Positions 1 through 64,000 of a stretch of 64,000 nucleotides of DNA are shown here, piece by piece. Each line of letters starts with the position of its first letter. Position 1 is the first letter of the stretch. The stretch spans positions 186,001 through 250,000 of the forward strand of contig JAJCXN010000054.1 of assembly GCA_029263415.1 (NCBI GenBank), given 5' to 3'. The DNA is from Acidobacteriota bacterium (GTDB lineage: Bacteria; Acidobacteriota; Thermoanaerobaculia; Multivoradales; Multivoraceae). A program made the position numbers and the translations under genes. The notes under the pieces are model-generated. The model had not been told where the DNA came from and searched no databases. It saw only the letters and a program-made list of their open reading frames with translations.

Positions 1-586
1 CACCCAGGCGTCGCGACGATGCGATGGCTTGGAGGCCCGCGACGCCCGCTCCAATCACGAACACTCGGGCGGCGGCCACTGTGCCAGCGGCCGTCATCAG
101 CATTGGGAACATTTTGGGTAGATGGTCGGCGGCCATCAAAACGGCCTTGTAGCCGGCGATGGTCGCCATGGACGAAAGGACGTCCATGCTCTGTGCTCTC
201 GAGATACGGGGAATGGTCTCGAGCGCGATGATCGAGACACCGGCCGCAGCCGCGGTTGCAGCGGAGGCGGGGTTGCCGAGCGGGTCTTGCAAGCCGAGCA
301 AGAATTGTCCTGGCTTGGCGTCACGGATCTGCTGGTCGCCAGCGGGATCGGCTCCCGGTCCGCGTACTTGCACGATGAGCTCGGCGTTGCTTGTCGTTGC
401 AGAACGCGAGCTTTCAACGGTGGCCCCGGCGTTTGCGTACTCCTCGTCGCTATAGCCGGCAGCAGTGCCAGCGCCGCTTTCGACCGTGATGCTGTGGCCG
501 AGCTTGGTCAGCTGACTGACGTTGTTCGGCACCAGGCCGACGCGCCACTCTCCGGCGTGAGTTTCCTTGATGAGGGCAATCTTCAA
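1..586 (-). CDS. pntA: NAD(P) transhydrogenase subunit alpha, N-terminal part (runs off the window)
   Basis: The minus-strand frame from TTG 586-584 gives 195 residues beginning MKIALIKETHAGEWRVG, the typical start of PntA and alanine dehydrogenase. It continues with PRISRAQSMDVLSSMATIAG and LPKMFPMLMTAAGT, which are characteristic of PntA. It reaches the NAD-binding GxGxxG segment (VIGAGVAGLQAIA) just before the window edge. The TTG start is chosen because the family motif begins there and AGGA lies about 10 nt upstream (597-600). There is no in-frame ATG nearby. The protein forms the NAD(H)-binding part of the proton-translocating transhydrogenase, which couples NADPH formation to the proton gradient. 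The rest of pntA, and probably pntB, lie left of position 1. Identification is secure; the start is fairly secure. Confidence 0.92.
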   Translation of the reverse strand, partial: MKIALIKETHAGEWRVGLVPNNVSQLTKLGHSITVESGAGTAAGYSDEEYANAGATVESSRSATTSNAELIVQVRGPGADPAGDQQIRDAKPGQFLLGLQDPLGNPASAATAAAAGVSIIALETIPRISRAQSMDVLSSMATIAGYKAVLMAADHLPKMFPMLMTAAGTVAAARVFVIGAGVAGLQAIASSRRLG

Positions 587-1006
587 CTGAAGGGAGTCCT
601 TTCTATGGCCGATCTATGGCCGATCTATGGCCAATCTATGGCCGATCCATGGCCAAATGGTTCGCTTGGGCGATCACTCTTAGGATCGACGCAACAAACA
701 GCCGTTGTGGTTCACGTGGCTTCCCGCGGCTTCAGACCAAACGTCCGGGTGCGCCGAGAGTTTGGTTTGCTGCCAGGTGGATCTGCCTTGAGATTCTTGC
801 GCGAGCGCCGAGTCTTCCGAAGGCCCGGTGGATCTTGAAATGATGGAGGCGATTGGGTTCGAGCTTTCGATTCTAACTGTCATAGCGGCCCGATAGTGCA
901 ACACAGGGGCAACACCTACGCGCTGTGAGCCGCTGTGAGCCACCCTGGCAGCCGCGCGATCGTGAGCCGGTCGCGAGCTCGCCGGTACTGGTCTCCAGTC
1001 TCTTGG
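587..1006. other. Intergenic region between pntA and the class V aminotransferase gene
   Basis: About 420 bp without a convincing gene. Both flanking genes are on the minus strand, so this is the pntA leader and promoter region. It holds the 11-bp tandem repeat and a short duplication (GCTGTGAGCC twice near 921-942). The ORFs that cross it on the plus strand run through pntA antisense and have no family resemblance. No clear -35/-10 pair with good spacing was found. Confidence 0.6.
602..656. repeat. Five-copy 11-bp tandem repeat upstream of pntA
   Basis: Five consecutive 11-bp units start at 602, 613, 624, 635 and 646, with consensus TCTATGGCC(G/A)A. Units 1, 2 and 4 are identical. Unit 3 differs at one base and unit 5 at two. 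The array lies 16 to 70 bp upstream of the pntA TTG start, so it is within the leader or promoter. Copy number may vary between strains. Whether it affects expression cannot be seen. Confidence 0.9.
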
Positions 1007-2236
1007 TTATGGGGTGATGCGTAGGAAGGCCTCTCCCAAGCGCCTGACCTCTTGTTCGGTGTTGTAGTGCGCCAACCCAATTCGGACCATTCCTCCAGAC
1101 CCGGTGAGGCCCAGCTGGTCGACCACATCAACCGCGTAGTAGTGGCCGTCCCAAACGAAGATGTCTTGATCGCCAAGTGCTTCGGCGACGGCGCGTGGGG
1201 TGTGACCCTCGACGGTGATGGAGACGGTTGGGACGCGTTCGGTCGCGCGGTCTGGGTCGGTGATGCCATAGACAGTGATCGCTGGGTTTGCTCTCAGCGT
1301 CTTGATCAGGATGTTGCAAAGATCTTGTTCATACTTCTGCATGACGCCGAACGACTCAACCAGTCGGCTCCGGCGGTCGGAGGTGGCGGTGCCTGTGGTG
1401 CTTGCGAGCCCGGCGAGGTAGTTGATCGCAGCGGTAGTTCCAGCGATACCTTCGTGGTTGAGCGTCCCGGTCTCAAACTTGTCCGGTGCTGAATCCTTTG
1501 CTGGACGAACCTTGTAGGCCTCAAGTTCTTCGAGCAGGCTGTGTCGGCCCCACAGGATGCCGACGTGTGGGCCGAAGAACTTGTAAGCGGAACAGGCGAG
1601 AAAGTCGCAGTCGATGTCGCTCACCGAGATCGAGCAGTGCGGTGCGTACTGAACAGCGTCAACGAAGCTCAGCGCACCCACGGCCTTCGCCTTGGCACAC
1701 ACCTCAGCCACTGGATTGATGGTGCCGACTGCGTTCGACGCCCAGCCGATCGCGACCAGCTTGGTCCGTTCGCCGATCAACTCGTCGAGCTGATCGAGGC
1801 GCAGGGTGCAGTCGGTGGGATCGAAGTCGAGATGCTTGATCGTGGCGCCAGTGTCGCGCGCCAGGGTCGTCCACGGGGAGATATTGGCGTCGTGATCGAG
1901 TCGGGTGACAACGATCTCGTCTCCTGGTCTGAAACGAGAGGCAAGTGACCGAGCCAAGTTGAAGGTCAGCGTGGTCATGTTCTGGCCGAAGACAATCTCG
2001 TTCGGTTGAGCGTCGAGTAGGTCTGCCGCGGCCTGGCGCGCGTCGGACATCACGGACTCGCTGCTGCGGCTGGTCCTGAAGGCGCCGCCGAGGTTGGCGT
2101 TCTGATGGGTGTAGTAGTAGGAGACAGCGTCGATCACGGATTGCGGGACCTGGGTGCCACCGGGGTTGTCGAGGAAGATGGCGTTGCTCGACAACGCAGG
2201 GAACTGAGCACGGGATTTTGTTGGGGAGAAGGACAT
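1007..2236 (-). CDS. Cysteine desulfurase-like class V aminotransferase (VC1184-type family)
   Basis: A 409-residue PLP enzyme of aminotransferase class V. The N-terminus (FLDNPGGTQVPQSVIDA), the middle (VDAVQYAPH) and the PLP-lysine region (CSAYKFFGPHVG) match the cysteine desulfurase-like subfamily known from VC1184. That subfamily is distinct from IscS and SufS. The lysine of SAYKFFGPH is the expected Schiff-base residue. The IscS-type Cys loop is not obvious, so sulfur transfer to Fe-S scaffolds is not implied and the substrate is unknown. Length is normal for the group. The following plus-strand genes are metY-metX, so a role in sulfur amino-acid metabolism is possible but is only inference from proximity. 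Confidence 0.85.
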   Translation of the reverse strand: MSFSPTKSRAQFPALSSNAIFLDNPGGTQVPQSVIDAVSYYYTHQNANLGGAFRTSRSSESVMSDARQAAADLLDAQPNEIVFGQNMTTLTFNLARSLASRFRPGDEIVVTRLDHDANISPWTTLARDTGATIKHLDFDPTDCTLRLDQLDELIGERTKLVAIGWASNAVGTINPVAEVCAKAKAVGALSFVDAVQYAPHCSISVSDIDCDFLACSAYKFFGPHVGILWGRHSLLEELEAYKVRPAKDSAPDKFETGTLNHEGIAGTTAAINYLAGLASTTGTATSDRRSRLVESFGVMQKYEQDLCNILIKTLRANPAITVYGITDPDRATERVPTVSITVEGHTPRAVAEALGDQDIFVWDGHYYAVDVVDQLGLTGSGGMVRIGLAHYNTEQEVRRLGEAFLRITP

Positions 2237-2428
2237 TCGCGAATCGTATCGAGATTCGACTTTGGCCGCCTTGCGCAGAGTGTCCTTGCGGGTCTCAGGG
2301 GGTGAAGCGACTAGAGGGTTAATGCCTACGGATCGGAAGAAAATTCTCTATTGTGGTCTTTTGGAAGCAAGAGTTAGCACAATGAATTCGTAATCAAGTG
2401 CTGGGGGCGACATTCTGCCTTCGCGGCA

Positions 2429-2483
2429 TTGACCGGGCTCGCCTCTGCCCATAGCGTACGCTCTCTCGCCGACGCCCTATACT
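2429..2483 (+). promoter_or_regulatory. Possible metY promoter
   Basis: TTGACC (2429-2434) and TAGCGT (2452-2457) are separated by 17 nt. A better -10 match, TATACT, lies at 2478-2483 but without a good -35. Either could drive metY, whose ATG is at 2514. No recognisable SAM riboswitch was found in the leader. This rests on consensus matching only. Confidence 0.3.
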
Positions 2484-2501
2484 TCAGCCAGAGTTCGCTA
2501 G

Positions 2502-3821
<1,320 letters not shown>

Positions 3822-3896
3822 GGGTAGCTGAACAAGTCCCATGCTCGTTTTGTCAATCCTTCGATGCTCTCTTGCACCCGGGCAAGCAAGTAGCCA

Positions 3897-5015
3897 ATGA
3901 GCCTTTTTGGCGCAGGTGGAGCGCTCGTGTCGGGGCGAGTGGTCACGGCGGATCCGGAAGTCGGTGAGCGCGCCGATTTTCTGCACGTGTGCCGCCCGGA
4001 CACGACGGTGGTGTCAATCGATGAGCTGCTTGTACTGGACTCTGGTGAGCGTCTCGATGGGTTCGATATCGCCTATCGTAGTTGGGGTACACCGTCGCGA
4101 CGTGCAGTCTTGGTCTGCCATGCTCTGAGTGGCTCGGCCGACGTGGATGACTGGTGGCCAGGATTGCTCGAACCGGGTGGCCCACTGGATCCTGCTGATC
4201 GCTATGTCTTGTGTAGCAATGTGCTGGGCGGTTGCTACGGCAGTAGTGGGCCGTCTCAGCTCCATCCGGATGATGGCTTGCTTGTCGGTACGCGCTTTCC
4301 TGTCGTTTCGATCCGCGACGTGGTTCGGGCTCAGGCGCTGTGGCTGTCGGCGATCGGGGTCGAGGAGCTCGACTTAGTGATCGGCGGTTCGATGGGTGGC
4401 ATGCAAGTGCTCGAGTGGGCCGCTCTGTTTCCGGATCGAGTTAGAGCGATTGCACCTGTTGCCAGCTCCGCTCGACACTCTGCTTGGTGCATCGGAATCT
4501 CTCAAACGCAGCGAGCCGCGATCACAGCTGATCCGCGCTGGCACGCCGGCGTCTATTCAGCGGCCGACCGGCCCGCCCACGGTCTCGAGGTTGCGCGACA
4601 GATCGCGATGGTCAGCTATCGGTCCCGTGCCTCGTTCGAACAGCGATTCGGTCGTGATCGAGTGCAAGAAGGTGACTACGAGGTCGAGGACTACTTGAAC
4701 CACCATGGCCGCAGCTTGCGGGGCCGCTTCGATGCGGCAACCTACTACCGGATCACAGAGACCATGGACACGCATGATCTTGGCCGTGATCGTGGAAGTG
4801 TCGCTGACGCGTTGCGCAGCATCGAACAGCCGGCGCTGGTGGTTGGTATCGATTCGGATCTTCTCTATCCCTTGGTGGAGCAAGAAGAAATCGCTCAACA
4901 CCTCGCGGACTCGACTTTTGTACCGATCTCTTCGCCTCACGGCCACGATGGGTTCCTCATCGAGCAAAAGCCCTTGGCTAGCGCGTTGAGCGAGTTCATC
5001 AGGCTCCATCAGTAA
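3897..5015 (+). CDS. metX: Homoserine O-acyltransferase, MetX type
   Basis: A 372-residue alpha/beta-hydrolase of the MetX family, which acylates homoserine from an acyl-CoA. The early LVCHALSGSADV segment and the VLGGCYGSSGPS loop match the family. The nucleophile is S165 in GGSMGGMQ. The charge-relay residues are the Asp in VVGIDSDLLYP and the His in SPHGHDGFL. It pairs with metY upstream. Family membership does not settle acetyl versus succinyl donor use, because both activities exist among MetX proteins. The ribosome-binding site before ATG 3897 is weak. A GTG at codon 15 is a possible alternative start. Confidence 0.93.
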   Translation: MSLFGAGGALVSGRVVTADPEVGERADFLHVCRPDTTVVSIDELLVLDSGERLDGFDIAYRSWGTPSRRAVLVCHALSGSADVDDWWPGLLEPGGPLDPADRYVLCSNVLGGCYGSSGPSQLHPDDGLLVGTRFPVVSIRDVVRAQALWLSAIGVEELDLVIGGSMGGMQVLEWAALFPDRVRAIAPVASSARHSAWCIGISQTQRAAITADPRWHAGVYSAADRPAHGLEVARQIAMVSYRSRASFEQRFGRDRVQEGDYEVEDYLNHHGRSLRGRFDAATYYRITETMDTHDLGRDRGSVADALRSIEQPALVVGIDSDLLYPLVEQEEIAQHLADSTFVPISSPHGHDGFLIEQKPLASALSEFIRLHQ

Positions 5016-5124
5016 AGGGTGCGCAAGAAGTGAACTGGCACCAGACGCTTTGAGCGGCACCAGGCTGGAAGATTCCCGCTGTATGATTGTTCGTTCGAAT
5101 TCCCCGTCGATTTGAGGTGAACTG

Positions 5125-6165
5125 TTGAGTAAAGCAAAGAACTCGCTCCTGAGCATGAGACTCGCTGCGGTTGCCGTGCTGGCTACCTCGCTAGCGCTCT
5201 GGGCGCAACCTGGGTCGCAACCTAACCCAGATGAGCCACTGCCAAGTGGTGTCGAACAGCTTCTCCCACGCGGCCAGATCGCGGCGGTGTTTGAACCGAC
5301 CTTTGTCGCTGCCGAAGACGCCGAGATCAGCGACGACGCCTGGGTACTAGGCGTCGAGTTCGACGGTGTTGCTCGGGCCTACAGTCTCAACCTGCTCAAT
5401 CGTCATGAAGTGGTCAACGATCGCATTGGCGAGAAATCCTTCGCGGCGGTTTGGTGACCGCTTGCGAACACGGCCGTGGTCTACGGCCGACAAGTTGGTG
5501 GCAAGGAACTGAATTTCGAGGCGTCGGGGGCTTTGCTCAAAGCGTCTTTGGTGATGCGCGATCGGGAGACCGACAGTTGGTGGTCGATCATGACCTCAGA
5601 CGCAATCGGGGGCGACCTAGAGGGCGCGGATCTTGAGGAGATCGGAGGATCGGTGAAAGCGATGTGGGGTGATTGGAAACGCCAACACCCGAACACCACG
5701 ATCCTCTCTGTGAACGGCAAAGAGCACGAAGAGAACAACCCGTACGACAACTACTTCGCCTCAGACGATACCTTCCGTGGTTTGATAGTGGACGATCAGC
5801 GTTTGGCCGCTAAGGCGAATATCTTCGCTTTCCATCTCAACCCGAAAGGGGTGGGCAGGACGGTCGCCTTCGCTATCGAGCACGACGCCATGAGCAACGG
5901 CGTGCTGTTCAGACATCCCATGTTTGATGGCCGAGTTTTGCTTGCTTCACGAGTTGAAGGGCAGTCGTTTTATGCGTCGAGTGACATGTTCTGGGTTGAC
6001 AGCAAGCAAGCACCGCCCGTTGGCGCTAACAAGAAAATGCAGAAGGCCGCAGTGCGATCGTTGCTAGAGCTGGCTAGGGCTGGCAAGCTTGAAGCTGTTT
6101 CCGGATTCGACACATTCTGGTACAGCTGGGTTGCGGTCAACCAGGACAGCCAGTTACTTCAATAG
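5125..6165 (+). CDS. DUF3179 protein with in-frame TGA: candidate selenoprotein
   Basis: From TTG 5125 (GAGGTGA just upstream) the frame encodes an N-terminal signal peptide ending near ALWA, then DUF3179 sequence. TGA at 5455-5457 is codon 111. The same frame then continues for 235 residues to a stop at 6165, giving 346 residues with TGA decoded. Around the TGA the product reads FAAVW-TGA-PLANTAVVYGRQ. Family members have (V/T)(T/F/Y/W)CPLCNTA(I/V)(V/A)(F/Y) here, so TGA sits on the first conserved Cys. Downstream motifs (SLVMRDRETDSWW, GGDLEG) are intact. A SECIS-like hairpin follows at 5458-5498. TGA is used as a normal stop elsewhere in the window. Two readings are possible: a selenocysteine codon, which I favour, or a nonsense mutation or sequencing error that would make this a pseudogene. 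The biochemical role of DUF3179 is unknown. Confidence 0.75.
5455..5498 (+). promoter_or_regulatory. Candidate bacterial SECIS element after TGA codon 111
   Basis: TGA 5455-5457 is followed by a perfect 7-bp stem, CGGCCGT (5471-5477) with ACGGCCG (5483-5489), closing the loop GGTCT (5478-5482). A lower helix pairs CTTG (5461-5464) with CAAG (5491-5494), plus G5460-U5495 and possible C5458/C5459 pairs with G5497/G5498. The internal loop is CGAACA opposite one A. There are 20 nt between TGA and the apical loop, and its first two bases are G. This fits published bacterial SECIS constraints. GGUCU is also the apical sequence in the E. coli fdhF SECIS, which SelB recognises. SelB binding here is inference. 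Confidence 0.65.
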
Positions 6166-6223
6166 ACGCTAGTCGTTCAAACCGTGGCCTAGCGATCACT
6201 CCCAGCTTGGAAGGACCGCCCTT

Positions 6224-7081
6224 ATGCGGCTTCAAGGACGCAGACGCAGCTCGAATGTAGAAGACCGACGCGGGCGTGGCCCGAGGGTCGGCCGTGGAGC
6301 CGGTGTGGGTTGCGGTGGTTTGGTGCTGGTGGTCTTGTTTGCGCTATTGACCGGCAACGATCCCTCCGAGTTGATCAGCATGCTTGGCGGAGTAGGGGGC
6401 GGCCCAGCCGCGGGCGTGGATCAAGGGCCCGGGCCAGGGACTGATCCCAACGATGCTGGTCGAGTGTTTGTCGATCAGGTTCTTGCAGATATCGAAGATA
6501 CCTGGAACACGGAGTTCCAGCAGGATGGGCGTCGCTATCCTGAACCGACTTTGGTGCTCTTCACCGATCAAGTGTCATCTGCCTGTGGTTTCAATTCTGC
6601 GGCGGTCGGACCGTTCTACTGTCCGGCCGACTCCAAGGTCTATCTCGATCTCGGCTTCTTTGGCGAGCTGGAGCGCCGCTTTGGTGCCCCTGGTGACTTT
6701 GCTCGCGCCTATGTCATCGCGCACGAGGTTGGGCATCACGTTCAGAACGTCCTTGGTATCTCGAGTCAGGTGAGTCAACTGCAAGCAACAAGTCGCGAAG
6801 AAGAAGCCAACCAGCTATCGGTAAGACTCGAACTGCAAGCGGATTGTCTAGCGGGTGTGTGGGGTAATCAGGCTGCAAACCGCGGCCTGCTTGAGCGTGG
6901 TGATCTCGAAGAAGGTTTCCGTGCTGCTGCCGCGATTGGCGACGACACCATCCAGAAGCGATCGCGCGGCTATGTGGTGCCTGAGTCGTTCACGCACGGG
7001 TCAGCGGAGCAGCGACAACGCTGGTTCCGTGTCGGGCTCGAGAGCGGCGATTCGGACAGCTGCGACACCTTCGGTCGGTGA
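6224..7081 (+). CDS. Neutral zinc metallopeptidase, YpfJ family
   Basis: A 285-residue protein with an Arg-rich cytoplasmic N-terminus and one membrane segment (roughly residues 28-43, CGGLVLVVLFALL). A Gly-rich linker then leads to a zinc-peptidase domain with HEVGHHVQNVLG near residue 166. LQADCLAGVWGN follows and supplies the third zinc ligand region. FNSAAVGPFYCPADSKVYLDL is the other family hallmark. It is probably membrane-anchored with the domain in the periplasm. Its substrate is unknown. It follows the DUF3179 gene by 58 bp on the same strand and may be cotranscribed with it. Confidence 0.9.
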   Translation: MRLQGRRRSSNVEDRRGRGPRVGRGAGVGCGGLVLVVLFALLTGNDPSELISMLGGVGGGPAAGVDQGPGPGTDPNDAGRVFVDQVLADIEDTWNTEFQQDGRRYPEPTLVLFTDQVSSACGFNSAAVGPFYCPADSKVYLDLGFFGELERRFGAPGDFARAYVIAHEVGHHVQNVLGISSQVSQLQATSREEEANQLSVRLELQADCLAGVWGNQAANRGLLERGDLEEGFRAAAAIGDDTIQKRSRGYVVPESFTHGSAEQRQRWFRVGLESGDSDSCDTFGR

Positions 7082-7141
7082 ATCTCAGTGCTCGCTCGCG
7101 GTGGCCACGACGGCGCAGCTCCGCGCGTGGCTGTGGTTTGC

Positions 7142-7420
7142 CTAGGCTGTTCGATGCTGGTCGCCAACGGTGGTGGTCATCGGTGGGTCCGGCACCGGAG
7201 CAGTGGCGACCGTTTCGGAGGCGGGGGCCAACTGACGGTAGAACATGGCAAAGATGACCGCGCTGATGAGCGCGCCGGTCAGCGAAGCTGCGTAGACCAC
7301 CGCCAGGGCCGAGAGCAAAGCGCCAAGCACGGCGGCGGAACGCGGCAAGCTGCGGGCTGGACTGGGTTCTGGTCCGTGCTTCAAAGGTGAGGGTCTCATG
7401 GTTGCGATCGGGTATGTCAC
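7142..7420 (-). CDS. Small membrane protein, unknown function
   Basis: A minus-strand frame of 92 residues from GTG 7420, or 85 from ATG 7399. It has a Pro/Arg-rich N-terminus, then one long or two short hydrophobic stretches (AAVLGALLSALAVVYAASLTGALISAVIFAMFY), and a short polar tail. No family is recognised. It lies antisense between two plus-strand genes and has no strong ribosome-binding site. The single well-formed membrane segment with an Arg-rich flank is the main argument that it is real. A random frame in GC-rich DNA cannot be excluded. Confidence 0.45.
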   Translation of the reverse strand: MTYPIATMRPSPLKHGPEPSPARSLPRSAAVLGALLSALAVVYAASLTGALISAVIFAMFYRQLAPASETVATAPVPDPPMTTTVGDQHRTA

Positions 7421-7535
7421 CGTACCATATTTTGTTTGGCCAGGTAGCCGAGCTAGCGCGAAAGGGGGTAGGGTGCGACCCGTGGTAAAACGTCCTCAAG
7501 GCCACACTCAGTTGCCCCTTAGGAGGGAGAGTCCC

Positions 7536-8732
7536 ATGGCAGGCGCACTTGACGGAATCAAAATTGTCGACCTCACCGCGATCATCTCGGGCCCAATGGC
7601 GACCATGATGCTCGCCGATCAAGGCGCCGACGTGATCAAGGTTGAGCCCCCTGCCGGGGACAACACCCGAACCATGGGCACTCAACGCAACGGACTCTCC
7701 GGGATATTTGCCGGGGCGAACCGTAACAAGCGGTCACTATGTATCGACCTCAAGTCGGAGGACGGTGTTGCTCAGGTGTTGCGCTTGGTTCGCACGGCGG
7801 ATGTCTTCATTCAGAACTTCAGACCGGGTGCTGCAGAGCGCATGGGTTTGGGGGAGTCAGTGGTTCGCGCTGAAAACCCCGACATCATCTACGTCTCAAT
7901 AGCTGGGTTTGGCTTCGAGGGTCCCTACTCGCAGCGCAAGGTGTATGACCCGCTGATCCAAGCAGCATGCGGAATGGCAAGCGTGCAGGGACAGTCAGCC
8001 AACATCGGTGGTGACAGCGAGTTGGTTCGAGGCATCGTGTGCGACAAGGTCACGGCGCTCAATGCGGCTCAAGCGATCACTGCGGCGTTGTTTGCGCGCG
8101 AGCGAGGAGCTGGCGGGCAGCATGTGCAACTCAACATGCTCGATGCTGCGATCGCATTTCAGTGGCCAGATGTGATGTGGAACCACTCGCTACAGGGCGA
8201 AGGCATCACCGCAACACCGGACCTCGCATCGATGTTTCGGATCTCCCCGACGAGTGACGGTTCTGTGGTCATGGTGGCTGGCTCGGACGCTGAATTTGAG
8301 GGTGTCTGTCACGCGCTGAATCGACCGGACATTCTCGCGGACCCAGAGAACGCAACCATGTTGCAGCGCATGATGCACATGCGCGAGTTGAACGATTGGC
8401 AAGACGGCGAGCTGCTCAAGATGACCTCAGATGAAGCCTGCGCGCTCTTGGACAAGCATCAGGTTCCGTGCGCGAAGGTCAACCGGCCTGACCAACTGGC
8501 CAACGACCCGCAGGTTCGGATCAACGGCAGTATCTTCCTCGAAGAGCATCCCTTCGGAGGCGCGATACTGGGCGCCGCTCCCCCGACCCACTTCTCGCAG
8601 ACGCCGTCGACCGTGCGCAAGCCCGCACCAGCTCTGGGCGGTCACAACCGTGAGGTGCTAGGAGAGGCTGGAACCACGCCCAAAGAGATCGACCGCTTGG
8701 TCGAAGCCGGCGTGCTCCGTCAGCAGCCGTAG
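7536..8732 (+). CDS. CaiB/BaiF family CoA-transferase
   Basis: The frame is open from 7398, but ATG 7536 follows an AGGAGGGAGA ribosome-binding site and begins at the family N-terminus (MAGALDGIKIVDLTAIISGPMATMMLADQGADVIKVE), giving 398 residues. The class III motifs FAGANRNKRSLCIDLK, the FRPGAAERMGLG region and the C-terminal LGGHNREVL are present. The catalytic Asp is expected in the segment around KVYDPLIQAACGMASVQG. The enzyme moves CoA between carboxylic acids. The exact acids cannot be inferred and no substrate-defining neighbour is present. Confidence 0.92.
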   Translation: MAGALDGIKIVDLTAIISGPMATMMLADQGADVIKVEPPAGDNTRTMGTQRNGLSGIFAGANRNKRSLCIDLKSEDGVAQVLRLVRTADVFIQNFRPGAAERMGLGESVVRAENPDIIYVSIAGFGFEGPYSQRKVYDPLIQAACGMASVQGQSANIGGDSELVRGIVCDKVTALNAAQAITAALFARERGAGGQHVQLNMLDAAIAFQWPDVMWNHSLQGEGITATPDLASMFRISPTSDGSVVMVAGSDAEFEGVCHALNRPDILADPENATMLQRMMHMRELNDWQDGELLKMTSDEACALLDKHQVPCAKVNRPDQLANDPQVRINGSIFLEEHPFGGAILGAAPPTHFSQTPSTVRKPAPALGGHNREVLGEAGTTPKEIDRLVEAGVLRQQP

Positions 8733-8738
8733 TTTGCT

Positions 8739-10139
8739 CTATTGCCGCGCCGCCGACCGCTGCGCTCCATGGAGGATCTTGGCGGTTCGCACGTGGCTCG
8801 GCTCGAGCGAGTCAGTCCAAGCGATCACAAGATCATCGGCGGTGACCGCAAGGCGGGGAAATCCCGAGGCGCGAGCCTCACTCGATTGAGCTATCAAGCT
8901 GGTCGATCCGCGTTCGGTTGAACCTGGACCAACGCGGAAGTGATCGAGTAGTACTGACATGGTTCCCGGGTCCTCGGTGGAGGATACGCGTAAGGATTCG
9001 GGTGCGGCGCTGAGGTGGCTCACCCAGATGTCAGAGCCGTTGAGCACTGAACTGATCGCGACATCGACGCGGCCCGTCGTGGCCGCATCGGTTACCTGGA
9101 TTGGCGGATCGAAGCTGGCGCCAGCGTCGCGAGAGATCGAGAGTTGCACAAGCGGTCGATCATTGGCCCCGGTGAACCACGCCACTGCCACCAGGCTGCC
9201 GGATGCGGCGACCGCTGGCCCGTTGACCGGGCAGCCTTGGATCTCCCAGCCGTCGCGGTGGATGCGTTCTGGCTCGGTCCAGCCGGCCTCGGTTTGTCGG
9301 ACGATCTGGATGTCGCGAATCTCAGCGTCCGACCGGTTTCGATAGACCACCACCGGGCCGTTGCTGGTGGTCGCGGCGTCGGTTTGGCAACACTCGCACA
9401 CTCGGTCATCGAGCATCTCGCTAGCCCCTGGCGGCTCGACCGCGATGCCCGCCGTGGTGATGTCAGCGCTGGCGGCCTCGACCGTGCTCTGTGAGCGGAT
9501 GAGGGTGGTGCGTAAGGTCATCGGCCCATCGACCGCCATCTCACGGCCGTCAAGCCAGAAGGCTCGCAGCTGATCTCCATCTTGGGCAAACGAAACGAAG
9601 CCGTGCTCGGTGAGGGATTGATCGTCGTGCAATAGGCCGAGTGGGTTCCAGCCTGTTGGTCCATTCGAGGAACCCTGGCTTGTGTTGACGGAGAGGTGGG
9701 CGCCGTAGGCATAGGTGCCGAGGCCGAGCTTCGCGAGATGGTGCACAACTAGAGCTCCACTCGGGTGCTCAGCGAGCGCCGGGAAGTCCGCCCAATTGGC
9801 GAAGAAGTTGGAGCCCGCGACCACGGTCGACGCAGGTGCAAAGTCATCACCAACAAGTCGGCTGGTCCTGACTCGCCAGGTCTTGGTCTTGGCGTCCTCC
9901 CCGGCCTCTGTTGTTGCCGGGGGCTCGAGCCAGGTGAGCATTGGCCCTCGCGAGGTGGTGATCAAGTTCGGCGCGATCGCGCCCGATCCAGCCGGGTTTA
10001 CGACTGGGACCAGTTGTACAACGCCCAAGTCAACCCGTTGCGGCGCCGGCTGACAGGCAGCGAGACTGAGAACAGCCAGCACCCACCCGGAGGCGCCCAG
10101 CATTCGGGTCGAGTGTCGCAGTGATGTCGCTTGAAGCAT
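8739..10139 (-). CDS. Sialidase-like beta-propeller lipoprotein
   Basis: The frame is open to 10508, but ATG 10139 follows AGAGGA and begins a lipoprotein signal with lipobox LSLAAC, giving 466 residues. The mature part has repeated BNR/Asp-box-like blades (for example LSISRDAGASFDPPIQV) as in the sialidase superfamily. A CECCQTDA motif in the middle is characteristic of a group of exported sialidase-like proteins of unknown function. The CxCC cluster could bind a metal, which is inference. The protein is probably tethered to the outer membrane. The gene converges on the CaiB/BaiF gene with a 6-bp gap. Confidence 0.8.
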   Translation of the reverse strand: MLQATSLRHSTRMLGASGWVLAVLSLAACQPAPQRVDLGVVQLVPVVNPAGSGAIAPNLITTSRGPMLTWLEPPATTEAGEDAKTKTWRVRTSRLVGDDFAPASTVVAGSNFFANWADFPALAEHPSGALVVHHLAKLGLGTYAYGAHLSVNTSQGSSNGPTGWNPLGLLHDDQSLTEHGFVSFAQDGDQLRAFWLDGREMAVDGPMTLRTTLIRSQSTVEAASADITTAGIAVEPPGASEMLDDRVCECCQTDAATTSNGPVVVYRNRSDAEIRDIQIVRQTEAGWTEPERIHRDGWEIQGCPVNGPAVAASGSLVAVAWFTGANDRPLVQLSISRDAGASFDPPIQVTDAATTGRVDVAISSVLNGSDIWVSHLSAAPESLRVSSTEDPGTMSVLLDHFRVGPGSTERGSTSLIAQSSEARASGFPRLAVTADDLVIAWTDSLEPSHVRTAKILHGAQRSAARQ

Positions 10140-10289
10140 TGGGGATTGGGTCCTCTTAAGGTCCGTTGGATCCTTTTGGGTAGCACGCTGACCGTGGGGC
10201 TGAGAGTCCACTAGGATCAGCCTGCTTTGCGACTCTACTGCCTCTCGTTCACGGAGGTGCAACATCTCTCCCTTTCTGGACCTCAACTC

Positions 10290-11693
10290 ATGGCCTACTC
10301 CTCCGATTTCGGTGCTCCACACAAACGGCGAAGCCCACGGATCAAGTTGTTCTTGTTGCTGCTTGTTCTCGCGGTAGTTGCTGCGGCCGTTTGGCGCGTG
10401 GGACCGCCACCCGAGCTTGATTTCGAGACCAGCGTTCCTGGCATCGGTGCTGAAACCCGGATCTCGGCATCCGCGCTCGAGAGGTCGCGTGGACTCGGGG
10501 TGGTGCAACTTGTTCTACAGCAAGGAACGAATCAATGGCTGTTGGCGGAGGCGACTCATGAACCACGGCCCTTCTGGGCGTTCTGGGGTGACCGAGTGCA
10601 GCGCGTGCAGTTCGATGTAGTGGTCAAGGGGCTCGAACTGGAAGGCATCGAGGAGGGCGACGCTACCCTTGCTCTCAGTGGCAGTCGAGCTGGTACCTGG
10701 TTGAGACGGCCTGCCCCTGCGGTGCTTGAGCGGCGATTGCCGGTTCGGTTCAGACCCCCGTCGCTGGACCTTGGGCCACAAGCGGTAGTTGTCCGGCAGG
10801 GCGGTTCAGCGGTGGTGGTGTATCGGGTAGGCGACACCGCGGTGTCGAGTGGAGTTGTCGCGTCCGGCAGCGTTTTTCCTGGATACCCAGTTCCGGGGGG
10901 TGGACCCAACGATCGATTCGCCTTGTTCGCTGCCGCTTACGACAATTCGGATGAGGCTCAGCTGCGGCTGACTGCAACGGATGCTTTGGGCAACACTCAG
11001 TCGAGAGCGTTCGTTTCGACCTTCAGGACGCGGACCCTCAAGACCTCCAAGATCAACCTCAACGATCGGTTCTTAGAAAAGGTCGTGGGTGAGATCGTCT
11101 CGAGAACCGAAGGTTTAGCTCCTGGACAGAGACCATTACAGTCCTATCTCGAAATCAACGGTGATCTTCGGCAGAAGAACCGCGCTGAGTTGGTTCAGTT
11201 GTCGAGAACCAGCGCTGCAGATTTCCTGTGGACGGAGCCGTTTATCCAGCAGCCGAACAGTCAGTTGATGGACGACTTCGCAGCTCGGCGGACCTATCTT
11301 TACGAAGGACGCAGCGTCGACACGCAGGACCACTTAGGTTTCGATCTCGCCTCGGTGCGGCGGGCGCCGGTGGTTGCCTCGAACCGAGGTCGCGTGGTAC
11401 TGGCTCGGTATTTCGGCATCTACGGCAATGCCGTCGTCGTCGATCACGGCTATGGTCTCCATTCGCTTTACGCACACTTGTCATCGATCGATGTTGCGGT
11501 GGGCGATCTGGTCGAGCAGCGTCAGACGGTCGGTCGCTCCGGCGAGACTGGGCTGGCTGGGGGCGATCATTTGCACTTTGCCCTCTTGGTCGGTGGTCGA
11601 CCGGTGGACCCACTGGAGTGGTTCGATGAGCGCTGGATCAAGAGCCGGGTCTTTGACCACGCCGAGGAACTAGGGGTGGGGAACTCGGAGTAG
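10290..11693 (+). CDS. M23 family metallopeptidase (LytM domain)
   Basis: A 467-residue protein from ATG 10290. An earlier start at 10227 is possible but puts extra residues before the membrane anchor. The N-terminal RIKLFLLLLVLAVVAAAVW segment is a signal anchor. About 290 residues of unassigned extracytoplasmic sequence follow, then a C-terminal LytM domain. HLGFDLA holds the first zinc ligands and GDHLHFALLV gives the HxH motif. GYGLHSLYAHL lies between them. It probably cleaves peptidoglycan peptide crosslinks. The facing gene encodes a bactofilin, a cytoskeletal partner often found with M23 peptidases. Confidence 0.9.
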   Translation: MAYSSDFGAPHKRRSPRIKLFLLLLVLAVVAAAVWRVGPPPELDFETSVPGIGAETRISASALERSRGLGVVQLVLQQGTNQWLLAEATHEPRPFWAFWGDRVQRVQFDVVVKGLELEGIEEGDATLALSGSRAGTWLRRPAPAVLERRLPVRFRPPSLDLGPQAVVVRQGGSAVVVYRVGDTAVSSGVVASGSVFPGYPVPGGGPNDRFALFAAAYDNSDEAQLRLTATDALGNTQSRAFVSTFRTRTLKTSKINLNDRFLEKVVGEIVSRTEGLAPGQRPLQSYLEINGDLRQKNRAELVQLSRTSAADFLWTEPFIQQPNSQLMDDFAARRTYLYEGRSVDTQDHLGFDLASVRRAPVVASNRGRVVLARYFGIYGNAVVVDHGYGLHSLYAHLSSIDVAVGDLVEQRQTVGRSGETGLAGGDHLHFALLVGGRPVDPLEWFDERWIKSRVFDHAEELGVGNSE

Positions 11694-11802
11694 GACGCTC
11701 GGCGTGGGCAACTCGAAGAGAGCTCGCACGAAGGTCTTAGCAGCACAGGCTTCTTCGGTCAGGACTGTCTAAGCCGCATAGCCGTCGTGGCACGGTGTCG
11801 CC

Positions 11803-11842
11803 GACTCACGGGAACCTGATATCGCAGACTCACGGGAACCTG
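11803..11842. repeat. Direct 16-bp repeat between M23 peptidase and bactofilin genes
   Basis: GACTCACGGGAACCTG occurs at 11803-11818 and again at 11827-11842. The start-to-start distance is 24 bp. It lies in the 226-bp gap between two convergent genes. No T-rich terminator accompanies it. Its function is unknown. Confidence 0.75.
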
Positions 11843-11919
11843 GTGCGGGCTCCGTGAGCCATCCGAAACATGCGGCGGTGGCTTCGCCTTGATCGGCGAG
11901 GTCGCACCGCGAAACCCGA

Positions 11920-12453
11920 CTATCTGGCGGCCGCAGCCTTCGGTGCGCCCTGGCCGCTGCCTTGCCCACCGCTTTGGCCTCCGCCCTGCCCACCACCTTG
12001 GCCACCACCTTGCCCACCGCCTTGGGCCTTTTGCTTGGGCTGGTCTTGCTTTGAGGCCGGCTTCATGTCAATGGAACCGCGGAAGTTGGCGCCGTCTTCA
12101 AGGGTCACGCGGGGCGCGCGGAGGTTACCCTCAACCCGACCGCTGCTGCGGACGACCACTGCCTCGGAGCCGAATAGGTTGCCGTGGACTGTGCCATCGA
12201 CCTCGATGACCTTGCCAACAATGTCGGCTTCGACGTGGCCGTCGCTGCGGATGTTGACGGCGTTGTCGGGGAGGCTGATTTGGCCGGTGACTTTGCCACT
12301 AATGACGAGATCCTCGTTGCCGGTGATGTCGCCATTGATCACGGTCTTTGGGCCGATGGCGGACACGGTGCGTGGGGATTGCGGCGTAGCTTGGGGCGGG
12401 CGTGCTGCTGGCTGCTGCGGGTTGGACTTCTGATTGCGATCGAACATGCTCAT
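11920..12453 (-). CDS. Bactofilin (polymer-forming cytoskeletal protein)
   Basis: A 177-residue protein. The central bactofilin domain (about residues 40-130) shows the right-handed beta-helix pattern in SGKVTGQISLPDNAVNI, VEADIVGKVIEVDGTV and GRVEGNLRAPRVTLEDGA. The N-terminus is disordered and Pro/Gln-rich. The C-terminus is a low-complexity Gly/Gln tail of repeated GGGQ units before a final AAAAR. Bactofilins form nucleotide-free filaments at the inner membrane and can localise peptidoglycan enzymes. The convergent M23 peptidase gene fits that partnership. The start ATG has no strong ribosome-binding site. Confidence 0.93.
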   Translation of the reverse strand: MSMFDRNQKSNPQQPAARPPQATPQSPRTVSAIGPKTVINGDITGNEDLVISGKVTGQISLPDNAVNIRSDGHVEADIVGKVIEVDGTVHGNLFGSEAVVVRSSGRVEGNLRAPRVTLEDGANFRGSIDMKPASKQDQPKQKAQGGGQGGGQGGGQGGGQSGGQGSGQGAPKAAAAR

Positions 12454-12676
12454 TGGGACCTCGGTTCTGGGGAGCTACGGGGAAGAGAATCCTTCGCGGC
12501 CGACGGCGCCCCAAAGGTGAGCGCATGTTGTCAGGCCAACGGACTTTCTAACGGACTTTGGCCAACTCGGTCAAGACAGGGGCGCTAAGTCTTCGAAGAA
12601 AGGGATCTAGAACCCCTTTGGTATGCGACGCCTATTGGGGTCGCTCCGAGCCCACAGGAACTCCTTAGGAGCGTTG

Positions 12677-13279
12677 CTAGAGCCATCCTTTGTCATGCGC
12701 AATGCGCGCGGCGTCGATGCGGTTTTCTGCGTGAAGCTTGGCGATCGCTTCCGAGGTGTAGTTGCGCACGGTGCCTTCTGAGAGATGAACGGTGTTCGCG
12801 ATTGCCTTAGTCGATAGCCCTTCGCGGGCCAGTCTCAGAATCTGTCGCTCTCGATCGGTGAGAGGATCAGGTGCGGTCCAGGCTTGCTCGGCGATTTCAG
12901 CGGCGATCGCACGGCCACCTCCATGCACGCGGCGAATCGCTTCGGCCAATTCTGCTGCCGGCGAGTCCTTGAGCAGATACCCGCGCGCGCCGACCTCCAG
13001 AGCTCGTCTCAAGTAGCCGGGTCGCGCGAAGGTGGTGACGATGATTGTCTTGGTGTCGACGTCGAGGTCAGCTACTGCCTGAGCTAGCTCCAGTCCCGTG
13101 CGGTGCGGCATTTCAATATCGGTCAACAGAATGTTGGGCTGGTGCTGCTTGATCAAGGCGAGCGCTTGGTCCCCGTCGGGCGCGGTTGCGACGATGGTCA
13201 GGTCGGGCTCGATCTCTAGCAGCGCTGCAAGGGCGCCAGCGACCAAGGTTTGATCTTCCGCGATGAGGATCGTAATCAT
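12677..13279 (-). CDS. NarL/DesR-type response regulator
   Basis: A 200-residue two-domain regulator. The receiver has the acidic pair near E8-D9, phospho-acceptor D54 in LLTDIEMPHRTG, and the expected Lys in LLKDSPAAE. The LuxR-type helix-turn-helix (LTDRERQILRLAREGLSTKAIANTVHLSEGTVRNYTSEAIAKL, shown here only as family evidence around residues 137-180) is typical. The gene begins 6 bp after the kinase gene ends and is last in a four-gene minus-strand cluster with an ABC exporter. It probably controls that exporter. Confidence 0.93.
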   Translation of the reverse strand: MITILIAEDQTLVAGALAALLEIEPDLTIVATAPDGDQALALIKQHQPNILLTDIEMPHRTGLELAQAVADLDVDTKTIIVTTFARPGYLRRALEVGARGYLLKDSPAAELAEAIRRVHGGGRAIAAEIAEQAWTAPDPLTDRERQILRLAREGLSTKAIANTVHLSEGTVRNYTSEAIAKLHAENRIDAARIAHDKGWL

Positions 13280-13285
13280 GCTGGC

Positions 13286-14419
13286 TTAGGCCGAGATGCT
13301 GGTTGGAGAAGCGTCAGTCTGAACTCTGGGGATGGTGAGACGTACGATGGTGCCTTTGCCTAGGATGCTCTTGGCTCTAGCGTCACTGATAGACAACGTT
13401 CCACCAATTTGCTCGACTCGTTCATGCATTCCGTTGAGTCCAGATCCAGGCTCCCGACGGATGCCTCGACCGTCGTCCTCGACTTCTAAAGCGAAGCCAC
13501 CTTGAGCCTGGGTCCGCAGGCGAATGGTGCATTGCAAGGCTCGCGCGTGACGAATGACGTTGGTGACCGCTTCACGCAAGGCGTGAGCGGCAACGGTTTC
13601 TTGGGCGCTGGTGAGATCGTACGGGCCGGTCTCGAGCTCGAGGTGGATCTGAGCTGCGGCCAGCGCCATCCGCGCCTTGGCCAGTTCGGTTTGCATGCGG
13701 TGCGCCCGATAGCCCGTGACCGAGCCCCTAACCTCGCTCATCGCTCGCCTGGAGAGCGTTTCGATGTCGGCAAGCTCGGTGCGTAGACGCTCTTGATTGT
13801 CGGCACCGGACGGCTGACTCAGCAGGCGTCCTGCAAGTTCACTCTTCAGGGTGACCACCGAAAGCGTGTGGCCCAACAGATCATGAAGATCTCGAGCGAT
13901 CCGTTCGCGTTCATCCATTTTGGCGAGCATCTCCAGTTCGTCTTGAGCCAGCCGGAGCCGAGCGTTTGCCCGGCCAGCCTCACTGAAGTGCAAATTGATG
14001 GCGCCGATCAGTGGGGTGAAAACAGCGGCTGGAATCCAGCTCACAGGATGAAGATCGAACAGCCAGATCTCGAGGCCGAGGACTGCCATCAAGGCACCGA
14101 TTGCCGCGACCACCGTACGTCGGGGGAAGAACATTCCGAAGAAGGCGCTGGTGTAGATGAAGAACGTGGTCGCACCCTGGTTGACCGGGGTGTAGCAAAC
14201 CGCCAGGCCGGCGATCATCAAGATCGCCAGCAGTTGCTTGCGACCATGGGTCCAGTAGACCCGAAAGTAGAGAACCAGGAAAACCGCGGTCACCGCCAGT
14301 AGTAATCCGATACGCCACCGGTCGGTGTTGCTATTCACGAAGAAGAACATCGGGGCCAGATAGACCAGCCATGCGAACGGGGTCCACCCGATATCTGGAT
14401 GCTTAGGGAGTAGCTTCAT
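13286..14419 (-). CDS. DesK-type sensor histidine kinase
   Basis: A 377-residue kinase from ATG 14419. The frame is open upstream, but the first membrane segment (FAWLVYLAPMFFFV) follows this start closely. Five or six membrane segments occupy the N-terminal half. The HisKA_3 motif DERERIARDLHDLLGHTLS carries the phospho-accepting His. The ATPase domain has the N-box HALREAVTNVIRHA and the G-box VEDDGRGIRREPGSGLNGM. The architecture matches DesK/LiaS-like sensors of the cell envelope. It lies between the permease and regulator genes of the same operon. Confidence 0.92.
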   Translation of the reverse strand: MKLLPKHPDIGWTPFAWLVYLAPMFFFVNSNTDRWRIGLLLAVTAVFLVLYFRVYWTHGRKQLLAILMIAGLAVCYTPVNQGATTFFIYTSAFFGMFFPRRTVVAAIGALMAVLGLEIWLFDLHPVSWIPAAVFTPLIGAINLHFSEAGRANARLRLAQDELEMLAKMDERERIARDLHDLLGHTLSVVTLKSELAGRLLSQPSGADNQERLRTELADIETLSRRAMSEVRGSVTGYRAHRMQTELAKARMALAAAQIHLELETGPYDLTSAQETVAAHALREAVTNVIRHARALQCTIRLRTQAQGGFALEVEDDGRGIRREPGSGLNGMHERVEQIGGTLSISDARAKSILGKGTIVRLTIPRVQTDASPTSISA

Positions 14420-14462
14420 GGGGAATACTCTGGAGCGTTGTTTTGAGTCGGTATTCACGTGG

Positions 14463-15275
14463 CTAGCCGAAGGTCTTGCCTTCGTCGCGCTTCCACAAGG
14501 CAATAGCGATGGTGAAACAAATGACCGAGAAGACGCCGAGGTAGGCCAAGTGGATGATGGTACTGCCTCCCGCGTCCGCGTCGAGTACCTTCAGTGCCAG
14601 CTGTGAGTAGTGGTACGCGGGCATGGTGACCGCGACCTGTTGCAGGAACGAGGGTAGCGCTTGAATTGGCATCCAGAGCCCGGAGACGAAGGCCATCGGT
14701 AGGTAGATAATGTTGGCGATGGCGGGGGCGGAATTGGGTCCGGCTCCGAGTCCGATCAAGACTCCAAAGGCATTGAAGGGGATGACCCCCAACATTAGGA
14801 CACCGGTCATCTTGGCCAGCGTACCCGGTTGCCAGGCGACATCACCGAAAGCGAGGCCGAGGATCAAGAGGATGCCGATAACGATAGCGCTCATCAGCAC
14901 GCTCACCAGGAGCTTGGCAACGAAGTACGCTGAAACCGGCATGGGGCTCGCCTGCTTGAGAAGCGTCCATCCTTGGCCGCGCTCGATCGCGCAACTGACG
15001 CCGAAACCGAAGAGGGCGGCGCCAATGACGCCGAAGGCCCCGTAGGTTGCCAACAAGTAGGTGGCAACGCCGGTATCGCCGAAGGTCTTGCCGGAGCCGA
15101 AGCTGACGCCGAACAAGAGATAGAACATCGCGGGGAAAAGGAGTGTCGGCAGAATGAATGTTGGTAATCGCACCACCTTGAGCAGTTCGTAGAAAGACTC
15201 TAGGGCGTAGATCCGTGGAAGGTTGCGAGTGGTGCGCTGGGGAGTGACTGTAGTGACTGCTTCGGCGGTTGTCAT
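14463..15275 (-). CDS. ABC-2 type transporter permease
   Basis: A 270-residue membrane protein with about six hydrophobic segments, for example LPTLLFPAMFYLLFGVSFG and VAKLLVSVLMSAIVIGILLILGLAFG. This is the pattern of ABC-2 permeases. ATG 15275 is preceded by AGGAAG at good spacing. It pairs with the ATPase encoded upstream (15363-16304). The exported substrate, perhaps a drug or lipid, cannot be named. The downstream two-component genes suggest envelope-stress regulation. Confidence 0.9.
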   Translation of the reverse strand: MTTAEAVTTVTPQRTTRNLPRIYALESFYELLKVVRLPTFILPTLLFPAMFYLLFGVSFGSGKTFGDTGVATYLLATYGAFGVIGAALFGFGVSCAIERGQGWTLLKQASPMPVSAYFVAKLLVSVLMSAIVIGILLILGLAFGDVAWQPGTLAKMTGVLMLGVIPFNAFGVLIGLGAGPNSAPAIANIIYLPMAFVSGLWMPIQALPSFLQQVAVTMPAYHYSQLALKVLDADAGGSTIIHLAYLGVFSVICFTIAIALWKRDEGKTFG

Positions 15276-15284
15276 GGGTACTTC

Positions 15285-15319
15285 CTGGTAGCTGGTAGCT
15301 GGTAGCTGGTAGCTGATGG
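15285..15319. repeat. CTGGTAG heptanucleotide repeat inside the ABC operon
   Basis: Four perfect 7-bp units (15285, 15292, 15299, 15306) are followed by a degenerate one. The array lies in the 87-bp gap between the ATPase and permease genes, just upstream of the permease ribosome-binding site. A 7-bp unit does not preserve frame, but the region is non-coding. Copy number could alter the mRNA between the two genes. Confidence 0.85.
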
Positions 15320-15362
15320 CTGGTGTCGGGGGCTGGTGACTGGTGGGCTGGGAGATTGCGGC

Positions 15363-16304
15363 CTAAGAGACGAGGTCAGAGTGGTTTGGGGCTTCGTCGT
15401 GAGTGAGTTGAAGGAAGGCCTCGTCGATTCCGGCGCCGACAATCTCGAGGTCGCGAAGGTTGGGGTCCAGATCGAGCAGGTGGCGAACGACGGCTTCCGC
15501 TTCGGAGGTTGCGATCTCCAGGCGCGCTCGGTTGACTCGAGCGTCTTGTACGGCAGGGTGCTCGAGAGCGGTCTGGGCAGCGATGCTGGTGATGCACGAG
15601 ACGCAACGAGTCGAGGTGGTTGCTTTGATCTCATGCGGAGTGCCATCGGCTTTGACTTCACCCTTGTCGATGAGCACGATCCGGTCGGAGAGGGCGTCTG
15701 CTTCCTCGAGGTAGTGGGTGGTCAGAATGATGGTCTTGCCGCGGGCAATGAAGCGACGGATCTGAGCCCAGAATGACCGTCGCGTCTCAATGTCGAGCCC
15801 GACCGTGGGTTCATCGAGGAAGAGGAGGTCGGGGTCGCCGCAGACGGCGAGGGCAAACATGACGCGCTGCTTCTGGCCTCCGGAGAGCTTGCCGAACACG
15901 CGGGAGCGAACCTCCCAAAGGCCTGCGATGTCGAGGATGCGATCCAGAGCAAGAGGTGCCGGGTAGTAGCTGGAGAACAGGCGGACCAATTCTTCAACCC
16001 TCAGAGTGTCGGGAAGGCCGGCGATCTGCATCATGGCTCCGGTGCGCACGCGGGCGACGGGATCATGGGGCTTCGATCCGAAAAGGGAGACCTCGCCGGA
16101 TGTCGGTTGGAGCAGGCCCAGCATGAGTTTGATCGCGGTCGTTTTGCCGGCGCCATTAGGGCCAAGGATGGAGGTGACCTCGCCCTGGCGGATGTCTAGG
16201 TTGATGCTGTTGAGGGCGTGTGTGGCTGACTTTCCTCGGCCGTAGGTCTTGGTGATGTTGTGGAGAGTGGTAGCGGGTAGCCGGGCGGGGTTGATCTTTC
16301 TCAT
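15363..16304 (-). CDS. ABC transporter ATP-binding protein
   Basis: A 313-residue ATPase. It has Walker A GPNGAGKTTAIKLM, Q-loop region, signature LSGGQKQRVMFAL, Walker B LLFLDEPTVGLD and the switch His in ILTTHYLEEADALSD. The C-terminal extension of about 80 residues resembles the NatA/DrrA group. TGAGGT lies upstream of ATG 16304. It is the first gene of the minus-strand cluster ATPase-permease-kinase-regulator. The module resembles bacitracin, linearmycin or lipid-responsive exporters regulated by their own two-component system. Confidence 0.93.
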   Translation of the reverse strand: MRKINPARLPATTLHNITKTYGRGKSATHALNSINLDIRQGEVTSILGPNGAGKTTAIKLMLGLLQPTSGEVSLFGSKPHDPVARVRTGAMMQIAGLPDTLRVEELVRLFSSYYPAPLALDRILDIAGLWEVRSRVFGKLSGGQKQRVMFALAVCGDPDLLFLDEPTVGLDIETRRSFWAQIRRFIARGKTIILTTHYLEEADALSDRIVLIDKGEVKADGTPHEIKATTSTRCVSCITSIAAQTALEHPAVQDARVNRARLEIATSEAEAVVRHLLDLDPNLRDLEIVGAGIDEAFLQLTHDEAPNHSDLVS

Positions 16305-16552
16305 GGCGGTAGGACCTCAGGGCTCGTTGATGGTGATGAGATTGTGGAGCCTTGGGGCCGCTGGAGTTAGTGGGTGCTGTCAGGAGATGGGTTGACTTTT
16401 GTCATTGAGCGGCGGCTGGTACGACCGGACTGGGCTGGGCAGCTACGGAGCCCTTGGTATGAGGCCTGAACACCGATGCTGCCTGAGTACAAGCGCCCCC
16501 GTTAGGGCGGGAGCGGTAGAGTCGTTAGAAACTTGATGAGGAGGTAGTGGTG

Positions 16553-17233
16553 ATGGGCAAGCGGGTGTTGGTGACTGGAGCGAATCGAGGAATCGGATTG
16601 GAGTTTGTGCGGCAATATGCCGGCGAGGGTTGGGACGTTGTCGGGACGGCGCGCGATACTGCCGGAGCGGCCGAGTTGGGGGGCCTTGCTGGGGAAGTGC
16701 TGGAGTTGGATGTAGGCAGTGCTGACTCGGTAGCAGCGTTCGCTGTGGCCTTGCAAGATCGGACGCTCGATCTGGTGATCAGCAACGCTGGGGTCTATGG
16801 ACCGCGAACCGAGCAGAGCTTCGAGCGGATGGACTACCACGCGTGGCTCGAAGTCCTGCGGATCAACACCTTGGGGCCCATGCGGGTGGCGCAGGTGGTG
16901 AGGGGAGCACTGATGAAAGGCAGCGCTCCGCAGCTGGTCAACATCACCAGCAAGATGGGTTCGATTGCCGACACGTCTGGTGGGCAGTACGCCTACCGCT
17001 CGAGCAAGGCTGGGCTCAATAGTGCGATGGCATCGCTCGCTAAGGACTGGGCGCCGGACGGGATCGGCGTCACCTTGTTTCACCCGGGCTGGGTGCAAAC
17101 AGATATGGGTGGACCATCAGCGCTCTTGAGCGTCGAGGACAGTGTGCACGCAATGCGACGTGTGATCGATGGGCTTGAGCTGCGTCAGAGCGGCAGCTTC
17201 CTTAACTACGACGGATCGATCATCCCCTGGTAG
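16553..17233 (+). CDS. Short-chain dehydrogenase/reductase (C-factor-like)
   Basis: A 226-residue SDR. ATG 16553 is preferred over GTG 16547 and 16550 because GAGGAGG (16538-16544) then has normal spacing. The Rossmann motif is TGANRGIG near residue 8. The NAG motif lies in VISNAGVYGP, and the catalytic Tyr and Lys in YRSSKAGLN follow an upstream Ser (NITSK). The sequence resembles the CsgA/C-factor group. Substrate and cofactor preference are not evident. It is divergent from the ABC operon across a 248-bp gap. Confidence 0.9.
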   Translation: MGKRVLVTGANRGIGLEFVRQYAGEGWDVVGTARDTAGAAELGGLAGEVLELDVGSADSVAAFAVALQDRTLDLVISNAGVYGPRTEQSFERMDYHAWLEVLRINTLGPMRVAQVVRGALMKGSAPQLVNITSKMGSIADTSGGQYAYRSSKAGLNSAMASLAKDWAPDGIGVTLFHPGWVQTDMGGPSALLSVEDSVHAMRRVIDGLELRQSGSFLNYDGSIIPW

Positions 17234-17258
17234 ACCCTGAGCCTGCTCGAAAGGCCCG

Positions 17259-18200
17259 CTATTCGTCAGGGACGGCGCGTAACACGGGGCCTCTTGGGGC
17301 CGAGGTCTTGCGACTGTCTGCATACTTGCGATCCAACAACTCCCAGACCTCGTTGATCTGCTCGAGCCGTTCATCGAGACGCTCGGTCCAGTGGCCCATG
17401 GCGGGTTTTCGCAGTTTCAACGAGCTGATGCGGAACGGCAGAGCTTCGAGTCGGAAGCTCGCTTCGCCAGCGAGGAGCTTGGCGGCCAGCAGCTCGCAGC
17501 CGTCTTTGACGTACTCATGGACGTCGCGCATGATTTCGCCGCTCAAGACGACCCGTGCTCGCTCGGTCTGAAGTTTGGCGTAGCCCTCTGCAGGCTCAAG
17601 AGGGAGCTCCCGGTCGCCGAGGATCGATTTGAGAAAGCGGCTGCCGTGAAGGGACTGGCCAGGATCGTGGATTTCCATAATGTCGCTCTCGAGATCTTCG
17701 TCACCAGCGTCAATCCAAGGTGTCTTGAACTCAGCAACGACGCCGAGCTTGCGAATCAACAGGGTGATCTTGCCGATCACCGAGTTGGCGGTGCTGCCGA
17801 TCTGGAGCACGTTGCCGTCGAGCACGGCTTCGACGATCTTTGAAGAGGGTCTTGCTTCTCGCAGGAGTTCTTCTTCGGCGAGGTTGCGTAACTCTTTGCG
17901 TTTGCGCGAACTGACGGTGTCAAATCCCGTCATTTCGATCTCGGTCGCGATCAGTCCTTGAAGGCGTTCGCGCAAGACGGTCGGATCGGGAGCAAGCTTG
18001 TCGATCCTCACGCGGAAAGCGAAGCGGTCATGACCGACGCGGTACTCAGCGCCAGATTCAAACGGAATGAAGCCGATCGACTCGCGGATTTCAGAGCCAG
18101 GGAGGATCTCTTTGAAGGCATGCTCATCGAACGGAAGTTCGCTGGTTTGCACCGGAACGTTGAAGCGGGTCAAGGAAGCGGAGCCGGAGAGGATTGGCAT
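17259..18200 (-). CDS. rdgC: RdgC-like recombination-associated protein
   Basis: A 313-residue protein from ATG 18200; the frame is open to 18275. The start (MPILSGSASLTRFNV) and the overall pattern of a mixed alpha/beta protein match RdgC. Further matches are RESIGFIPFE, the run VSSRKRKELRNLAEEELLREARPS and GKITLLIRKL. RdgC forms a dimeric ring on DNA and limits RecA loading. Length is close to the E. coli protein (303). The N-terminal motif is good but I could not compare the C-terminal domain, so the call is probable. It is convergent with the SDR gene. Confidence 0.7.
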   Translation of the reverse strand: MPILSGSASLTRFNVPVQTSELPFDEHAFKEILPGSEIRESIGFIPFESGAEYRVGHDRFAFRVRIDKLAPDPTVLRERLQGLIATEIEMTGFDTVSSRKRKELRNLAEEELLREARPSSKIVEAVLDGNVLQIGSTANSVIGKITLLIRKLGVVAEFKTPWIDAGDEDLESDIMEIHDPGQSLHGSRFLKSILGDRELPLEPAEGYAKLQTERARVVLSGEIMRDVHEYVKDGCELLAAKLLAGEASFRLEALPFRISSLKLRKPAMGHWTERLDERLEQINEVWELLDRKYADSRKTSAPRGPVLRAVPDE

Positions 18201-18497
18201 CGTCTGAGGGTCTTTCTGGGTGTTGACTATGGCGGCACATGAGGCCGAGTACTGCGGTGGCCGGGACTGTAGCAAGAGCGATGTCGCGTAGCCGTCAAGT
18301 CCTATCGTGGCGGGCGATGTGTGCGCTAGCTGTTGGGCCGTCGGCAGGAGCGTGGCGGGATGGCTAGAGCCGGTCTTGCGGTAGGTGTTTGAAGGTGCAG
18401 GTGCTGTGATTCGCTGCAGTTTGCAGCCTACTTGCGATGAGGGTTGCTGTCCGAAAACCGCGAGTCTCGTTGGGTGAGGTGAGCTACGATCACGCGC

Positions 18498-20093
18498 ATG
18501 ATGAAGACTACGGAAGCTGATTCAAAGGCGGGCCGGCTGTCGGTCGAACGATGTCATCAAGCGCGCGTCGAGCGAGATCCTGCGTTTGACGGTCGCTTCT
18601 TCTTTGCAGTGAACACCACCGGAATCTACTGCCGGCCGGTGTGTTCCGCCCGGCGCGCACTGGCCAAGAACGTCCAATACTTCGAGAGTGCTGCATCGGC
18701 TGCGAGTGCCGGGTTCAGGCCCTGCTTGCGGTGCAGGCCAGAACGGGCGCCGGCGGTCGTCGGTGGTGGACATGCACTGGTGGGCACGGCATTGCAGAGG
18801 ATCCAAGAAGGAGCGTTGGATGATGGGTCGGTCGCGGATCTGGCACAGCTGCTCCGGGTTGGGGAACGGCGGTTGCGTCGGCTGTTTGATGCCGAGCTGG
18901 GAGCCAGCCCCGCGCGGATAGCTGCCCATCGGCGGCTGCTGGTTGCGCGACAGATCTTGGAAGCGACCGAGACCAGTGTGATCGATGTAGCGTTCGCCTC
19001 GGGCTTCAACAGCTTGCGCCGCTTCAACGAAGCGTTCAAGGACGCCTTCGGTGTGCCGCCGCGTGCAGTGCGTGACGCCGCCGCGACCATCGACGGTGCG
19101 GATCTAGCGCTAACCTTGGGAGTGCGGAGCCCCTTTGACGGTCTAGGGCTGTTGAAGTTTCTGGCACTACGATCGATTCCCGGGGTCGAGCACGTCAAAC
19201 TGGACGACGGTGGTACCGGGAGTTATCGAAGGACGTTCCAACTCGGCAAGACCAGTGGTGTGCTGAACGTTGAGGTGGTAGCGGACGATGCGACGAGTGA
19301 GGCGAGTGCGACGCGTGAGGCGAGCCTGAACGTGCACGTCCGGTTTGCGGAGCGGCCTAAGCGGCTGCCCAACTTGCTTCCGCTCGTCGAACGGGTGAAG
19401 CACATTTTCGACCTCGGTTTCGACCCAAGTTGGCTCGCGGAGTTCAAAGACGACGCCACTCTTGGCAAGCCCTATATGGCGGCTCCCGGAATCCGTGTCC
19501 CGGGTTGTCTCGACCCGTTCGAGTTGTCCGTTCGCGCGGTGTTGGGTCAGCAAGTAACGGTGGCAGGAGCGACCACGTTGTCTGGTCGTATTGCGCAACG
19601 GTGGGGTACTCCGATCGATGCACCATCGCTTAGCGCGGCCGATGGCTCTTCACAGCCAGCGCTGTTGTTCCCCACTGCCGAAGCACTGGTGGACCAGCCC
19701 CTCGAGGAGATAGGTCTGCCGAAGTCACGCGCTAACACGCTCCGTGCAGTGGCCCGCTTCGCAATCAACCACAACGACGCATTCTCGCGCGATCAGGAAC
19801 TCGGTGAATTTGAGCGGAGGTTCTGTGAACTTCCCGGCATCGGACCGTGGACCGCGCACTACGTCGCCATGCGCGCCTTGCACGCCCGCGATGCGTTTCT
19901 CAAGGGCGATCTAGTCCTGCGCAAGGCGTTGGCTCTCGGTGGCGGCAAGGAGCTACCGAGTGCTCTGGAAGTTGAGCGGCGCAGTGAGTCGTGGAGGCCT
20001 TTTCGAGCCTACGCGGGCCTGTTGCTGTGGCGGGCCTATGGTGAAGATTTGGACAAGCAGAGGCGGTCGAAAGGTGCGGCAAGTAGGCAGTAG
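18498..20093 (+). CDS. Ada-type regulator fused to AlkA-like DNA glycosylase
   Basis: A 531-residue fusion. Residues about 15-75 are the Ada zinc/phosphotriester domain with four Cys (GIYCRPVC and RPCLRC). An AraC-type helix-turn-helix follows (about 95-185, ASGFNSLRRFNEAFKDAFG). AlkA N-terminal and HhH-GPD domains come next (about 200-500), with LPGIGPWTAHYVAMRAL and the catalytic Asp in FLKGDLVLRKAL. The protein probably senses methyl-phosphotriesters, activates transcription and excises alkylated bases. It lacks the C-terminal methyltransferase domain of E. coli Ada, which is encoded separately 48 bp downstream. Two ATG codons in a row allow a start at 18498 or 18501. Confidence 0.93.
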   Translation: MMKTTEADSKAGRLSVERCHQARVERDPAFDGRFFFAVNTTGIYCRPVCSARRALAKNVQYFESAASAASAGFRPCLRCRPERAPAVVGGGHALVGTALQRIQEGALDDGSVADLAQLLRVGERRLRRLFDAELGASPARIAAHRRLLVARQILEATETSVIDVAFASGFNSLRRFNEAFKDAFGVPPRAVRDAAATIDGADLALTLGVRSPFDGLGLLKFLALRSIPGVEHVKLDDGGTGSYRRTFQLGKTSGVLNVEVVADDATSEASATREASLNVHVRFAERPKRLPNLLPLVERVKHIFDLGFDPSWLAEFKDDATLGKPYMAAPGIRVPGCLDPFELSVRAVLGQQVTVAGATTLSGRIAQRWGTPIDAPSLSAADGSSQPALLFPTAEALVDQPLEEIGLPKSRANTLRAVARFAINHNDAFSRDQELGEFERRFCELPGIGPWTAHYVAMRALHARDAFLKGDLVLRKALALGGGKELPSALEVERRSESWRPFRAYAGLLLWRAYGEDLDKQRRSKGAASRQ

Positions 20094-20141
20094 ATTTGGG
20101 TTGAACACGAGAGAAACACAGTCAAACTTCGGAGACAGATC

Positions 20142-20651
20142 ATGCGATACACATACCTCGAATCCCCGGTCGGCAGCCTTCTGCTGGCGGGCTCCATGAG
20201 CGGGCCGAAAGAGGCCTTGCAGGTCATCGGGTTTCCGGGCGGCAAGATGCGAGTCGAACCCCTAGCTGAGTGGCGGCGGGACGACGATGCCTTTCCCAAA
20301 GCGAGGCGTCAACTCACCGAATACTTCAACGGCAAGCGCGATGCATTCTCACTCGACCTTGCACCTCAAGGGACCGAGTTTCAAGTCGAGGTGTGGAACG
20401 CGCTCGCGCAGATTCCCTATGGCACCACCGTGTCCTATCGCGATATTGCTGAGCAGATTGGCAGACCGGCGGCGACCCGAGCGGTGGGTGCTGCGAATGG
20501 CAAGAATCCGCTGCCGATCGTTCTGCCGTGCCATCGAGTGGTGGGGGCTGACGGTTCACTCACTGGTTTTGGCGGTGGGCTCGACACGAAGCGGTTTCTG
20601 TTGGAACTTGAAGGAGCCGACATCGCAGGGCAGACAGCCCTAGAGCTTTAG
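20142..20651 (+). CDS. ogt: Methylated-DNA-[protein]-cysteine S-methyltransferase
   Basis: A 169-residue protein with the methyl-accepting C130 in LPCHRVVGADGSLTG. The DNA-binding helix region (YGTTVSYRDIAEQIGRPAATRAVGAANGKNP, residues about 90-120) carries the Arg finger. It removes methyl groups from O6-methylguanine in a suicidal reaction. It lies just after the Ada-AlkA fusion on the same strand, so both probably respond together to alkylation damage. Length and motifs are normal for Ogt. Confidence 0.95.
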   Translation: MRYTYLESPVGSLLLAGSMSGPKEALQVIGFPGGKMRVEPLAEWRRDDDAFPKARRQLTEYFNGKRDAFSLDLAPQGTEFQVEVWNALAQIPYGTTVSYRDIAEQIGRPAATRAVGAANGKNPLPIVLPCHRVVGADGSLTGFGGGLDTKRFLLELEGADIAGQTALEL

Positions 20652-20676
20652 TGTTCTTAACTCTCTAAGCCAAACC

Positions 20677-20710
20677 CCTAACTGGCTAAAGGCCCTAACT
20701 GGCTAAAGGC
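20677..20710. repeat. Two adjacent 17-bp repeats
   Basis: CCTAACTGGCTAAAGGC is repeated exactly at 20677-20693 and 20694-20710, between the convergent ogt and MFS genes. A degenerate third copy may follow (CTAAGAGCACTCTAGGCC). No terminator-like T-run is present. Confidence 0.88.
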
Positions 20711-20721
20711 CTAAGAGCACT

Positions 20722-21996
20722 CTAGGCCGGGTCCTCGGCCAGCTCAGCGAGTTCTTGCTCCAAGCGGAGTTCCTGGGCTCGTTTGAGGCTCGCCGGCGTT
20801 CGAGCGATCAGGCGACGCCCGAAGATCACAGCACCAACGATCACCAAGGTCCCGCCTGCGCCGATAACCAGTGGTTCCCCGATGCGGTCGGCAAGAAATC
20901 CAGCGAGCAAACCGGTGAGCGGAAAGATTCCGAGTAACAGCGCTGAGTGCAGAGACATCACCCGGCCTCGCAACCGATCGGGTACCAGCGTCTGCAGCAG
21001 GGTGTTGACCGAAGCCAGTTGGATGATGAACGACAGGCCGATCAAGACCAGCACCGGGAATGCAGTGGTCAGACTACGGGTGAATGACAATGCGACCAGA
21101 CCGGTGCCAAAGCCGATGCCCGCAAACATGCTCCAGCGATCGAGACCCTCCACCTCTAGACGGGCCGCGAGCCGCAATGCACCAGTGAGCGCGCCGAGGG
21201 CGATTGCAACCTGCAGCGTTGAGTACGTCTCGGGTCCTCCGGACAACGCACGACGCGCGAACGATGGCATCAGCACACCGTAGGGCATCCCGAATGCGGC
21301 CACCGCGACCAACGCTCCCAGGGCGGCGCGCATGGCAGGTTCTTGGCGAACGTAGGCCATACCTTCGGCGATTTCGCCGAAGATTCCTTTGATAGCCGCG
21401 GTGACTTTCGGGCGCTTCTTGAGCTCCATCATCAATAGCGCTGCGACGATGAACAAGCCGGCTACAGCGTTTCCCAAGAAGCACCAGCCTTCCCCGACCC
21501 ACGGAATCAACACGCCAGCGACTGCTGGTCCAGCCAGGCGCGCAATGTTGAACAGCGCCGAATTGAGCGCTATGGCATTGGACAGGTCGTCTCGCGAGAC
21601 TAAGTCTGGGAGGAACGCGTGGCGGGTGGGGATCTCGATCGCTCGTGCCAATCCCGCTGCTAGAGCCAGTGCGACTACATGCCATGGCACGACCACACCG
21701 GTCACCGTCAGGATGCCGAGCACGATAGACGTGCTGAGCGCGGCGATCTGAGTGAAGATCAGGATGCGTCGCCGGTCGTAGCGATCGGCCATCGCACCGG
21801 CCACAGGTCCGAAGACGAGACCTGGCCCCTGCATGGCAAGTGTGGTGATCGCCACGGCTGCTGCCGAATCGGTCAGACGGAATACGAGCCAAGCCATCGC
21901 GGTGTATTGCATCCACAGGCCGCTGAGCGAAACGACCTGGCCGCCGTAGAACAAGCGGAAGTTCTGGTGGCGGAAAGCTCTAGTGATGGCGGGCAT
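20722..21996 (-). CDS. MFS transporter
   Basis: A 424-residue major facilitator with about 12 hydrophobic segments. The loop motif DRYDRRRILIF follows GPVAGAMA between segments 2 and 3, as in the EntS/MFS_3 group of exporters. The second-half equivalent is PDRLRGRVMSLHS. The cytoplasmic C-terminus is Glu/Leu-rich. It is likely an exporter, but the substrate is unknown. No regulator gene is adjacent. Confidence 0.9.
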   Translation of the reverse strand: MPAITRAFRHQNFRLFYGGQVVSLSGLWMQYTAMAWLVFRLTDSAAAVAITTLAMQGPGLVFGPVAGAMADRYDRRRILIFTQIAALSTSIVLGILTVTGVVVPWHVVALALAAGLARAIEIPTRHAFLPDLVSRDDLSNAIALNSALFNIARLAGPAVAGVLIPWVGEGWCFLGNAVAGLFIVAALLMMELKKRPKVTAAIKGIFGEIAEGMAYVRQEPAMRAALGALVAVAAFGMPYGVLMPSFARRALSGGPETYSTLQVAIALGALTGALRLAARLEVEGLDRWSMFAGIGFGTGLVALSFTRSLTTAFPVLVLIGLSFIIQLASVNTLLQTLVPDRLRGRVMSLHSALLLGIFPLTGLLAGFLADRIGEPLVIGAGGTLVIVGAVIFGRRLIARTPASLKRAQELRLEQELAELAEDPA

Positions 21997-22141
21997 GAGG
22001 CACGCGAGGGTAGCAGGCGCGTGCTCGAATCAATCTGCCAAATCGATCTACACCACGTCAACCCGCTCCAGTCAATCCGCCCCATCAATCCGCCCGATTC
22101 AGTTCGGCCGAATCAATCGGCCCAGCCATTTTGATTTGGCC

Positions 22142-22675
22142 CTATTCGGCTCGGGCCGCGAAGACCTGGGTGAAAAACAGGGTTCCGTCGTTTGCTTCTG
22201 CCACTCCGACTCCGGTGACGTCGTACTTGCCCAAGATGTTGCGACGGTGTCCTCTGCTCTTCATCCAGCCCTCGACGGCAATGGCAACAGGGTCGTCGTA
22301 GCCGCGATTGCGTGCAACGTTCTCTCCGATGGTGCTGGCGCTGATGAATTCGCCCACCTTCTTGGCTCGAGCCTTTGAACCGCGATGGCCAAAGTCAACC
22401 TTGCTTTGGGCCATGCGATAGCTGTGCTCCCGAGCGATTGCGTCGAACGAGGAGAGCCGGTGGAGCGGAGTTCGAGCGCTCTGGCGTCGCTGGTGTTCGA
22501 CCGCGAGGTACAGCCGCCTCTCGAGCGCCGAGATGCTGCGGTCGAGAGACTTCTGGTCGGCCGAGGCGTATCCAGCAGGAGACGTCTTACAACTCAGTAA
22601 AGAGCAGGCGATCACAGTCAAGGTGATTGCCAGGATAACGATCCTAGGTGCTACTGGCCTCGTCGGATGCCTCAT
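22142..22675 (-). CDS. CAP-domain (SCP/PR-1-like) lipoprotein
   Basis: A 177-residue protein with a signal and lipobox near SLLSC. The CAP domain follows: FDAIAREHSYRMAQSKVDFGHRG carries the first His, STIGENVARNRG the GEN motif, and AVEGWMKSRGHRRNIL the second His. The end, GVGVAEANDGTLFFTQVFA, is also typical. CAP proteins are secreted and their biochemical role in bacteria is mostly unknown. Length is standard for a single-domain bacterial CAP protein. Confidence 0.9.
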   Translation of the reverse strand: MRHPTRPVAPRIVILAITLTVIACSLLSCKTSPAGYASADQKSLDRSISALERRLYLAVEHQRRQSARTPLHRLSSFDAIAREHSYRMAQSKVDFGHRGSKARAKKVGEFISASTIGENVARNRGYDDPVAIAVEGWMKSRGHRRNILGKYDVTGVGVAEANDGTLFFTQVFAARAE

Positions 22676-22786
22676 GAGTGCTGTACTTGTGCAGTGTTTG
22701 TTGGCCGCGGACTCAGCGTCGCCGATGCTGTCATCATAGAGCGACGTTCAGGCCGGTGCAGGCTTTGGCCTGATGACTTATGGCTA

Positions 22787-23875
22787 ATGGAGATGCTCTT
22801 GCCAACACAACACCGCGCTACCTCAATTCCGATCTACGGACTCTTGGGCTTAGTGATCGGAGTCGGGATTACGGCCGCTAGTGCTGCCGGTGCTCAGGGG
22901 CCCGTGTCTGTTGAGCGCTTTGCAAAGAACCCGTTGATCGTGCCCGACATGGACCAGCGCATGGGCAAGAACGTGGAAGGGCCGTCTTTGGTGAAGGCCC
23001 CCGCTTGGCTAGCCGAGAAGCTTGGCAGTTTCTACCTCTATTTCGCGGACCACAAGGGGCGCTACATCCGGTTGGCTACGGCCGATGCGATTGCAGGGCC
23101 TTGGTCGATGTACGAGCCTGGAACACTGACACTCGAGCGATCGCACTTCTTGACTCAAGCCCCTGACGCACCCGAGACGGTGAGCGAAAGTGCGTCGGAG
23201 GGATACGCCACCAGTGCTCGCCCCGGGGTCTTCAGCGCGGCCCAACGATCGACGATTCCCCATATTGCATCGCCCGATGTTCATGTGCGCGATGACCTTG
23301 AGAAGATCGTCATGTATTACCACGGCCTCGAGAGCGCCGCGATGCAAGTGACACGGGTTGCGACCTCAAGCGATGGAATTCACTTCGAAGCGCAGGAGCC
23401 GATTCTTGGTCGTCCGTACTTCCGAGCATTCTTCTATGACGGCTATTGGTACGCGTTGGCGATGCCCGGGCAGTTCTACCGATCCAACGACGGGTTGAAC
23501 GACTTTAGCGCCGGGCCGATGCGGTTCAATCCGAAGATGAGGCACTCCGCGGTCACGGTACGCGGCGACGTATTGTGGGTTTTCTGGACTCAAGCAGGCG
23601 ATGAGCCGGAGCGGATTCTGCTCAGTAGGGTTGATCTTCGGGGTGATTGGATGCAATGGCAGGAGAGCGAGCCAGTGGAGGTCTTGCGCCCCGAGCTCGA
23701 CTGGGAAGGGTCCGAGCTACCGCTCGAACCCTCGGTGCGCGGAGCGGTCAACGTTCCAGTTCATCAGCTGCGCGACCCGGCAATCTTCGTTGAAGGCGAG
23801 CAGTCCTACCTGCTGTATGCGGTCAAGGGCGAGTCTGGGATCGCAGGTGCTCGACTTCGGTTTCTCGACCGGTGA
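22787..23875 (+). CDS. Exported GH43-like five-bladed beta-propeller protein
   Basis: A 362-residue protein from ATG 22787 (ATG 22793 is also possible). The signal peptide (YGLLGLVIGVGITAASAAGAQG) fits this start better than the upstream frame opening at 22667. FAKNPLIVPDMD, LYFADHKGRYIRLATADAIAGPWSMYEPG, SPDVHVRD and the later blades resemble GH43/GH117-type propellers. Catalytic residues were not confirmed, so a glycosidase activity is only suggested. Its last 4 nt overlap the next gene, suggesting translational coupling. Confidence 0.7.
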   Translation: MEMLLPTQHRATSIPIYGLLGLVIGVGITAASAAGAQGPVSVERFAKNPLIVPDMDQRMGKNVEGPSLVKAPAWLAEKLGSFYLYFADHKGRYIRLATADAIAGPWSMYEPGTLTLERSHFLTQAPDAPETVSESASEGYATSARPGVFSAAQRSTIPHIASPDVHVRDDLEKIVMYYHGLESAAMQVTRVATSSDGIHFEAQEPILGRPYFRAFFYDGYWYALAMPGQFYRSNDGLNDFSAGPMRFNPKMRHSAVTVRGDVLWVFWTQAGDEPERILLSRVDLRGDWMQWQESEPVEVLRPELDWEGSELPLEPSVRGAVNVPVHQLRDPAIFVEGEQSYLLYAVKGESGIAGARLRFLDR

Positions 23876-25311
23876 TAGCCAACGATCCATTGGTTCTGCG
23901 TTCCTCGAGAGTGTTGCAGGCGGACGGCACGTTTGTGCCGGCGTCGATTCATATCGAAGGCGCGATCATCACCCGCGTGGGCGACCACACCGTGCCCGTC
24001 GTAGGAGAGAGCACCAAGGTCATCGACTTTGGTGCGAAGCCGATCACTCCCGCCTTCGTCAACGCTCATACCCACGTTTCTCTGGGGTTCCTGCGCGGTG
24101 TCGATTTGTCGCGCCCGTCCGCCGGCAACCTGGTTGAAGATTTCTTCTTTCGAATCGAAAAGGATCTGGAACCCGAAGCGGTTCGAGCCTTTGCACGCAT
24201 GGGGGCTTACGAGTGCCTTCTGAGCGGAATCGGTTTGGTCTGGGACCACTACTACTTTGCCGATGTGATCGTTGAAGCGTTGAGCGATGTGGGTCTTGCT
24301 GGGGTGGTGGCGCCGACCCTGCAAGATCTGGCGGGTCCTGGGGTTGATCAGCTTGAAGCACAGCTTGAGGCTACCGAGCGGATTGCCAACGATGAGGCGC
24401 TCAAGGGCCGCGGGATCTTTGCTGCGCTCGGTCCTCACGCGACCGACACGGTCAGTGCCGAGTTGTGGCAACGGCTAGCAACAGTTGCCGAGCGACTGCA
24501 CATTCCCGTGCACAGTCACGCTGCGCAGTCGGCAGAAGAGTGCCTGCGCGTGCTTGAGCGGACCGGCATGTCACCCTTGAGTTGGCTGAGAGATCTTGGT
24601 GTATTCGAACGCAGTCCGCACACGGTGCTGGTGCACTGTCTCTACGCTCGCGATCAAGACCTAGCGGCGGTGGATCGGGAGACTACGACCCTCGGGTTCT
24701 GCCCTTATGCGCAACGTATCTTTGGTTTCCCTGCCGACCCGCGCAGGTGGTCAGAAGCAGGGATCGATTGGTTTGTCGCGACCGACACCTCGGCAGGCAA
24801 TGATTCGATGAACTTGCAGAAGGAGCTTCGAGCGGTGGCGGAACTGCGAACGTCACCGACCAGCTATTCGCCAGAGCTTGCGAGGCTCCATGCCGAGCCG
24901 ACCGGAGCAGGCTTAGCCGCGGGACTGGAGCGCACCCTTGCCGCGCGCGATGCCACGTTCTTGAGGGCCGCTGAGTTGGCGGAGCCGGAGAGATTGCTGT
25001 CACGCGTTTGGGGTATTCCGGGAGCTCTCCATCCCGGTGTCCGAGCCGGTGTTCTCGAGGCCGGCGCTTTGGCGAGTGTGCTCGTGTGGAATACCGATCA
25101 TCCGGCGTTCTGGCCGGCCGAAACCGACCGTGCCGTGCTCCAAGCATTAGCCATGGGGGACACCCTTGGAGCGCTCGATACCGCCGTTGTCTGCGGCAAG
25201 ATCATGGGCGAGGTGGGCGACTTCGCTGGGGCAATCCTCCGCTCGGAAACCTACCGTTGGGCAAGAGACGAGGCGAATGCCCGCTACGCCGAGGTGGCCG
25301 GTCGGCTCTGA
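23872..25311 (+). CDS. Amidohydrolase (AtzA/TrzN/MtaD superfamily)
   Basis: A 479-residue enzyme starting at GTG 23872, which overlaps the previous stop codon (GTGA). Metal ligands are visible: HxH in VNAHTHVSLG, His in VHSHAAQS, His in VLVHCLY and Asp in VATDTSAGN. The family deaminates or dechlorinates N-heterocycles, or hydrolyses related substrates such as S-adenosylhomocysteine, guanine and triazines. The particular substrate cannot be told. Coupling to the exported propeller gene upstream gives no clear pathway. Confidence 0.85.
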   Translation: MIANDPLVLRSSRVLQADGTFVPASIHIEGAIITRVGDHTVPVVGESTKVIDFGAKPITPAFVNAHTHVSLGFLRGVDLSRPSAGNLVEDFFFRIEKDLEPEAVRAFARMGAYECLLSGIGLVWDHYYFADVIVEALSDVGLAGVVAPTLQDLAGPGVDQLEAQLEATERIANDEALKGRGIFAALGPHATDTVSAELWQRLATVAERLHIPVHSHAAQSAEECLRVLERTGMSPLSWLRDLGVFERSPHTVLVHCLYARDQDLAAVDRETTTLGFCPYAQRIFGFPADPRRWSEAGIDWFVATDTSAGNDSMNLQKELRAVAELRTSPTSYSPELARLHAEPTGAGLAAGLERTLAARDATFLRAAELAEPERLLSRVWGIPGALHPGVRAGVLEAGALASVLVWNTDHPAFWPAETDRAVLQALAMGDTLGALDTAVVCGKIMGEVGDFAGAILRSETYRWARDEANARYAEVAGRL

Positions 25312-25334
25312 GCCGCGCGGCCGACGTTGCAGCG

Positions 25335-28300
25335 TTACATGCTGCGGCGGTACTCGCCGCCAACATCGTAGAGCGCGTCAGAGATCTGGCCCAAAGAACA
25401 GGTCTTGACGGTTTCCAGGAGCTCCTCGAACACGTTGCCGCCGTTACGTGCGGTCGCTTGGAGCTGAGCAAGCGCCGCGGGCCGGGCGGCAGCGTTGTGC
25501 TCTTGAAACGCCGCGACGCCTGCGATCTGGTCGTTCTTCTCTGATTCGGTCGAACGAATCAGTTCGATGGTGGTTTCGTCTTGGTCATCTGAAAGCGTCG
25601 GTAGGAAGGTGTTGACGCCGACGATCGGCAATGAGCCGTCGTGCTTACGTGCTTCGTACTCGAGGCTCTCATCCTGGATCTTGCCGCGCTGATACATGGT
25701 GTCCATGGCACCTAGAACACCGCCGCGCTCAGAGATGCGTTCGAACTCTTGATACACCGCTTCTTCGACCAGATCGGTGAGTTCTTCGATGATGAACGAG
25801 CCTTGCAGCGGGTTCTCGTTGCGGTTGAGCCCAAGCTCGTGGTTGATGATCAGCTGGATCGCGACGGCGCGTCTGACCGATTCTTCGGTAGGGGTTGTGA
25901 TCGCTTCGTCGTAGGCGTTGGTGTGCAACGAATTGCAGCGGTCGAAGATCGCATAGAGAGCTTGCAAGGTGGTGCGGATGTCGTTGAACTGGATCTCTTG
26001 TGCATGCAGCGAGCGCCCGGACGTTTGAATGTGGTACTTGAGCATCTGGCTGCGCTTGGAGGCACCGTAGCGTTCGCGCATCGCTCGCGCCCAGATGCGC
26101 CGCGCGACTCGACCGATAACCGCGTACTCAGGGTCCATACCGTTGGAGAAGAAGAAGCTCAGATTTGGCGCGAAGTCGTCAATCTCCATGCCTCGCGCTA
26201 GGTAGTACTCAACGATAGTAAAGCCGTTGGACAGGGTGAACGCGAGTTGACTGATCGGGTTCGCCCCGGCCTCAGCGATGTGGTAGCCGGAAATCGAGAC
26301 CGAGTAGTAGTTGCGCACGCCGTGGTCGATGAACGACTGTTGAATATCTCCCATGACTCGCAGTGAGAACTGGGTCGAGAAGATACAGGTGTTCTGGGCC
26401 TGGTCCTCTTTCAGGATGTCGGCTTGGACCGTCCCGCGAACCACATTGAGCGTCTTGGTCTTGATCTCTTGATAGACCGCTGCGGGCACCAGGTCTTCAC
26501 CGAGTTGGTCGCCGGTGGTGCCGAGCAAGGCGAGCCCGAGCCCGTCGTTGCCGTCTGGAAGAGTGCCGCGGTAGGTCGGTGGAGAGCCGCCGAACCGCTC
26601 GGCAATGCGGGCCTTTGCGGTATCGAGAGTGCCTTGTTCGGCTAAGTACTTCTCGACTTGCTGGTCGGTCGCAGTATTCAAGAAGAAAGCGAGGACGGTC
26701 GGTGCGGGGCCGTTGATGGTCATCGATACCGATGTCGTCGGTGCACACAGATCGAAGCCTGAGTAGAGCCGCTTCATGTCGTCGAGTGTGGCGATCGAGA
26801 CACCAGAGTTGCCGACCTTGCCGTAGATGTCGGGGCGCAGGGCGGGGTCTGAGCCGTACAGCGTCACCGAGTCAAACGCGGTGGACAACCGACTCGCAGG
26901 TTGGCCCTTCGAGACGTAGTGAAAACGGCGGTTGGTGCGCTCTGGCGTGCCTTCACCAGCGAACATCCGGGTGGGGTCTTCGCCGACACGGCGATAGGGG
27001 TAGACCCCAGCGGTGTAGGGATAGTCACCGGGCAGGTTCTCGTTCATCAAGAAGCGCAGCAGGTCGCCCCAGTCGCGGTACTTGGGTGGAGATAGTTTGG
27101 GGACTTGAAGGTGCGACAAGGTCTCGGTGTAGTTGGCACCCGTGACCTCCCTACCTCGCACCGGGTAGGAGTACTGTTCCGCCTCGACGCCCTGGCGGCG
27201 CTCTGGCCAGTCACGAAGGAGAGTGATGGCGTCAGCGGACAGTTCGTCGAGTGCGGTCTGGTAGCGCTGGCGCAGCGTGATCAAAGTGGGATCGGTGGCA
27301 TCATTCGAGTCGCCTGGGTTCAACGCGTCACGCTGGTAGCGGTCGAGTACGTCTGGCAGCGACGGGTCGGAGAGGTCTTGCAGTGTTTCGAAGTAGTTCT
27401 GCAGGCGGCTCGCTGCATCTGCCATGGTCTCGATCTGAGTGCGCACTGAACGGGCGCTTTCAGCGATCTCTGCGAGATAGCGGACGCGGGCACCAGGAAT
27501 GAGTGCCTTGGCGCGCGGTTCTTTGTCGGCTACGTCGATTTCGGTGGACCAATTTTGAACGGCTCCTAGTTCAGTGGTCTTGTCACCGATCAAACGGCAG
27601 AGGTTGAAAAACGCCCAGTTGACGCCTGGGTCGTGGAACTGGCTGGCGATGGTCGGGTAGACGGGGATGTCTGCGTCTTGCGTGTGGAACGCTTGGCGAT
27701 TGCGCTTCCACTGTTTGCGAATATCACGCAGCGCGTCTTCAGCTCCTCGACGGTCGTACTTGTTGAGCACGATCATGTCCGCGAAGTCGATCATGTCGAT
27801 CTTTTCCAGCTGAGTCGCAGCGCCGTAGTCGCTGGTCATGACGTAGACCGAAAGGTCCACCAAGTCGACGATCTCAGTGTCGCTCTGGCCGATGCCAGCG
27901 GTCTCCACCAGAATCAGTCCGAAGCCAGCGGCGCGTAGCAGCAAGATGGAGTCGTCGAGGATCTCGCTGGTTGCTAGGTGCTGGCGACGGGTGGCCATCG
28001 AGCGCATGTAGACCTGGTCGCTGCGCAACGTGTTCATGCGGATGCGATCGCCCAGAAGGGCGCCACCGGTGCGGCGTCGGGTGGGGTCGACCGCGAGCAC
28101 CGCGATCGGGCGGTCTGCGAATGAGGCAAGAAAGCGTCGGATCAGCTCATCGGTGACGCTGCTCTTGCCGGCACCGCCGGTGCCGGTGATGCCAACTACC
28201 GGGGCCGGGGTGGATGCCAGCTGCCAGGTTTTGCGCAAGTGGACGAGCTCTTCTTCGGAGTAGTTGCCGCTCTCGAGATTGGAAAGGATGGCGGCGATGC

Positions 28301-28844
28301 TGCCGAAGCTACTCGGCGCGAGTGCTTCAGGAGAAGCCTCCGCGAGGGTGGGTGCGCTGGCTGCGGCGCGGCGCTGGTCGCGTCCGGCCTTGGCGCGTGC
28401 GACAACATCGTCAATCATCTCGCCAAGGCCCAAGCGGAGGCCGTCGTTGGGGTGGTAGATCCGTTCGACGCCGTACTTCTCGAGCCCGCGGATCTCCTCC
28501 TGGGTGATGGTGCCACCACCGCCGCCGAAGATCTTGATGTGCCCGGCGCCGTGCTCGCGCAGCAAGTCGATCATGTACTGGAAGAACTCAACATGGCCGC
28601 CCTGGTATGAGCTGATCGCGATTGCGTCCGCGTCTTCTTGGATCGCAGCGCGCACGATCTCTTCGACGCCGCGATTGTGGCCGAGATGAACCACCTCAGC
28701 GCCGCGATCTTGGATCAAGCGGCGCATGATGTTGATGGCTGCGTCGTGGCCGTCGAAAAGGGATGCGGCGGTGACGAATCGGAGTGGCTGTTGCTGCTCT
28801 GCTGCGGCCTGGGTGCTAGCGTCCGTGGTGGGGTGCACGGTCAT
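25335..28844 (-). CDS. icmF: Fused isobutyryl-CoA mutase
   Basis: A 1169-residue fusion in the IcmF order. The N-terminal B12-binding domain has [13 protein letters not shown], where the His is the lower cobalt ligand. The central MeaB-like G-protein chaperone has Walker [18 protein letters not shown] near residues 220-235. The C-terminal mutase domain has [15 protein letters not shown] and [10 protein letters not shown]. It interconverts isobutyryl-CoA and butyryl-CoA using adenosylcobalamin, and some IcmFs also act on isovaleryl-CoA. It is slightly longer than the usual 1,090 or so residues. It converges on the amidohydrolase gene and is divergent from a BtuF-like gene. Confidence 0.95.
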
Positions 28845-29000
28845 ATGGATCTCGGTTTCGCTGGTCTGCGATTTGTGGTTTGCGGTTGCCGATGCCGGGG
28901 GCCTCTGCTCTCGGCGGCTTAGTGTGCCTATTCTCCCATAACCCGTGGTCGATCTCAGGGTTCACCTGTGCCGCGGTCCAAGGACTCTTGAGGTCTCGCG

Positions 29001-29858
29001 ATGCGTGTTGTTTCACTCACTTGCTCGAATACCGAGATTGTCGATTTTCTCGGGCTCGGCGACCTGCTGGTCGGAGTCGATGACCACTCTGACTACCCGC
29101 CGGATCTGGTGCGGGCGTTGCCGCGCGTTGGACCGGACCTTCAGATCGATATCGAACAGGTGGTGGCGTTGAAACCCGACTTGGTTCTGGCTTCCCTCAC
29201 CGTGCCTGGGCACGAGAAGGTGGTCGAGAGCATCGAGCGGGCGGGCCTGCGATATCTCGCCCCTGCGCCGCAGAGCGTTGGCGATGTGGCGCGTGACATC
29301 AAGACCATCGCCACTGCGCTCGGTCGGTCCGAGCGAGGGGAAAGGCTGGCCGCTGAGTTTGAACGCCGATTGACGTCTCCGGCGCGCGCTTCGATGAAGA
29401 GCGCTTCGCCAAGAGTCTTAGTGCAATGGTGGCCGAAGCCGATCATTGCTCCGGGTGCGTTGAGCTGGGTTCAAGATTTGCTTGAGCGTTGCGGCGCCAC
29501 CAACGTCCTGGCAGACGAGCAGGTCGAGAGCCGTCCGCTCGAAGATCAAGAGGTAGAGCTACTCGATCCGGATGTGATCGTGGTGTCGTGGTGCGGCGTG
29601 GAGGCGCACAAAGTCAGGCCCGACGTGGTGCTCAACAATCCGGGATTAAAATCAACGTCGGCGGTCACGAACAAAGCGGTTGCCTGCGTGCCCGAGGCTT
29701 GGCTTGGGCGGCCGTCTCCGCGTCTCGCTTGGGGGCTTTGGGCGCTCCGGCGAGTGGTCGATGCCTGGGCCGCCGGACGCGCTGTGCCCGATGCGTTCGC
29801 CTCGCCAGACGCGTCTGCTCGGTTGCTTGAGGGTGGCGCCGCCTGGCCTGATAGCTAG
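29001..29858 (+). CDS. BtuF-like cobalamin/iron-siderophore binding protein without signal peptide
   Basis: A 285-residue type III periplasmic-binding-fold protein. MRVVSLTCSNTEIVDFLGLGD, VGPDLQIDIEQVVALKPDLV and WWPKPIIAPGALSWVQDLL match BtuF-type proteins. GAGG lies upstream of ATG 29001. The start goes directly into the first beta-strand and no signal sequence is visible, so export is uncertain. It is divergent from icmF, a B12-dependent enzyme gene, which favours cobalamin as ligand. No transporter permease or ATPase is adjacent. Confidence 0.82.
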   Translation: MRVVSLTCSNTEIVDFLGLGDLLVGVDDHSDYPPDLVRALPRVGPDLQIDIEQVVALKPDLVLASLTVPGHEKVVESIERAGLRYLAPAPQSVGDVARDIKTIATALGRSERGERLAAEFERRLTSPARASMKSASPRVLVQWWPKPIIAPGALSWVQDLLERCGATNVLADEQVESRPLEDQEVELLDPDVIVVSWCGVEAHKVRPDVVLNNPGLKSTSAVTNKAVACVPEAWLGRPSPRLAWGLWALRRVVDAWAAGRAVPDAFASPDASARLLEGGAAWPDS

Positions 29859-29877
29859 TCGCGCGGCCGTTGGCAAG

Positions 29878-31365
29878 CTACTCGCTGTGCAGTTCGATGG
29901 CTGCGTCGGAGTCGGCCACTCTGATGGCGAAGTTGCTGTCGACTAGGAGCGTCGCAGGATTGCCGCGTCGGAGCGTGATGATCACCGGTGAGCTGGCCAA
30001 CTGCCACTGATCAGTGCGTAGGCCAAGCATGGGCAACGGATTGACGCCCAGCTCTTTGAATGCGTCGCCTGGCAGCAACTGCAAGACGCCACCGGTCCAT
30101 CGCACGTCGAAGCGGTTGCCGTTGAGCTCGTAACCGCCAACTAGGGTCGGCAGAACGTCAATACCGGGAGTAGCGCTGGCTGCGCGAAGTGGAGCCGGCT
30201 GTTCCCAACCGAATCGCTGAGCGACGCCCAAGGCTACTTCCCGAGCCAGCCTGCCATCGGCATTGGCGTTGGTCATCACCACCAGGCCTGCAGGACGATC
30301 AAGGAACGCGATAACGAAGTGCGATTGGCGCTCATCGAAGGCGGTGATAGCGGTTGGCCGTGCGGCGGGTCCTAGGAGTTGCCATCCCATGCCCCAGCCT
30401 CCCAACCTCGAGGTGACGATGAAGCCGAGTTGCTTCGGCGAGAACGGCGGGTTCTCAAAGTCGCGACGCAGTGTCTTTTGCACCGCTTCAAGCAGCGTCG
30501 CTAGATCTTGAGCGCTGGTCTGTAGTCCATTGACGGCGGTGGCGACAGATGGGGCTCTCGCTACCGGCCGGCCACGTCGGTCGAACACGCCGGCATCGGT
30601 GTTGCGGACACCATAGTGCATGGCTTCAAGACCGAGAGGTTTGAACAAGCGCTCTTCGGCCAGAATGTCGAACGGGCGGACGTAGGTTTGCTCGAAGTAC
30701 CGTTGCAGGATGGCGTAGCCAGTTTGCGAGAACCGAAACTGGGTCCCGGCCATGAAGGTGGGCCCGGCGCTACGCGACAGAAAACGATCGAGATCCGTGA
30801 CCGAGGATGGTATTTCTGCTGGGCCAATGCCGCTGGTGTGCGAGAGCAGTTGCCCTAAGGTTCGATTGGTCAGCAGACGAGGCAGGCCGAAGGTCTGCCC
30901 GGCGGGGCCCAACGGTCCGTTGAGGTTGCGAGAGCTCTCGGTGAGGAACGCGGTGGTGGTCAGCGCTGCAACTCCCGTCGAGAGGAGTGCATCTGCGGGC
31001 AGCACGGTCGATGCGGACATTGCGGTTTGGTTTGTGGGGTCGCTCACGCCGAAAGATTGGTTGATGCGCTCGGTACCGTTCCACGCCACCACCGTGAGGC
31101 CTAACACACCGTAGAAGGTGCGGCGCTGCTCGAGCGGCCAAGGCCCGTCATCGGTGTCGGTTTCTGGGAAGGTCACTGCACGCAGGAGTGACTGTTCGAA
31201 AGGCACCACAATCTTTGGCTTTGGCACGTTGATCAGGGGTTCGTCGCTGGCCTCGCGGGAACAACCAACGAGAACGATAGCTGCGACAGCGGCGAGCAGG
31301 GCGGCTGTGCTTCGCGCGGCTTGGTGGCGGAGGAAGCGGGGGCGTGGGGAGCGCGAAGTAGTCAT
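29878..31365 (-). CDS. Beta-lactamase-fold (serine hydrolase family) lipoprotein lacking catalytic motifs
   Basis: A 495-residue protein with lipobox VGCS after a Leu/Ala-rich signal. The class C beta-lactamase fold is indicated by LGQLLSHTSGIG, FSQTGYAILQRYFEQ, LGLEAMHYG and GWGMGWQL. Active family members have SxxK and YxN. Here the SxxK region reads STVLPADALL, with no Lys, and YSN is FSQ. This protein is therefore probably not a penicillin-binding enzyme or beta-lactamase. The frame is intact. Its role is unknown. Confidence 0.8.
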   Translation of the reverse strand: MTTSRSPRPRFLRHQAARSTAALLAAVAAIVLVGCSREASDEPLINVPKPKIVVPFEQSLLRAVTFPETDTDDGPWPLEQRRTFYGVLGLTVVAWNGTERINQSFGVSDPTNQTAMSASTVLPADALLSTGVAALTTTAFLTESSRNLNGPLGPAGQTFGLPRLLTNRTLGQLLSHTSGIGPAEIPSSVTDLDRFLSRSAGPTFMAGTQFRFSQTGYAILQRYFEQTYVRPFDILAEERLFKPLGLEAMHYGVRNTDAGVFDRRGRPVARAPSVATAVNGLQTSAQDLATLLEAVQKTLRRDFENPPFSPKQLGFIVTSRLGGWGMGWQLLGPAARPTAITAFDERQSHFVIAFLDRPAGLVVMTNANADGRLAREVALGVAQRFGWEQPAPLRAASATPGIDVLPTLVGGYELNGNRFDVRWTGGVLQLLPGDAFKELGVNPLPMLGLRTDQWQLASSPVIITLRRGNPATLLVDSNFAIRVADSDAAIELHSE

Positions 31366-31632
31366 CGTTAGTAGCCTACTATGGAGCTCTCTCGATCGAG
31401 ACTACGGGCCAGGCACGCTGTTCCTCGGATCGGCGTGCCGCAACTTTTTCTTGCGAAGACCTGCGAGCGGGCATGGTGCTTGCTTCCTGAAGTCCTGCAT
31501 TGGGAATACCACAGGACCCAAACCGGCTCCTTCGGTTGAAGTTCTTCACTGTTGTCTAGGGGTCGCGAACTCCGGAAAACGCCCTCAAGACATTCGGCTG
31601 AATGTCCAGATCGTTACAAAAGGTAACTGAGC

Positions 31633-32205
31633 ATGGTTAGGTTAGGCAATAACACACTGAAACCGGCGAGTGTCACGCGACGTGCCTCTCGGCTCCGGCA
31701 TCGCAGTCAAGGCTTTTCCCTCCTGGAAGTGCTCTTGGCCAGCGTCATGCTGCTGATCATCGCGCTAGGCATCGTGCCTTTGTTCGTTCGGTCGGTGGGG
31801 CTGAACTCAGAGGGTCGCTTAGCGAGCGTAAGTACAGCGCTGGCCTCCGACGAGATCGAGCGACTGATGGGTGTGCCTTTCAACGGCCCAGAGATGAGCA
31901 TTCTGCCTGGGAGCACTGAACGGCTGGTGGACCAGTATCAAGCAGAGCCTCGAGGCGAGTGGGTGGATGCTGGGGCTTGGGGCGGCGGTGGTTTCAGCTT
32001 TCACCGGATCGTGCGGGTGAGGCAGTTCAGTTTCGGCGCTCTCAACGGTACCGCTGACGCGGTGCTGGATGCAGCCGAGGCGCTCGATGGCAGCACGCTT
32101 CCCGGTCTGGTTCAAATGAAAGAGATAGTGGTCCAGGTTCAGAGTGGCACTTTTATTGGCGGCGCCTCGCGGGCTGTGACCCTGCGCGTCCTGCGAGGAG
32201 TTTGA
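31633..32205 (+). CDS. pilV: Type IV pilus minor pilin PilV
   Basis: A 190-residue minor pilin. A basic leader ends in G27, followed by FSLLE with Glu at mature position 5, the prepilin-peptidase signature. The hydrophobic alpha-helix VLLASVMLLIIALGIVPLFV follows. AGGT and GAG lie upstream of ATG 31633. It is the first gene of pilV-pilW-pilX-pilY1. With these partners it helps prime pilus assembly. Confidence 0.9.
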   Translation: MVRLGNNTLKPASVTRRASRLRHRSQGFSLLEVLLASVMLLIIALGIVPLFVRSVGLNSEGRLASVSTALASDEIERLMGVPFNGPEMSILPGSTERLVDQYQAEPRGEWVDAGAWGGGGFSFHRIVRVRQFSFGALNGTADAVLDAAEALDGSTLPGLVQMKEIVVQVQSGTFIGGASRAVTLRVLRGV

Positions 32206-32207
32206 GC

Positions 32208-33464
32208 GTGAGGACAACTACAGCCCGATGTGCCGCTTCGAAGGGCCGCGATACTCCTGCAAGAGCCCAAGAGAGTGAGTCCGGCTTTAGTCTTCTTGAA
32301 CTTACGGTTGCACTGGCAGTGAGCACGACTCTCTTAGTTCTGATTCTTCAGATGCTGGAACTCAACAGCCGGGTTGGTCGGGTGCAGATTGATCTCGCAG
32401 AGGTTCAGCAGTCTCAGCGAGTGGTGCACAGAGTTCTGGCCGATGCCGTTCGTATGTCCGGTCGCGGGGGCATCCCAATCGCCCAAGCAATCAATGTGCT
32501 CGACAACGTGGATGGATCGACTTTCACCGTGGCTACCAACACGGTTACGGACGGTTCAGACGTGCTTCAGGTGCGCGGCGTGTTTGAGAACATCCTTCTC
32601 ATTGACGCGCAAGGCGGGTACACCTTCGATCCGGCCACCAATACCGGGACGATCCTCGTTAAGGAGAAAGTGCCGAGTCTTGCGGGGCCCAACGAAGACG
32701 TGATCCGCACCCAGGACCTGTCCTACTTCGAGGAAGCAATCACTGATGATCGCCCAGTGGCGTTGGTCATTGTCAGTGCGCGCAACATCAACACGATCGC
32801 GGTGGTACAGATGATGAGCTCTTCTTCTATTGGCGTTGACGGTGATGGAGTTCAAACCGCGACGCTGAATTTCTCTTCTGAAGACTCTGAGGGAATTCAC
32901 AATGCTGCCTATCTCGATCTGAGTACAACCGGTGCATGGCCCGGCAATGATCGCCTGAGCAACGCGTCGATGGTTGGGATCTTGGACGAGTACTGGTACT
33001 ACGTTAGAGAGACTGACACCGCGGTCGAGGGCAACCACCCCCGCCTATCACGGGCAAAGTTCCTGCCAAACACCGCGGTGTTGGATGGCAATGCAGCCGA
33101 AGGTCGGGTTGACATCGCCGACAACGTCATCGACCTACAACTCGAGCGTGCCTTCGATCTCGATGGAGACCTATTGCTGGACGAGGACTTCGACAACCGA
33201 GACCTGGATGAGTGGCTGGGCAATCACGTCGATGACGACTTCGCAGATGTCAAGTGGGCCGATCTATCGGTGATGACTCACGTTGCTGTCAACACGATGA
33301 CGCGAAGTCAGCGGACCCATTCCAGCTTCATGTCAGACGCACTGGACGCGTTCGCCAACCACAAGTACGACGAAGACGATGTGCCGACGGACCAAGACGA
33401 AATTATCGACCGTAGACATCGACGTCGCGTTCAGCGGACCGTCGTCGAACTAAGGAACCTCTGA
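32208..33464 (+). CDS. pilW: Type IV pilus minor pilin PilW
   Basis: A 418-residue minor pilin from GTG 32208, which follows GAGGAG. This start is 2 nt after the pilV stop. The leader ends in G26, followed by FSLLE and a hydrophobic helix. It is longer than many PilW proteins. The C-terminal part is acidic (DLDGDLLLDEDFDNRDLDE), a possible calcium-binding stretch, which is inference. pilX begins 1 nt after its stop, so pilVWX are probably translated from one message. Confidence 0.9.
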   Translation: MRTTTARCAASKGRDTPARAQESESGFSLLELTVALAVSTTLLVLILQMLELNSRVGRVQIDLAEVQQSQRVVHRVLADAVRMSGRGGIPIAQAINVLDNVDGSTFTVATNTVTDGSDVLQVRGVFENILLIDAQGGYTFDPATNTGTILVKEKVPSLAGPNEDVIRTQDLSYFEEAITDDRPVALVIVSARNINTIAVVQMMSSSSIGVDGDGVQTATLNFSSEDSEGIHNAAYLDLSTTGAWPGNDRLSNASMVGILDEYWYYVRETDTAVEGNHPRLSRAKFLPNTAVLDGNAAEGRVDIADNVIDLQLERAFDLDGDLLLDEDFDNRDLDEWLGNHVDDDFADVKWADLSVMTHVAVNTMTRSQRTHSSFMSDALDAFANHKYDEDDVPTDQDEIIDRRHRRRVQRTVVELRNL

Positions 33465-33465
33465 G

Positions 33466-34059
33466 ATGCAGTACAAGACCGTTAGATTCTCGCGAACTTC
33501 CAATCGCCTTTTGGCGCAAGAAGGCAGCGCCTACATCGTGACGTTGCTGGTGCTCTTCGTGCTCACCGCGCTTGGCCTTTCCTTGACGCTGGTGACTAGC
33601 ACTGAGTCAACCATGGGTTCGCAGGAGCGGACGATCCAGCGCGCGTTCTACGCGGCGGATAGTGGTGTGAATCTCGCCCTTGGGTCGGTGATGGCACGGA
33701 ACTCGTGCGAACAGCGGTGCCAGCCGCTCGAGGATGACTCCTCCGATCTGTTCAACTCCAGCGGTATGCGCGATGTGATCGAGTTGAGCGCCACGTTTCC
33801 CGTGCTTGATCAGCCCTGCAGCCTGTGCCAGCTCAACGACAACCCGTACGTCAATATCAACTACGCGATCAACGTGGCCGCTAGCCGTGCGCCGATCGGC
33901 AGTCTCATTCCGACTGGTCAGCGCAGGACGAGCCAGATGTTTCGGTTGGATCCATGGACTCCCGGTCCAGGGTGTTTTGTCAGTCCCGATCCGTGCTCCG
34001 ACGCAGCTTCGATTGTCACCGCAGGCGGGAGCGGTGTGGATGACGGTACCGGATTGTAG
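33466..34059 (+). CDS. pilX: Type IV pilus minor pilin PilX
   Basis: A 197-residue protein with the PilX N-terminal pattern EGSAYIVTLLVLFVLTALGLSLTLVT. The leader has no Gly before a Phe, which is normal for PilX. EYQALRA-like AFYAADSGVN follows the helix, as in PilX. Two CxxC-type pairs (CEQRCQ and CSLC) and two further Cys near the C-terminus suggest disulfides. It is followed by pilY1 after a 97-bp gap. Confidence 0.87.
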   Translation: MQYKTVRFSRTSNRLLAQEGSAYIVTLLVLFVLTALGLSLTLVTSTESTMGSQERTIQRAFYAADSGVNLALGSVMARNSCEQRCQPLEDDSSDLFNSSGMRDVIELSATFPVLDQPCSLCQLNDNPYVNINYAINVAASRAPIGSLIPTGQRRTSQMFRLDPWTPGPGCFVSPDPCSDAASIVTAGGSGVDDGTGL

Positions 34060-34156
34060 GGACAATTCGCCCTTTTCCATTTTCTAAAGTCACTTCCAGT
34101 CTTCGCGAAAACGGCCCGTTCCTTTGACCAACAGGCCACCAGGAGTTACCAATCTC

Positions 34157-37100
34157 ATGAACACTTCCTTCTCTCAATTTCAGCAAGCTCAGCCGGACAG
34201 TTCGGTGGACCAAGGTCGTTGGTCGTTTGCAGTAGTGGTGAGCCTCTTTGTGAGCTTGTTGATGGCCGGCCCGGCCAGTGCTGACGACAGAGACCTCTTT
34301 AGGGCCGCGGCTTCGAGCCCGTACGTCTTCATGCTGCTCGATACCTCAGGGTCGATGCACCTGCAGCCAAATCAGGACTTTGCGATTGTTGGTTCTGAAG
34401 ACCCGGCAGCGAAGCTCTACCAAGCAAAGTCAGCGCTGTACCAGGTTGTCAACAGTCTTGACCCAGACATTCGTTTGGGCTGGGGGCACTTCAACCAGGC
34501 TGGTATGGATATCTTTCGTAAGCACTGGGTCTACAAACGCGCACCCGGCCAGCCAAACCCGCCGTGGTGGAATCACGTTCAGTTCCCTCGGGAGACCGAT
34601 CCGAATTACCTAGGCTTTCCGAGCAACGATGTCAGTCCGGACAACTTCGGCAGCTGTGGCAATCCACGGTCGTTTACCGAGGTGATCCTGTACCCCAAAG
34701 GAGGAGACGACGGTGATTTCAGAACCGACATGTGGCTGAACTCGGGTGGTCAGAGGTTTCGCATTCGGGTGACCCGGGCGGCGACGTCTGGGTGGGGTAC
34801 GCCGAACGTCACGCTCAGGGTCAGGGTCAGGCGATATAGCAGCGATTGTAACGCGCAGGGCGACGAGCAGGAAGTCAATATGGTGTTCGAACCTTGGCAG
34901 TCTGTTGACAATGATGGACTTGTCATTCGCAATCAAGCAGGGGTGATGGACAACGACTTCATTGCGCGCCAAAGCACGGGCTACCCAGGATTTAACTCGA
35001 TCGTCGACCTTTCTAGTCCGCCAGTATGTGATGAGCCGGTGAAATGGCACCCCAACGAGAATACCGCTACTGGTACGTCGAATGCGGCGGACAGCCCGCT
35101 GGCCTATCTCACGTTCCCCCTGCCGGCAGCACGCTACGCCTCTGCGGTGTGCCCTGCCACGCAAGGGGCGATGGATCGCGGTAGCGTGATTCCTTGGGAT
35201 TGGGTTCGACAGCCCGAATCCAGTCCCGCTCAGGTGGGCTTCGAACTGAGTGGTCGTCAAGAGCTTCTCTGTCGACTTGCACCGAATCTGTGTGTGGGCG
35301 ATCCGACCGAGTACCACGTGGTCACTGACGCCGACACGGCTGCGGGTTTCTACGCGGAGTACGAACCTGGTGATCGCGTTCCGGATTTCCGGATCGGCCG
35401 CTACTTCCTTGACCAGCCAGTGGGCGGTGAACTTCCACTGAATCCGAAGTTTGCGCGCTATCCGCCGATTGCCGCGCGCGGCAGAACACCGCTCGGCGGC
35501 GTGCTCGATGCGATGGATCGTTGGCTCGGCTACTGGGAGCCCTGCGCCGAGGACCCGATCACCGGTGATCGTGATCTCGTTTGCCGCGAACGATACGCAA
35601 TCCTCCTGTCAGACGGCCTGGAGACCTGCCAAACAGCTGACGCCAACGGCGACGGTCGCAACGATGCCATCGTGGCAGCCGCGACCAAACTGCGGGATCG
35701 AGGCGTGAGAACCTTCGTGATCGGATTCGGTACAGGTGTTACGGCGGCTCAATTGGCAGACATCGCGGACCTTGGGGGTACTGGTGTTCTGGATCTTCCG
35801 GTGGGCGATCCTGGCGGCATGGGGGACGGCACCAGGGACTGCGAGGAGTTCTCGACGCAGACCTTCGACCTTTGCCCCGGGCCGATCATTGCCACCAACA
35901 AGGAGGCCTTGGTTGCTGCGCTTGAGAACATTTTTGAGCAGGTCAATTCCGATCGCGCCAGTTTTGCCTCAGCAGCTGTTCCTGCCGGCCAGTCTGAAGC
36001 CCAGGATTCCATTTTCTTGACGGACTTCGTTCCTCTGGACAGCCTCCTGCCCTGGCCCGGAGAGATGGCGCATTACATTCGACCGCTTCCTTTGCGTACG
36101 GTGGATGGCATTGAAGTACCGGACGACAACAAGCGCTGCTCGGCGAGTCGACTGTCAGCCTGTCTAGCGTGGAAGGCAAATGAATCGATGCTTGGAGTTG
36201 GAGGAGCGTACCGTCAAGTTCCCAATGAAGACGAAGTCGACTTGACGGCGGGTACATTGGACAATGCTGCGTTGCGGATCGGCAACGGTGCGTCGAGGCG
36301 ACGCTTGTACTTCGGGCGTTGGTGGGCCGATTCAGACAAGGTCGGCTACAACCCGCCGCTATTCCGAGTGCCAACTAATGAATCGACCAAGGCGCACCTT
36401 CTCTTTGATATGGGGCTCTCGACCACAACGGATCCGACGGCTCTCCCAGCTTCTGCCGTCAGTGAACTTGAAGACGTGCTTCGCTTTACCTACAAGAAGA
36501 AGGAAGTTGAAAGCCCGTTGGAGAGTGGGCCGACGACCCTCAAGTACATCTTGGGCGACACCTTCCACTCCGATCCGAAGCAGTTGGGTGAACCCCGCAA
36601 CATTGGTTATCTGCAGGCGAATCTTGGGCTCGACGGTCAATCCGACTGCGACGACCTCGACGACACCAGCTACCGATGCTTCTTCTTCCAACACCGGTAC
36701 CGTCGCAAGGTGGTCTTCGCTGGTGCTAATGATGGACAGCTCCACGCCTTTGATGCAGGCACCTTTGACAGCAAAGTGGTCGATGAACGCCAGGTCGGGG
36801 GCTTCAACGTCGGCACTGGTCAAGAACTTTTTGGCTTCATTCCCAACAGCATGTTGCGGCGCGTGAAAGAGATGGCGCAAGCCGACAAGCACGAGTACGG
36901 AGTGGACGGCGAGCTCATCCTTGCCGATGTGTTCATTGATCCGAAGCACAACGGCACACCGAATGTCGACGACCGAGAATGGCGGACCGTTCTGTTGGGC
37001 TCCTTGAGAGAGGGCGGCGACACGACCGAACAGCTTGGACCTTTGGGTACTGACAGGGATTTGGGGGCCGATGCGTATCAGAATGCCGCATATCCCACTT

Positions 37101-38503
37101 ACTTCGCTCTCGACGTCACTCAACCCGACAAGTTGGTCAAGTCGCCGAATCTCGAAATCGGTAAGGGAGGCGCCTGGGTGCCGGACGCGTCGACCTATGT
37201 ACCTTCTTGCATCTCTGGCTACAACACTTCCGATTGCGGCCCCTTACGCTACGGCGCGGTGCTCTGGGAATTCTATGATCGAGCGATCCTGAACTCGGTT
37301 GGCACGGTGATCAACAAGAGGTATCCAGCCGACGAAGACAACAACGGCAAGGCCGATCTTGCTGCCACTTGGTCTCGCGCGACCATTGGTCGCATCAAGG
37401 TGGCTGATAGCAGCGGCGACGTTGAGCTGCGCCATGTTGCGATCTTTGGCGGTGGCCTTGATCAAGAGGATCAACTGGGCCGGGGCAATTGGCTCTATAT
37501 GTTGGATATCGAGACCGGTGAGTTGCTCTATAAACGCGAGCTCGAGGGTGCAGCTCCGAGTGCGCCTGCGGCAGTGGATACCGACGGTGATTCGATTCTC
37601 GATCGGGTCTACATCGGTACCGTCGCAGGGTTCATGTACAAGGTCGACCTGTTGGCTGCGGGTGAGCTCGATAGCACCACCGGCCGGGTCCAGGCTTCCG
37701 ATTGGCAGCCGCTCAAGGTGATCGACACAGAGAAGCGCCCAATCTATTTCCCCCCATCGGTGATCTTCGTTCCCAAGGAGGATCGCTACGCGCTGTCCTT
37801 TGGAGTTGGTGATCGGTCTGATCTATGGGACGTAGACACACTCGACTTGGACGGTCGATACTTCAGCGTGCTGGATACTGGGTGGACTGAAGGGCCGTCT
37901 TTTGAGCCATTCGTCATGACAGATTTTGAGAACTTCACCGCGGCTGACACCACCGAGCGCGACAACTTGTTGAGCGATCCACCTGCGGGCAAAGAGAAGG
38001 GCTGGGTGCTCCGGCTCGAACCAGGTGAGAAGCTCGCCAGCCGACCCTTTACCCTGTCTGGGGTGACATTGTTCTCGACCTATATCCCGGACCAGGCACT
38101 GTCGTCGAACACTGGTGATCAGGCTGCGTGTGAACGAACGGGTGAGACGAACATCTTTACCGTGTTCACGACCAGTGGAAATGCGCTGGTGAGCGACCGC
38201 TTTCGCACTATCAGCGGCATTGTGTCGAACCCGTTCACCGAGGTGAGTTCTCTGCAGGGCCGCGGAGGCTTTGGCCAGTCACCCGCCGACGGAAGCCCGG
38301 ATCCTGGGGTTGACCCGACGGAAGAATTCGAGAGGTGCGATCTACCTGCGATCCAGGCCGCCATACAGGATTTCTTCCCGCCGTCGTGTTCGTACAACAG
38401 CACAACAATCGATATCAAACTCCGTCGCTCGGACACCGGTATCGAATGTGTTGCTCCGATCCCGGTGTGCATCCAGAGTCACAACTGGAAAGACCTGCCC
38501 TAG
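34157..38503 (+). CDS. pilY1: Type IV pilus tip adhesin PilY1
   Basis: A 1448-residue protein from ATG 34157, which follows AGGAG; the frame is open from 34124. After a signal peptide ending near GPASA, a VWA domain begins with the MIDAS motif DTSGS at residues 62-66. A second part of this domain contains YAILLSDGLETC and RTFVIGFGTG. The C-terminal PilY1 beta-propeller follows (about residues 790-1250, RKVVFAGANDGQLHAFDAGTF). A calcium-binding loop DTDGDSILD lies at 1141-1149. PilY1 regulates pilus retraction by calcium and binds surfaces. It closes the pilVWX cluster. Confidence 0.93.
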   Translation: MNTSFSQFQQAQPDSSVDQGRWSFAVVVSLFVSLLMAGPASADDRDLFRAAASSPYVFMLLDTSGSMHLQPNQDFAIVGSEDPAAKLYQAKSALYQVVNSLDPDIRLGWGHFNQAGMDIFRKHWVYKRAPGQPNPPWWNHVQFPRETDPNYLGFPSNDVSPDNFGSCGNPRSFTEVILYPKGGDDGDFRTDMWLNSGGQRFRIRVTRAATSGWGTPNVTLRVRVRRYSSDCNAQGDEQEVNMVFEPWQSVDNDGLVIRNQAGVMDNDFIARQSTGYPGFNSIVDLSSPPVCDEPVKWHPNENTATGTSNAADSPLAYLTFPLPAARYASAVCPATQGAMDRGSVIPWDWVRQPESSPAQVGFELSGRQELLCRLAPNLCVGDPTEYHVVTDADTAAGFYAEYEPGDRVPDFRIGRYFLDQPVGGELPLNPKFARYPPIAARGRTPLGGVLDAMDRWLGYWEPCAEDPITGDRDLVCRERYAILLSDGLETCQTADANGDGRNDAIVAAATKLRDRGVRTFVIGFGTGVTAAQLADIADLGGTGVLDLPVGDPGGMGDGTRDCEEFSTQTFDLCPGPIIATNKEALVAALENIFEQVNSDRASFASAAVPAGQSEAQDSIFLTDFVPLDSLLPWPGEMAHYIRPLPLRTVDGIEVPDDNKRCSASRLSACLAWKANESMLGVGGAYRQVPNEDEVDLTAGTLDNAALRIGNGASRRRLYFGRWWADSDKVGYNPPLFRVPTNESTKAHLLFDMGLSTTTDPTALPASAVSELEDVLRFTYKKKEVESPLESGPTTLKYILGDTFHSDPKQLGEPRNIGYLQANLGLDGQSDCDDLDDTSYRCFFFQHRYRRKVVFAGANDGQLHAFDAGTFDSKVVDERQVGGFNVGTGQELFGFIPNSMLRRVKEMAQADKHEYGVDGELILADVFIDPKHNGTPNVDDREWRTVLLGSLREGGDTTEQLGPLGTDRDLGADAYQNAAYPTYFALDVTQPDKLVKSPNLEIGKGGAWVPDASTYVPSCISGYNTSDCGPLRYGAVLWEFYDRAILNSVGTVINKRYPADEDNNGKADLAATWSRATIGRIKVADSSGDVELRHVAIFGGGLDQEDQLGRGNWLYMLDIETGELLYKRELEGAAPSAPAAVDTDGDSILDRVYIGTVAGFMYKVDLLAAGELDSTTGRVQASDWQPLKVIDTEKRPIYFPPSVIFVPKEDRYALSFGVGDRSDLWDVDTLDLDGRYFSVLDTGWTEGPSFEPFVMTDFENFTAADTTERDNLLSDPPAGKEKGWVLRLEPGEKLASRPFTLSGVTLFSTYIPDQALSSNTGDQAACERTGETNIFTVFTTSGNALVSDRFRTISGIVSNPFTEVSSLQGRGGFGQSPADGSPDPGVDPTEEFERCDLPAIQAAIQDFFPPSCSYNSTTIDIKLRRSDTGIECVAPIPVCIQSHNWKDLP

Positions 38504-38595
38504 ATTGGGTCCGCGCTAGGCGCGCGGTACTCGGTGGACCACTTGTCTTGAGTTTGGTCTGGCTGTGCCGGCCACCCACGAGTGCCTCGAGGTAT

Positions 38596-38610
38596 CGCGC
38601 TCACAGCGCG
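38596..38610. other. Perfect 6-bp hairpin after pilY1
   Basis: CGCGCT (38596-38601) pairs with AGCGCG (38605-38610) around CAC, about 93 bp after the pilY1 stop. No T-run follows, so it is at best a weak or factor-assisted terminator. Otherwise the 246-bp gap to the next gene shows nothing recognisable. Confidence 0.3.
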
Positions 38611-38749
38611 AGGCCCGCGGCCGCTCGCCTGGTGTAGTGTGTCGGAAACACCGACCTCCGCGCTGTCGTCCGGTCTGAGGACCGTGACTTGGACCTATGC
38701 TGATTGGGATTGGCGGCGCTGAGGCACACAACGGAATGGAGTACTACCC

Positions 38750-41700
38750 ATGAAGACGAAGCACATGCTGACGTTGGTGGCGAGTGTGATGATGGTTATC
38801 GCCGCGACGATGACCCTCAGCGCACAGCCGCCGAATCCGCCGCCGTTCTATGCGATTGAGAATGCTCGTATCGTCACTGGGACTGGCACTGACTTGGAAC
38901 GAGCCACGGTTCTGATTGCCGATGGCCTGATCGAAGCAATCGGAACTGACATTGAGATCCCAGCAGACGCGCTGGTGATGGACGGCGAGGGGCTTGTTGT
39001 TCTCGCTGGGTTATTCGACTCCCTCACCAGCCTTGGCATGCAAGCGCCGGAGCCGTCCGGTGGTGGAGCACGAGGGGCTGGTCGCAGCGAGGGGCCAACG
39101 ATTCGTGGCCCGCAGGACCGACCCAGTACCACGCCCTGGAAGAATCCAGCCGATGAGCTCGACACCGACGACAGCCGGTTAGAGAAATGGCGTGAGCAAG
39201 GTTTCACCCACGCGGTGACCGCACCGACCGACGGTCTGTTCGCGGGACAAGGGGTAGTGATCGCGTTGGCGGGAACCGAGGCCTCCCAGATGGTGGTCAA
39301 GAGTGCGGTCGCTCAGAGCATGAACATGCGTGCTAGCGGCTTTCGCAACTTCCCCGGTTCGCTGATGGGAGTACTCTCATACTTCCGACAAGTGTTTCTC
39401 GATACCCAGCATTATGGCGACGCTCGGGAGCTGTATGACGCCGATCCCGCTGGTCTCGATCGGCCAGCGTATGACCGAACACTTGATCCGCTCTTGATGG
39501 CAATGACGGAGGGAACACCGTTCCTGATCCCTGCCGATCGGGGCCGTCACATTGATCGAGCGATGATTCTGGCCAATGACTTTGGACTCACACCAATTCT
39601 GGTTGGTGGTCAGGGTGCCTATGAACGGATCGATGAGCTAGCCAAGTCGAAGACCGCACTTGTGGTTGGTCTTGATTGGCCAGAAGGCGCAAAAGATCGT
39701 GCGCCGGATGCTGAGGATTCCTTCCGCGAACTCGCACATCGGCGCTTGGCGCCGGCCGTGCCGGGCCAATTGGCCGATGCTGGCGTGCCGTTCGCATTCA
39801 CCAGCTCCGGTGGGTCCGCTAGTGATGCGATCAAGGGCATTCGCGCCGCCGTGGACGCAGGCTTGAGCAACGAGGCTGCACTCGCGGCGTTGACGACAAC
39901 TCCAGCCAGCCTGTTCGGCGTCGCTGAGCAGCTGGGTACGGTCGAGCGGGGCAAGATCGCCAACCTGATCCTGGCCACGGATTACCCTTGGGCCGAGGAT
40001 GCGGAGATCAAGGCAGTGTTTGTCGATGGTCGACGCTTCGCTGAGCGTGAATCGAAGGAAGCGTCGGCACCGCCGAGCACCGATCCTTCCGGCACCTGGG
40101 CAATCACCATGACCAGTCCACGCGGAGAGCGTGAGATGACCGCAGAGTTCACCATGGCGGAGGATGGCAAGCTGACCGGAGAGGTCAAGAGTGAGCGCAG
40201 TTCAACCGAGATCGAGGACGGCAAAGTTGAAGGTGATCGACTTTCGTTCAAGACCACCCAAACCATGGGGCCACGCACGATGGAGGCAACTTACAGCGGC
40301 TTGGTGGACGGCGAGTCGCTCTCCGGGAACATGTCAGCCGGTCCTATGAGCCTCGAGTTCCAAGGAGAACGCACCGCAGCTGCGAAGCTCTCAGACTCTG
40401 CTGATGGCGAGACCAGTGAGAGTGATGGCCCCGCTGTCTCACTGGGCGAGATCCGCGATACCTGGACCGTGTTTCAAGGTCCAGTGAACACCGAAGCCGA
40501 TTTCGCGATCACCAACGCAACCATTCACACTGTGTCGGGCGACGTGATCGAGGGCGGAACGGTTGTGGTTCGCGACGGCAAGATTCGATCCGTGTCGAGC
40601 AACGCTCGTGTGCCTCGAGGTGTACGTACCATCGACGGTACCGGCAAGCACGTCACCCCTGGAATCATAGATGCTCACTCTCATCTGGCGATCGAAGGCG
40701 GCACCAATGAGGGTTCTCTCGTGGTGACAGCGATGGTCGGCATCGATGACGTGGTTGATCCAGATGACATCGGCATCTACCGCGCTTTGGCCGGCGGCGT
40801 CACCGCCGCCAATGTGTTGCACGGAAGTGCGAATCCAATTGGCGGTCGCAACCAAGTGATCAAGTTGCGTTGGGGTACTGATGCGGCGACCATGAAGATG
40901 AGTGAGGCGGCGCCTGGCATCAAATTCGCGCTGGGCGAGAACCCGAAACGCTCCAGAGGCAATCCGGGCGGAACCTCTCGATACCCAACTACGCGCATGG
41001 GCGTGATGGACGTGATCCGGGATGCTTTCGTTGAAGCGAAGGAGTACCAGAAGGCGTGGGCCGGGTACCGGAGTGGCCAGAGCGCAGGCAAGCGAGCCAT
41101 ACCGCCCCGCAAAGACCTCAAGCTGCAAACCTTGGCTGAGATCCTCGAAGGCAAGCGGCTGGTGCATACCCACTCGTACCGTGCTGACGAGATCTTACAG
41201 ATGCTGCGGATCGCCGAAGAGTTCGGATTCCGTGTTGCGACCTTGCAGCACGTGCTGGAGGGTTACAAGGTTGCCGATGAAATTGCAGCCCATGGCGCTG
41301 GCGCATCGACCTTCTCAGATTGGTGGGGTTACAAGGTCGAGGCGTTTGATGCGATCCCTCACAACGCGGCGCTCATGACCGACCGTGGGGTTGTGGTGTC
41401 GATCAACTCAGACAGCAACGAAGAGATCAGGCACCTCAACCACGAGGCTGCAAAGACGGTTCGTTGGGGAGGGCTCACTGACAACCAAGCGCTGGCTTTG
41501 ATCACCCTTAACCCGGCCAAGCAACTGAAGATCGATGAGTTCGTCGGGTCGATTGAGGTTGGCAAGCAAGCTGATCTCGTGATTTACGACGGGCATCCAC
41601 TCTCCGTGCGTTCCGTGGTGGAGAAGACCTTCGTCGATGGTGTTCTCTACTTCGATTTGGCTGCTGACCGCACCCGTCAGGCCGCCTTGGCTGACATCAA

Positions 41701-41890
41701 AAAGCGCATGGAAGGTGTGAGTCCGGACGACGACTCTGAGACCGATGAGGAACCGACGGAAACGACCACACCGCGGACGTCTCCAGACCCCGATGACTTT
41801 GAACGATTGGACAGCGAATTGCTGTCCGCAGACCTATTTGCAGGCGCGGGTGAAGGCACCTACTCCTGCCGCGAGGTGCACTACCAATGA
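38750..41890 (+). CDS. Double amidohydrolase-domain exported protein
   Basis: A 1046-residue protein with a signal peptide ending near TLSAQ. Domain 1 (about 20-450) has the amidohydrolase fold but its first motif reads LAGLFDSLTSLG, with no HxH. A beta-rich linker follows (about 450-570, SGTWAITMTS to SLEFQGERT). Domain 2 (about 585-1000) is intact: HSH in PGIIDAHSHLAIEGG, HTHS and LQHVLEGYK, and Asp in SINSDSNEE. Only domain 2 should hold metal. The next gene overlaps by 4 nt and resembles domain 1. Substrate unknown; imidazolonepropionase-like peptidases are the nearest known relatives. Confidence 0.85.
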   Translation: MKTKHMLTLVASVMMVIAATMTLSAQPPNPPPFYAIENARIVTGTGTDLERATVLIADGLIEAIGTDIEIPADALVMDGEGLVVLAGLFDSLTSLGMQAPEPSGGGARGAGRSEGPTIRGPQDRPSTTPWKNPADELDTDDSRLEKWREQGFTHAVTAPTDGLFAGQGVVIALAGTEASQMVVKSAVAQSMNMRASGFRNFPGSLMGVLSYFRQVFLDTQHYGDARELYDADPAGLDRPAYDRTLDPLLMAMTEGTPFLIPADRGRHIDRAMILANDFGLTPILVGGQGAYERIDELAKSKTALVVGLDWPEGAKDRAPDAEDSFRELAHRRLAPAVPGQLADAGVPFAFTSSGGSASDAIKGIRAAVDAGLSNEAALAALTTTPASLFGVAEQLGTVERGKIANLILATDYPWAEDAEIKAVFVDGRRFAERESKEASAPPSTDPSGTWAITMTSPRGEREMTAEFTMAEDGKLTGEVKSERSSTEIEDGKVEGDRLSFKTTQTMGPRTMEATYSGLVDGESLSGNMSAGPMSLEFQGERTAAAKLSDSADGETSESDGPAVSLGEIRDTWTVFQGPVNTEADFAITNATIHTVSGDVIEGGTVVVRDGKIRSVSSNARVPRGVRTIDGTGKHVTPGIIDAHSHLAIEGGTNEGSLVVTAMVGIDDVVDPDDIGIYRALAGGVTAANVLHGSANPIGGRNQVIKLRWGTDAATMKMSEAAPGIKFALGENPKRSRGNPGGTSRYPTTRMGVMDVIRDAFVEAKEYQKAWAGYRSGQSAGKRAIPPRKDLKLQTLAEILEGKRLVHTHSYRADEILQMLRIAEEFGFRVATLQHVLEGYKVADEIAAHGAGASTFSDWWGYKVEAFDAIPHNAALMTDRGVVVSINSDSNEEIRHLNHEAAKTVRWGGLTDNQALALITLNPAKQLKIDEFVGSIEVGKQADLVIYDGHPLSVRSVVEKTFVDGVLYFDLAADRTRQAALADIKKRMEGVSPDDDSETDEEPTETTTPRTSPDPDDFERLDSELLSADLFAGAGEGTYSCREVHYQ

Positions 41891-43287
41891 GTTTCGTCCG
41901 AACCACGACAACCACGACAACCACGTCAGCAGCGACAGCCGCGATCCGCACCGGCGTTGTCACAGTCCTTGCTCTTTTGATTTGCGGAGTCTTTCCGGTC
42001 GCAGCTGAGACGCTCACACTGGTGGGCGGAACGGTTCACTCGATGGTGGAAGGAGGTGCTCCGGAGAAGGCCGACGTACTGATTGTTGACGGCAAGATTG
42101 TGTCCGTCGGAGTGTCGGACGGAGCGCCCGCAGGCACCGTGATCAACGTTGAAGGGCTCGATATCTATCCCGGTTTTGTGGACGCGCTGAGTCAGATCGG
42201 GTTGGTCGAGATTAGTTCGATCTCGGCCACAGTCGATGGTGCCGAGATGGGGCGGTACAACCCCCACCTGACCTCTGCGACTGCCATCCATCCGGCTTCT
42301 TCAGTCATCGGGGTGACCCGTGAGACCGGGGTTGCGTACTCGCTGATTACACCCAAGCCCGGTAACGGTGGAGTGATCGCTGGGCGAGCGTCAATGGTGA
42401 AACTCGACGGCTGGACCGTCGAGGAGATGGCCATCAGCGATTCAACTGCGATGTTTATTCAGTGGCCCGAGGTGCAAACGCGCTCGTTCGACTTTGCCAC
42501 TTTCACTGTCAAAGAAGCGCCCTATGGTGAAGCGAAGAAGGAAGCCGAAGAAAAGGTGGACGAGTTGCGTGACTGGTTGGACGCAGCGCGTCACTTTGCT
42601 CAAGCCGAAGGTGCGGGTTCAAAGCGACTCGACCCTGATCTGAAGTTGCACTATCTCGCGAAGGTCTTGCCCAAGGAGCAGGGAGGCGAGGAGATGAAAG
42701 TGGTGATGTCAGCCAGCGCCAAGGGCGACATTGAAGCAGCGGTGGCGTTCGCACAAGAGCAAGGGCTCGACATCATCATTGCCGGTGGCCGCGAAGCCTG
42801 GAAGGTCAAGGAACTGTTGGCAGAAGCCAATGTGCCCGTGATTCTGGGATTGGTGGCAGACCTGCCTGCCAACGAAGATGATCCCTATGATCGTCCGTTC
42901 AACCGTGCAGCCCAGCTGGTGGATGCCGGGGTCACGATTGCCTTTGGGAGCGGTGCGTCCTCTGGTCGTGGCCCAGGCGGTCCACATGCCGCCCGCACAG
43001 TACCGTTCGAAGTAGGCATGGCCACCGCTTACGGCTTAGATCGTGCGGCTGCGCTTCTAGCATTGACTCGGAATCCCGCTGAGATGCTCGGACTCGCCGA
43101 CAGCATGGGAACCATCGAGTCGGGCAAGTTGGCCAATCTGATCGTGGTCAAGGGCGATCCTCTAGAATTTCGCTCCGAGATCAAGCACTTGATTCTCGGC
43201 GGTCGTGAAGTGAGTACCGACAACAGGCACCGACAGCTCTACGAGCTACATCGGTCGCGCCCAATGCCCGAGGCCGCACCCAGATAG
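41887..43287 (+). CDS. Amidohydrolase-fold exported protein without HxH
   Basis: A 466-residue protein with a signal peptide, starting at ATG 41887 inside the previous stop (ATGA). The motif position reads YPGFVDALSQIGLVEI, so HxH is missing. The end (GLADSMGTIESGKLANLIVVKGDPLEF) is a normal amidohydrolase C-terminus. Its middle resembles domain 1 of the preceding protein (IAGGREAWKVKELL compared with VGGQGAYERIDELA, and VDAGVTIAFGSG compared with ADAGVPFAFTSS). It is probably a paralogue that works with the double-domain protein. No catalytic function is claimed. Confidence 0.82.
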   Translation: MSFVRTTTTTTTTSAATAAIRTGVVTVLALLICGVFPVAAETLTLVGGTVHSMVEGGAPEKADVLIVDGKIVSVGVSDGAPAGTVINVEGLDIYPGFVDALSQIGLVEISSISATVDGAEMGRYNPHLTSATAIHPASSVIGVTRETGVAYSLITPKPGNGGVIAGRASMVKLDGWTVEEMAISDSTAMFIQWPEVQTRSFDFATFTVKEAPYGEAKKEAEEKVDELRDWLDAARHFAQAEGAGSKRLDPDLKLHYLAKVLPKEQGGEEMKVVMSASAKGDIEAAVAFAQEQGLDIIIAGGREAWKVKELLAEANVPVILGLVADLPANEDDPYDRPFNRAAQLVDAGVTIAFGSGASSGRGPGGPHAARTVPFEVGMATAYGLDRAAALLALTRNPAEMLGLADSMGTIESGKLANLIVVKGDPLEFRSEIKHLILGGREVSTDNRHRQLYELHRSRPMPEAAPR

Positions 43288-43332
43288 CCGCACGAATGGC
43301 TCCCCTGAAAGCCGATCTTGCGGGCGATCTTC

Positions 43333-45078
43333 CTAGGTCGCTCGCAGGACTGCTTCGGGCAATCCGACGCGCTCTGCCAACACCTTGAAACGCGCATCGG
43401 ACCTGATCGGATCGAACACGACGTCGATCAGGTTCACCACGTTTGATTGGCGAGAGTCCACCGCTTCACTCAGTAATTCGAATGCACGGTCTGTCTCGCC
43501 CAGGGCACCGTGAACCATGGCGCGATGGGTCAAGGGCACGTCCCTTTGGGCGCGGGCACTGGCAGAGATCATGTTCTCTAGCCCTTGCTGCGCGGCGGCC
43601 TTGTCGTTTGCAAGCGCGTGTGCCTGGGCTATCAGCGCTGGCACCATGGGGCCGGTGATGTGCTGCCGGCAATGCTCGAACTGTTCGATGGCGGCAGCGA
43701 TCCGCCCAAGGTCGCGTAGGGCTGCGGCCTTGCCGAGGCGCGCTAGTGCGCTCCGGTTATCGCCTTCGAGGGCGTCGTTGAAGATGCTCAGCGCCGCTGC
43801 CGGCTCGCGCGCAACGAGCTCGGCAAAGCCACGGTGAGCCACCATTGACATTGATAGCGGGTCGAGCTCGAAGCCGCGTTGTCCTGCCCTACGAGCGTCA
43901 TCGTGGCGCCCGAGGCAGGACAGCAGGCTCTGGTACGAGAAGTAGGCGCGCGAGTAGCTGGGCCGCAGGGCGAGTGCGGTTTTGAAGCGCCGCTCCGCTT
44001 CGTCGAAGTTCCAGTGGTGGAGCACTTCGACTGAGGCGAGGTTGCTGTGAGCGTCGGGAAGATCGGGGTCGATCTCGAGCGCTCTTTCACTGAACTGGCG
44101 GGCCTCTTCAAACTGAAGGGCAGCCTGATAGCTGCCGCTGTGGGCTCGTAGAAGCGCGATTGCTGCCAAGCCAGACCAGGCGAGCGCGTACTCTGGGTCG
44201 ATCTCGGTCACTTTCAAGTAGTAGCTCTCAGCCTTGTTCCAGGTCGCTGATTCGTACCGATCCTGCAGACGCAGCCCTTTGAGGTACAGGTGGTGAACCG
44301 AAGTGTCTCGCGAACGCTGGAGCCTGACCATGCTGGACGACGGCTGGTCGTTGGCACGAAGCACATCGGTCACTTCGTCTGCAATGTGAACCTGCAGTTC
44401 AGCGAGGTCGGCCTCGTTGCGACCAAAGCCTCTCTGCCAAATGGATTTGGAGGTCTCGGTTTCGAAGAGTTCGGCCGTTACTTCGAGTTGCCGTGGGGAC
44501 TCAGGAAGTCTGCGAACGGTGCCTCGGAGCACTGTTGCAACGCTCAGCGCTCGTCCTTGACTTGAGAGATCGCTGTAGCGCCGTTGAGCGGTGGAGGCGG
44601 ACTTGCCGCCAGAGACATCGATCTCGTCGTGGGTGGCGAGCAAACTGGTGAGGCCTTGAGTCAAGAGGTCGCCCAGTTCGCCCTTCGCACCATCGTTCAC
44701 GCCATCACTGGACTCAGCGATTTCCTCGAATCGGAACACAGCCAGCCGTGGCCGATTGGTTCGTTCGGATTGCCGCGGACGCACTAGTAAGCGGTAACCC
44801 CTGCCGTGGACTGTCTCGATCAGGGTCGGAGATCGAGCGTTGTCCTTGAGCACTCCACGAATCTCGCCGACGCACAGTCGGGGCATGTCGTCACTGACTA
44901 CGACGCCTTGCCAAACGTGGTCAAGCAGCTCGTCCTTGGTGACCACTCTGCCCGGGTTCATGGCGAGATGAACGAGGACTGCCCACGTCTTCGGTCGAAG
45001 GCGTTTTTGCTCACCGTCGATGGAGACCAACTCGGATTCGAGGTTGAGCCGAAAGGTCGGGAAGATCAGGTGGTTCAT
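43333..45078 (-). CDS. CadC-like winged-helix regulator with TPR repeats
   Basis: A 581-residue protein. The N-terminal OmpR-type winged helix covers residues 1-100 (LRPKTWAVLVHLAMNPGRVVTKDELLDHVW and LIETVHGRGYRLLVRP). A middle segment resembles the adenylate-cyclase-like alpha/beta region found in such regulators (LTQGLTSLLATHDEIDVSG). TPR repeats follow (about residues 290-540, ALEIDPDLPDAHSNLA). No membrane segment is seen, so it may be cytoplasmic. The two amidohydrolase genes converge on it. A repeat array lies 287 bp upstream of its start. Confidence 0.88.
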   Translation of the reverse strand: MNHLIFPTFRLNLESELVSIDGEQKRLRPKTWAVLVHLAMNPGRVVTKDELLDHVWQGVVVSDDMPRLCVGEIRGVLKDNARSPTLIETVHGRGYRLLVRPRQSERTNRPRLAVFRFEEIAESSDGVNDGAKGELGDLLTQGLTSLLATHDEIDVSGGKSASTAQRRYSDLSSQGRALSVATVLRGTVRRLPESPRQLEVTAELFETETSKSIWQRGFGRNEADLAELQVHIADEVTDVLRANDQPSSSMVRLQRSRDTSVHHLYLKGLRLQDRYESATWNKAESYYLKVTEIDPEYALAWSGLAAIALLRAHSGSYQAALQFEEARQFSERALEIDPDLPDAHSNLASVEVLHHWNFDEAERRFKTALALRPSYSRAYFSYQSLLSCLGRHDDARRAGQRGFELDPLSMSMVAHRGFAELVAREPAAALSIFNDALEGDNRSALARLGKAAALRDLGRIAAAIEQFEHCRQHITGPMVPALIAQAHALANDKAAAQQGLENMISASARAQRDVPLTHRAMVHGALGETDRAFELLSEAVDSRQSNVVNLIDVVFDPIRSDARFKVLAERVGLPEAVLRAT

Positions 45079-45692
45079 AGGAGAGCGGAGGGTAAAGGGG
45101 AATGGGTTGTCGGTCGCAGGCCCGCCGAGCCTAACCTGGCGGGCTCAGGCAACTTATCGGAGTTTTAACGGACTCAGACTGAACGACATGGGTACCGTTC
45201 TTCCAGCCCATCAAAGAGCAGGCGAGTCGTGAATCGCGATTCCGATTCAACTGTCGCGATGAGATCGAAGGAGAGGCCAGCTTCAGCTGGCAACTGCCGA
45301 GAGGCTGTTAGCACGACGTTCGGGTGGGCACTTCGGGTGGGCACAGAGGCCAAATCTCGAAGCCCAGACATCTCGAACTCAGGTGTCTAGAACACAGCTG
45401 TCGAGACACAGATGACTAGAACACAGATGTCTAGACTCAGATGTCGAGAACTTGAGGGGGATGGAAAACAAGGGGTCCGAGGCCAAGAGCGAGCACGTCG
45501 CCTCTGGCACAGCTAGGTAACGCCGAGCGATGCTCGCGAAACCTAGTCGCGAACAGGCTGGATTTCCTCCTTCGGGATGCGAACCAAGGTGAGTCGAGGA
45601 TCGGGACATTCTCGACTGTCAAACACTTTTGGAGAAACGCAACCGACGGAGGATTTTTTTTGCTCCAACGCTTCGGCAAACCGCTTTCAGCC
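45079..45692. other. 614-bp intergenic region with repeat array and T-run
   Basis: Nothing here has a convincing coding pattern. It holds the six-copy repeat at 45365-45452 and an eight-base T-run at 45654-45661. Both flanking genes are on the minus strand, so the right part is 3' of the sortilin-like gene and the left part is the leader and promoter of the CadC-like regulator. No tRNA, SRP RNA or riboswitch motif was recognised. ORFs that cross it show no family resemblance. Confidence 0.6.
45365..45452. repeat. Six imperfect 14-15-bp direct repeats
   Basis: Units start at 45365, 45380, 45395, 45409, 45424 and 45438. The consensus is CAGATGTCTAGAACA, with 14- or 15-bp length and one to four changes per copy. 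Many units contain TCTAGA or TCGAGA, partly palindromic cores. The array is 287-374 bp upstream of the regulator start. It could be a set of binding sites or a decaying minisatellite. There is no spacer structure, so it is not a CRISPR. Confidence 0.85.
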
Positions 45693-48600
45693 CTAGGGCC
45701 AAGAGGGGAGCCGACCTGGAGTCCAAGGTGCTCCGGCCGCGTCGAGGGACTGGTCAATCGCGGGTAAGTCGGTCTCAAGTACGACCCGGAGTTCGGCCAA
45801 GATCGCGCCGATGCTGCTGGACACGATCTCATAGGCCCTACGCTGGGAGTCGGTGGGGTTGGATGTGGATCCCCAGTGCCCGAACACGATGCCGTTCATA
45901 CGATCGCTCAGCGAGGTTGGGGTCGGCTCATAGTTTCGCGCGAGCAATCGATCGCCGTTGAGCGTGACGTTGATCCTGTCCAGGTTCTCTTCGGCAGCAT
46001 CGATCTGTTGATGGACTGACCTCGGCACAGACGGCCATTGCGTCGCTGCAGTGCGGAGAAGGCCAATTCGACTCCTCGCTTCGGTTACGCTCCTTTGAGT
46101 GCCGAGCACCACCCGTTGCAATTCGCGAGTCTCCACTTGGAAGGCGGCGATCGCTTGCCGGTCGCTGGGCAGACTGCCGTCGCGAAGCGGCTGCGTGGTG
46201 AAGGTCTGCGACTCTCCGAGCGGGGTGAGTTCGCCACCTTGTTCTTTTGCCATGCTGACTGTGTAGGTGCCGGGGACCGCAGGGGGGCCGGTGGCGCGCC
46301 GTCGGGAGAAGCGGTTGCCGCCACCACCTCCGGCGCTGGGAGGGTTCGCTGCGGCGAGTCGGAGATCCCAGTGGGCGCGATGGATTCCCTTGGATGCGGA
46401 TCCGGTGACTGTGCGCAGGACATTGCCGTCCTCATCAGCGATAGTGAACACAATTCTGGGAGCGACTTCGTCTTCTTCGGCGCGCAGTTCATCCCAGGTT
46501 GGATAGGCAACGGGTTCGCCGGCTTTCTCTACTTCCTTCTCCCGTGTCTTGCGTTGCTTCGCGAGCGATTCGAGGCTTTCCTTCAAGTAGTAGGTGAAGG
46601 TGGCGCCGAACTCTGGATTTGGCGCGGTGTAGAACGAATGGCCCAGCGAGCCCTTAGGCCCGGAGATCGGGTTGGAGGGCATGAACAACTTCGGGTCTTC
46701 GACTTCAAACAGCACCGCTTCTTTTTCGAGCAGGTCCTGGCTGACCTGGCGCAGCGGGGTGAGGTCGTCCAGGATGAAGAATCCCCGGCCAAAGGTCCCC
46801 AGGACCAAATCGTTCTCTCGCTCTTGAATCGCGATGTCGCGAACCGAGATGGTCGGAATGCCGCTCTTCAATTGAACCCAGTGAGCGCCTGCATCAACAC
46901 TGAAGAACGCCCCGAATTCAGTACCTAGGTACAGAAGGTTGGGCGCCACTGGATCATCGACGATGGCCCAGGTGGATCCACGCTCTGGCAGATCAGAGGA
47001 GATGGATGTCCAGGTCCGGCCACGATCCGCGCTCTGGATGACATAGGGCTTGAAGTCCCCCATCTTGTGATTGTTGTAGGTGGCGTACACCACGTTTTCT
47101 TCGTGACTCGAAGCAACAATGTCCGAGACATAGGAGCGCTCAGGCACCCAGTCGGGTCGCGGGGAGCGACGCCAGTCACCGCTCCCGGGTTCGAGCACTT
47201 GAATCAAGCCGTCGTCGCTTCCTGAGTAAAGCAGGCCTTCAACCAACCGCGACTCTGACAAGGCGACCACGCTACCGTATAGCGATGTGGACGAGTTCTT
47301 TGCCACGGCGTCGATGCTCCAAACTTTGCCCATGATCTCGAGCTCATTGCGATTGACTCCGGTGTCGAGGTCTTCACTGATCACCTGCCAGCTGTTGCCT
47401 CGGTTATCGGATCGAAAGACTCGTTGAGCTGCGAAGTAGAGCCTGGCCGGATCGTGCGGTGAGATCAGCAGTGGAGAGTCCCAGTTCCACTTGAGTGGGG
47501 CTTCGCCAGGTTCTTCTTGCGGGCGAATGCGGATGTTCTCGCCGGTGAGACGATCGTGCCGAACCAAGTTGCCGTGCTGCGACTGCGAGTAGACGATGTT
47601 GGGGTCTTCCGGATCGACGGCTGGTTGAAAGCCGTCACCGCCGACGGTGACGAACCACTCGCGATTGGAAATGCCGTACCGGTGAGTGGTTTGCGATGGG
47701 CCGCCGACCGTGTTGTTGTCTTGCGTGCCGCCATAGACGTTGTAGAACGGCTCGTCGTTATCGACAGCGATCTTGTAGAACTGGACCACCGGCAGGTTAG
47801 CCCTGAAGTTCCAAGTGGCGGCGCGGTCGAAGGTTTCGTAGATGCCACCGTCGCAGCCGACCAGCAGATGATCGGTGTCTTCAGGATCGATCCACATGGC
47901 GTGATTGTCGACATGCTTGTGCTCTTCGCCAGCCATGTTCCAGTCTTCGCCACCGTTTTCCGTCACCATCAAGAAGGTGTCCATGGAGTAGACCCGGTCC
48001 CGGTTGTGAGGATCGACCACCAGTTCCTGGTAGTACTGCGGTGAACCTGAGACGTAGCTCGAACGCTTGGACCAGTTCTCGCCTCCGTCCTTGGACATGT
48101 AGGTGCCACGGGTCTTCGTGCTCTTGGTTTCGACGATCGCATACAAGCGATCAGGATCAGACGGGGCCATGGCGATTCCGATCCGTCCGCGATCGCCGCC
48201 GGGCAGGCCCTTGTTGATCTTGCGCCACGTTTTGCCGCCGTCGGTTGACTTGTGAAGGCCCGATCCCGGCCCACCGTTGATCAAGGTCCAAACGCGACGA
48301 GCGCGTTGATAAGCGACCGCGTAAACAACGTCTGGGTCGCGTGGGTCGAGCAGAACTTCCGAGACGCCGGTGTGCTCATCGATCTCGAGGGCCAACTCCC
48401 AATTTTCACCGGCATCGGTGGTTTTGTAGAGACCCCGGTCGCCCCCAGCGCGCCATAGTGGTCCTTGTGCTGCCACGAAAACGGTGTCTGAGTCTCGCGG
48501 GTCGACTGTGATCATGCCGATGTGCTCAGACTCTTTGAGCCCCATGTTCTTCCAGGATTTGCCGCCGTCGAGCGAGCGGTAGACGCCGTCGCCGTAGGAC

Positions 48601-49115
48601 ACACTCCGTTGAGAGTTGTTCTCGCCGGTGCCGAGCCAGACAATGAGCGGGTTGTTTGGATCCAGGGTGATCGAACCAGTGGAGTAGCTCGGATATTTGT
48701 CGAAGATCGACTTCCAGGTCGTGCCGGCATTCTCTGTCTTGAAGACTCCGCCAGAAGCGATAGCTGCGTAGTAGACCTTCGGGGTTTCTGGGTGAACCGC
48801 AAAGTCGATGACTCGGCCCGAGGGTAGTGCTGGGCCGATCTCACGCCACTTTAGTCCGCTAAAAGTGCCGGACTCGAGCGCGCCCCACGGACTCTCCTCC
48901 TCGGCGTCCTCTGCGTCAGCGTCTTTGCTCTTCTTCGAGCGTCGCTTGGCCTTGTCGTCCTCTTGAACTGTTGAGTTCTCTGCTGGTGACACCAGTTTGA
49001 CTGACACGGCTGTTGCGCGAAGTTGTGGTGCAAATAGGGACAAAGCGAGCGCCGCGATGCTGCTCGCAGCGATCGAAGGGACTGAAGCGAAACGTGAGTC
49101 AGCGGAGGAGTTCAT
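45693..49115 (-). CDS. Sortilin/VPS10-like exported beta-propeller protein
   Basis: A 1140-residue protein from ATG 49115, with AGGAA upstream; the frame is open to 49319 without a ribosome-binding site. A signal peptide (SIAASSIAALALSLFAPQLRA) precedes a charged Lys-rich spacer (KAKRRSKKSKDA). Two propellers follow with BNR/Asp-box motifs such as SLDGGKSWKNMG, TTDAGENWELA, SADRGRTWTSI and SVDAGAHWVQL. FGRGFFILDDLTPLRQ marks the end of the propeller region. Related proteins are annotated as glycosyl hydrolases, but no catalytic residues are established. It is divergent from a TonB-dependent receptor gene, which may be functionally linked. Confidence 0.85.
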   Translation of the reverse strand: MNSSADSRFASVPSIAASSIAALALSLFAPQLRATAVSVKLVSPAENSTVQEDDKAKRRSKKSKDADAEDAEEESPWGALESGTFSGLKWREIGPALPSGRVIDFAVHPETPKVYYAAIASGGVFKTENAGTTWKSIFDKYPSYSTGSITLDPNNPLIVWLGTGENNSQRSVSYGDGVYRSLDGGKSWKNMGLKESEHIGMITVDPRDSDTVFVAAQGPLWRAGGDRGLYKTTDAGENWELALEIDEHTGVSEVLLDPRDPDVVYAVAYQRARRVWTLINGGPGSGLHKSTDGGKTWRKINKGLPGGDRGRIGIAMAPSDPDRLYAIVETKSTKTRGTYMSKDGGENWSKRSSYVSGSPQYYQELVVDPHNRDRVYSMDTFLMVTENGGEDWNMAGEEHKHVDNHAMWIDPEDTDHLLVGCDGGIYETFDRAATWNFRANLPVVQFYKIAVDNDEPFYNVYGGTQDNNTVGGPSQTTHRYGISNREWFVTVGGDGFQPAVDPEDPNIVYSQSQHGNLVRHDRLTGENIRIRPQEEPGEAPLKWNWDSPLLISPHDPARLYFAAQRVFRSDNRGNSWQVISEDLDTGVNRNELEIMGKVWSIDAVAKNSSTSLYGSVVALSESRLVEGLLYSGSDDGLIQVLEPGSGDWRRSPRPDWVPERSYVSDIVASSHEENVVYATYNNHKMGDFKPYVIQSADRGRTWTSISSDLPERGSTWAIVDDPVAPNLLYLGTEFGAFFSVDAGAHWVQLKSGIPTISVRDIAIQERENDLVLGTFGRGFFILDDLTPLRQVSQDLLEKEAVLFEVEDPKLFMPSNPISGPKGSLGHSFYTAPNPEFGATFTYYLKESLESLAKQRKTREKEVEKAGEPVAYPTWDELRAEEDEVAPRIVFTIADEDGNVLRTVTGSASKGIHRAHWDLRLAAANPPSAGGGGGNRFSRRRATGPPAVPGTYTVSMAKEQGGELTPLGESQTFTTQPLRDGSLPSDRQAIAAFQVETRELQRVVLGTQRSVTEARSRIGLLRTAATQWPSVPRSVHQQIDAAEENLDRINVTLNGDRLLARNYEPTPTSLSDRMNGIVFGHWGSTSNPTDSQRRAYEIVSSSIGAILAELRVVLETDLPAIDQSLDAAGAPWTPGRLPSWP

Positions 49116-49564
49116 TGCAATTCCTTGTCGAGGTGAGATCTGGCTTTCGTGAGGCCATACTAGGGCACTGGAGCTTCTAGGCACCGGTCTCGTTGGAGGT
49201 AGGGTTGATTGAGTCCAGTTTATGCGCGTAGAGGCTAATGGTGAAACCACCGCTTCTTGCCAGGTCGCTCGCTCGTTGCTTGCCGCGGTTGAGTTGGAGA
49301 CGCTCTTGCCACTACCCACAGCGCGCCCGACCCGGCGAAATGACCCTACGAAATGACCCAGTGAAGTGCCCTCGCGAAGGCTCTGAGGTAGTGCCTGGAA
49401 GATGGGTGTGTTTGTGTAGGTAGTCGGTAGTAGGCAAAAGTGTGACTTGCATCGTTCTTGACAGGGGGCAATTCCGTGGGCTTGCGTTGCGTTGGGGCTC
49501 GCAGCCGATAGGATCGGCCGCCCAGCGCTGCCTGCGTTGTGGCAGCTCCGGACCTCAGCGATCT
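49116..49564. other. Divergent intergenic region
   Basis: This 449-bp stretch separates the sortilin-like gene from the TonB receptor gene. It contains CGAAATGACCC twice (49336-49346 and 49349-49359). The receptor frame is open from 49442 but that segment has no signal-like sequence. TTGACA (49458-49463) lies there without a good -10 at 17 nt. No other feature was recognised. Confidence 0.5.
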
Positions 49565-51541
49565 ATGCGACTATTTCCTCAGACCATCTCTACTTGTAGT
49601 GTGCTCATTTCGTTGGGCGCCGGGACCATTGTGTCCGCACAGGAGACCGAGTCGGCACCGGAACCTTCACCTGAGGGTGAGCAAGCCGTCGTCGAGACTG
49701 TCAACGTCACCGCAGAGTTCTTAGGAGACAGTTTCTCGCCCAATAGCGTTTCAACCGCCTTCATAGAGCTGGCTGAGACGGTTGGCGCGGGGACTGCTGT
49801 GGAGGCGGCTGTCGCGCTGCCTGGCGTTGCCGAGAACGGGCAGGCCGGAATCTTCCAGGTGCTCTCGGTGCGCGGGGTCTCGCGTCAACGTCTGTTGAGT
49901 TTTGTCGATGGTATTCGGATCAGCAGCGAGCGGCGAGCGGGTGTTTCGGTGTCGTTCATTGACCCGGCCCTGCTTGGCCAGGTGGAAGTGTCGAGGGGGC
50001 CTGCGAGTACCTACTACGGGTCGGGTGCTTTGGGCGGTGCGATCCAGTTGTTCTCCAAGGCCTACACGGTGTTCGGCGCCTCTCTTGGATGGGAGTCACA
50101 AGGGGATGAGGGCTACCAGAACCTGAGCTGGGGCAATGAGACATTCTCATTGGGGCTTGCGCACCGCTCTGCGGACGATGCAGAGACTCCGGACGGTACA
50201 CGACTGTTCAGTCGCCATGAGCAGACTTCCGGTATCGCGAGAGCTCGGTTCGGGTCTGGGCCTCTTGGCCAGGACGTACGCTTCGTAGGCAGCTACGGTG
50301 ACGACATCGGCAAGTCTGCGCTCGACTTTCCCCAACGGATCACCATCTATCCGAGGGAGCGGCATGGCCTCCTGCGCTATCAGATTTCGCTAGGAGCAGA
50401 CTGGCGGGCGCGGCTCTGGACTCACACTCAGGACCTGATCACCGACGCCAGCCGGCCATCCTCGAACCAACGCAACGTGGTCGACAGTTCGTCGATGGAT
50501 CTGGGTGGTTTGTTCGAACACAGACTGCCGGTCGAGTCTGTGCGCTGGGATGGCAGGGTTGGACTCGACTACTACGGCCGCCGAGGGGTGAGTTCTGAAG
50601 AAACCGCCCTGACATCGAACGGCAGCACCATGTTCCGCTCCTTGAATGACGCCGAGGTGGACGAGCTGGGCGGATACGCGGTGCTGAACTGGACCGCGAT
50701 TAATTCAGAGTTCGAGGTCGGGGCACGAGTCACCGAAGGGCGCCAACACACCGGCGACATCGCGGATGTTGAAGGCGTCGTGTCCGAGACCAAGCGATCT
50801 CGGACGGCTGTTACTGGGTTCCTGGGTGCCTCGATTCCCTTGAATGAGCGGGCTCAGTTGGTCGTCAATGTTGGCAGAGGCCTGCGCTTTCCAAGCCTCA
50901 CCGAACAATTTTTTGTTGGTACCACTGGCCGTGGGCAGGTGCGGGGTAATCCCGATCTGCGATCGGAGACCTCGACCAATGTCGAAATGTCGCTGCGGGT
51001 GGTCGGGCGCCGATTCGCGCTGACCGGTTCGGGCTACCGCAATCGGATCACCGACTACATCGAGCGCGTGACCTTGTCGCCCGGCGTGCTTGGCTTCGTC
51101 AATGTGACTTCGGGACGAATCGTTGGAGCTGAGCTCGACGGCTTCATCGCGCTTGGCAGTACTGCCAACAGCGTGTCTTCATGGCGGCTCGAGGGTTCGG
51201 GGCACTGGATCGAAGGGGAGGCCAACGACGGATCAACCCTGGCAGACATTCCGGCCAACCGACTACGAACCGGTTTGGTCTGGAGCCAGTCCCGGTGGTC
51301 GAGCAGGGCAAGTCTTGAGTGGCGGGCGCGCAAGGATGAGTTCGGGCCCACAGAACGGGCAATACCGAGTGCCCTGGTGCTCGATGCAGCGTTGACCTAC
51401 AAATTGAATCCGTCGATCGACCTGTCTCTCGAGCTTCAGAATGGCACGGATGAGAGCTACTTTCCGGCTGCCGACGATCGGGCTCCCCTTGCAATGGGGC
51501 GCTCGATCGGCCTCAGCGTACGGTGGGCAGGTGGTAGCTAG
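49565..51541 (+). CDS. TonB-dependent outer-membrane receptor
   Basis: A 658-residue receptor from ATG 49565, where a signal peptide begins (MRLFPQTISTCSVLISLGAGTIVSAQ). The frame is open from 49442 but the extra residues do not fit. The plug domain includes VLSVRGVSRQRLLSFVDGIRI and VEVSRGPASTYYGSGALGGAIQLFSK. The barrel has the LRSETSTNVEMSLR segment and ends LSLELQNGTDESY then SIGLSVRWAGGS. The final residue is Ser, not the usual Phe/Trp. The ligand is unknown. The divergent sortilin-like protein may assist. Confidence 0.9.
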   Translation: MRLFPQTISTCSVLISLGAGTIVSAQETESAPEPSPEGEQAVVETVNVTAEFLGDSFSPNSVSTAFIELAETVGAGTAVEAAVALPGVAENGQAGIFQVLSVRGVSRQRLLSFVDGIRISSERRAGVSVSFIDPALLGQVEVSRGPASTYYGSGALGGAIQLFSKAYTVFGASLGWESQGDEGYQNLSWGNETFSLGLAHRSADDAETPDGTRLFSRHEQTSGIARARFGSGPLGQDVRFVGSYGDDIGKSALDFPQRITIYPRERHGLLRYQISLGADWRARLWTHTQDLITDASRPSSNQRNVVDSSSMDLGGLFEHRLPVESVRWDGRVGLDYYGRRGVSSEETALTSNGSTMFRSLNDAEVDELGGYAVLNWTAINSEFEVGARVTEGRQHTGDIADVEGVVSETKRSRTAVTGFLGASIPLNERAQLVVNVGRGLRFPSLTEQFFVGTTGRGQVRGNPDLRSETSTNVEMSLRVVGRRFALTGSGYRNRITDYIERVTLSPGVLGFVNVTSGRIVGAELDGFIALGSTANSVSSWRLEGSGHWIEGEANDGSTLADIPANRLRTGLVWSQSRWSSRASLEWRARKDEFGPTERAIPSALVLDAALTYKLNPSIDLSLELQNGTDESYFPAADDRAPLAMGRSIGLSVRWAGGS

Positions 51542-51600
51542 GCCGAGATGCATCAGTGGAAGCGGAGGCAAACTTCTGCAACTTTTCGCCGTTTTGGTAC

Positions 51601-51630
51601 TTGGACCAGCGCACTTGATGCTGGTATCAT
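51601..51630 (+). promoter_or_regulatory. Possible rpsN promoter
   Basis: TTGGAC (51601-51606) and TATCAT (51625-51630) are separated by 18 nt. This would give a leader of about 107 nt before ATG 51745. The pair is close to the sigma-70 consensus. It is supported by sequence matching only. Confidence 0.4.
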
Positions 51631-51647
51631 TTCGCGCCTGTGCGCCG

Positions 51648-51715
51648 CGCACGGATGTTCTGTAGTCCCCGTGCGGTGAGTCGCAAACCAATCTTTGACG
51701 CGACGATCATGATCG
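51648..51715 (+). other. rpsN leader hairpin and palindrome
   Basis: CGCACGG (51648-51654) pairs with CCGTGCG (51669-51675) across a 14-nt loop. A 12-bp perfect palindrome, CGATCATGATCG, lies at 51704-51715, 29 nt before the rpsN start. These could be a regulatory structure and an operator, respectively. No Zur-box match was seen. Confidence 0.35.
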
Positions 51716-51744
51716 CTCACGAATTTTCTAGGAATTGAAATCTC

Positions 51745-52050
51745 ATGGCTAGCCAACGACGGATTGCTAAGAATAACGAGCGCAAACGGCTTGTGGTCGT
51801 TTACCGCGAGCGCCGCAACGAACTGCGCTCTCGCGTGAAGGATCAGACCATTCCTCAAGAAGAGCGTGAACTCGCCATGCGGCAGCTCAGCCAGCTGCCA
51901 CGTGACTCCAGCCCGTCGCGAGTCAGGAATCGCTGCAACATGACCGGTCGGTCCCGTGCCTACTACCGCAAGTTCGGCCTCTCGCGCATCGCGATGAGAG
52001 AGTTGGCATTGCGCGGTGATCTTCCCGGAGTCACTAAGTCGAGCTGGTAG
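51745..52050 (+). CDS. rpsN: 30S ribosomal protein S14 (zinc-independent, 101 residues)
   Basis: A 101-residue S14. The C-terminal half ([40 protein letters not shown], here residues about 62-101) is diagnostic. The CxxC zinc pairs of the short S14 are absent. S14 binds the 30S head near the decoding site. S14 is normally encoded in the spc operon. Here it stands alone between a TonB receptor and an ABC transporter. It ends in an intrinsic terminator. It could be the only copy or a zinc-free paralogue. Confidence 0.95.
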
Positions 52051-52147
52051 CTGATCTAGTTACCCTCTCCCCCCAAACAAGACAAAAGAGGGAATGGGCG
52101 CCGCGCTACTCAAAGGTGCTGGTCCCGCGGGTGACGACTGATCGATG

Positions 52148-52179
52148 AAACCCCGTTTGCTTTGGCAGGCGGGGTTTTT
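52148..52179 (+). terminator. Intrinsic terminator after rpsN
   Basis: AAACCCCG (52148-52155) pairs with CGGGGTTT (52170-52177) around a 14-nt loop, followed by two more T. It lies about 98 bp after the rpsN stop and 85 bp before the next ATG (52265). It supports rpsN as a single-gene transcript and rules out the earlier start (52145) of the next frame. Confidence 0.85.
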
Positions 52180-52264
52180 GCGTGCTGGGAAGATTCTTGC
52201 GCTGAGGACAAAGCGGAGGACGGGCAGGCTTGCTTGTTCGAGCGCCCCGGGTCAGACTGAGCGC

Positions 52265-53134
52265 ATGCCGATCCTGTCCGTGCGCGACCTGCACAAGAGC
52301 TACGACGCAACCGTCGCCGTCGATGGACTGAGCTTCGAGATTGAGGCGGGTGAGATCTTCGGTCTGCTCGGACCGAACGGAGCCGGCAAGTCAACCACCA
52401 TTGGTTTGGTTGTAGGTCTACTCCAAGCAGACTCTGGATCGATCGTCTTTTCGGGCCTCGAGGGTGTTCTCGGGGTTGGCAGTCCCGAGGATCCAAACGT
52501 CCGCAGACGCCTAGGTGTGGCGCCTCAAGCGCTGGCGCTTTACGAAGACTTGACAGCTCTTGAGAACCTTACGTTCTTCGGCAAGGTGCAGGGCGTAAGC
52601 GCAGAGCGATTGCCGTCGCGCCTAGAGTGGGCTTTGGAGCTGGCGGGCCTCGAAGACGTGCGCTTCGATCGGGTCTCGACCTTCTCAGGGGGCATGAAGA
52701 GGCGTCTCAACCTGGCGGTGGCCATCATCCACGAACCGCAGTTGGTGCTGTTAGACGAGCCCACTGTGGGGGTTGACCCTCAGTCACGGATCGCCATCTT
52801 CGAGCGAGTATCGATGCTCAAGGAGGCGGGTTGCACGGTGGTCTACACCACCCACTACATGGAGGAGGCTCAACGCCTCTGTGACCGGATCGCGATCGTC
52901 GATTCAGGCAGGTTGATCGGCCTTGACACGGTTCCGCGTCTAATCCAGGAGCACGGGGGGCAGGGGCTGCTCACTGTCACTCATGCCGATGGCGAGGAAG
53001 TGATCCATACTAATGAGCCGGTGGACACTTTGACCAAGCTCAAAGAGACAACCGCGGTGCAGACGTTCGGCTACCAGCCGCCCGACCTAGAGAGCGTGTT
53101 CTTGAATCTGACTGGGCGGGCACTCCGTGACTGA
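52265..53134 (+). CDS. ABC transporter ATP-binding protein
   Basis: A 289-residue ATPase from ATG 52265. The frame is open from 52145 but that start lies inside the rpsN terminator. Motifs present are Walker A GPNGAGKSTTIGLV, signature FSGGMKRRLNLAVA, Walker B LVLLDEPTVGVDP and switch VVYTTHYMEEAQRLCD. The C-terminal domain resembles NatA/DrrA-like proteins. The permease gene overlaps by 8 nt. The exported substrate is unknown; drug or sodium export are known roles of related pairs. Confidence 0.93.
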   Translation: MPILSVRDLHKSYDATVAVDGLSFEIEAGEIFGLLGPNGAGKSTTIGLVVGLLQADSGSIVFSGLEGVLGVGSPEDPNVRRRLGVAPQALALYEDLTALENLTFFGKVQGVSAERLPSRLEWALELAGLEDVRFDRVSTFSGGMKRRLNLAVAIIHEPQLVLLDEPTVGVDPQSRIAIFERVSMLKEAGCTVVYTTHYMEEAQRLCDRIAIVDSGRLIGLDTVPRLIQEHGGQGLLTVTHADGEEVIHTNEPVDTLTKLKETTAVQTFGYQPPDLESVFLNLTGRALRD

Positions 53135-54425
53135 GATTCTGCTGCTAGCTCGCAAGGACCTCAAGCTGCTGCTCCGTGATCGCGCAGGGTTCTTCTTCAC
53201 CTTCTTTTGGCCGGTGATCATGGCGATGTTTTTCGGCTCGGTCTTCGGCGGAGGCCAGTCGAGTGGGCCGAGCGCGATCGCGTTGATCGTGGTCGACCAG
53301 GATCAGACCGAAGCTTCCGAGAGGTTGATCTCGGTTCTCGACGGTGCCAGCGAAGTTCGTGTGATTCCCGGTGATGTTGAGACCGCCGCAAGCAACGTCA
53401 GACGCGGTGCTGTGGCTGCCTACCTCGTTGTTCCCGAGGGGTTTGAGGCAGCCAACCGAAACCGGTTCGTTGGCGGTGCGCCACTGGTCGAGCTGCGCAG
53501 CGATCCGTCGCGGATCGCCGAGGCGGGGCTCCTGGAGGGTGTCTTGATCCGCTCAGGATCCGTGTTGCTCCAGGACACCTTCACCGATCGAGCCCAGATG
53601 GAGAGCATGGTCGACGACAACTTGCTCGCAATCGAGGCGGGTCCAGACTTTGCTGAGCGGGCACAATTGCAAGGCTTCTTGGAGGCCTTGAAGAGGCTCA
53701 ATGACACAGGGCTAGTGATGCCTGAGGGCGGAACGTCAGCGGGCGGGGAATCAGCTGGTGGTGGGCTCACGCCGTTGACTGTTGATCGCCGTGACGTTGA
53801 GATCGAGCGCGCTCCGCGGCGGCCCAAGAACCCGTATGCCGTTTCGTTCGCGCAAGCGATGTTGTGGGCGGTCATTGGTTGTTCAGCGTCGTTCGGTATC
53901 TCGCTCGCGATCGAGCGCAGTCAGGGCACCTTGGTGAGGCTCCGTATGTCTCCGCTGCGAGGCTCGTCGATTCTTGCTGGTAAGGGAGTCGCCTGTTTCG
54001 TGACGGCATACTCAGTGAGTCTCTTCTTGGTCTTCCTGGCCGTGGTGGTCTTCGGTGTGAGGCCGCTCTCGTGGCCGCTACTCCTGATGGCTCTCACCTG
54101 CACGGCCTTGTGCTTCGTTGGCATCATGATGTTGCTTTCGGTGCTCGGTCGCACCGAGCGCGCGGCTGCGGGCATTGGTTGGGCGATCTTGCTAGTGATG
54201 TCGATGTTTGGCGGCGGCATGGTGCCGTTGTTTGTGATGCCAGACTGGATGAAGGCGTTGTCGGACTTCTCTCCGGTGAAGTGGGGCATCTTGGCGATCG
54301 AAGGAGCTGTGTGGAGGGGGTTCGGGCCGCTTGAGATGGTGCTGCCATGCTCGATCTTGCTCGCAGTCGGTTTGGTGACCTTCGTGATCGGTAGCAGGCT
54401 GTTTCAATGGGGCGAACTGGGCTAA
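53127..54425 (+). CDS. ABC-2 family transporter permease
   Basis: A 432-residue permease beginning at GTG 53127 inside the ATPase gene. One N-terminal membrane segment (FFFTFFWPVIMAMFFGSVFG) is followed by a large extracytoplasmic domain of about 200 residues. Five or so membrane segments then cluster in the C-terminal half (VIGCSASFGISLA to AVGLVTFVIGSRLF). This is the NatB/YhgE-like ABC-2 architecture. It forms an exporter with the ATPase upstream. Confidence 0.9.
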   Translation: MTEILLLARKDLKLLLRDRAGFFFTFFWPVIMAMFFGSVFGGGQSSGPSAIALIVVDQDQTEASERLISVLDGASEVRVIPGDVETAASNVRRGAVAAYLVVPEGFEAANRNRFVGGAPLVELRSDPSRIAEAGLLEGVLIRSGSVLLQDTFTDRAQMESMVDDNLLAIEAGPDFAERAQLQGFLEALKRLNDTGLVMPEGGTSAGGESAGGGLTPLTVDRRDVEIERAPRRPKNPYAVSFAQAMLWAVIGCSASFGISLAIERSQGTLVRLRMSPLRGSSILAGKGVACFVTAYSVSLFLVFLAVVVFGVRPLSWPLLLMALTCTALCFVGIMMLLSVLGRTERAAAGIGWAILLVMSMFGGGMVPLFVMPDWMKALSDFSPVKWGILAIEGAVWRGFGPLEMVLPCSILLAVGLVTFVIGSRLFQWGELG

Positions 54426-54549
54426 CGGCGCGTCAAGAGATCCTCCGATCTGAAAGATCTCAGGCTCAACTGATTGGGTTATTGTTGCGGTCTGACGAAA
54501 CCACTGATCGATCGAACTAGCTGTCCAACGAGAGCGGGGCCCTAAGGCC

Positions 54550-56502
54550 ATGGCGGAGCATGTTGCTGCTGATCCAGCGTTAACCATTGGACTGGCCCTA
54601 ATCTTAGGGATGGTCGCTCAGACCGTTGCGCGGCACCTTCGTATTCCGGGGATCGTCCTGCTGCTCGCCACCGGCGTGCTCGTCGGACCTGATGTTTTGG
54701 GATACGTCGAGCCTCAGTCACTCGGGTCGGCGTTGCAACTACTGGTTGGGTTTGCTGTTGCGATCATTCTGTTCGAGGGTGGAGTCAGTCTCAACGTTGC
54801 GGAGCTGAGGCGGCAAGCGTCCAGTATTCGGAGGTTGGTGACCTTGGGCGCGGTGGTGACAACCGTCGGTGGAGCCTTGTCGGCACGCTGGATTCTGGGG
54901 TGGGCCTGGCCGCTAGCGATTCTGTTTGGCACCTTAGTGATCGTCACTGGGCCCACGGTGATCAATCCACTGATGCGGCGCATCAGAGTCAACCGCAATC
55001 TCTCGACCATACTCGAGGCGGAAGGCGTCTTCATTGATGCGGTGGGCGCCATCGTGGCAATGGTGGCGCTTGAGATTGCGTTGCAACCGCCGTCGGCTCA
55101 AGGCTTCGCTTTGGGCGCTCAAGACCTACTGACTCGGTTCGCATACGGTGGCGGGCTGGGCATTGTCTGTGGGCTGGTGGTGGTTCTGGTACTGAAGATC
55201 GATTGGCTCGTGCCTACGGGCCTCGAGAATGTGACCACCCTCGCAACAGTCCTCTTCTTCTTTCAGTTCAGCAACCATCTCAGTCATGAGTCGGGCATTG
55301 TTTGCGTGACGGTTGCGGGCGTTGCGGTGGGCAATCTTCGCAGCGAAGCAGTCACCGAACTCAAACACTTCAAGGAGCAGCTCACGGTGCTGTTCATTGG
55401 CATGCTGTTCGTCTTGCTGGCCGCCGATGTACGCATGGTCGAGGTACAGAATCTTGGGCTAGCCGGGTTGCTCACTGTGCTCGCCCTGGTTTTTCTGGTG
55501 CGGCCGGTCAACATTTTTGCGAGTACCGTTGGCTCAGGTCTGAACCTCCGCGAGAAGACGTTTCTCTCATGGATGGCGCCACGAGGCATCGTTGCTGCCG
55601 CCGTGTCCTCGCTGTTTGCTCTCAGGCTAGAGGCGAACGATATTGACGGTGGTAAGGAACTCCGCGCGCTGGTGTTTTTGGTGATCGCGGTGACGGTGGT
55701 ACTTCAGGGGATGACCGGCGGCCTACTGGCTCGCTTGTTGAGGCTCAAGCCGCCCAAGCCCGAGGGCTACACTATTCTTGGCGCCAATGACATCGGCTTG
55801 GCACTGGCTGAGAGTGCTCGTCGCGGTGGCAAGGAGGTGTTGTTCATCGATACCAACACCGATCACTGCAAGGCAGCGCAGGACTTGGGTTTCAGGGTCC
55901 TGTGGGGGAGTGCGTTGGACGACTCGGTTCTGCGGCGGGCCCAGCTCACTCGACGAGAAGGCTGTGTTGGTCTCAGTCCCAACGAAAACGTTAATTTCTC
56001 GTTCGCACGCCGTGCGGCGCGCGAGATGGGCGTGAGTCGCGTGTGGGTCGCGCTGCTGCGCGACCGCCGCAAGGTCTCCGCCGAGATGGTGCGGAAAATG
56101 GGTGGCCATCTCCTGTTCGCGGAAAGCCGTAACTTGGACTTCTGGGCGCTCAAGATGGGGCGCGACGACGTGGTGATCGAACGTTGGATCGGCGCGATGC
56201 CCGAAGCCACTCAATTCGCTGATGCCAGCGCTATCACTAGCGATCGACGCACCTATTTGCCGCTCTCGTTGACCAGTTCCAAGAGCGGCTTTCGTCTGAT
56301 CGACGAGTCGGTGAAGCCGGTCCAAGGAGACACGCTCGAGGTGGCTATTGTGACTAGCAGCAGAGCACAAGCTGCTGAGGAGCTCCGTTTGCTGGGCTGG
56401 GATCATCCCGAGGTGATCTTAGAGCCAGACAGCGCTAGCTCCGCTCGGCCAGGCCCCGTGGAGCCTGATACTGGCCGACGCGACTCCGAGGAGTCTGATT
56501 GA
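54550..56502 (+). CDS. Cation:proton antiporter with RCK/TrkA-N domain
   Basis: A 650-residue protein. Residues about 10-400 form the CPA-type transporter with about 12 hydrophobic segments. Conserved features include GIVLLLATGVLVGPDVLGY in an early segment, ILFEGGVSLNVAELR and the core GPTVINPLMRR. A TrkA-N nucleotide-binding domain follows (YTILGANDIGLALAESARRGG, about residues 412-530). A C-terminal extension lacks a recognisable TrkA-C. It probably exchanges K+ or Na+ for H+ at the inner membrane under nucleotide control. It is 124 bp from the ABC operon. Confidence 0.88.
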   Translation: MAEHVAADPALTIGLALILGMVAQTVARHLRIPGIVLLLATGVLVGPDVLGYVEPQSLGSALQLLVGFAVAIILFEGGVSLNVAELRRQASSIRRLVTLGAVVTTVGGALSARWILGWAWPLAILFGTLVIVTGPTVINPLMRRIRVNRNLSTILEAEGVFIDAVGAIVAMVALEIALQPPSAQGFALGAQDLLTRFAYGGGLGIVCGLVVVLVLKIDWLVPTGLENVTTLATVLFFFQFSNHLSHESGIVCVTVAGVAVGNLRSEAVTELKHFKEQLTVLFIGMLFVLLAADVRMVEVQNLGLAGLLTVLALVFLVRPVNIFASTVGSGLNLREKTFLSWMAPRGIVAAAVSSLFALRLEANDIDGGKELRALVFLVIAVTVVLQGMTGGLLARLLRLKPPKPEGYTILGANDIGLALAESARRGGKEVLFIDTNTDHCKAAQDLGFRVLWGSALDDSVLRRAQLTRREGCVGLSPNENVNFSFARRAAREMGVSRVWVALLRDRRKVSAEMVRKMGGHLLFAESRNLDFWALKMGRDDVVIERWIGAMPEATQFADASAITSDRRTYLPLSLTSSKSGFRLIDESVKPVQGDTLEVAIVTSSRAQAAEELRLLGWDHPEVILEPDSASSARPGPVEPDTGRRDSEESD

Positions 56503-56604
56503 AGGAAGGGAACCGCTGTCTCCTAGACTCCTTGTGGCCTGGCTCCTAATCGAGTCCTAACCGACTCCTGGTTGCCGGGGCGCTAGTGGGCCAACCAACG
56601 ACTC

Positions 56605-57603
56605 CTACGCTCGCCGGCAGGTGAGGTAAGTCCAGCAGGCGCGGAAGGTCGGTTGCTGATCGAACAGGCGCTCGAGCGACTCTTCGATCAGCGCCAGACG
56701 CAAGGCGACCATGTCCTCGTCTGGGGTCGCGCCGTCGATCTTGGCGGTACCGCCTGCCCAGCCCATAACACCCTCGTGGTATGCGCTTAAGAACTCGAAC
56801 CAGTCAGAGACCTTGGCTTCGATTACCCGATGGGCAACTCCATCGACAGTGAATCCGGCTTGGTCGAAGTGTTGTAGGTAGTAGTCGAGCGGTCGAACCG
56901 GAAGAAAGTAGCGGTCGCGTTCGGCTGAGTGCTGAGCCATTCTTGAGGCATCTGCAAGCGCGGGCCTGAAAGCTGCGTAGCGCTCGTCGAGTTCTACCAG
57001 CGTCTTTGCGAGCGCTTGAATGCGGCCCACCGTTTCGTCGATCAACCAGGTGTCTTTGGGGGCTGAGGCGCCGCGGATGTTGCCGGATTGAACGAGAGCG
57101 GTGCCGCCCGGACGCAGCACGCGGTGCCAGCTCTTGAGGGTTACGTCCAAGCCATAGTAGAGATGGATGGCGTTGGTCGATGCGATCAGATCAGCACCGC
57201 GCTCGAGAAGCTTGGGGCTTAACACCTCATCAAGCCGCTCGAGCCGCCCCTCCGCGCGTAGATAGCGAATCCAGCGAAAAGCGGCGCGCTCGTCGTCTCC
57301 TAGCTTTTCGTAGGCGACGCGCAGGAACTTAGGCGAAGCGTCCACCAGCAGGAGGCTGAGCTCGCGAGGCACATCCGAGCGCGAGCGCAATCGATCGAGC
57401 AGGATGCCGGTGCCGCCCGAATAGTCAATAACGACGTCATCAGGCTTGAGCAAGTCCGCCATTTCCGCGAGGGTCGGATCGAGGTTCGAGTACCAGCCGT
57501 GGGCCTCGACGTTGTCGTATTTTCGGGCTAGGTCGCCGACGTCGGCGTCGACCCAAGAGTCGGTGGGTACCCGAGGAAAGTCGTCTGGATAGTGCTTGCT
57601 CAT
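56605..57603 (-). CDS. SAM-dependent methyltransferase
   Basis: A 332-residue protein from ATG 57603. Motif I is VVIDYSGGTGILLDRL and motif II reads LSLLLVDASPKFL. Then comes LIASTNAIHLYYG with VLRPGGTALVQSGN, the class I methyltransferase pattern. Substrate is unknown. It begins 33 bp after the acyltransferase gene on the same strand, so it may act on a lipid or glycerol derivative, which is inference. Confidence 0.85.
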   Translation of the reverse strand: MSKHYPDDFPRVPTDSWVDADVGDLARKYDNVEAHGWYSNLDPTLAEMADLLKPDDVVIDYSGGTGILLDRLRSRSDVPRELSLLLVDASPKFLRVAYEKLGDDERAAFRWIRYLRAEGRLERLDEVLSPKLLERGADLIASTNAIHLYYGLDVTLKSWHRVLRPGGTALVQSGNIRGASAPKDTWLIDETVGRIQALAKTLVELDERYAAFRPALADASRMAQHSAERDRYFLPVRPLDYYLQHFDQAGFTVDGVAHRVIEAKVSDWFEFLSAYHEGVMGWAGGTAKIDGATPDEDMVALRLALIEESLERLFDQQPTFRACWTYLTCRRA

Positions 57604-57636
57604 CAGCGCTGCAGAGTACCGCAACCCTGGGTACAA

Positions 57637-59145
57637 TCACATGCCTCCTCCAGATCCTGTGGTCGGTTTCGGTTCGGATTGCGAGGTGACCTTGCCATCT
57701 GCTGCAACCGAGCCGGGCAGGTCGAGGCCTCGAGAGAACTCCATGAGTTGGTCGAAGAGTTCCGAGCGGCGGCGCCTTAGGCGCGCCACCGTGTCGGTCT
57801 TGCGACTGCGAGTGATCAGCGTGCGCAGGCCGCGAATCAGTTCAGTGGCAAGGCGTTGATAGCGCAAAGCAATCGCGCTACCCAGGGCGCACAGGACGAT
57901 AGCCATCGTCGCCGCGTAAATCGGTGCGCGCGGAGTGAACGCGTTCTCGGTCCAGATCGTCGGTCGCGCCCAGCCCACGATCACGCCGACCAGGAGCCAG
58001 GTCGCTGGCAAGACCACCATCCCGAGAGCTAGCTTGAGGCCGGCCTGTTCTTTGCGCGATTCAGACCAATTGTGCGACAGGATGCGCAACAGAAAGGCGG
58101 CCGGTAGGCTCACTGCGTAACCCAGCAGCACAAACGGCGGCATTAGAAAGAAGACCACTGCGAATTCCACCAAGAGCATTGGCCACCGTCGACGCATGCG
58201 CGCTGCCGCGTTGACGTCGAGGTCAACGTCGCTGAGCCTCAGCATGCGCAGAGCATCACCGTAGTCACGCACCGCGGCCATGATGCGGTCGGTCTCCGCT
58301 GGTTGTGTGAAACGGCGCTCGCGGTACGCGTGCCAGACACGACCAAATCCGAGGCTGCGCTCGGCCATGTCGGCAGGCTTAAGGGTCGCGCCAGCCCTTG
58401 CTGATCGCTCAGCTCTCACCAAAGTGCGAACTCGCTCCATCGTGTGATGAACGGTCCAGCTTTCCGTCGCGTGCACAACGTGCTTGAGCGTCGCTTCGAT
58501 CTGAGCAGTTACCCATTGAATCGCGCTGTCGTTGTCAGCGTGAGCCCCCTCTTGGACGTTGGTGAGATCGATCGGCGGATGAAACGCCACCAGGGCGCGT
58601 GAGCGGAACGCATGCTTCTTGTCATAGTGGAGCCCAACCGGAAGTATCACGGGACAGCCCTGACCAGCCGCTGCGCGCTCGCGGGTCATCAACCACAGTC
58701 GAGCCGCGCCGCTGCGGAGTTGTTGAGGTTGGGGCGCGTCGTGGGTGACACCCTCAGGAAACACCGCTACGAAGTGATCGAGTGCGGCGTCCGCCATGTG
58801 ATTCAGTGCGGCGGTGTTGGCCTCTCTGCGATTTCGTTCAGGAGTCGAAGGATCGGCATCCTGGGCTCGGTAGAGCGGCACGGTGCCCAGCGAGCGGAGT
58901 AGGTAGCCCAGCAGTGGGATGCTGAACAGGCCGTGTCGGGCACCGAAGACCACCGGTTGCGGGCAGCACGTGAGGATCAAGAAGCCATCGACCAGTCCGT
59001 TCGGATGCCAAGCGACGACGATTCCTGATCCGTCATCCGGGACGTGCTCGATGCCGGTGATCTCAACCTTCCGAAAAAAGGCCCGCACCACCAGCCTCAA
59101 CAGACGGATCCAGTATGGGAAGGCGCGTGTGGGGTACGAGGTCAT
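57637..59145 (-). CDS. PlsC-like acyltransferase with membrane-domain extension
   Basis: A 502-residue protein. The N-terminal acyltransferase domain has WHPNGLVDGF near residues 46-55, with an H-x5-D catalytic motif. ARHGLFSIPLLGYLLRSLGTVPLYR and VFPEGVTHD (the EGxT-type motif) follow. H-x5-D resembles the SCT1/GPT2 glycerol-3-phosphate acyltransferase subclass more than the usual H-x4-D. The C-terminal half has three or four membrane segments (FAVVFFLMPPFVLLGYAV, VVLPATWLLVGVIVGWA, IYAATMAIVLCALGSAIAL) and a basic tail. It probably acylates glycerol-3-phosphate or lysophospholipid. It is cotranscribed with a methyltransferase gene. Confidence 0.85.
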   Translation of the reverse strand: MTSYPTRAFPYWIRLLRLVVRAFFRKVEITGIEHVPDDGSGIVVAWHPNGLVDGFLILTCCPQPVVFGARHGLFSIPLLGYLLRSLGTVPLYRAQDADPSTPERNRREANTAALNHMADAALDHFVAVFPEGVTHDAPQPQQLRSGAARLWLMTRERAAAGQGCPVILPVGLHYDKKHAFRSRALVAFHPPIDLTNVQEGAHADNDSAIQWVTAQIEATLKHVVHATESWTVHHTMERVRTLVRAERSARAGATLKPADMAERSLGFGRVWHAYRERRFTQPAETDRIMAAVRDYGDALRMLRLSDVDLDVNAAARMRRRWPMLLVEFAVVFFLMPPFVLLGYAVSLPAAFLLRILSHNWSESRKEQAGLKLALGMVVLPATWLLVGVIVGWARPTIWTENAFTPRAPIYAATMAIVLCALGSAIALRYQRLATELIRGLRTLITRSRKTDTVARLRRRRSELFDQLMEFSRGLDLPGSVAADGKVTSQSEPKPTTGSGGGM

Positions 59146-59179
59146 CGACGACTACAGGCGCTAGAGACAGTGCAGCCCC

Positions 59180-59761
59180 TCAGGGCTTGATCCACGTCTC
59201 GTGGAGGTGCGTCCATTGGAGACCCAGGGGTGCGTTCGGATTGGTGTGCAGGTCGACCGTGCTGAGTCGAGCAACGGTTCCGTCCTTGGTGGTCTGCCAC
59301 TCCTCGTAGGTAACTGTGGTGTGGTCTCCGTGTTGGTGACGCGTCACGGGGTTCTTGATCACGATACGAGCGGCTTCGTCATCGTGCCATCGTCCCCAAT
59401 CGGCATAGACCGCTTGCACGACCTGCTCGCGATCTGCGAGCGTGCCATCCGGGCCAACGATGACGAAATTCGCCGCCAGTGCTTGATCGAAGCGAGCGAA
59501 AGCAGCCTGAGTCTGTGGCAATCGCCCGACGAACCAAGCCTCGAGGAAGTCGTGCAACTCGATCGTTTCTTGAACTGCCTTTGAACTGTCGGCCGGCGCC
59601 TGGCTCGGCTGATCATGCTTCGCGTCGACCATTGGGCCCTCAGTGGAAGATGGAGGTGTGCAGGCGTACAGCGCTGTTGCCAGTACAGCTATTGCCGGCA
59701 GCGCCATGAATCCGAGGGTCGGAGTCGGCGCCGACACGGATCGAGTGGATTGAGCGGTCAT
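59180..59761 (-). CDS. NTF2/SnoaL-like lipoprotein
   Basis: A 193-residue protein from ATG 59761, preceded by AGAGG. The frame is open to 59833. The signal peptide has an ALYAC lipobox. The mature part is a DUF4440/NTF2-like domain (ELHDFLEAWFVGRL, FDQALAANFVIVGPDG, VTYEEWQTTKDGTVARLSTVDL, LHETWIK). No catalytic residues can be assigned. Location is probably the outer membrane. Confidence 0.75.
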   Translation of the reverse strand: MTAQSTRSVSAPTPTLGFMALPAIAVLATALYACTPPSSTEGPMVDAKHDQPSQAPADSSKAVQETIELHDFLEAWFVGRLPQTQAAFARFDQALAANFVIVGPDGTLADREQVVQAVYADWGRWHDDEAARIVIKNPVTRHQHGDHTTVTYEEWQTTKDGTVARLSTVDLHTNPNAPLGLQWTHLHETWIKP

Positions 59762-59863
59762 GCGGTTGCCTCTCGGGTCAGTGGAGCGACTCAGAATACA
59801 CCGGGCTGCTGCGTTGGGGTACTCTGGCGGCAAAGACTCAACTACGAATCTTGAGAGGTGATC

Positions 59864-60325
59864 ATGCGACGATTAGGAGTAGCTAGCTGGATTGTCTTGA
59901 TGGTGGTTGCCGCGACGGTCCTGTTGGGAAAGGCTGCACAAGCCGGACTCCTCATTTGGGTCGCGCTGCCGTTCGCTGTGTTGGTGGTCGTAGGGCTTGC
60001 GGTCTTGCGCCCCAAGGAAGAGCTCGCCGGCTGGTCAGTCTTCACCGTTTGGCTCAGCACGACCTACCTGTCATTGGGTGGCATCGAGTGGGCCGGCTTC
60101 GCGGTCGTCGTGGTGTTTGCGCTGCTCGGGTACTTTCGGTCACCGTGGTTCTTGGCAGCTGCTTGGTTGCTGCACATCGCCTGGGACTTCGTACCGCGTG
60201 AGTTGCCCGAACTGCTGGTCGATCTACCGGTGGCGTGCTTGATCTTTGATGGCGTGATCGGGCTCTACTTGGCACTTGGCGCAAGGGCTGGCCGGTGGTC
60301 TCCGCCTGCTCAAGGATCGTCTTGA
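59864..60325 (+). CDS. Small integral membrane protein
   Basis: A 153-residue protein from ATG 59864, with GAGAGGTGA immediately upstream. It has about five hydrophobic segments with a conserved-looking FLAAAWLLHIAWDFV segment. HxxWD-type motifs occur in several small membrane families. No confident family assignment was made. The gene is divergent from the NTF2-like lipoprotein and converges on the kinase gene. Confidence 0.75.
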   Translation: MRRLGVASWIVLMVVAATVLLGKAAQAGLLIWVALPFAVLVVVGLAVLRPKEELAGWSVFTVWLSTTYLSLGGIEWAGFAVVVVFALLGYFRSPWFLAAAWLLHIAWDFVPRELPELLVDLPVACLIFDGVIGLYLALGARAGRWSPPAQGSS

Positions 60326-60361
60326 TACAGCTTCGGCACGGTTGAAGAGGTGTGCGTGTTC

Positions 60362-63298
60362 TCAGGGCTCGGGGCTGTCCTCTGCTAGCAGACGCTTGGC
60401 GCGCAGCACCGTCGCGTCGTCCGGCCCGCGCACCGCAACGATCGCCTCGAGCGAGTAACGCAATTCGCTGGTGTGATCGCTGTCGAGATCGAGCCCGCAC
60501 TGCGCGACTTCGAGCGCGGCGATTGCCGCTTTGTAGTTCGACGACGCGTCTTGTCTAGTTTCGAGCGCAGCTTGGGCAAGCTCGAGTCCCTCACTGCGAC
60601 GTTGGACAACTGACGCCTTGATGGAGGCGCTTTCAGGATTGCACAGAATGCGTGCAAGACCGAGTTGGCTATGGGCCAAGTCAGGGTGTGATTCGCCCAG
60701 TGCCACCTCGCGAATCTCGAGTGAGCGCCTAAGCTGAGCTTCAGCTTGAAGGTATCGCCCGCGTTCGAAGTTGAGTCGGCCTAGATTCGCTAGCGGGAAC
60801 GCAACCACAGAGTGCTGTTTGCCATACAGGCGTTCTGCGATTGTCAATGAACGATTGAGCAACGACTCTGCACTGTTGAACTCCAAACTGTCGATGGCCA
60901 AGAGGCCCAGGTTGTTGAGGACTGTGATGAACAGATACTCGGGAGCGTTAACCTCGCGCAGGCCGCCTTCGGCCAAGCGGTAGTGATGTTTAGCCTCACT
61001 CAGGCGCCCTTGCTCGTGTAGGACCCAACCGAGATTGATCAAGGCTGTAGTGTGCTCGCTTGCTGGTGCGCTCAGAAACTCTAGACTCTGTCGATAGAGG
61101 TCCTCAGCCTCTTTGAAGCGATCAGCACGCTGCAGAACGGCAGCTAGGCGCCCAGCGGTGGTCAATGTGGTGGAGTGGGCGCTGCCCAGAACTTTCGCCT
61201 GAGCGGCGTGGCACGCTCGATACTCGTCGGTTGCTTGCTGCGTGTCGCCTAGGCGTTCGAGGGTGAGTGCGCGTTCATAGCGAGCGTTGAGGGTCTCGGG
61301 TTCGAGGGCTCCGAAAGCTGCATGTAGAGCAGCTAGCGCTTGCGTTTGCATTTCGAGTGCTGGTTGCAACTGATCGCGGCTCGCCAGAACCCGCGCCAGG
61401 CCAGTTCTGGCCTCCGCGGAGGCTCGCAGTTGCGATGGAGTTTCCTGGTTGCCGCTTGCGAGCAAATCGAGGGCTTCAAGGAAGTTCGACTCCGCCTCGT
61501 CGAGTCTGCCGCTGGCGGTCAGTGCGCGGCCCCGGCCAATCGCGATGGTCGTCAGCGCCGGAGCAAACCGAGACCGCGGCTGCACTGCTGGCAGTGGAAG
61601 CAGCGCTTCACTTGCGGCGCTGTACACTGCGAGTGACTGCTCAAAATCGCCACGGGTGTAGACCACTCCAGCCCGCCCACTCAGTAGCGCGGATTCGAGC
61701 AGTGGCCAGTTGGTGTTGTCTCGGGGGATCTGCTCGAGGGTTTCGAACGCTTCGTCCAGCAGAGTGTCAGCCTCATCGACCCGACCAAGGTTCATGAGGA
61801 TGCTGAAGATCGTTCGTTGGAGGCGGAGCCGATCTTCCGGCACCGCGCCTAGAGACTCAAGCAATCGTTGTCGGCCCCGATCCAGCGCCTCCAAGACGGT
61901 GATCGACTCCCCTTGAGCTCGTTCGGGAGCCGCCTCGAGAATGAACCCAGTGAGCATTCGATTGTTGAGGTCAGCCCGGTTGGTCTGCTCTTGGGCCCTT
62001 GCCCGTTCCGTGCTTGCTTGAGCCAGCGCAGTCTTGAGCCGTGCCCCTTGCAGCGACAGGAGGACCACAGCGGCGACCAGAAACAACGCTGCGATTGTGC
62101 CGGTCGCAAAGGCGATTGGGTTGCGCTTGATCGCCGTTGTCAGCCGATATACGAAGGAATCCGGCCGCGCAATGATTGGTCTGTCGTCTAACGAACGCCG
62201 GATGTCGAGGGCCAGCGCAGCAGCTGAGTCATAGCGGCGTTCTGGCTCCAACGCCAGTGCGCGCAACACGATCGCATCGACATCTCCGCGCAGCTGGGCG
62301 GGGGAAAAGAGAGGCTGTTCGACACTGCTACGAGCTAGCTCGCTGGGCTTGGTACACCTGCCTTCGAGGATCGATGTGGTCACCAAGTCAACGGTCCGCG
62401 AACCGGCGCCCGAGCCGGCGCGCGAACCGGGGGTTGCGCTCAGGTAGGGTAGCTGTCCGGTCACCAATTCACACAGTAGGACGCCGAGCGAGTAGATGTC
62501 GCTGGCCGTTGTGATGGCGTCGCCGCGCAACTGCTCAGGGCTTGCGTGACTTGGGGTCATGCGTCGTTGGACTGTTTGCGTCACGTCTTCGTCGGCAAGA
62601 TCCTTGGCAATGCCAAAGTCGACCAGTCGTGCGCGATCGGAAACCAGAACATTTGACGGTTTGATGTCGCGATGGACGATCAGACTGCGGTGAGCAGCAT
62701 GCACGGCGTCACAGACGGTGGCGAACAGCTCGAGGCGTTCAGCCAGGTCGAGCCCCTGCTCTTGACATGCGATGTCGATGGGCGCGCCTTCGACATACTC
62801 GAGAACAACGTAGGGGCGTTGGTCGGGGGCTGTGCCGTAGTCGATCAGTCGAGCGATGCCTGGGTGGTCGAGTCGTGCGAGCGCCGCGCGTTCGCTTGCG
62901 AATCGTTGGTGAAGATCGGCGCCGAATTGGTCCGCTCGGAGCAGCTTGATTGCCGCTGTTTGTTGCCCGCCATCGACAGCGCGAGTGGCGGAGAAGACTT
63001 CGCCCATGCCACCTCGTCCGATCAGGCGAGACAAGGTAAAGCCTCCGAGTTCAACAAAGGGGAGTTGATCTGCCGCCGAGGGTGGAGAGTCCTGGATCCG
63101 TTCCGCTACCAATGCCGCAGGCTCGTCCAAGAGCGGGTCGGTTCGCTGGTGGGCTTCGAGCAGTTCTCTGAGGGCAGTCGCACGGATTGGGTCGCGTGTC
63201 TGCAGTTCGCGAAGCGCCTGGTCTCGAGCTGCGTCGGACGCGTCGATCAGGGCATAGAACTCGTTCCAGGGCAGTTCGCTAGATGCTTGATCTGACAT
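60362..63298 (-). CDS. Serine/threonine protein kinase with TPR repeats
   Basis: A 978-residue protein. The Hanks-type kinase domain (about residues 75-345) has the glycine loop LIGRGGMGEVF, catalytic IVHRDIKPSNVLV, DFGIAKDL and SPEQLRGD. A membrane segment (IAFATGTIAALFLVAAVVLLSL, about residues 395-416) separates it from TPR repeats (about 430-920). The gene lies 21 bp after an ECF sigma factor gene. This ECF-kinase pair is typical of the TIGR02999-type sigma factors. The external part may sense an unknown signal. Confidence 0.93.
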   Translation of the reverse strand: MSDQASSELPWNEFYALIDASDAARDQALRELQTRDPIRATALRELLEAHQRTDPLLDEPAALVAERIQDSPPSAADQLPFVELGGFTLSRLIGRGGMGEVFSATRAVDGGQQTAAIKLLRADQFGADLHQRFASERAALARLDHPGIARLIDYGTAPDQRPYVVLEYVEGAPIDIACQEQGLDLAERLELFATVCDAVHAAHRSLIVHRDIKPSNVLVSDRARLVDFGIAKDLADEDVTQTVQRRMTPSHASPEQLRGDAITTASDIYSLGVLLCELVTGQLPYLSATPGSRAGSGAGSRTVDLVTTSILEGRCTKPSELARSSVEQPLFSPAQLRGDVDAIVLRALALEPERRYDSAAALALDIRRSLDDRPIIARPDSFVYRLTTAIKRNPIAFATGTIAALFLVAAVVLLSLQGARLKTALAQASTERARAQEQTNRADLNNRMLTGFILEAAPERAQGESITVLEALDRGRQRLLESLGAVPEDRLRLQRTIFSILMNLGRVDEADTLLDEAFETLEQIPRDNTNWPLLESALLSGRAGVVYTRGDFEQSLAVYSAASEALLPLPAVQPRSRFAPALTTIAIGRGRALTASGRLDEAESNFLEALDLLASGNQETPSQLRASAEARTGLARVLASRDQLQPALEMQTQALAALHAAFGALEPETLNARYERALTLERLGDTQQATDEYRACHAAQAKVLGSAHSTTLTTAGRLAAVLQRADRFKEAEDLYRQSLEFLSAPASEHTTALINLGWVLHEQGRLSEAKHHYRLAEGGLREVNAPEYLFITVLNNLGLLAIDSLEFNSAESLLNRSLTIAERLYGKQHSVVAFPLANLGRLNFERGRYLQAEAQLRRSLEIREVALGESHPDLAHSQLGLARILCNPESASIKASVVQRRSEGLELAQAALETRQDASSNYKAAIAALEVAQCGLDLDSDHTSELRYSLEAIVAVRGPDDATVLRAKRLLAEDSPEP

Positions 63299-63319
63299 TG
63301 CGTGGAAGGGCGATGAAGG

Positions 63320-63925
63320 CTAGTTGAGTGGATCAGCGGAGGTTTGGGTGAGGTCTCTGAGAAGGAAGGCGCGGGCTCCGGTCCACGAGCGTTCGACCGA
63401 GCGTTGCGAGATGCCTAGCGTCGCTGCAGTTTCCGGAACAGTTAAGCCGGCGAAGAACCGCAACTTGGCGACGTCGCTCATGCGCGGGTTCTCGGTCTCT
63501 AGGCGGTCCAACGAAGAGTCGATGGCCAAGACGTCCTCCGCCCTGCGCCATAGGGTGCCATCTGCGGTTTGCTCGGGCAGTTCGACTCGATGGTATTCGC
63601 CCCCTCGCTTGGTGCGCGCGTAGCGGCGCGCTCGATCGACCAGGATTCGCCGCATCGCTTCTGATGCTGAGGCGAAGAAGTGAGCTCGATTGTCGAAATC
63701 GACAGAGCCGTCGTGTCCGAGTAACTTGAGGTAGGCCTCGTGGACCAGGGCAGTAGGGCCGAGTGTGTGTCCGGAAGGCTCACGCGCCATCTTGCCGCGA
63801 GCGAGGCGTCGTAACTCATCGTAGACCAAGTTGAAGAGTCGGCGGGAGGCGATCTCGCGCTCGTTGCGGTCTTCGGATCGGGCCTGCGCAAGAATCGTTG
63901 TGATGTCCTCCATCGTGATTCCCAT
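63320..63925 (-). CDS. ECF-type RNA polymerase sigma factor
   Basis: A 201-residue protein; ATG 63913 is an alternative start. LFNLVYDELRRLARGKMAREPSGHTLGPTALVHEAYLKLL is the region 2 signature of the ECF group that accompanies kinases. Region 4 reads LRFFAGLTVPETAATLGISQRSVERSW, a helix-turn-helix. Phosphorylation of, or by, the adjacent kinase is plausible from operon organisation. Upstream sequence to the window edge shows nothing recognisable. Confidence 0.93.
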   Translation of the reverse strand: MGITMEDITTILAQARSEDRNEREIASRRLFNLVYDELRRLARGKMAREPSGHTLGPTALVHEAYLKLLGHDGSVDFDNRAHFFASASEAMRRILVDRARRYARTKRGGEYHRVELPEQTADGTLWRRAEDVLAIDSSLDRLETENPRMSDVAKLRFFAGLTVPETAATLGISQRSVERSWTGARAFLLRDLTQTSADPLN

Positions 63926-64000
63926 CCTAGCGGTAGAACTGAGGTCATCCGCGCCTGGTTGCAGCGGTGCGGGCCGATCCGTTGGGTTGCTCGACCTGAG

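Follow-up and report, generated by a model that had tools for sequence, protein, structure and literature searches.

A DUF3179 gene of an acidobacterial genome with a predicted selenocysteine codon and no cysteine in its product

The window, by which we mean the whole stretch of 64,000 nucleotides that was analysed, carries on its forward strand a gene of the DUF3179 family whose reading frame runs through a TGA codon. A hairpin lies a short distance downstream of this codon. The features of the locus are:

5114..5119, + strand: likely ribosome-binding site GAGGTG, inferred, 5 nt upstream of the TTG start
5125..6165, + strand: predicted Sec-DUF3179 gene, 346 residues with U111, TAG stop, TTG start inferred
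5140..5202, + strand: hydrophobic N-terminal helix, residues 6-26, a probable export signal (model helix, low pLDDT there, and sequence)
5359..5688, + strand: N-half domain, residues 79-188, modelled as a Rieske-like beta-sandwich with the Sec (window model; N-half model of a relative)
5455..5457, + strand: UGA codon, U111, in all likelihood read as selenocysteine; homologues align Cys there
5458..5470, + strand: spacer of 13 nt between the UGA and the SECIS stem
5471..5489, + strand: predicted bacterial SECIS hairpin, stem 5471-5477 / 5483-5489, loop GGUCU 5478-5482 (fold, and covariation in 134 windows)
5707..6162, + strand: C-half, residues 195-346, by hhalign a degenerate repeat of the N-half, with neither Cys nor Sec

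A single Pfam match to DUF3179 (PF11376) spans residues 51-339 (E 1.8e-54; 185.6 bits against a gathering score of 27) and covers both flanks of the TGA, while no NCBIfam model matched the protein. The coordinates agree with an earlier reading made from the letters alone (the sequence-only reading), which had seen one frame pass from 5125 to 6165 through the TGA with family sequence on both sides. It had also placed the TGA at the first Cys of a CPLC-type motif, and this holds in part: Cys is found there in homologues and in a further DUF3179 copy of the same genome, but the peptide around the TGA is AAVW-U-PLANTAVVYG, giving a UPLA and not a UPLC motif. The product has no Cys at all, leaving Sec111 as its sole thiol or selenol. 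Ordinary gene finding would probably cut genes of this kind in two.

The hairpin 3' of the TGA was found exactly as the sequence-only reading had described it, a perfect 7-bp stem with a GGTCT loop that starts 13 nt past the TGA (CGGCCGT at 5471-5477, GGTCT at 5478-5482 and ACGGCCG at 5483-5489). The loop of the E. coli fdhF SECIS is GGUCU. The window hairpin resembles the fdhF type of bacterial SECIS in being a stem-loop just past the UGA with G at loop positions 1 and 2, in its distance of 20 nt from UGA to loop and in its MFE of -13.2 kcal/mol; the family as a whole differs from that type, its commonest loop being CGUGU (83 of 134 sequences), with GGUCU as in the window in 22 of 134. Taken alone, the hairpin is modestly unusual and near chance. 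Among 20,000 synonymous resamplings that kept the peptide unchanged, 7.6% gave 7 of 7 pairs in the same register and 22% carried some SECIS-like stem of at least 7 bp, and by such resampling the MFE has a p of about 0.08. Dinucleotide shuffling gave a z of -1.84, with 7 of 200 shuffles equally good. An Rfam scan of 4800-6600 with E values up to 10 returned one chance match only, to the MS2 operator (E 7.4). What raises the hairpin above chance is that the TGA and a covarying hairpin recur together in more than 100 homologues. The hairpin also conforms to the bSECIS rules as given in the legend of Fig. 2 of PMC13188914.

The source genome (6.9 Mb, 99.2% complete) encodes all of selA, selB, selC and selD, the genes that the sequence-only reading had named for a check: a tRNA-Sec with anticodon UCA (71.1 bits to Rfam RF01852), SelB (329 bits, wing domains present), SelA (458 bits) and SelD (249 bits over two pieces). 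SelD shares a frame of 829 residues (L026:1735-4224) with a pyridine-nucleotide-disulphide oxidoreductase domain, which precedes it. Three DUF3179 genes are present in this genome. Besides that of the window, a copy on contig C38 (L002:891-2106; PF11376 E 1.8e-38) has a TGA at the window's codon, in the context AASW-U-PSEQSVVVHD, and is a short form made up of the N-half only with a CAHC tail; the copy on contig C37 has Cys at the site (VYCTLCGT). A different genetic code, in which TGA generally specifies an amino acid, would likewise leave the frame open through the TGA. Such a code is hardly credible here, since 9 of the 32 long ORFs that a mechanical listing gives for the window terminate in TGA, the Sec system is complete and TGC or TGT takes the place of TGA in other DUF3179 genes.

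DUF3179 occurs in 89 of 147 related genomes. The best 34 matches, the window's own included, contain exactly one TGA each, and the TGA stands at the window's codon in 29 of 29 relatives chosen as best matches (L030-L058). A pattern scan for W-TGA-P-L...V-V-Y with one genome per species, in which the pattern itself required the TGA, found at least 117 loci (116 distinct protein windows for the 117 listed); in 108 of these the frame past the TGA is open for 184 codons or more, in 8 it runs off the locus and in 1 it stops. The relatives, phylum and pattern-scan sets share many identical sequences and must never be summed. By the labels of the records, which may err for some MAGs, the loci (80 of the 117 are listed by name) belong to Acidobacteriota, Planctomycetota, KSB1, Calditrichota, Krumholzibacteriota, Latescibacterota, Gemmatimonadota, Chloroflexota and Desulfuromonadales, among others. 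The isolates Acanthopleuribacter pedis, which has the window's UPLAN motif, Sulfidibacter corallicola and Geothermobacter hydrogeniphilus carry a gene of the TGA type. One locus, L114 (3173-3205), shows a TAG three codons past the TGA, which probably means that the gene is broken or the assembly wrong.

For comparison of the proteins, 95 of the 117 loci were aligned with the window (96 rows, near-copies and incomplete loci left out), and all 96 rows match Pfam DUF3179. The W, U, P, L and VVY positions were fixed by the scan pattern, so that their invariance reflects the selection of rows; beyond the pattern, Glu95, Leu137, Asp146, Trp153, Gly163 and Trp184 are invariant. In each of the seven relatives compared, codon-position differences past the TGA rank second at or below first and first below third, with a third-position excess likewise before the TGA, and on this pattern the coding sequence 3' of the TGA is judged to be under purifying selection. 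With a single assembly to go by, one might suspect a pseudogene, or an error of sequencing or assembly at 5455-5457. Either is extremely improbable given the same TGA in many independent assemblies, isolates included, its presence in two paralogues of the source genome and a frame under selection.

More has to be said about the TGA as a true stop, which would yield a product of 110 residues, with or without re-initiation at an in-frame GTG start at 5476. The use of TGA as terminator of long ORFs in the window is compatible with this, as is the presence of the GTG itself. Nevertheless, the frame downstream is under purifying selection, a putative SECIS follows, and the GTG is not conserved: its third base, which is loop base 1, is G in 6 of 50 UPLAN sequences. 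The codons at the TGA column of homologues include TGA, TGC and TGT, and neither TAA nor TAG appeared there in the codon tally. The search for TGA aligned with Cys codons, another proposal of the sequence-only reading, finds at least 117 loci with TGA, and TGC or TGT in the Cys homologues. Termination at this codon is very improbable.

The hairpin was compared across 134 distinct Sec windows beginning U-P; these sequences are related, and the counts that follow are not independent events. In the 7-bp register 92.4% of cells are paired, versus 26-45% when the register is slid by 1-3 nt, and double changes occur at 7 of 7 stem pairs (69 cells) against 3-5 pairs (7-20 cells) in the slid registers. 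None of 500 shuffles matched the pairing observed. Of the 134 loops, 133 have G as base 2 and 132 have T as base 3. The Sec windows form 6.47 of 7 pairs where 4.99 would be expected from amino acids and codon usage, whereas 26 Cys homologues show no excess (3.23 observed versus 3.37 expected); for these expectations the window's codon usage was applied to all sequences. When any register is allowed, a SECIS-like stem of at least 7 bp is found in 85 of 134 Sec windows versus 3 of 26 Cys windows. A separate subgroup (L219, L220, L222, L224-L226 and L233; e.g. Y-U-TLCHTGLVW) uses another register, with the loop 14-16 nt past the UGA. Related Cys forms, L215-L217 (Y-C-TLCHTGLVW), occur in G233, G294 and G301, none of which gave a SelB match at E 1e-60; G224, a genome of the same family and the source of their Sec sister L219, gave one. 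By eye, L215-L217 retain some of the hairpin where the SECIS would lie, as if a SECIS were decaying there.

With SelB called present at E 1e-60, the sample of the phylum has it in 39 of 43 TGA genomes versus 217 of 353 others (Fisher p 4.5e-5), while in the sample of relatives a hand tally gave 37 of 42 versus 93 of 105 and no association. TGA genomes were counted from the matches listed, so that there are at least 43 and at least 42 of them, and the others may include more. The TGA-bearing drafts without a SelB match number 4 of 43 and 5 of 42, respectively, and the four of the phylum sample are 63-93% complete. Counter to a strict rule, the Cys forms L202 (G312) and L201 (G327) come from genomes with SelB. 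A tree was built from 116 Sec rows, 25 Cys rows and 3 others. The distribution of Sec on it takes 7 changes to explain, of which well-supported branches force no fewer than 6; none of 500 shuffles was as low as 7, and such counts are silent on gain versus loss. The window falls in a well-supported clade (100/99) of 39 rows, nearly all UPLAN, comprising 38 Sec forms and one Cys form on a very long branch. In one supported clade (L209, L210 and L211) Ser or Asp replaces the first Cys or Sec; these proteins probably have another function or a lost one.

The machinery, the second TGA paralogue in the genome, the TGA homologues and the covariation of the hairpin make it nearly certain that UGA 5455-5457 is read as selenocysteine, as the sequence-only reading had proposed from a single gene. 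The hairpin that starts 13 nt past the UGA would direct SelB and Sec-tRNA(UCA) to decode this codon as Sec, and readthrough would yield the DUF3179 protein of 346 residues. The best explanation of the whole is a selenoprotein gene with SECIS-guided Sec that encodes an exported one-Sec oxidoreductase, to which we assign a probability of roughly 0.85.

The sequence-only reading knew of no report of Sec in DUF3179, and here it was mistaken. The selenoprotein tables of PMC9312934 (2022) and PMC13188914 (2026) list a DUF3179 selenoprotein with the motif UxxC/T, which the latter grades as predicted with high confidence and for which the former cites Zhang and Gladyshev 2007, a study of the Olavius algarvensis symbiont. 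The catalogued protein and that of the window share PF11376 and a Sec at the first motif position. They differ in that the window has Ala (UPLA) where the motif has Cys or Thr, and has no Cys anywhere. Sec in DUF3179 is therefore not new, and the UxxA form is outside the motif listed in those tables. A literature search for 'selenoprotein' with 'UxxA' returned no paper, although Zhang and Gladyshev 2007, which lay outside this search, may show UxxA; passages of two further selenoprotein papers, PMC2398784 and PMC12013277, do not name DUF3179.

Among the 117 loci listed, UxxA is the commonest form, with residue 3 after the Sec being A in 74, C in 29, T in 11, S in 2 (one of them the broken L114) and L in 1. 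Across differing Sec members this residue is A, C, T, S, L, E, V or D, and even the two Sec paralogues of the source genome disagree, with A in the window and E on C38. With the partner Cys absent from 88 of the 117 loci listed, a CxxC-type redox pair cannot be the general mechanism. Cys is absent altogether from 37 of the 61 UxxA rows, counting the window, and from 9 of the 10 UxxT rows; all rows except the window were trimmed to at most 95 residues before the Sec. An internal selenenylsulphide is consequently impossible in the window protein, which has no other Cys, and likewise in many members. Across the Sec forms of DUF3179, it is the selenium residue itself that is kept. The tables of PMC13188914 also list selenoproteins that have no UxxC or CxxU pair, such as the GPX-like and OsmC-like UxxT proteins. 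These resemble the window protein in having a Sec without a CxxC-type partner and differ from it in belonging to other Pfam families, and any likeness would be one of mechanism. A protein given one table line in each of the two reviews is here a common selenoprotein in several phyla, and with isolates that carry the gene its function is directly testable.

The AlphaFold model of the window protein has a pLDDT of 93.2. In it, Sec111 closes strand 104-111, at the hairpin leading to strand 116-121. Aligned with each other by hhalign (probability 99.4, E 9.2e-22), the two halves of the sequence are to be read as one duplicated domain. A VIA-align search with the window model ranked a Rieske fold first (3c0d, Z 7.0, 98 aligned, 3.7 A), and 14 of its 17 rows are proteins that we take, in part by title, to be of the Rieske fold. 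The N-half model of a relative (L078; pLDDT 96.8) matched 2qpz with Z 8.2 (92 aligned of 103 residues, 3.1 A), and its best 50 rows are all, on the same assumption, of that fold. The modelled Sec half superposes on Rieske-fold ferredoxins and NirD, although a Z near 8 can reflect a common arrangement and other folds may lie outside the VIA-align lists. Foldseek gave no match at E 0.001 or better with either model; with the L078 N-half its top match was a CheA complex, followed by Rieske proteins in places 2-5, and all of these had E of at least 0.19. Comparison by hhalign with 28 Rieske domains from related genomes gave a probability of 0.3 and no sequence-profile support, and a PDB sequence search for relatives gave one match (E 0.46). 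The window protein also differs from Rieske proteins in lacking both the CxH...CxxH cluster motif and any Cys. The Rieske likeness of the Sec half is a fold lead from models.

Residues 42-142 of the L078 N-half model align to 2qpz 2-96, and the Sec is model residue 73; only these aligned ranges are available for placing it. Going by the usual ligand positions of Rieske ferredoxins, the Sec apparently lies off the cluster site. It falls about 27-33 residues into the ferredoxin, ahead of the first ligand loop, and we therefore abandoned a placement of UPLC at the CPWH ligand loop of Rieske proteins. One may tentatively picture DUF3179 as a Rieske fold that was duplicated, lost its cluster and turned into a widespread exported one-Sec enzyme. 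Its Sec would sit on a beta-hairpin at some distance from where the cluster had been, often as the sole thiol or selenol, with the neighbouring Cys dispensable and the reductant coming from outside; we hold this picture with more doubt than confidence.

From its modelled N-terminal helix, the window protein is probably exported. In our estimate there is about an even chance that it functions outside the cytoplasm as a one-Sec oxidoreductase which an external thiol resets. The selenol of Sec111 would attack an oxidised substrate outside the cytoplasm, and an external thiol or a thioredoxin-like protein, not a neighbouring Cys, would then reset it. The main functional rival is that the Sec serves chiefly as a ligand of a metal or metalloid, or binds a cofactor, without redox cycling. 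The UxxA and UxxT forms with no Cys at +3, and often none at all, would suit such a site, as would the conservation of His94 (86 of 96 rows) and of Glu95 and Asp146 (96 of 96), and several Sec families in the catalogue tables of PMC13188914 are related to mercury or metals. A redoxin/TlpA-like gene beside the short paralogue group points instead to thiol chemistry, and we consider the ligand role unlikely, if worth keeping in mind.

The neighbourhood of the window-type gene adds little to the case for an oxidoreductase. The gene lies beside an alpha/beta hydrolase, which we take to be homoserine-acetyltransferase-like, and a zinc peptidase, and no conserved neighbourhood emerged among 428 ORFs (at least 110 codons, within 3 kb) at 116 loci. 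The largest shared neighbour cluster covers 11 of the 116 loci, is sigma-factor-like by eye and gives no redox support. Elsewhere in the window, an ORF of 589 codons (8739-10508) has no Pfam match at E 1e-5. In the short paralogue group, three loci extend far enough to show the next gene (L002, L231 and L238), and in all three it is redoxin/TlpA-like. An UnbV/ASPIC gene, identified by Pfam, precedes the L002 copy, and frames that look similar by eye precede L231, L235 and L238.
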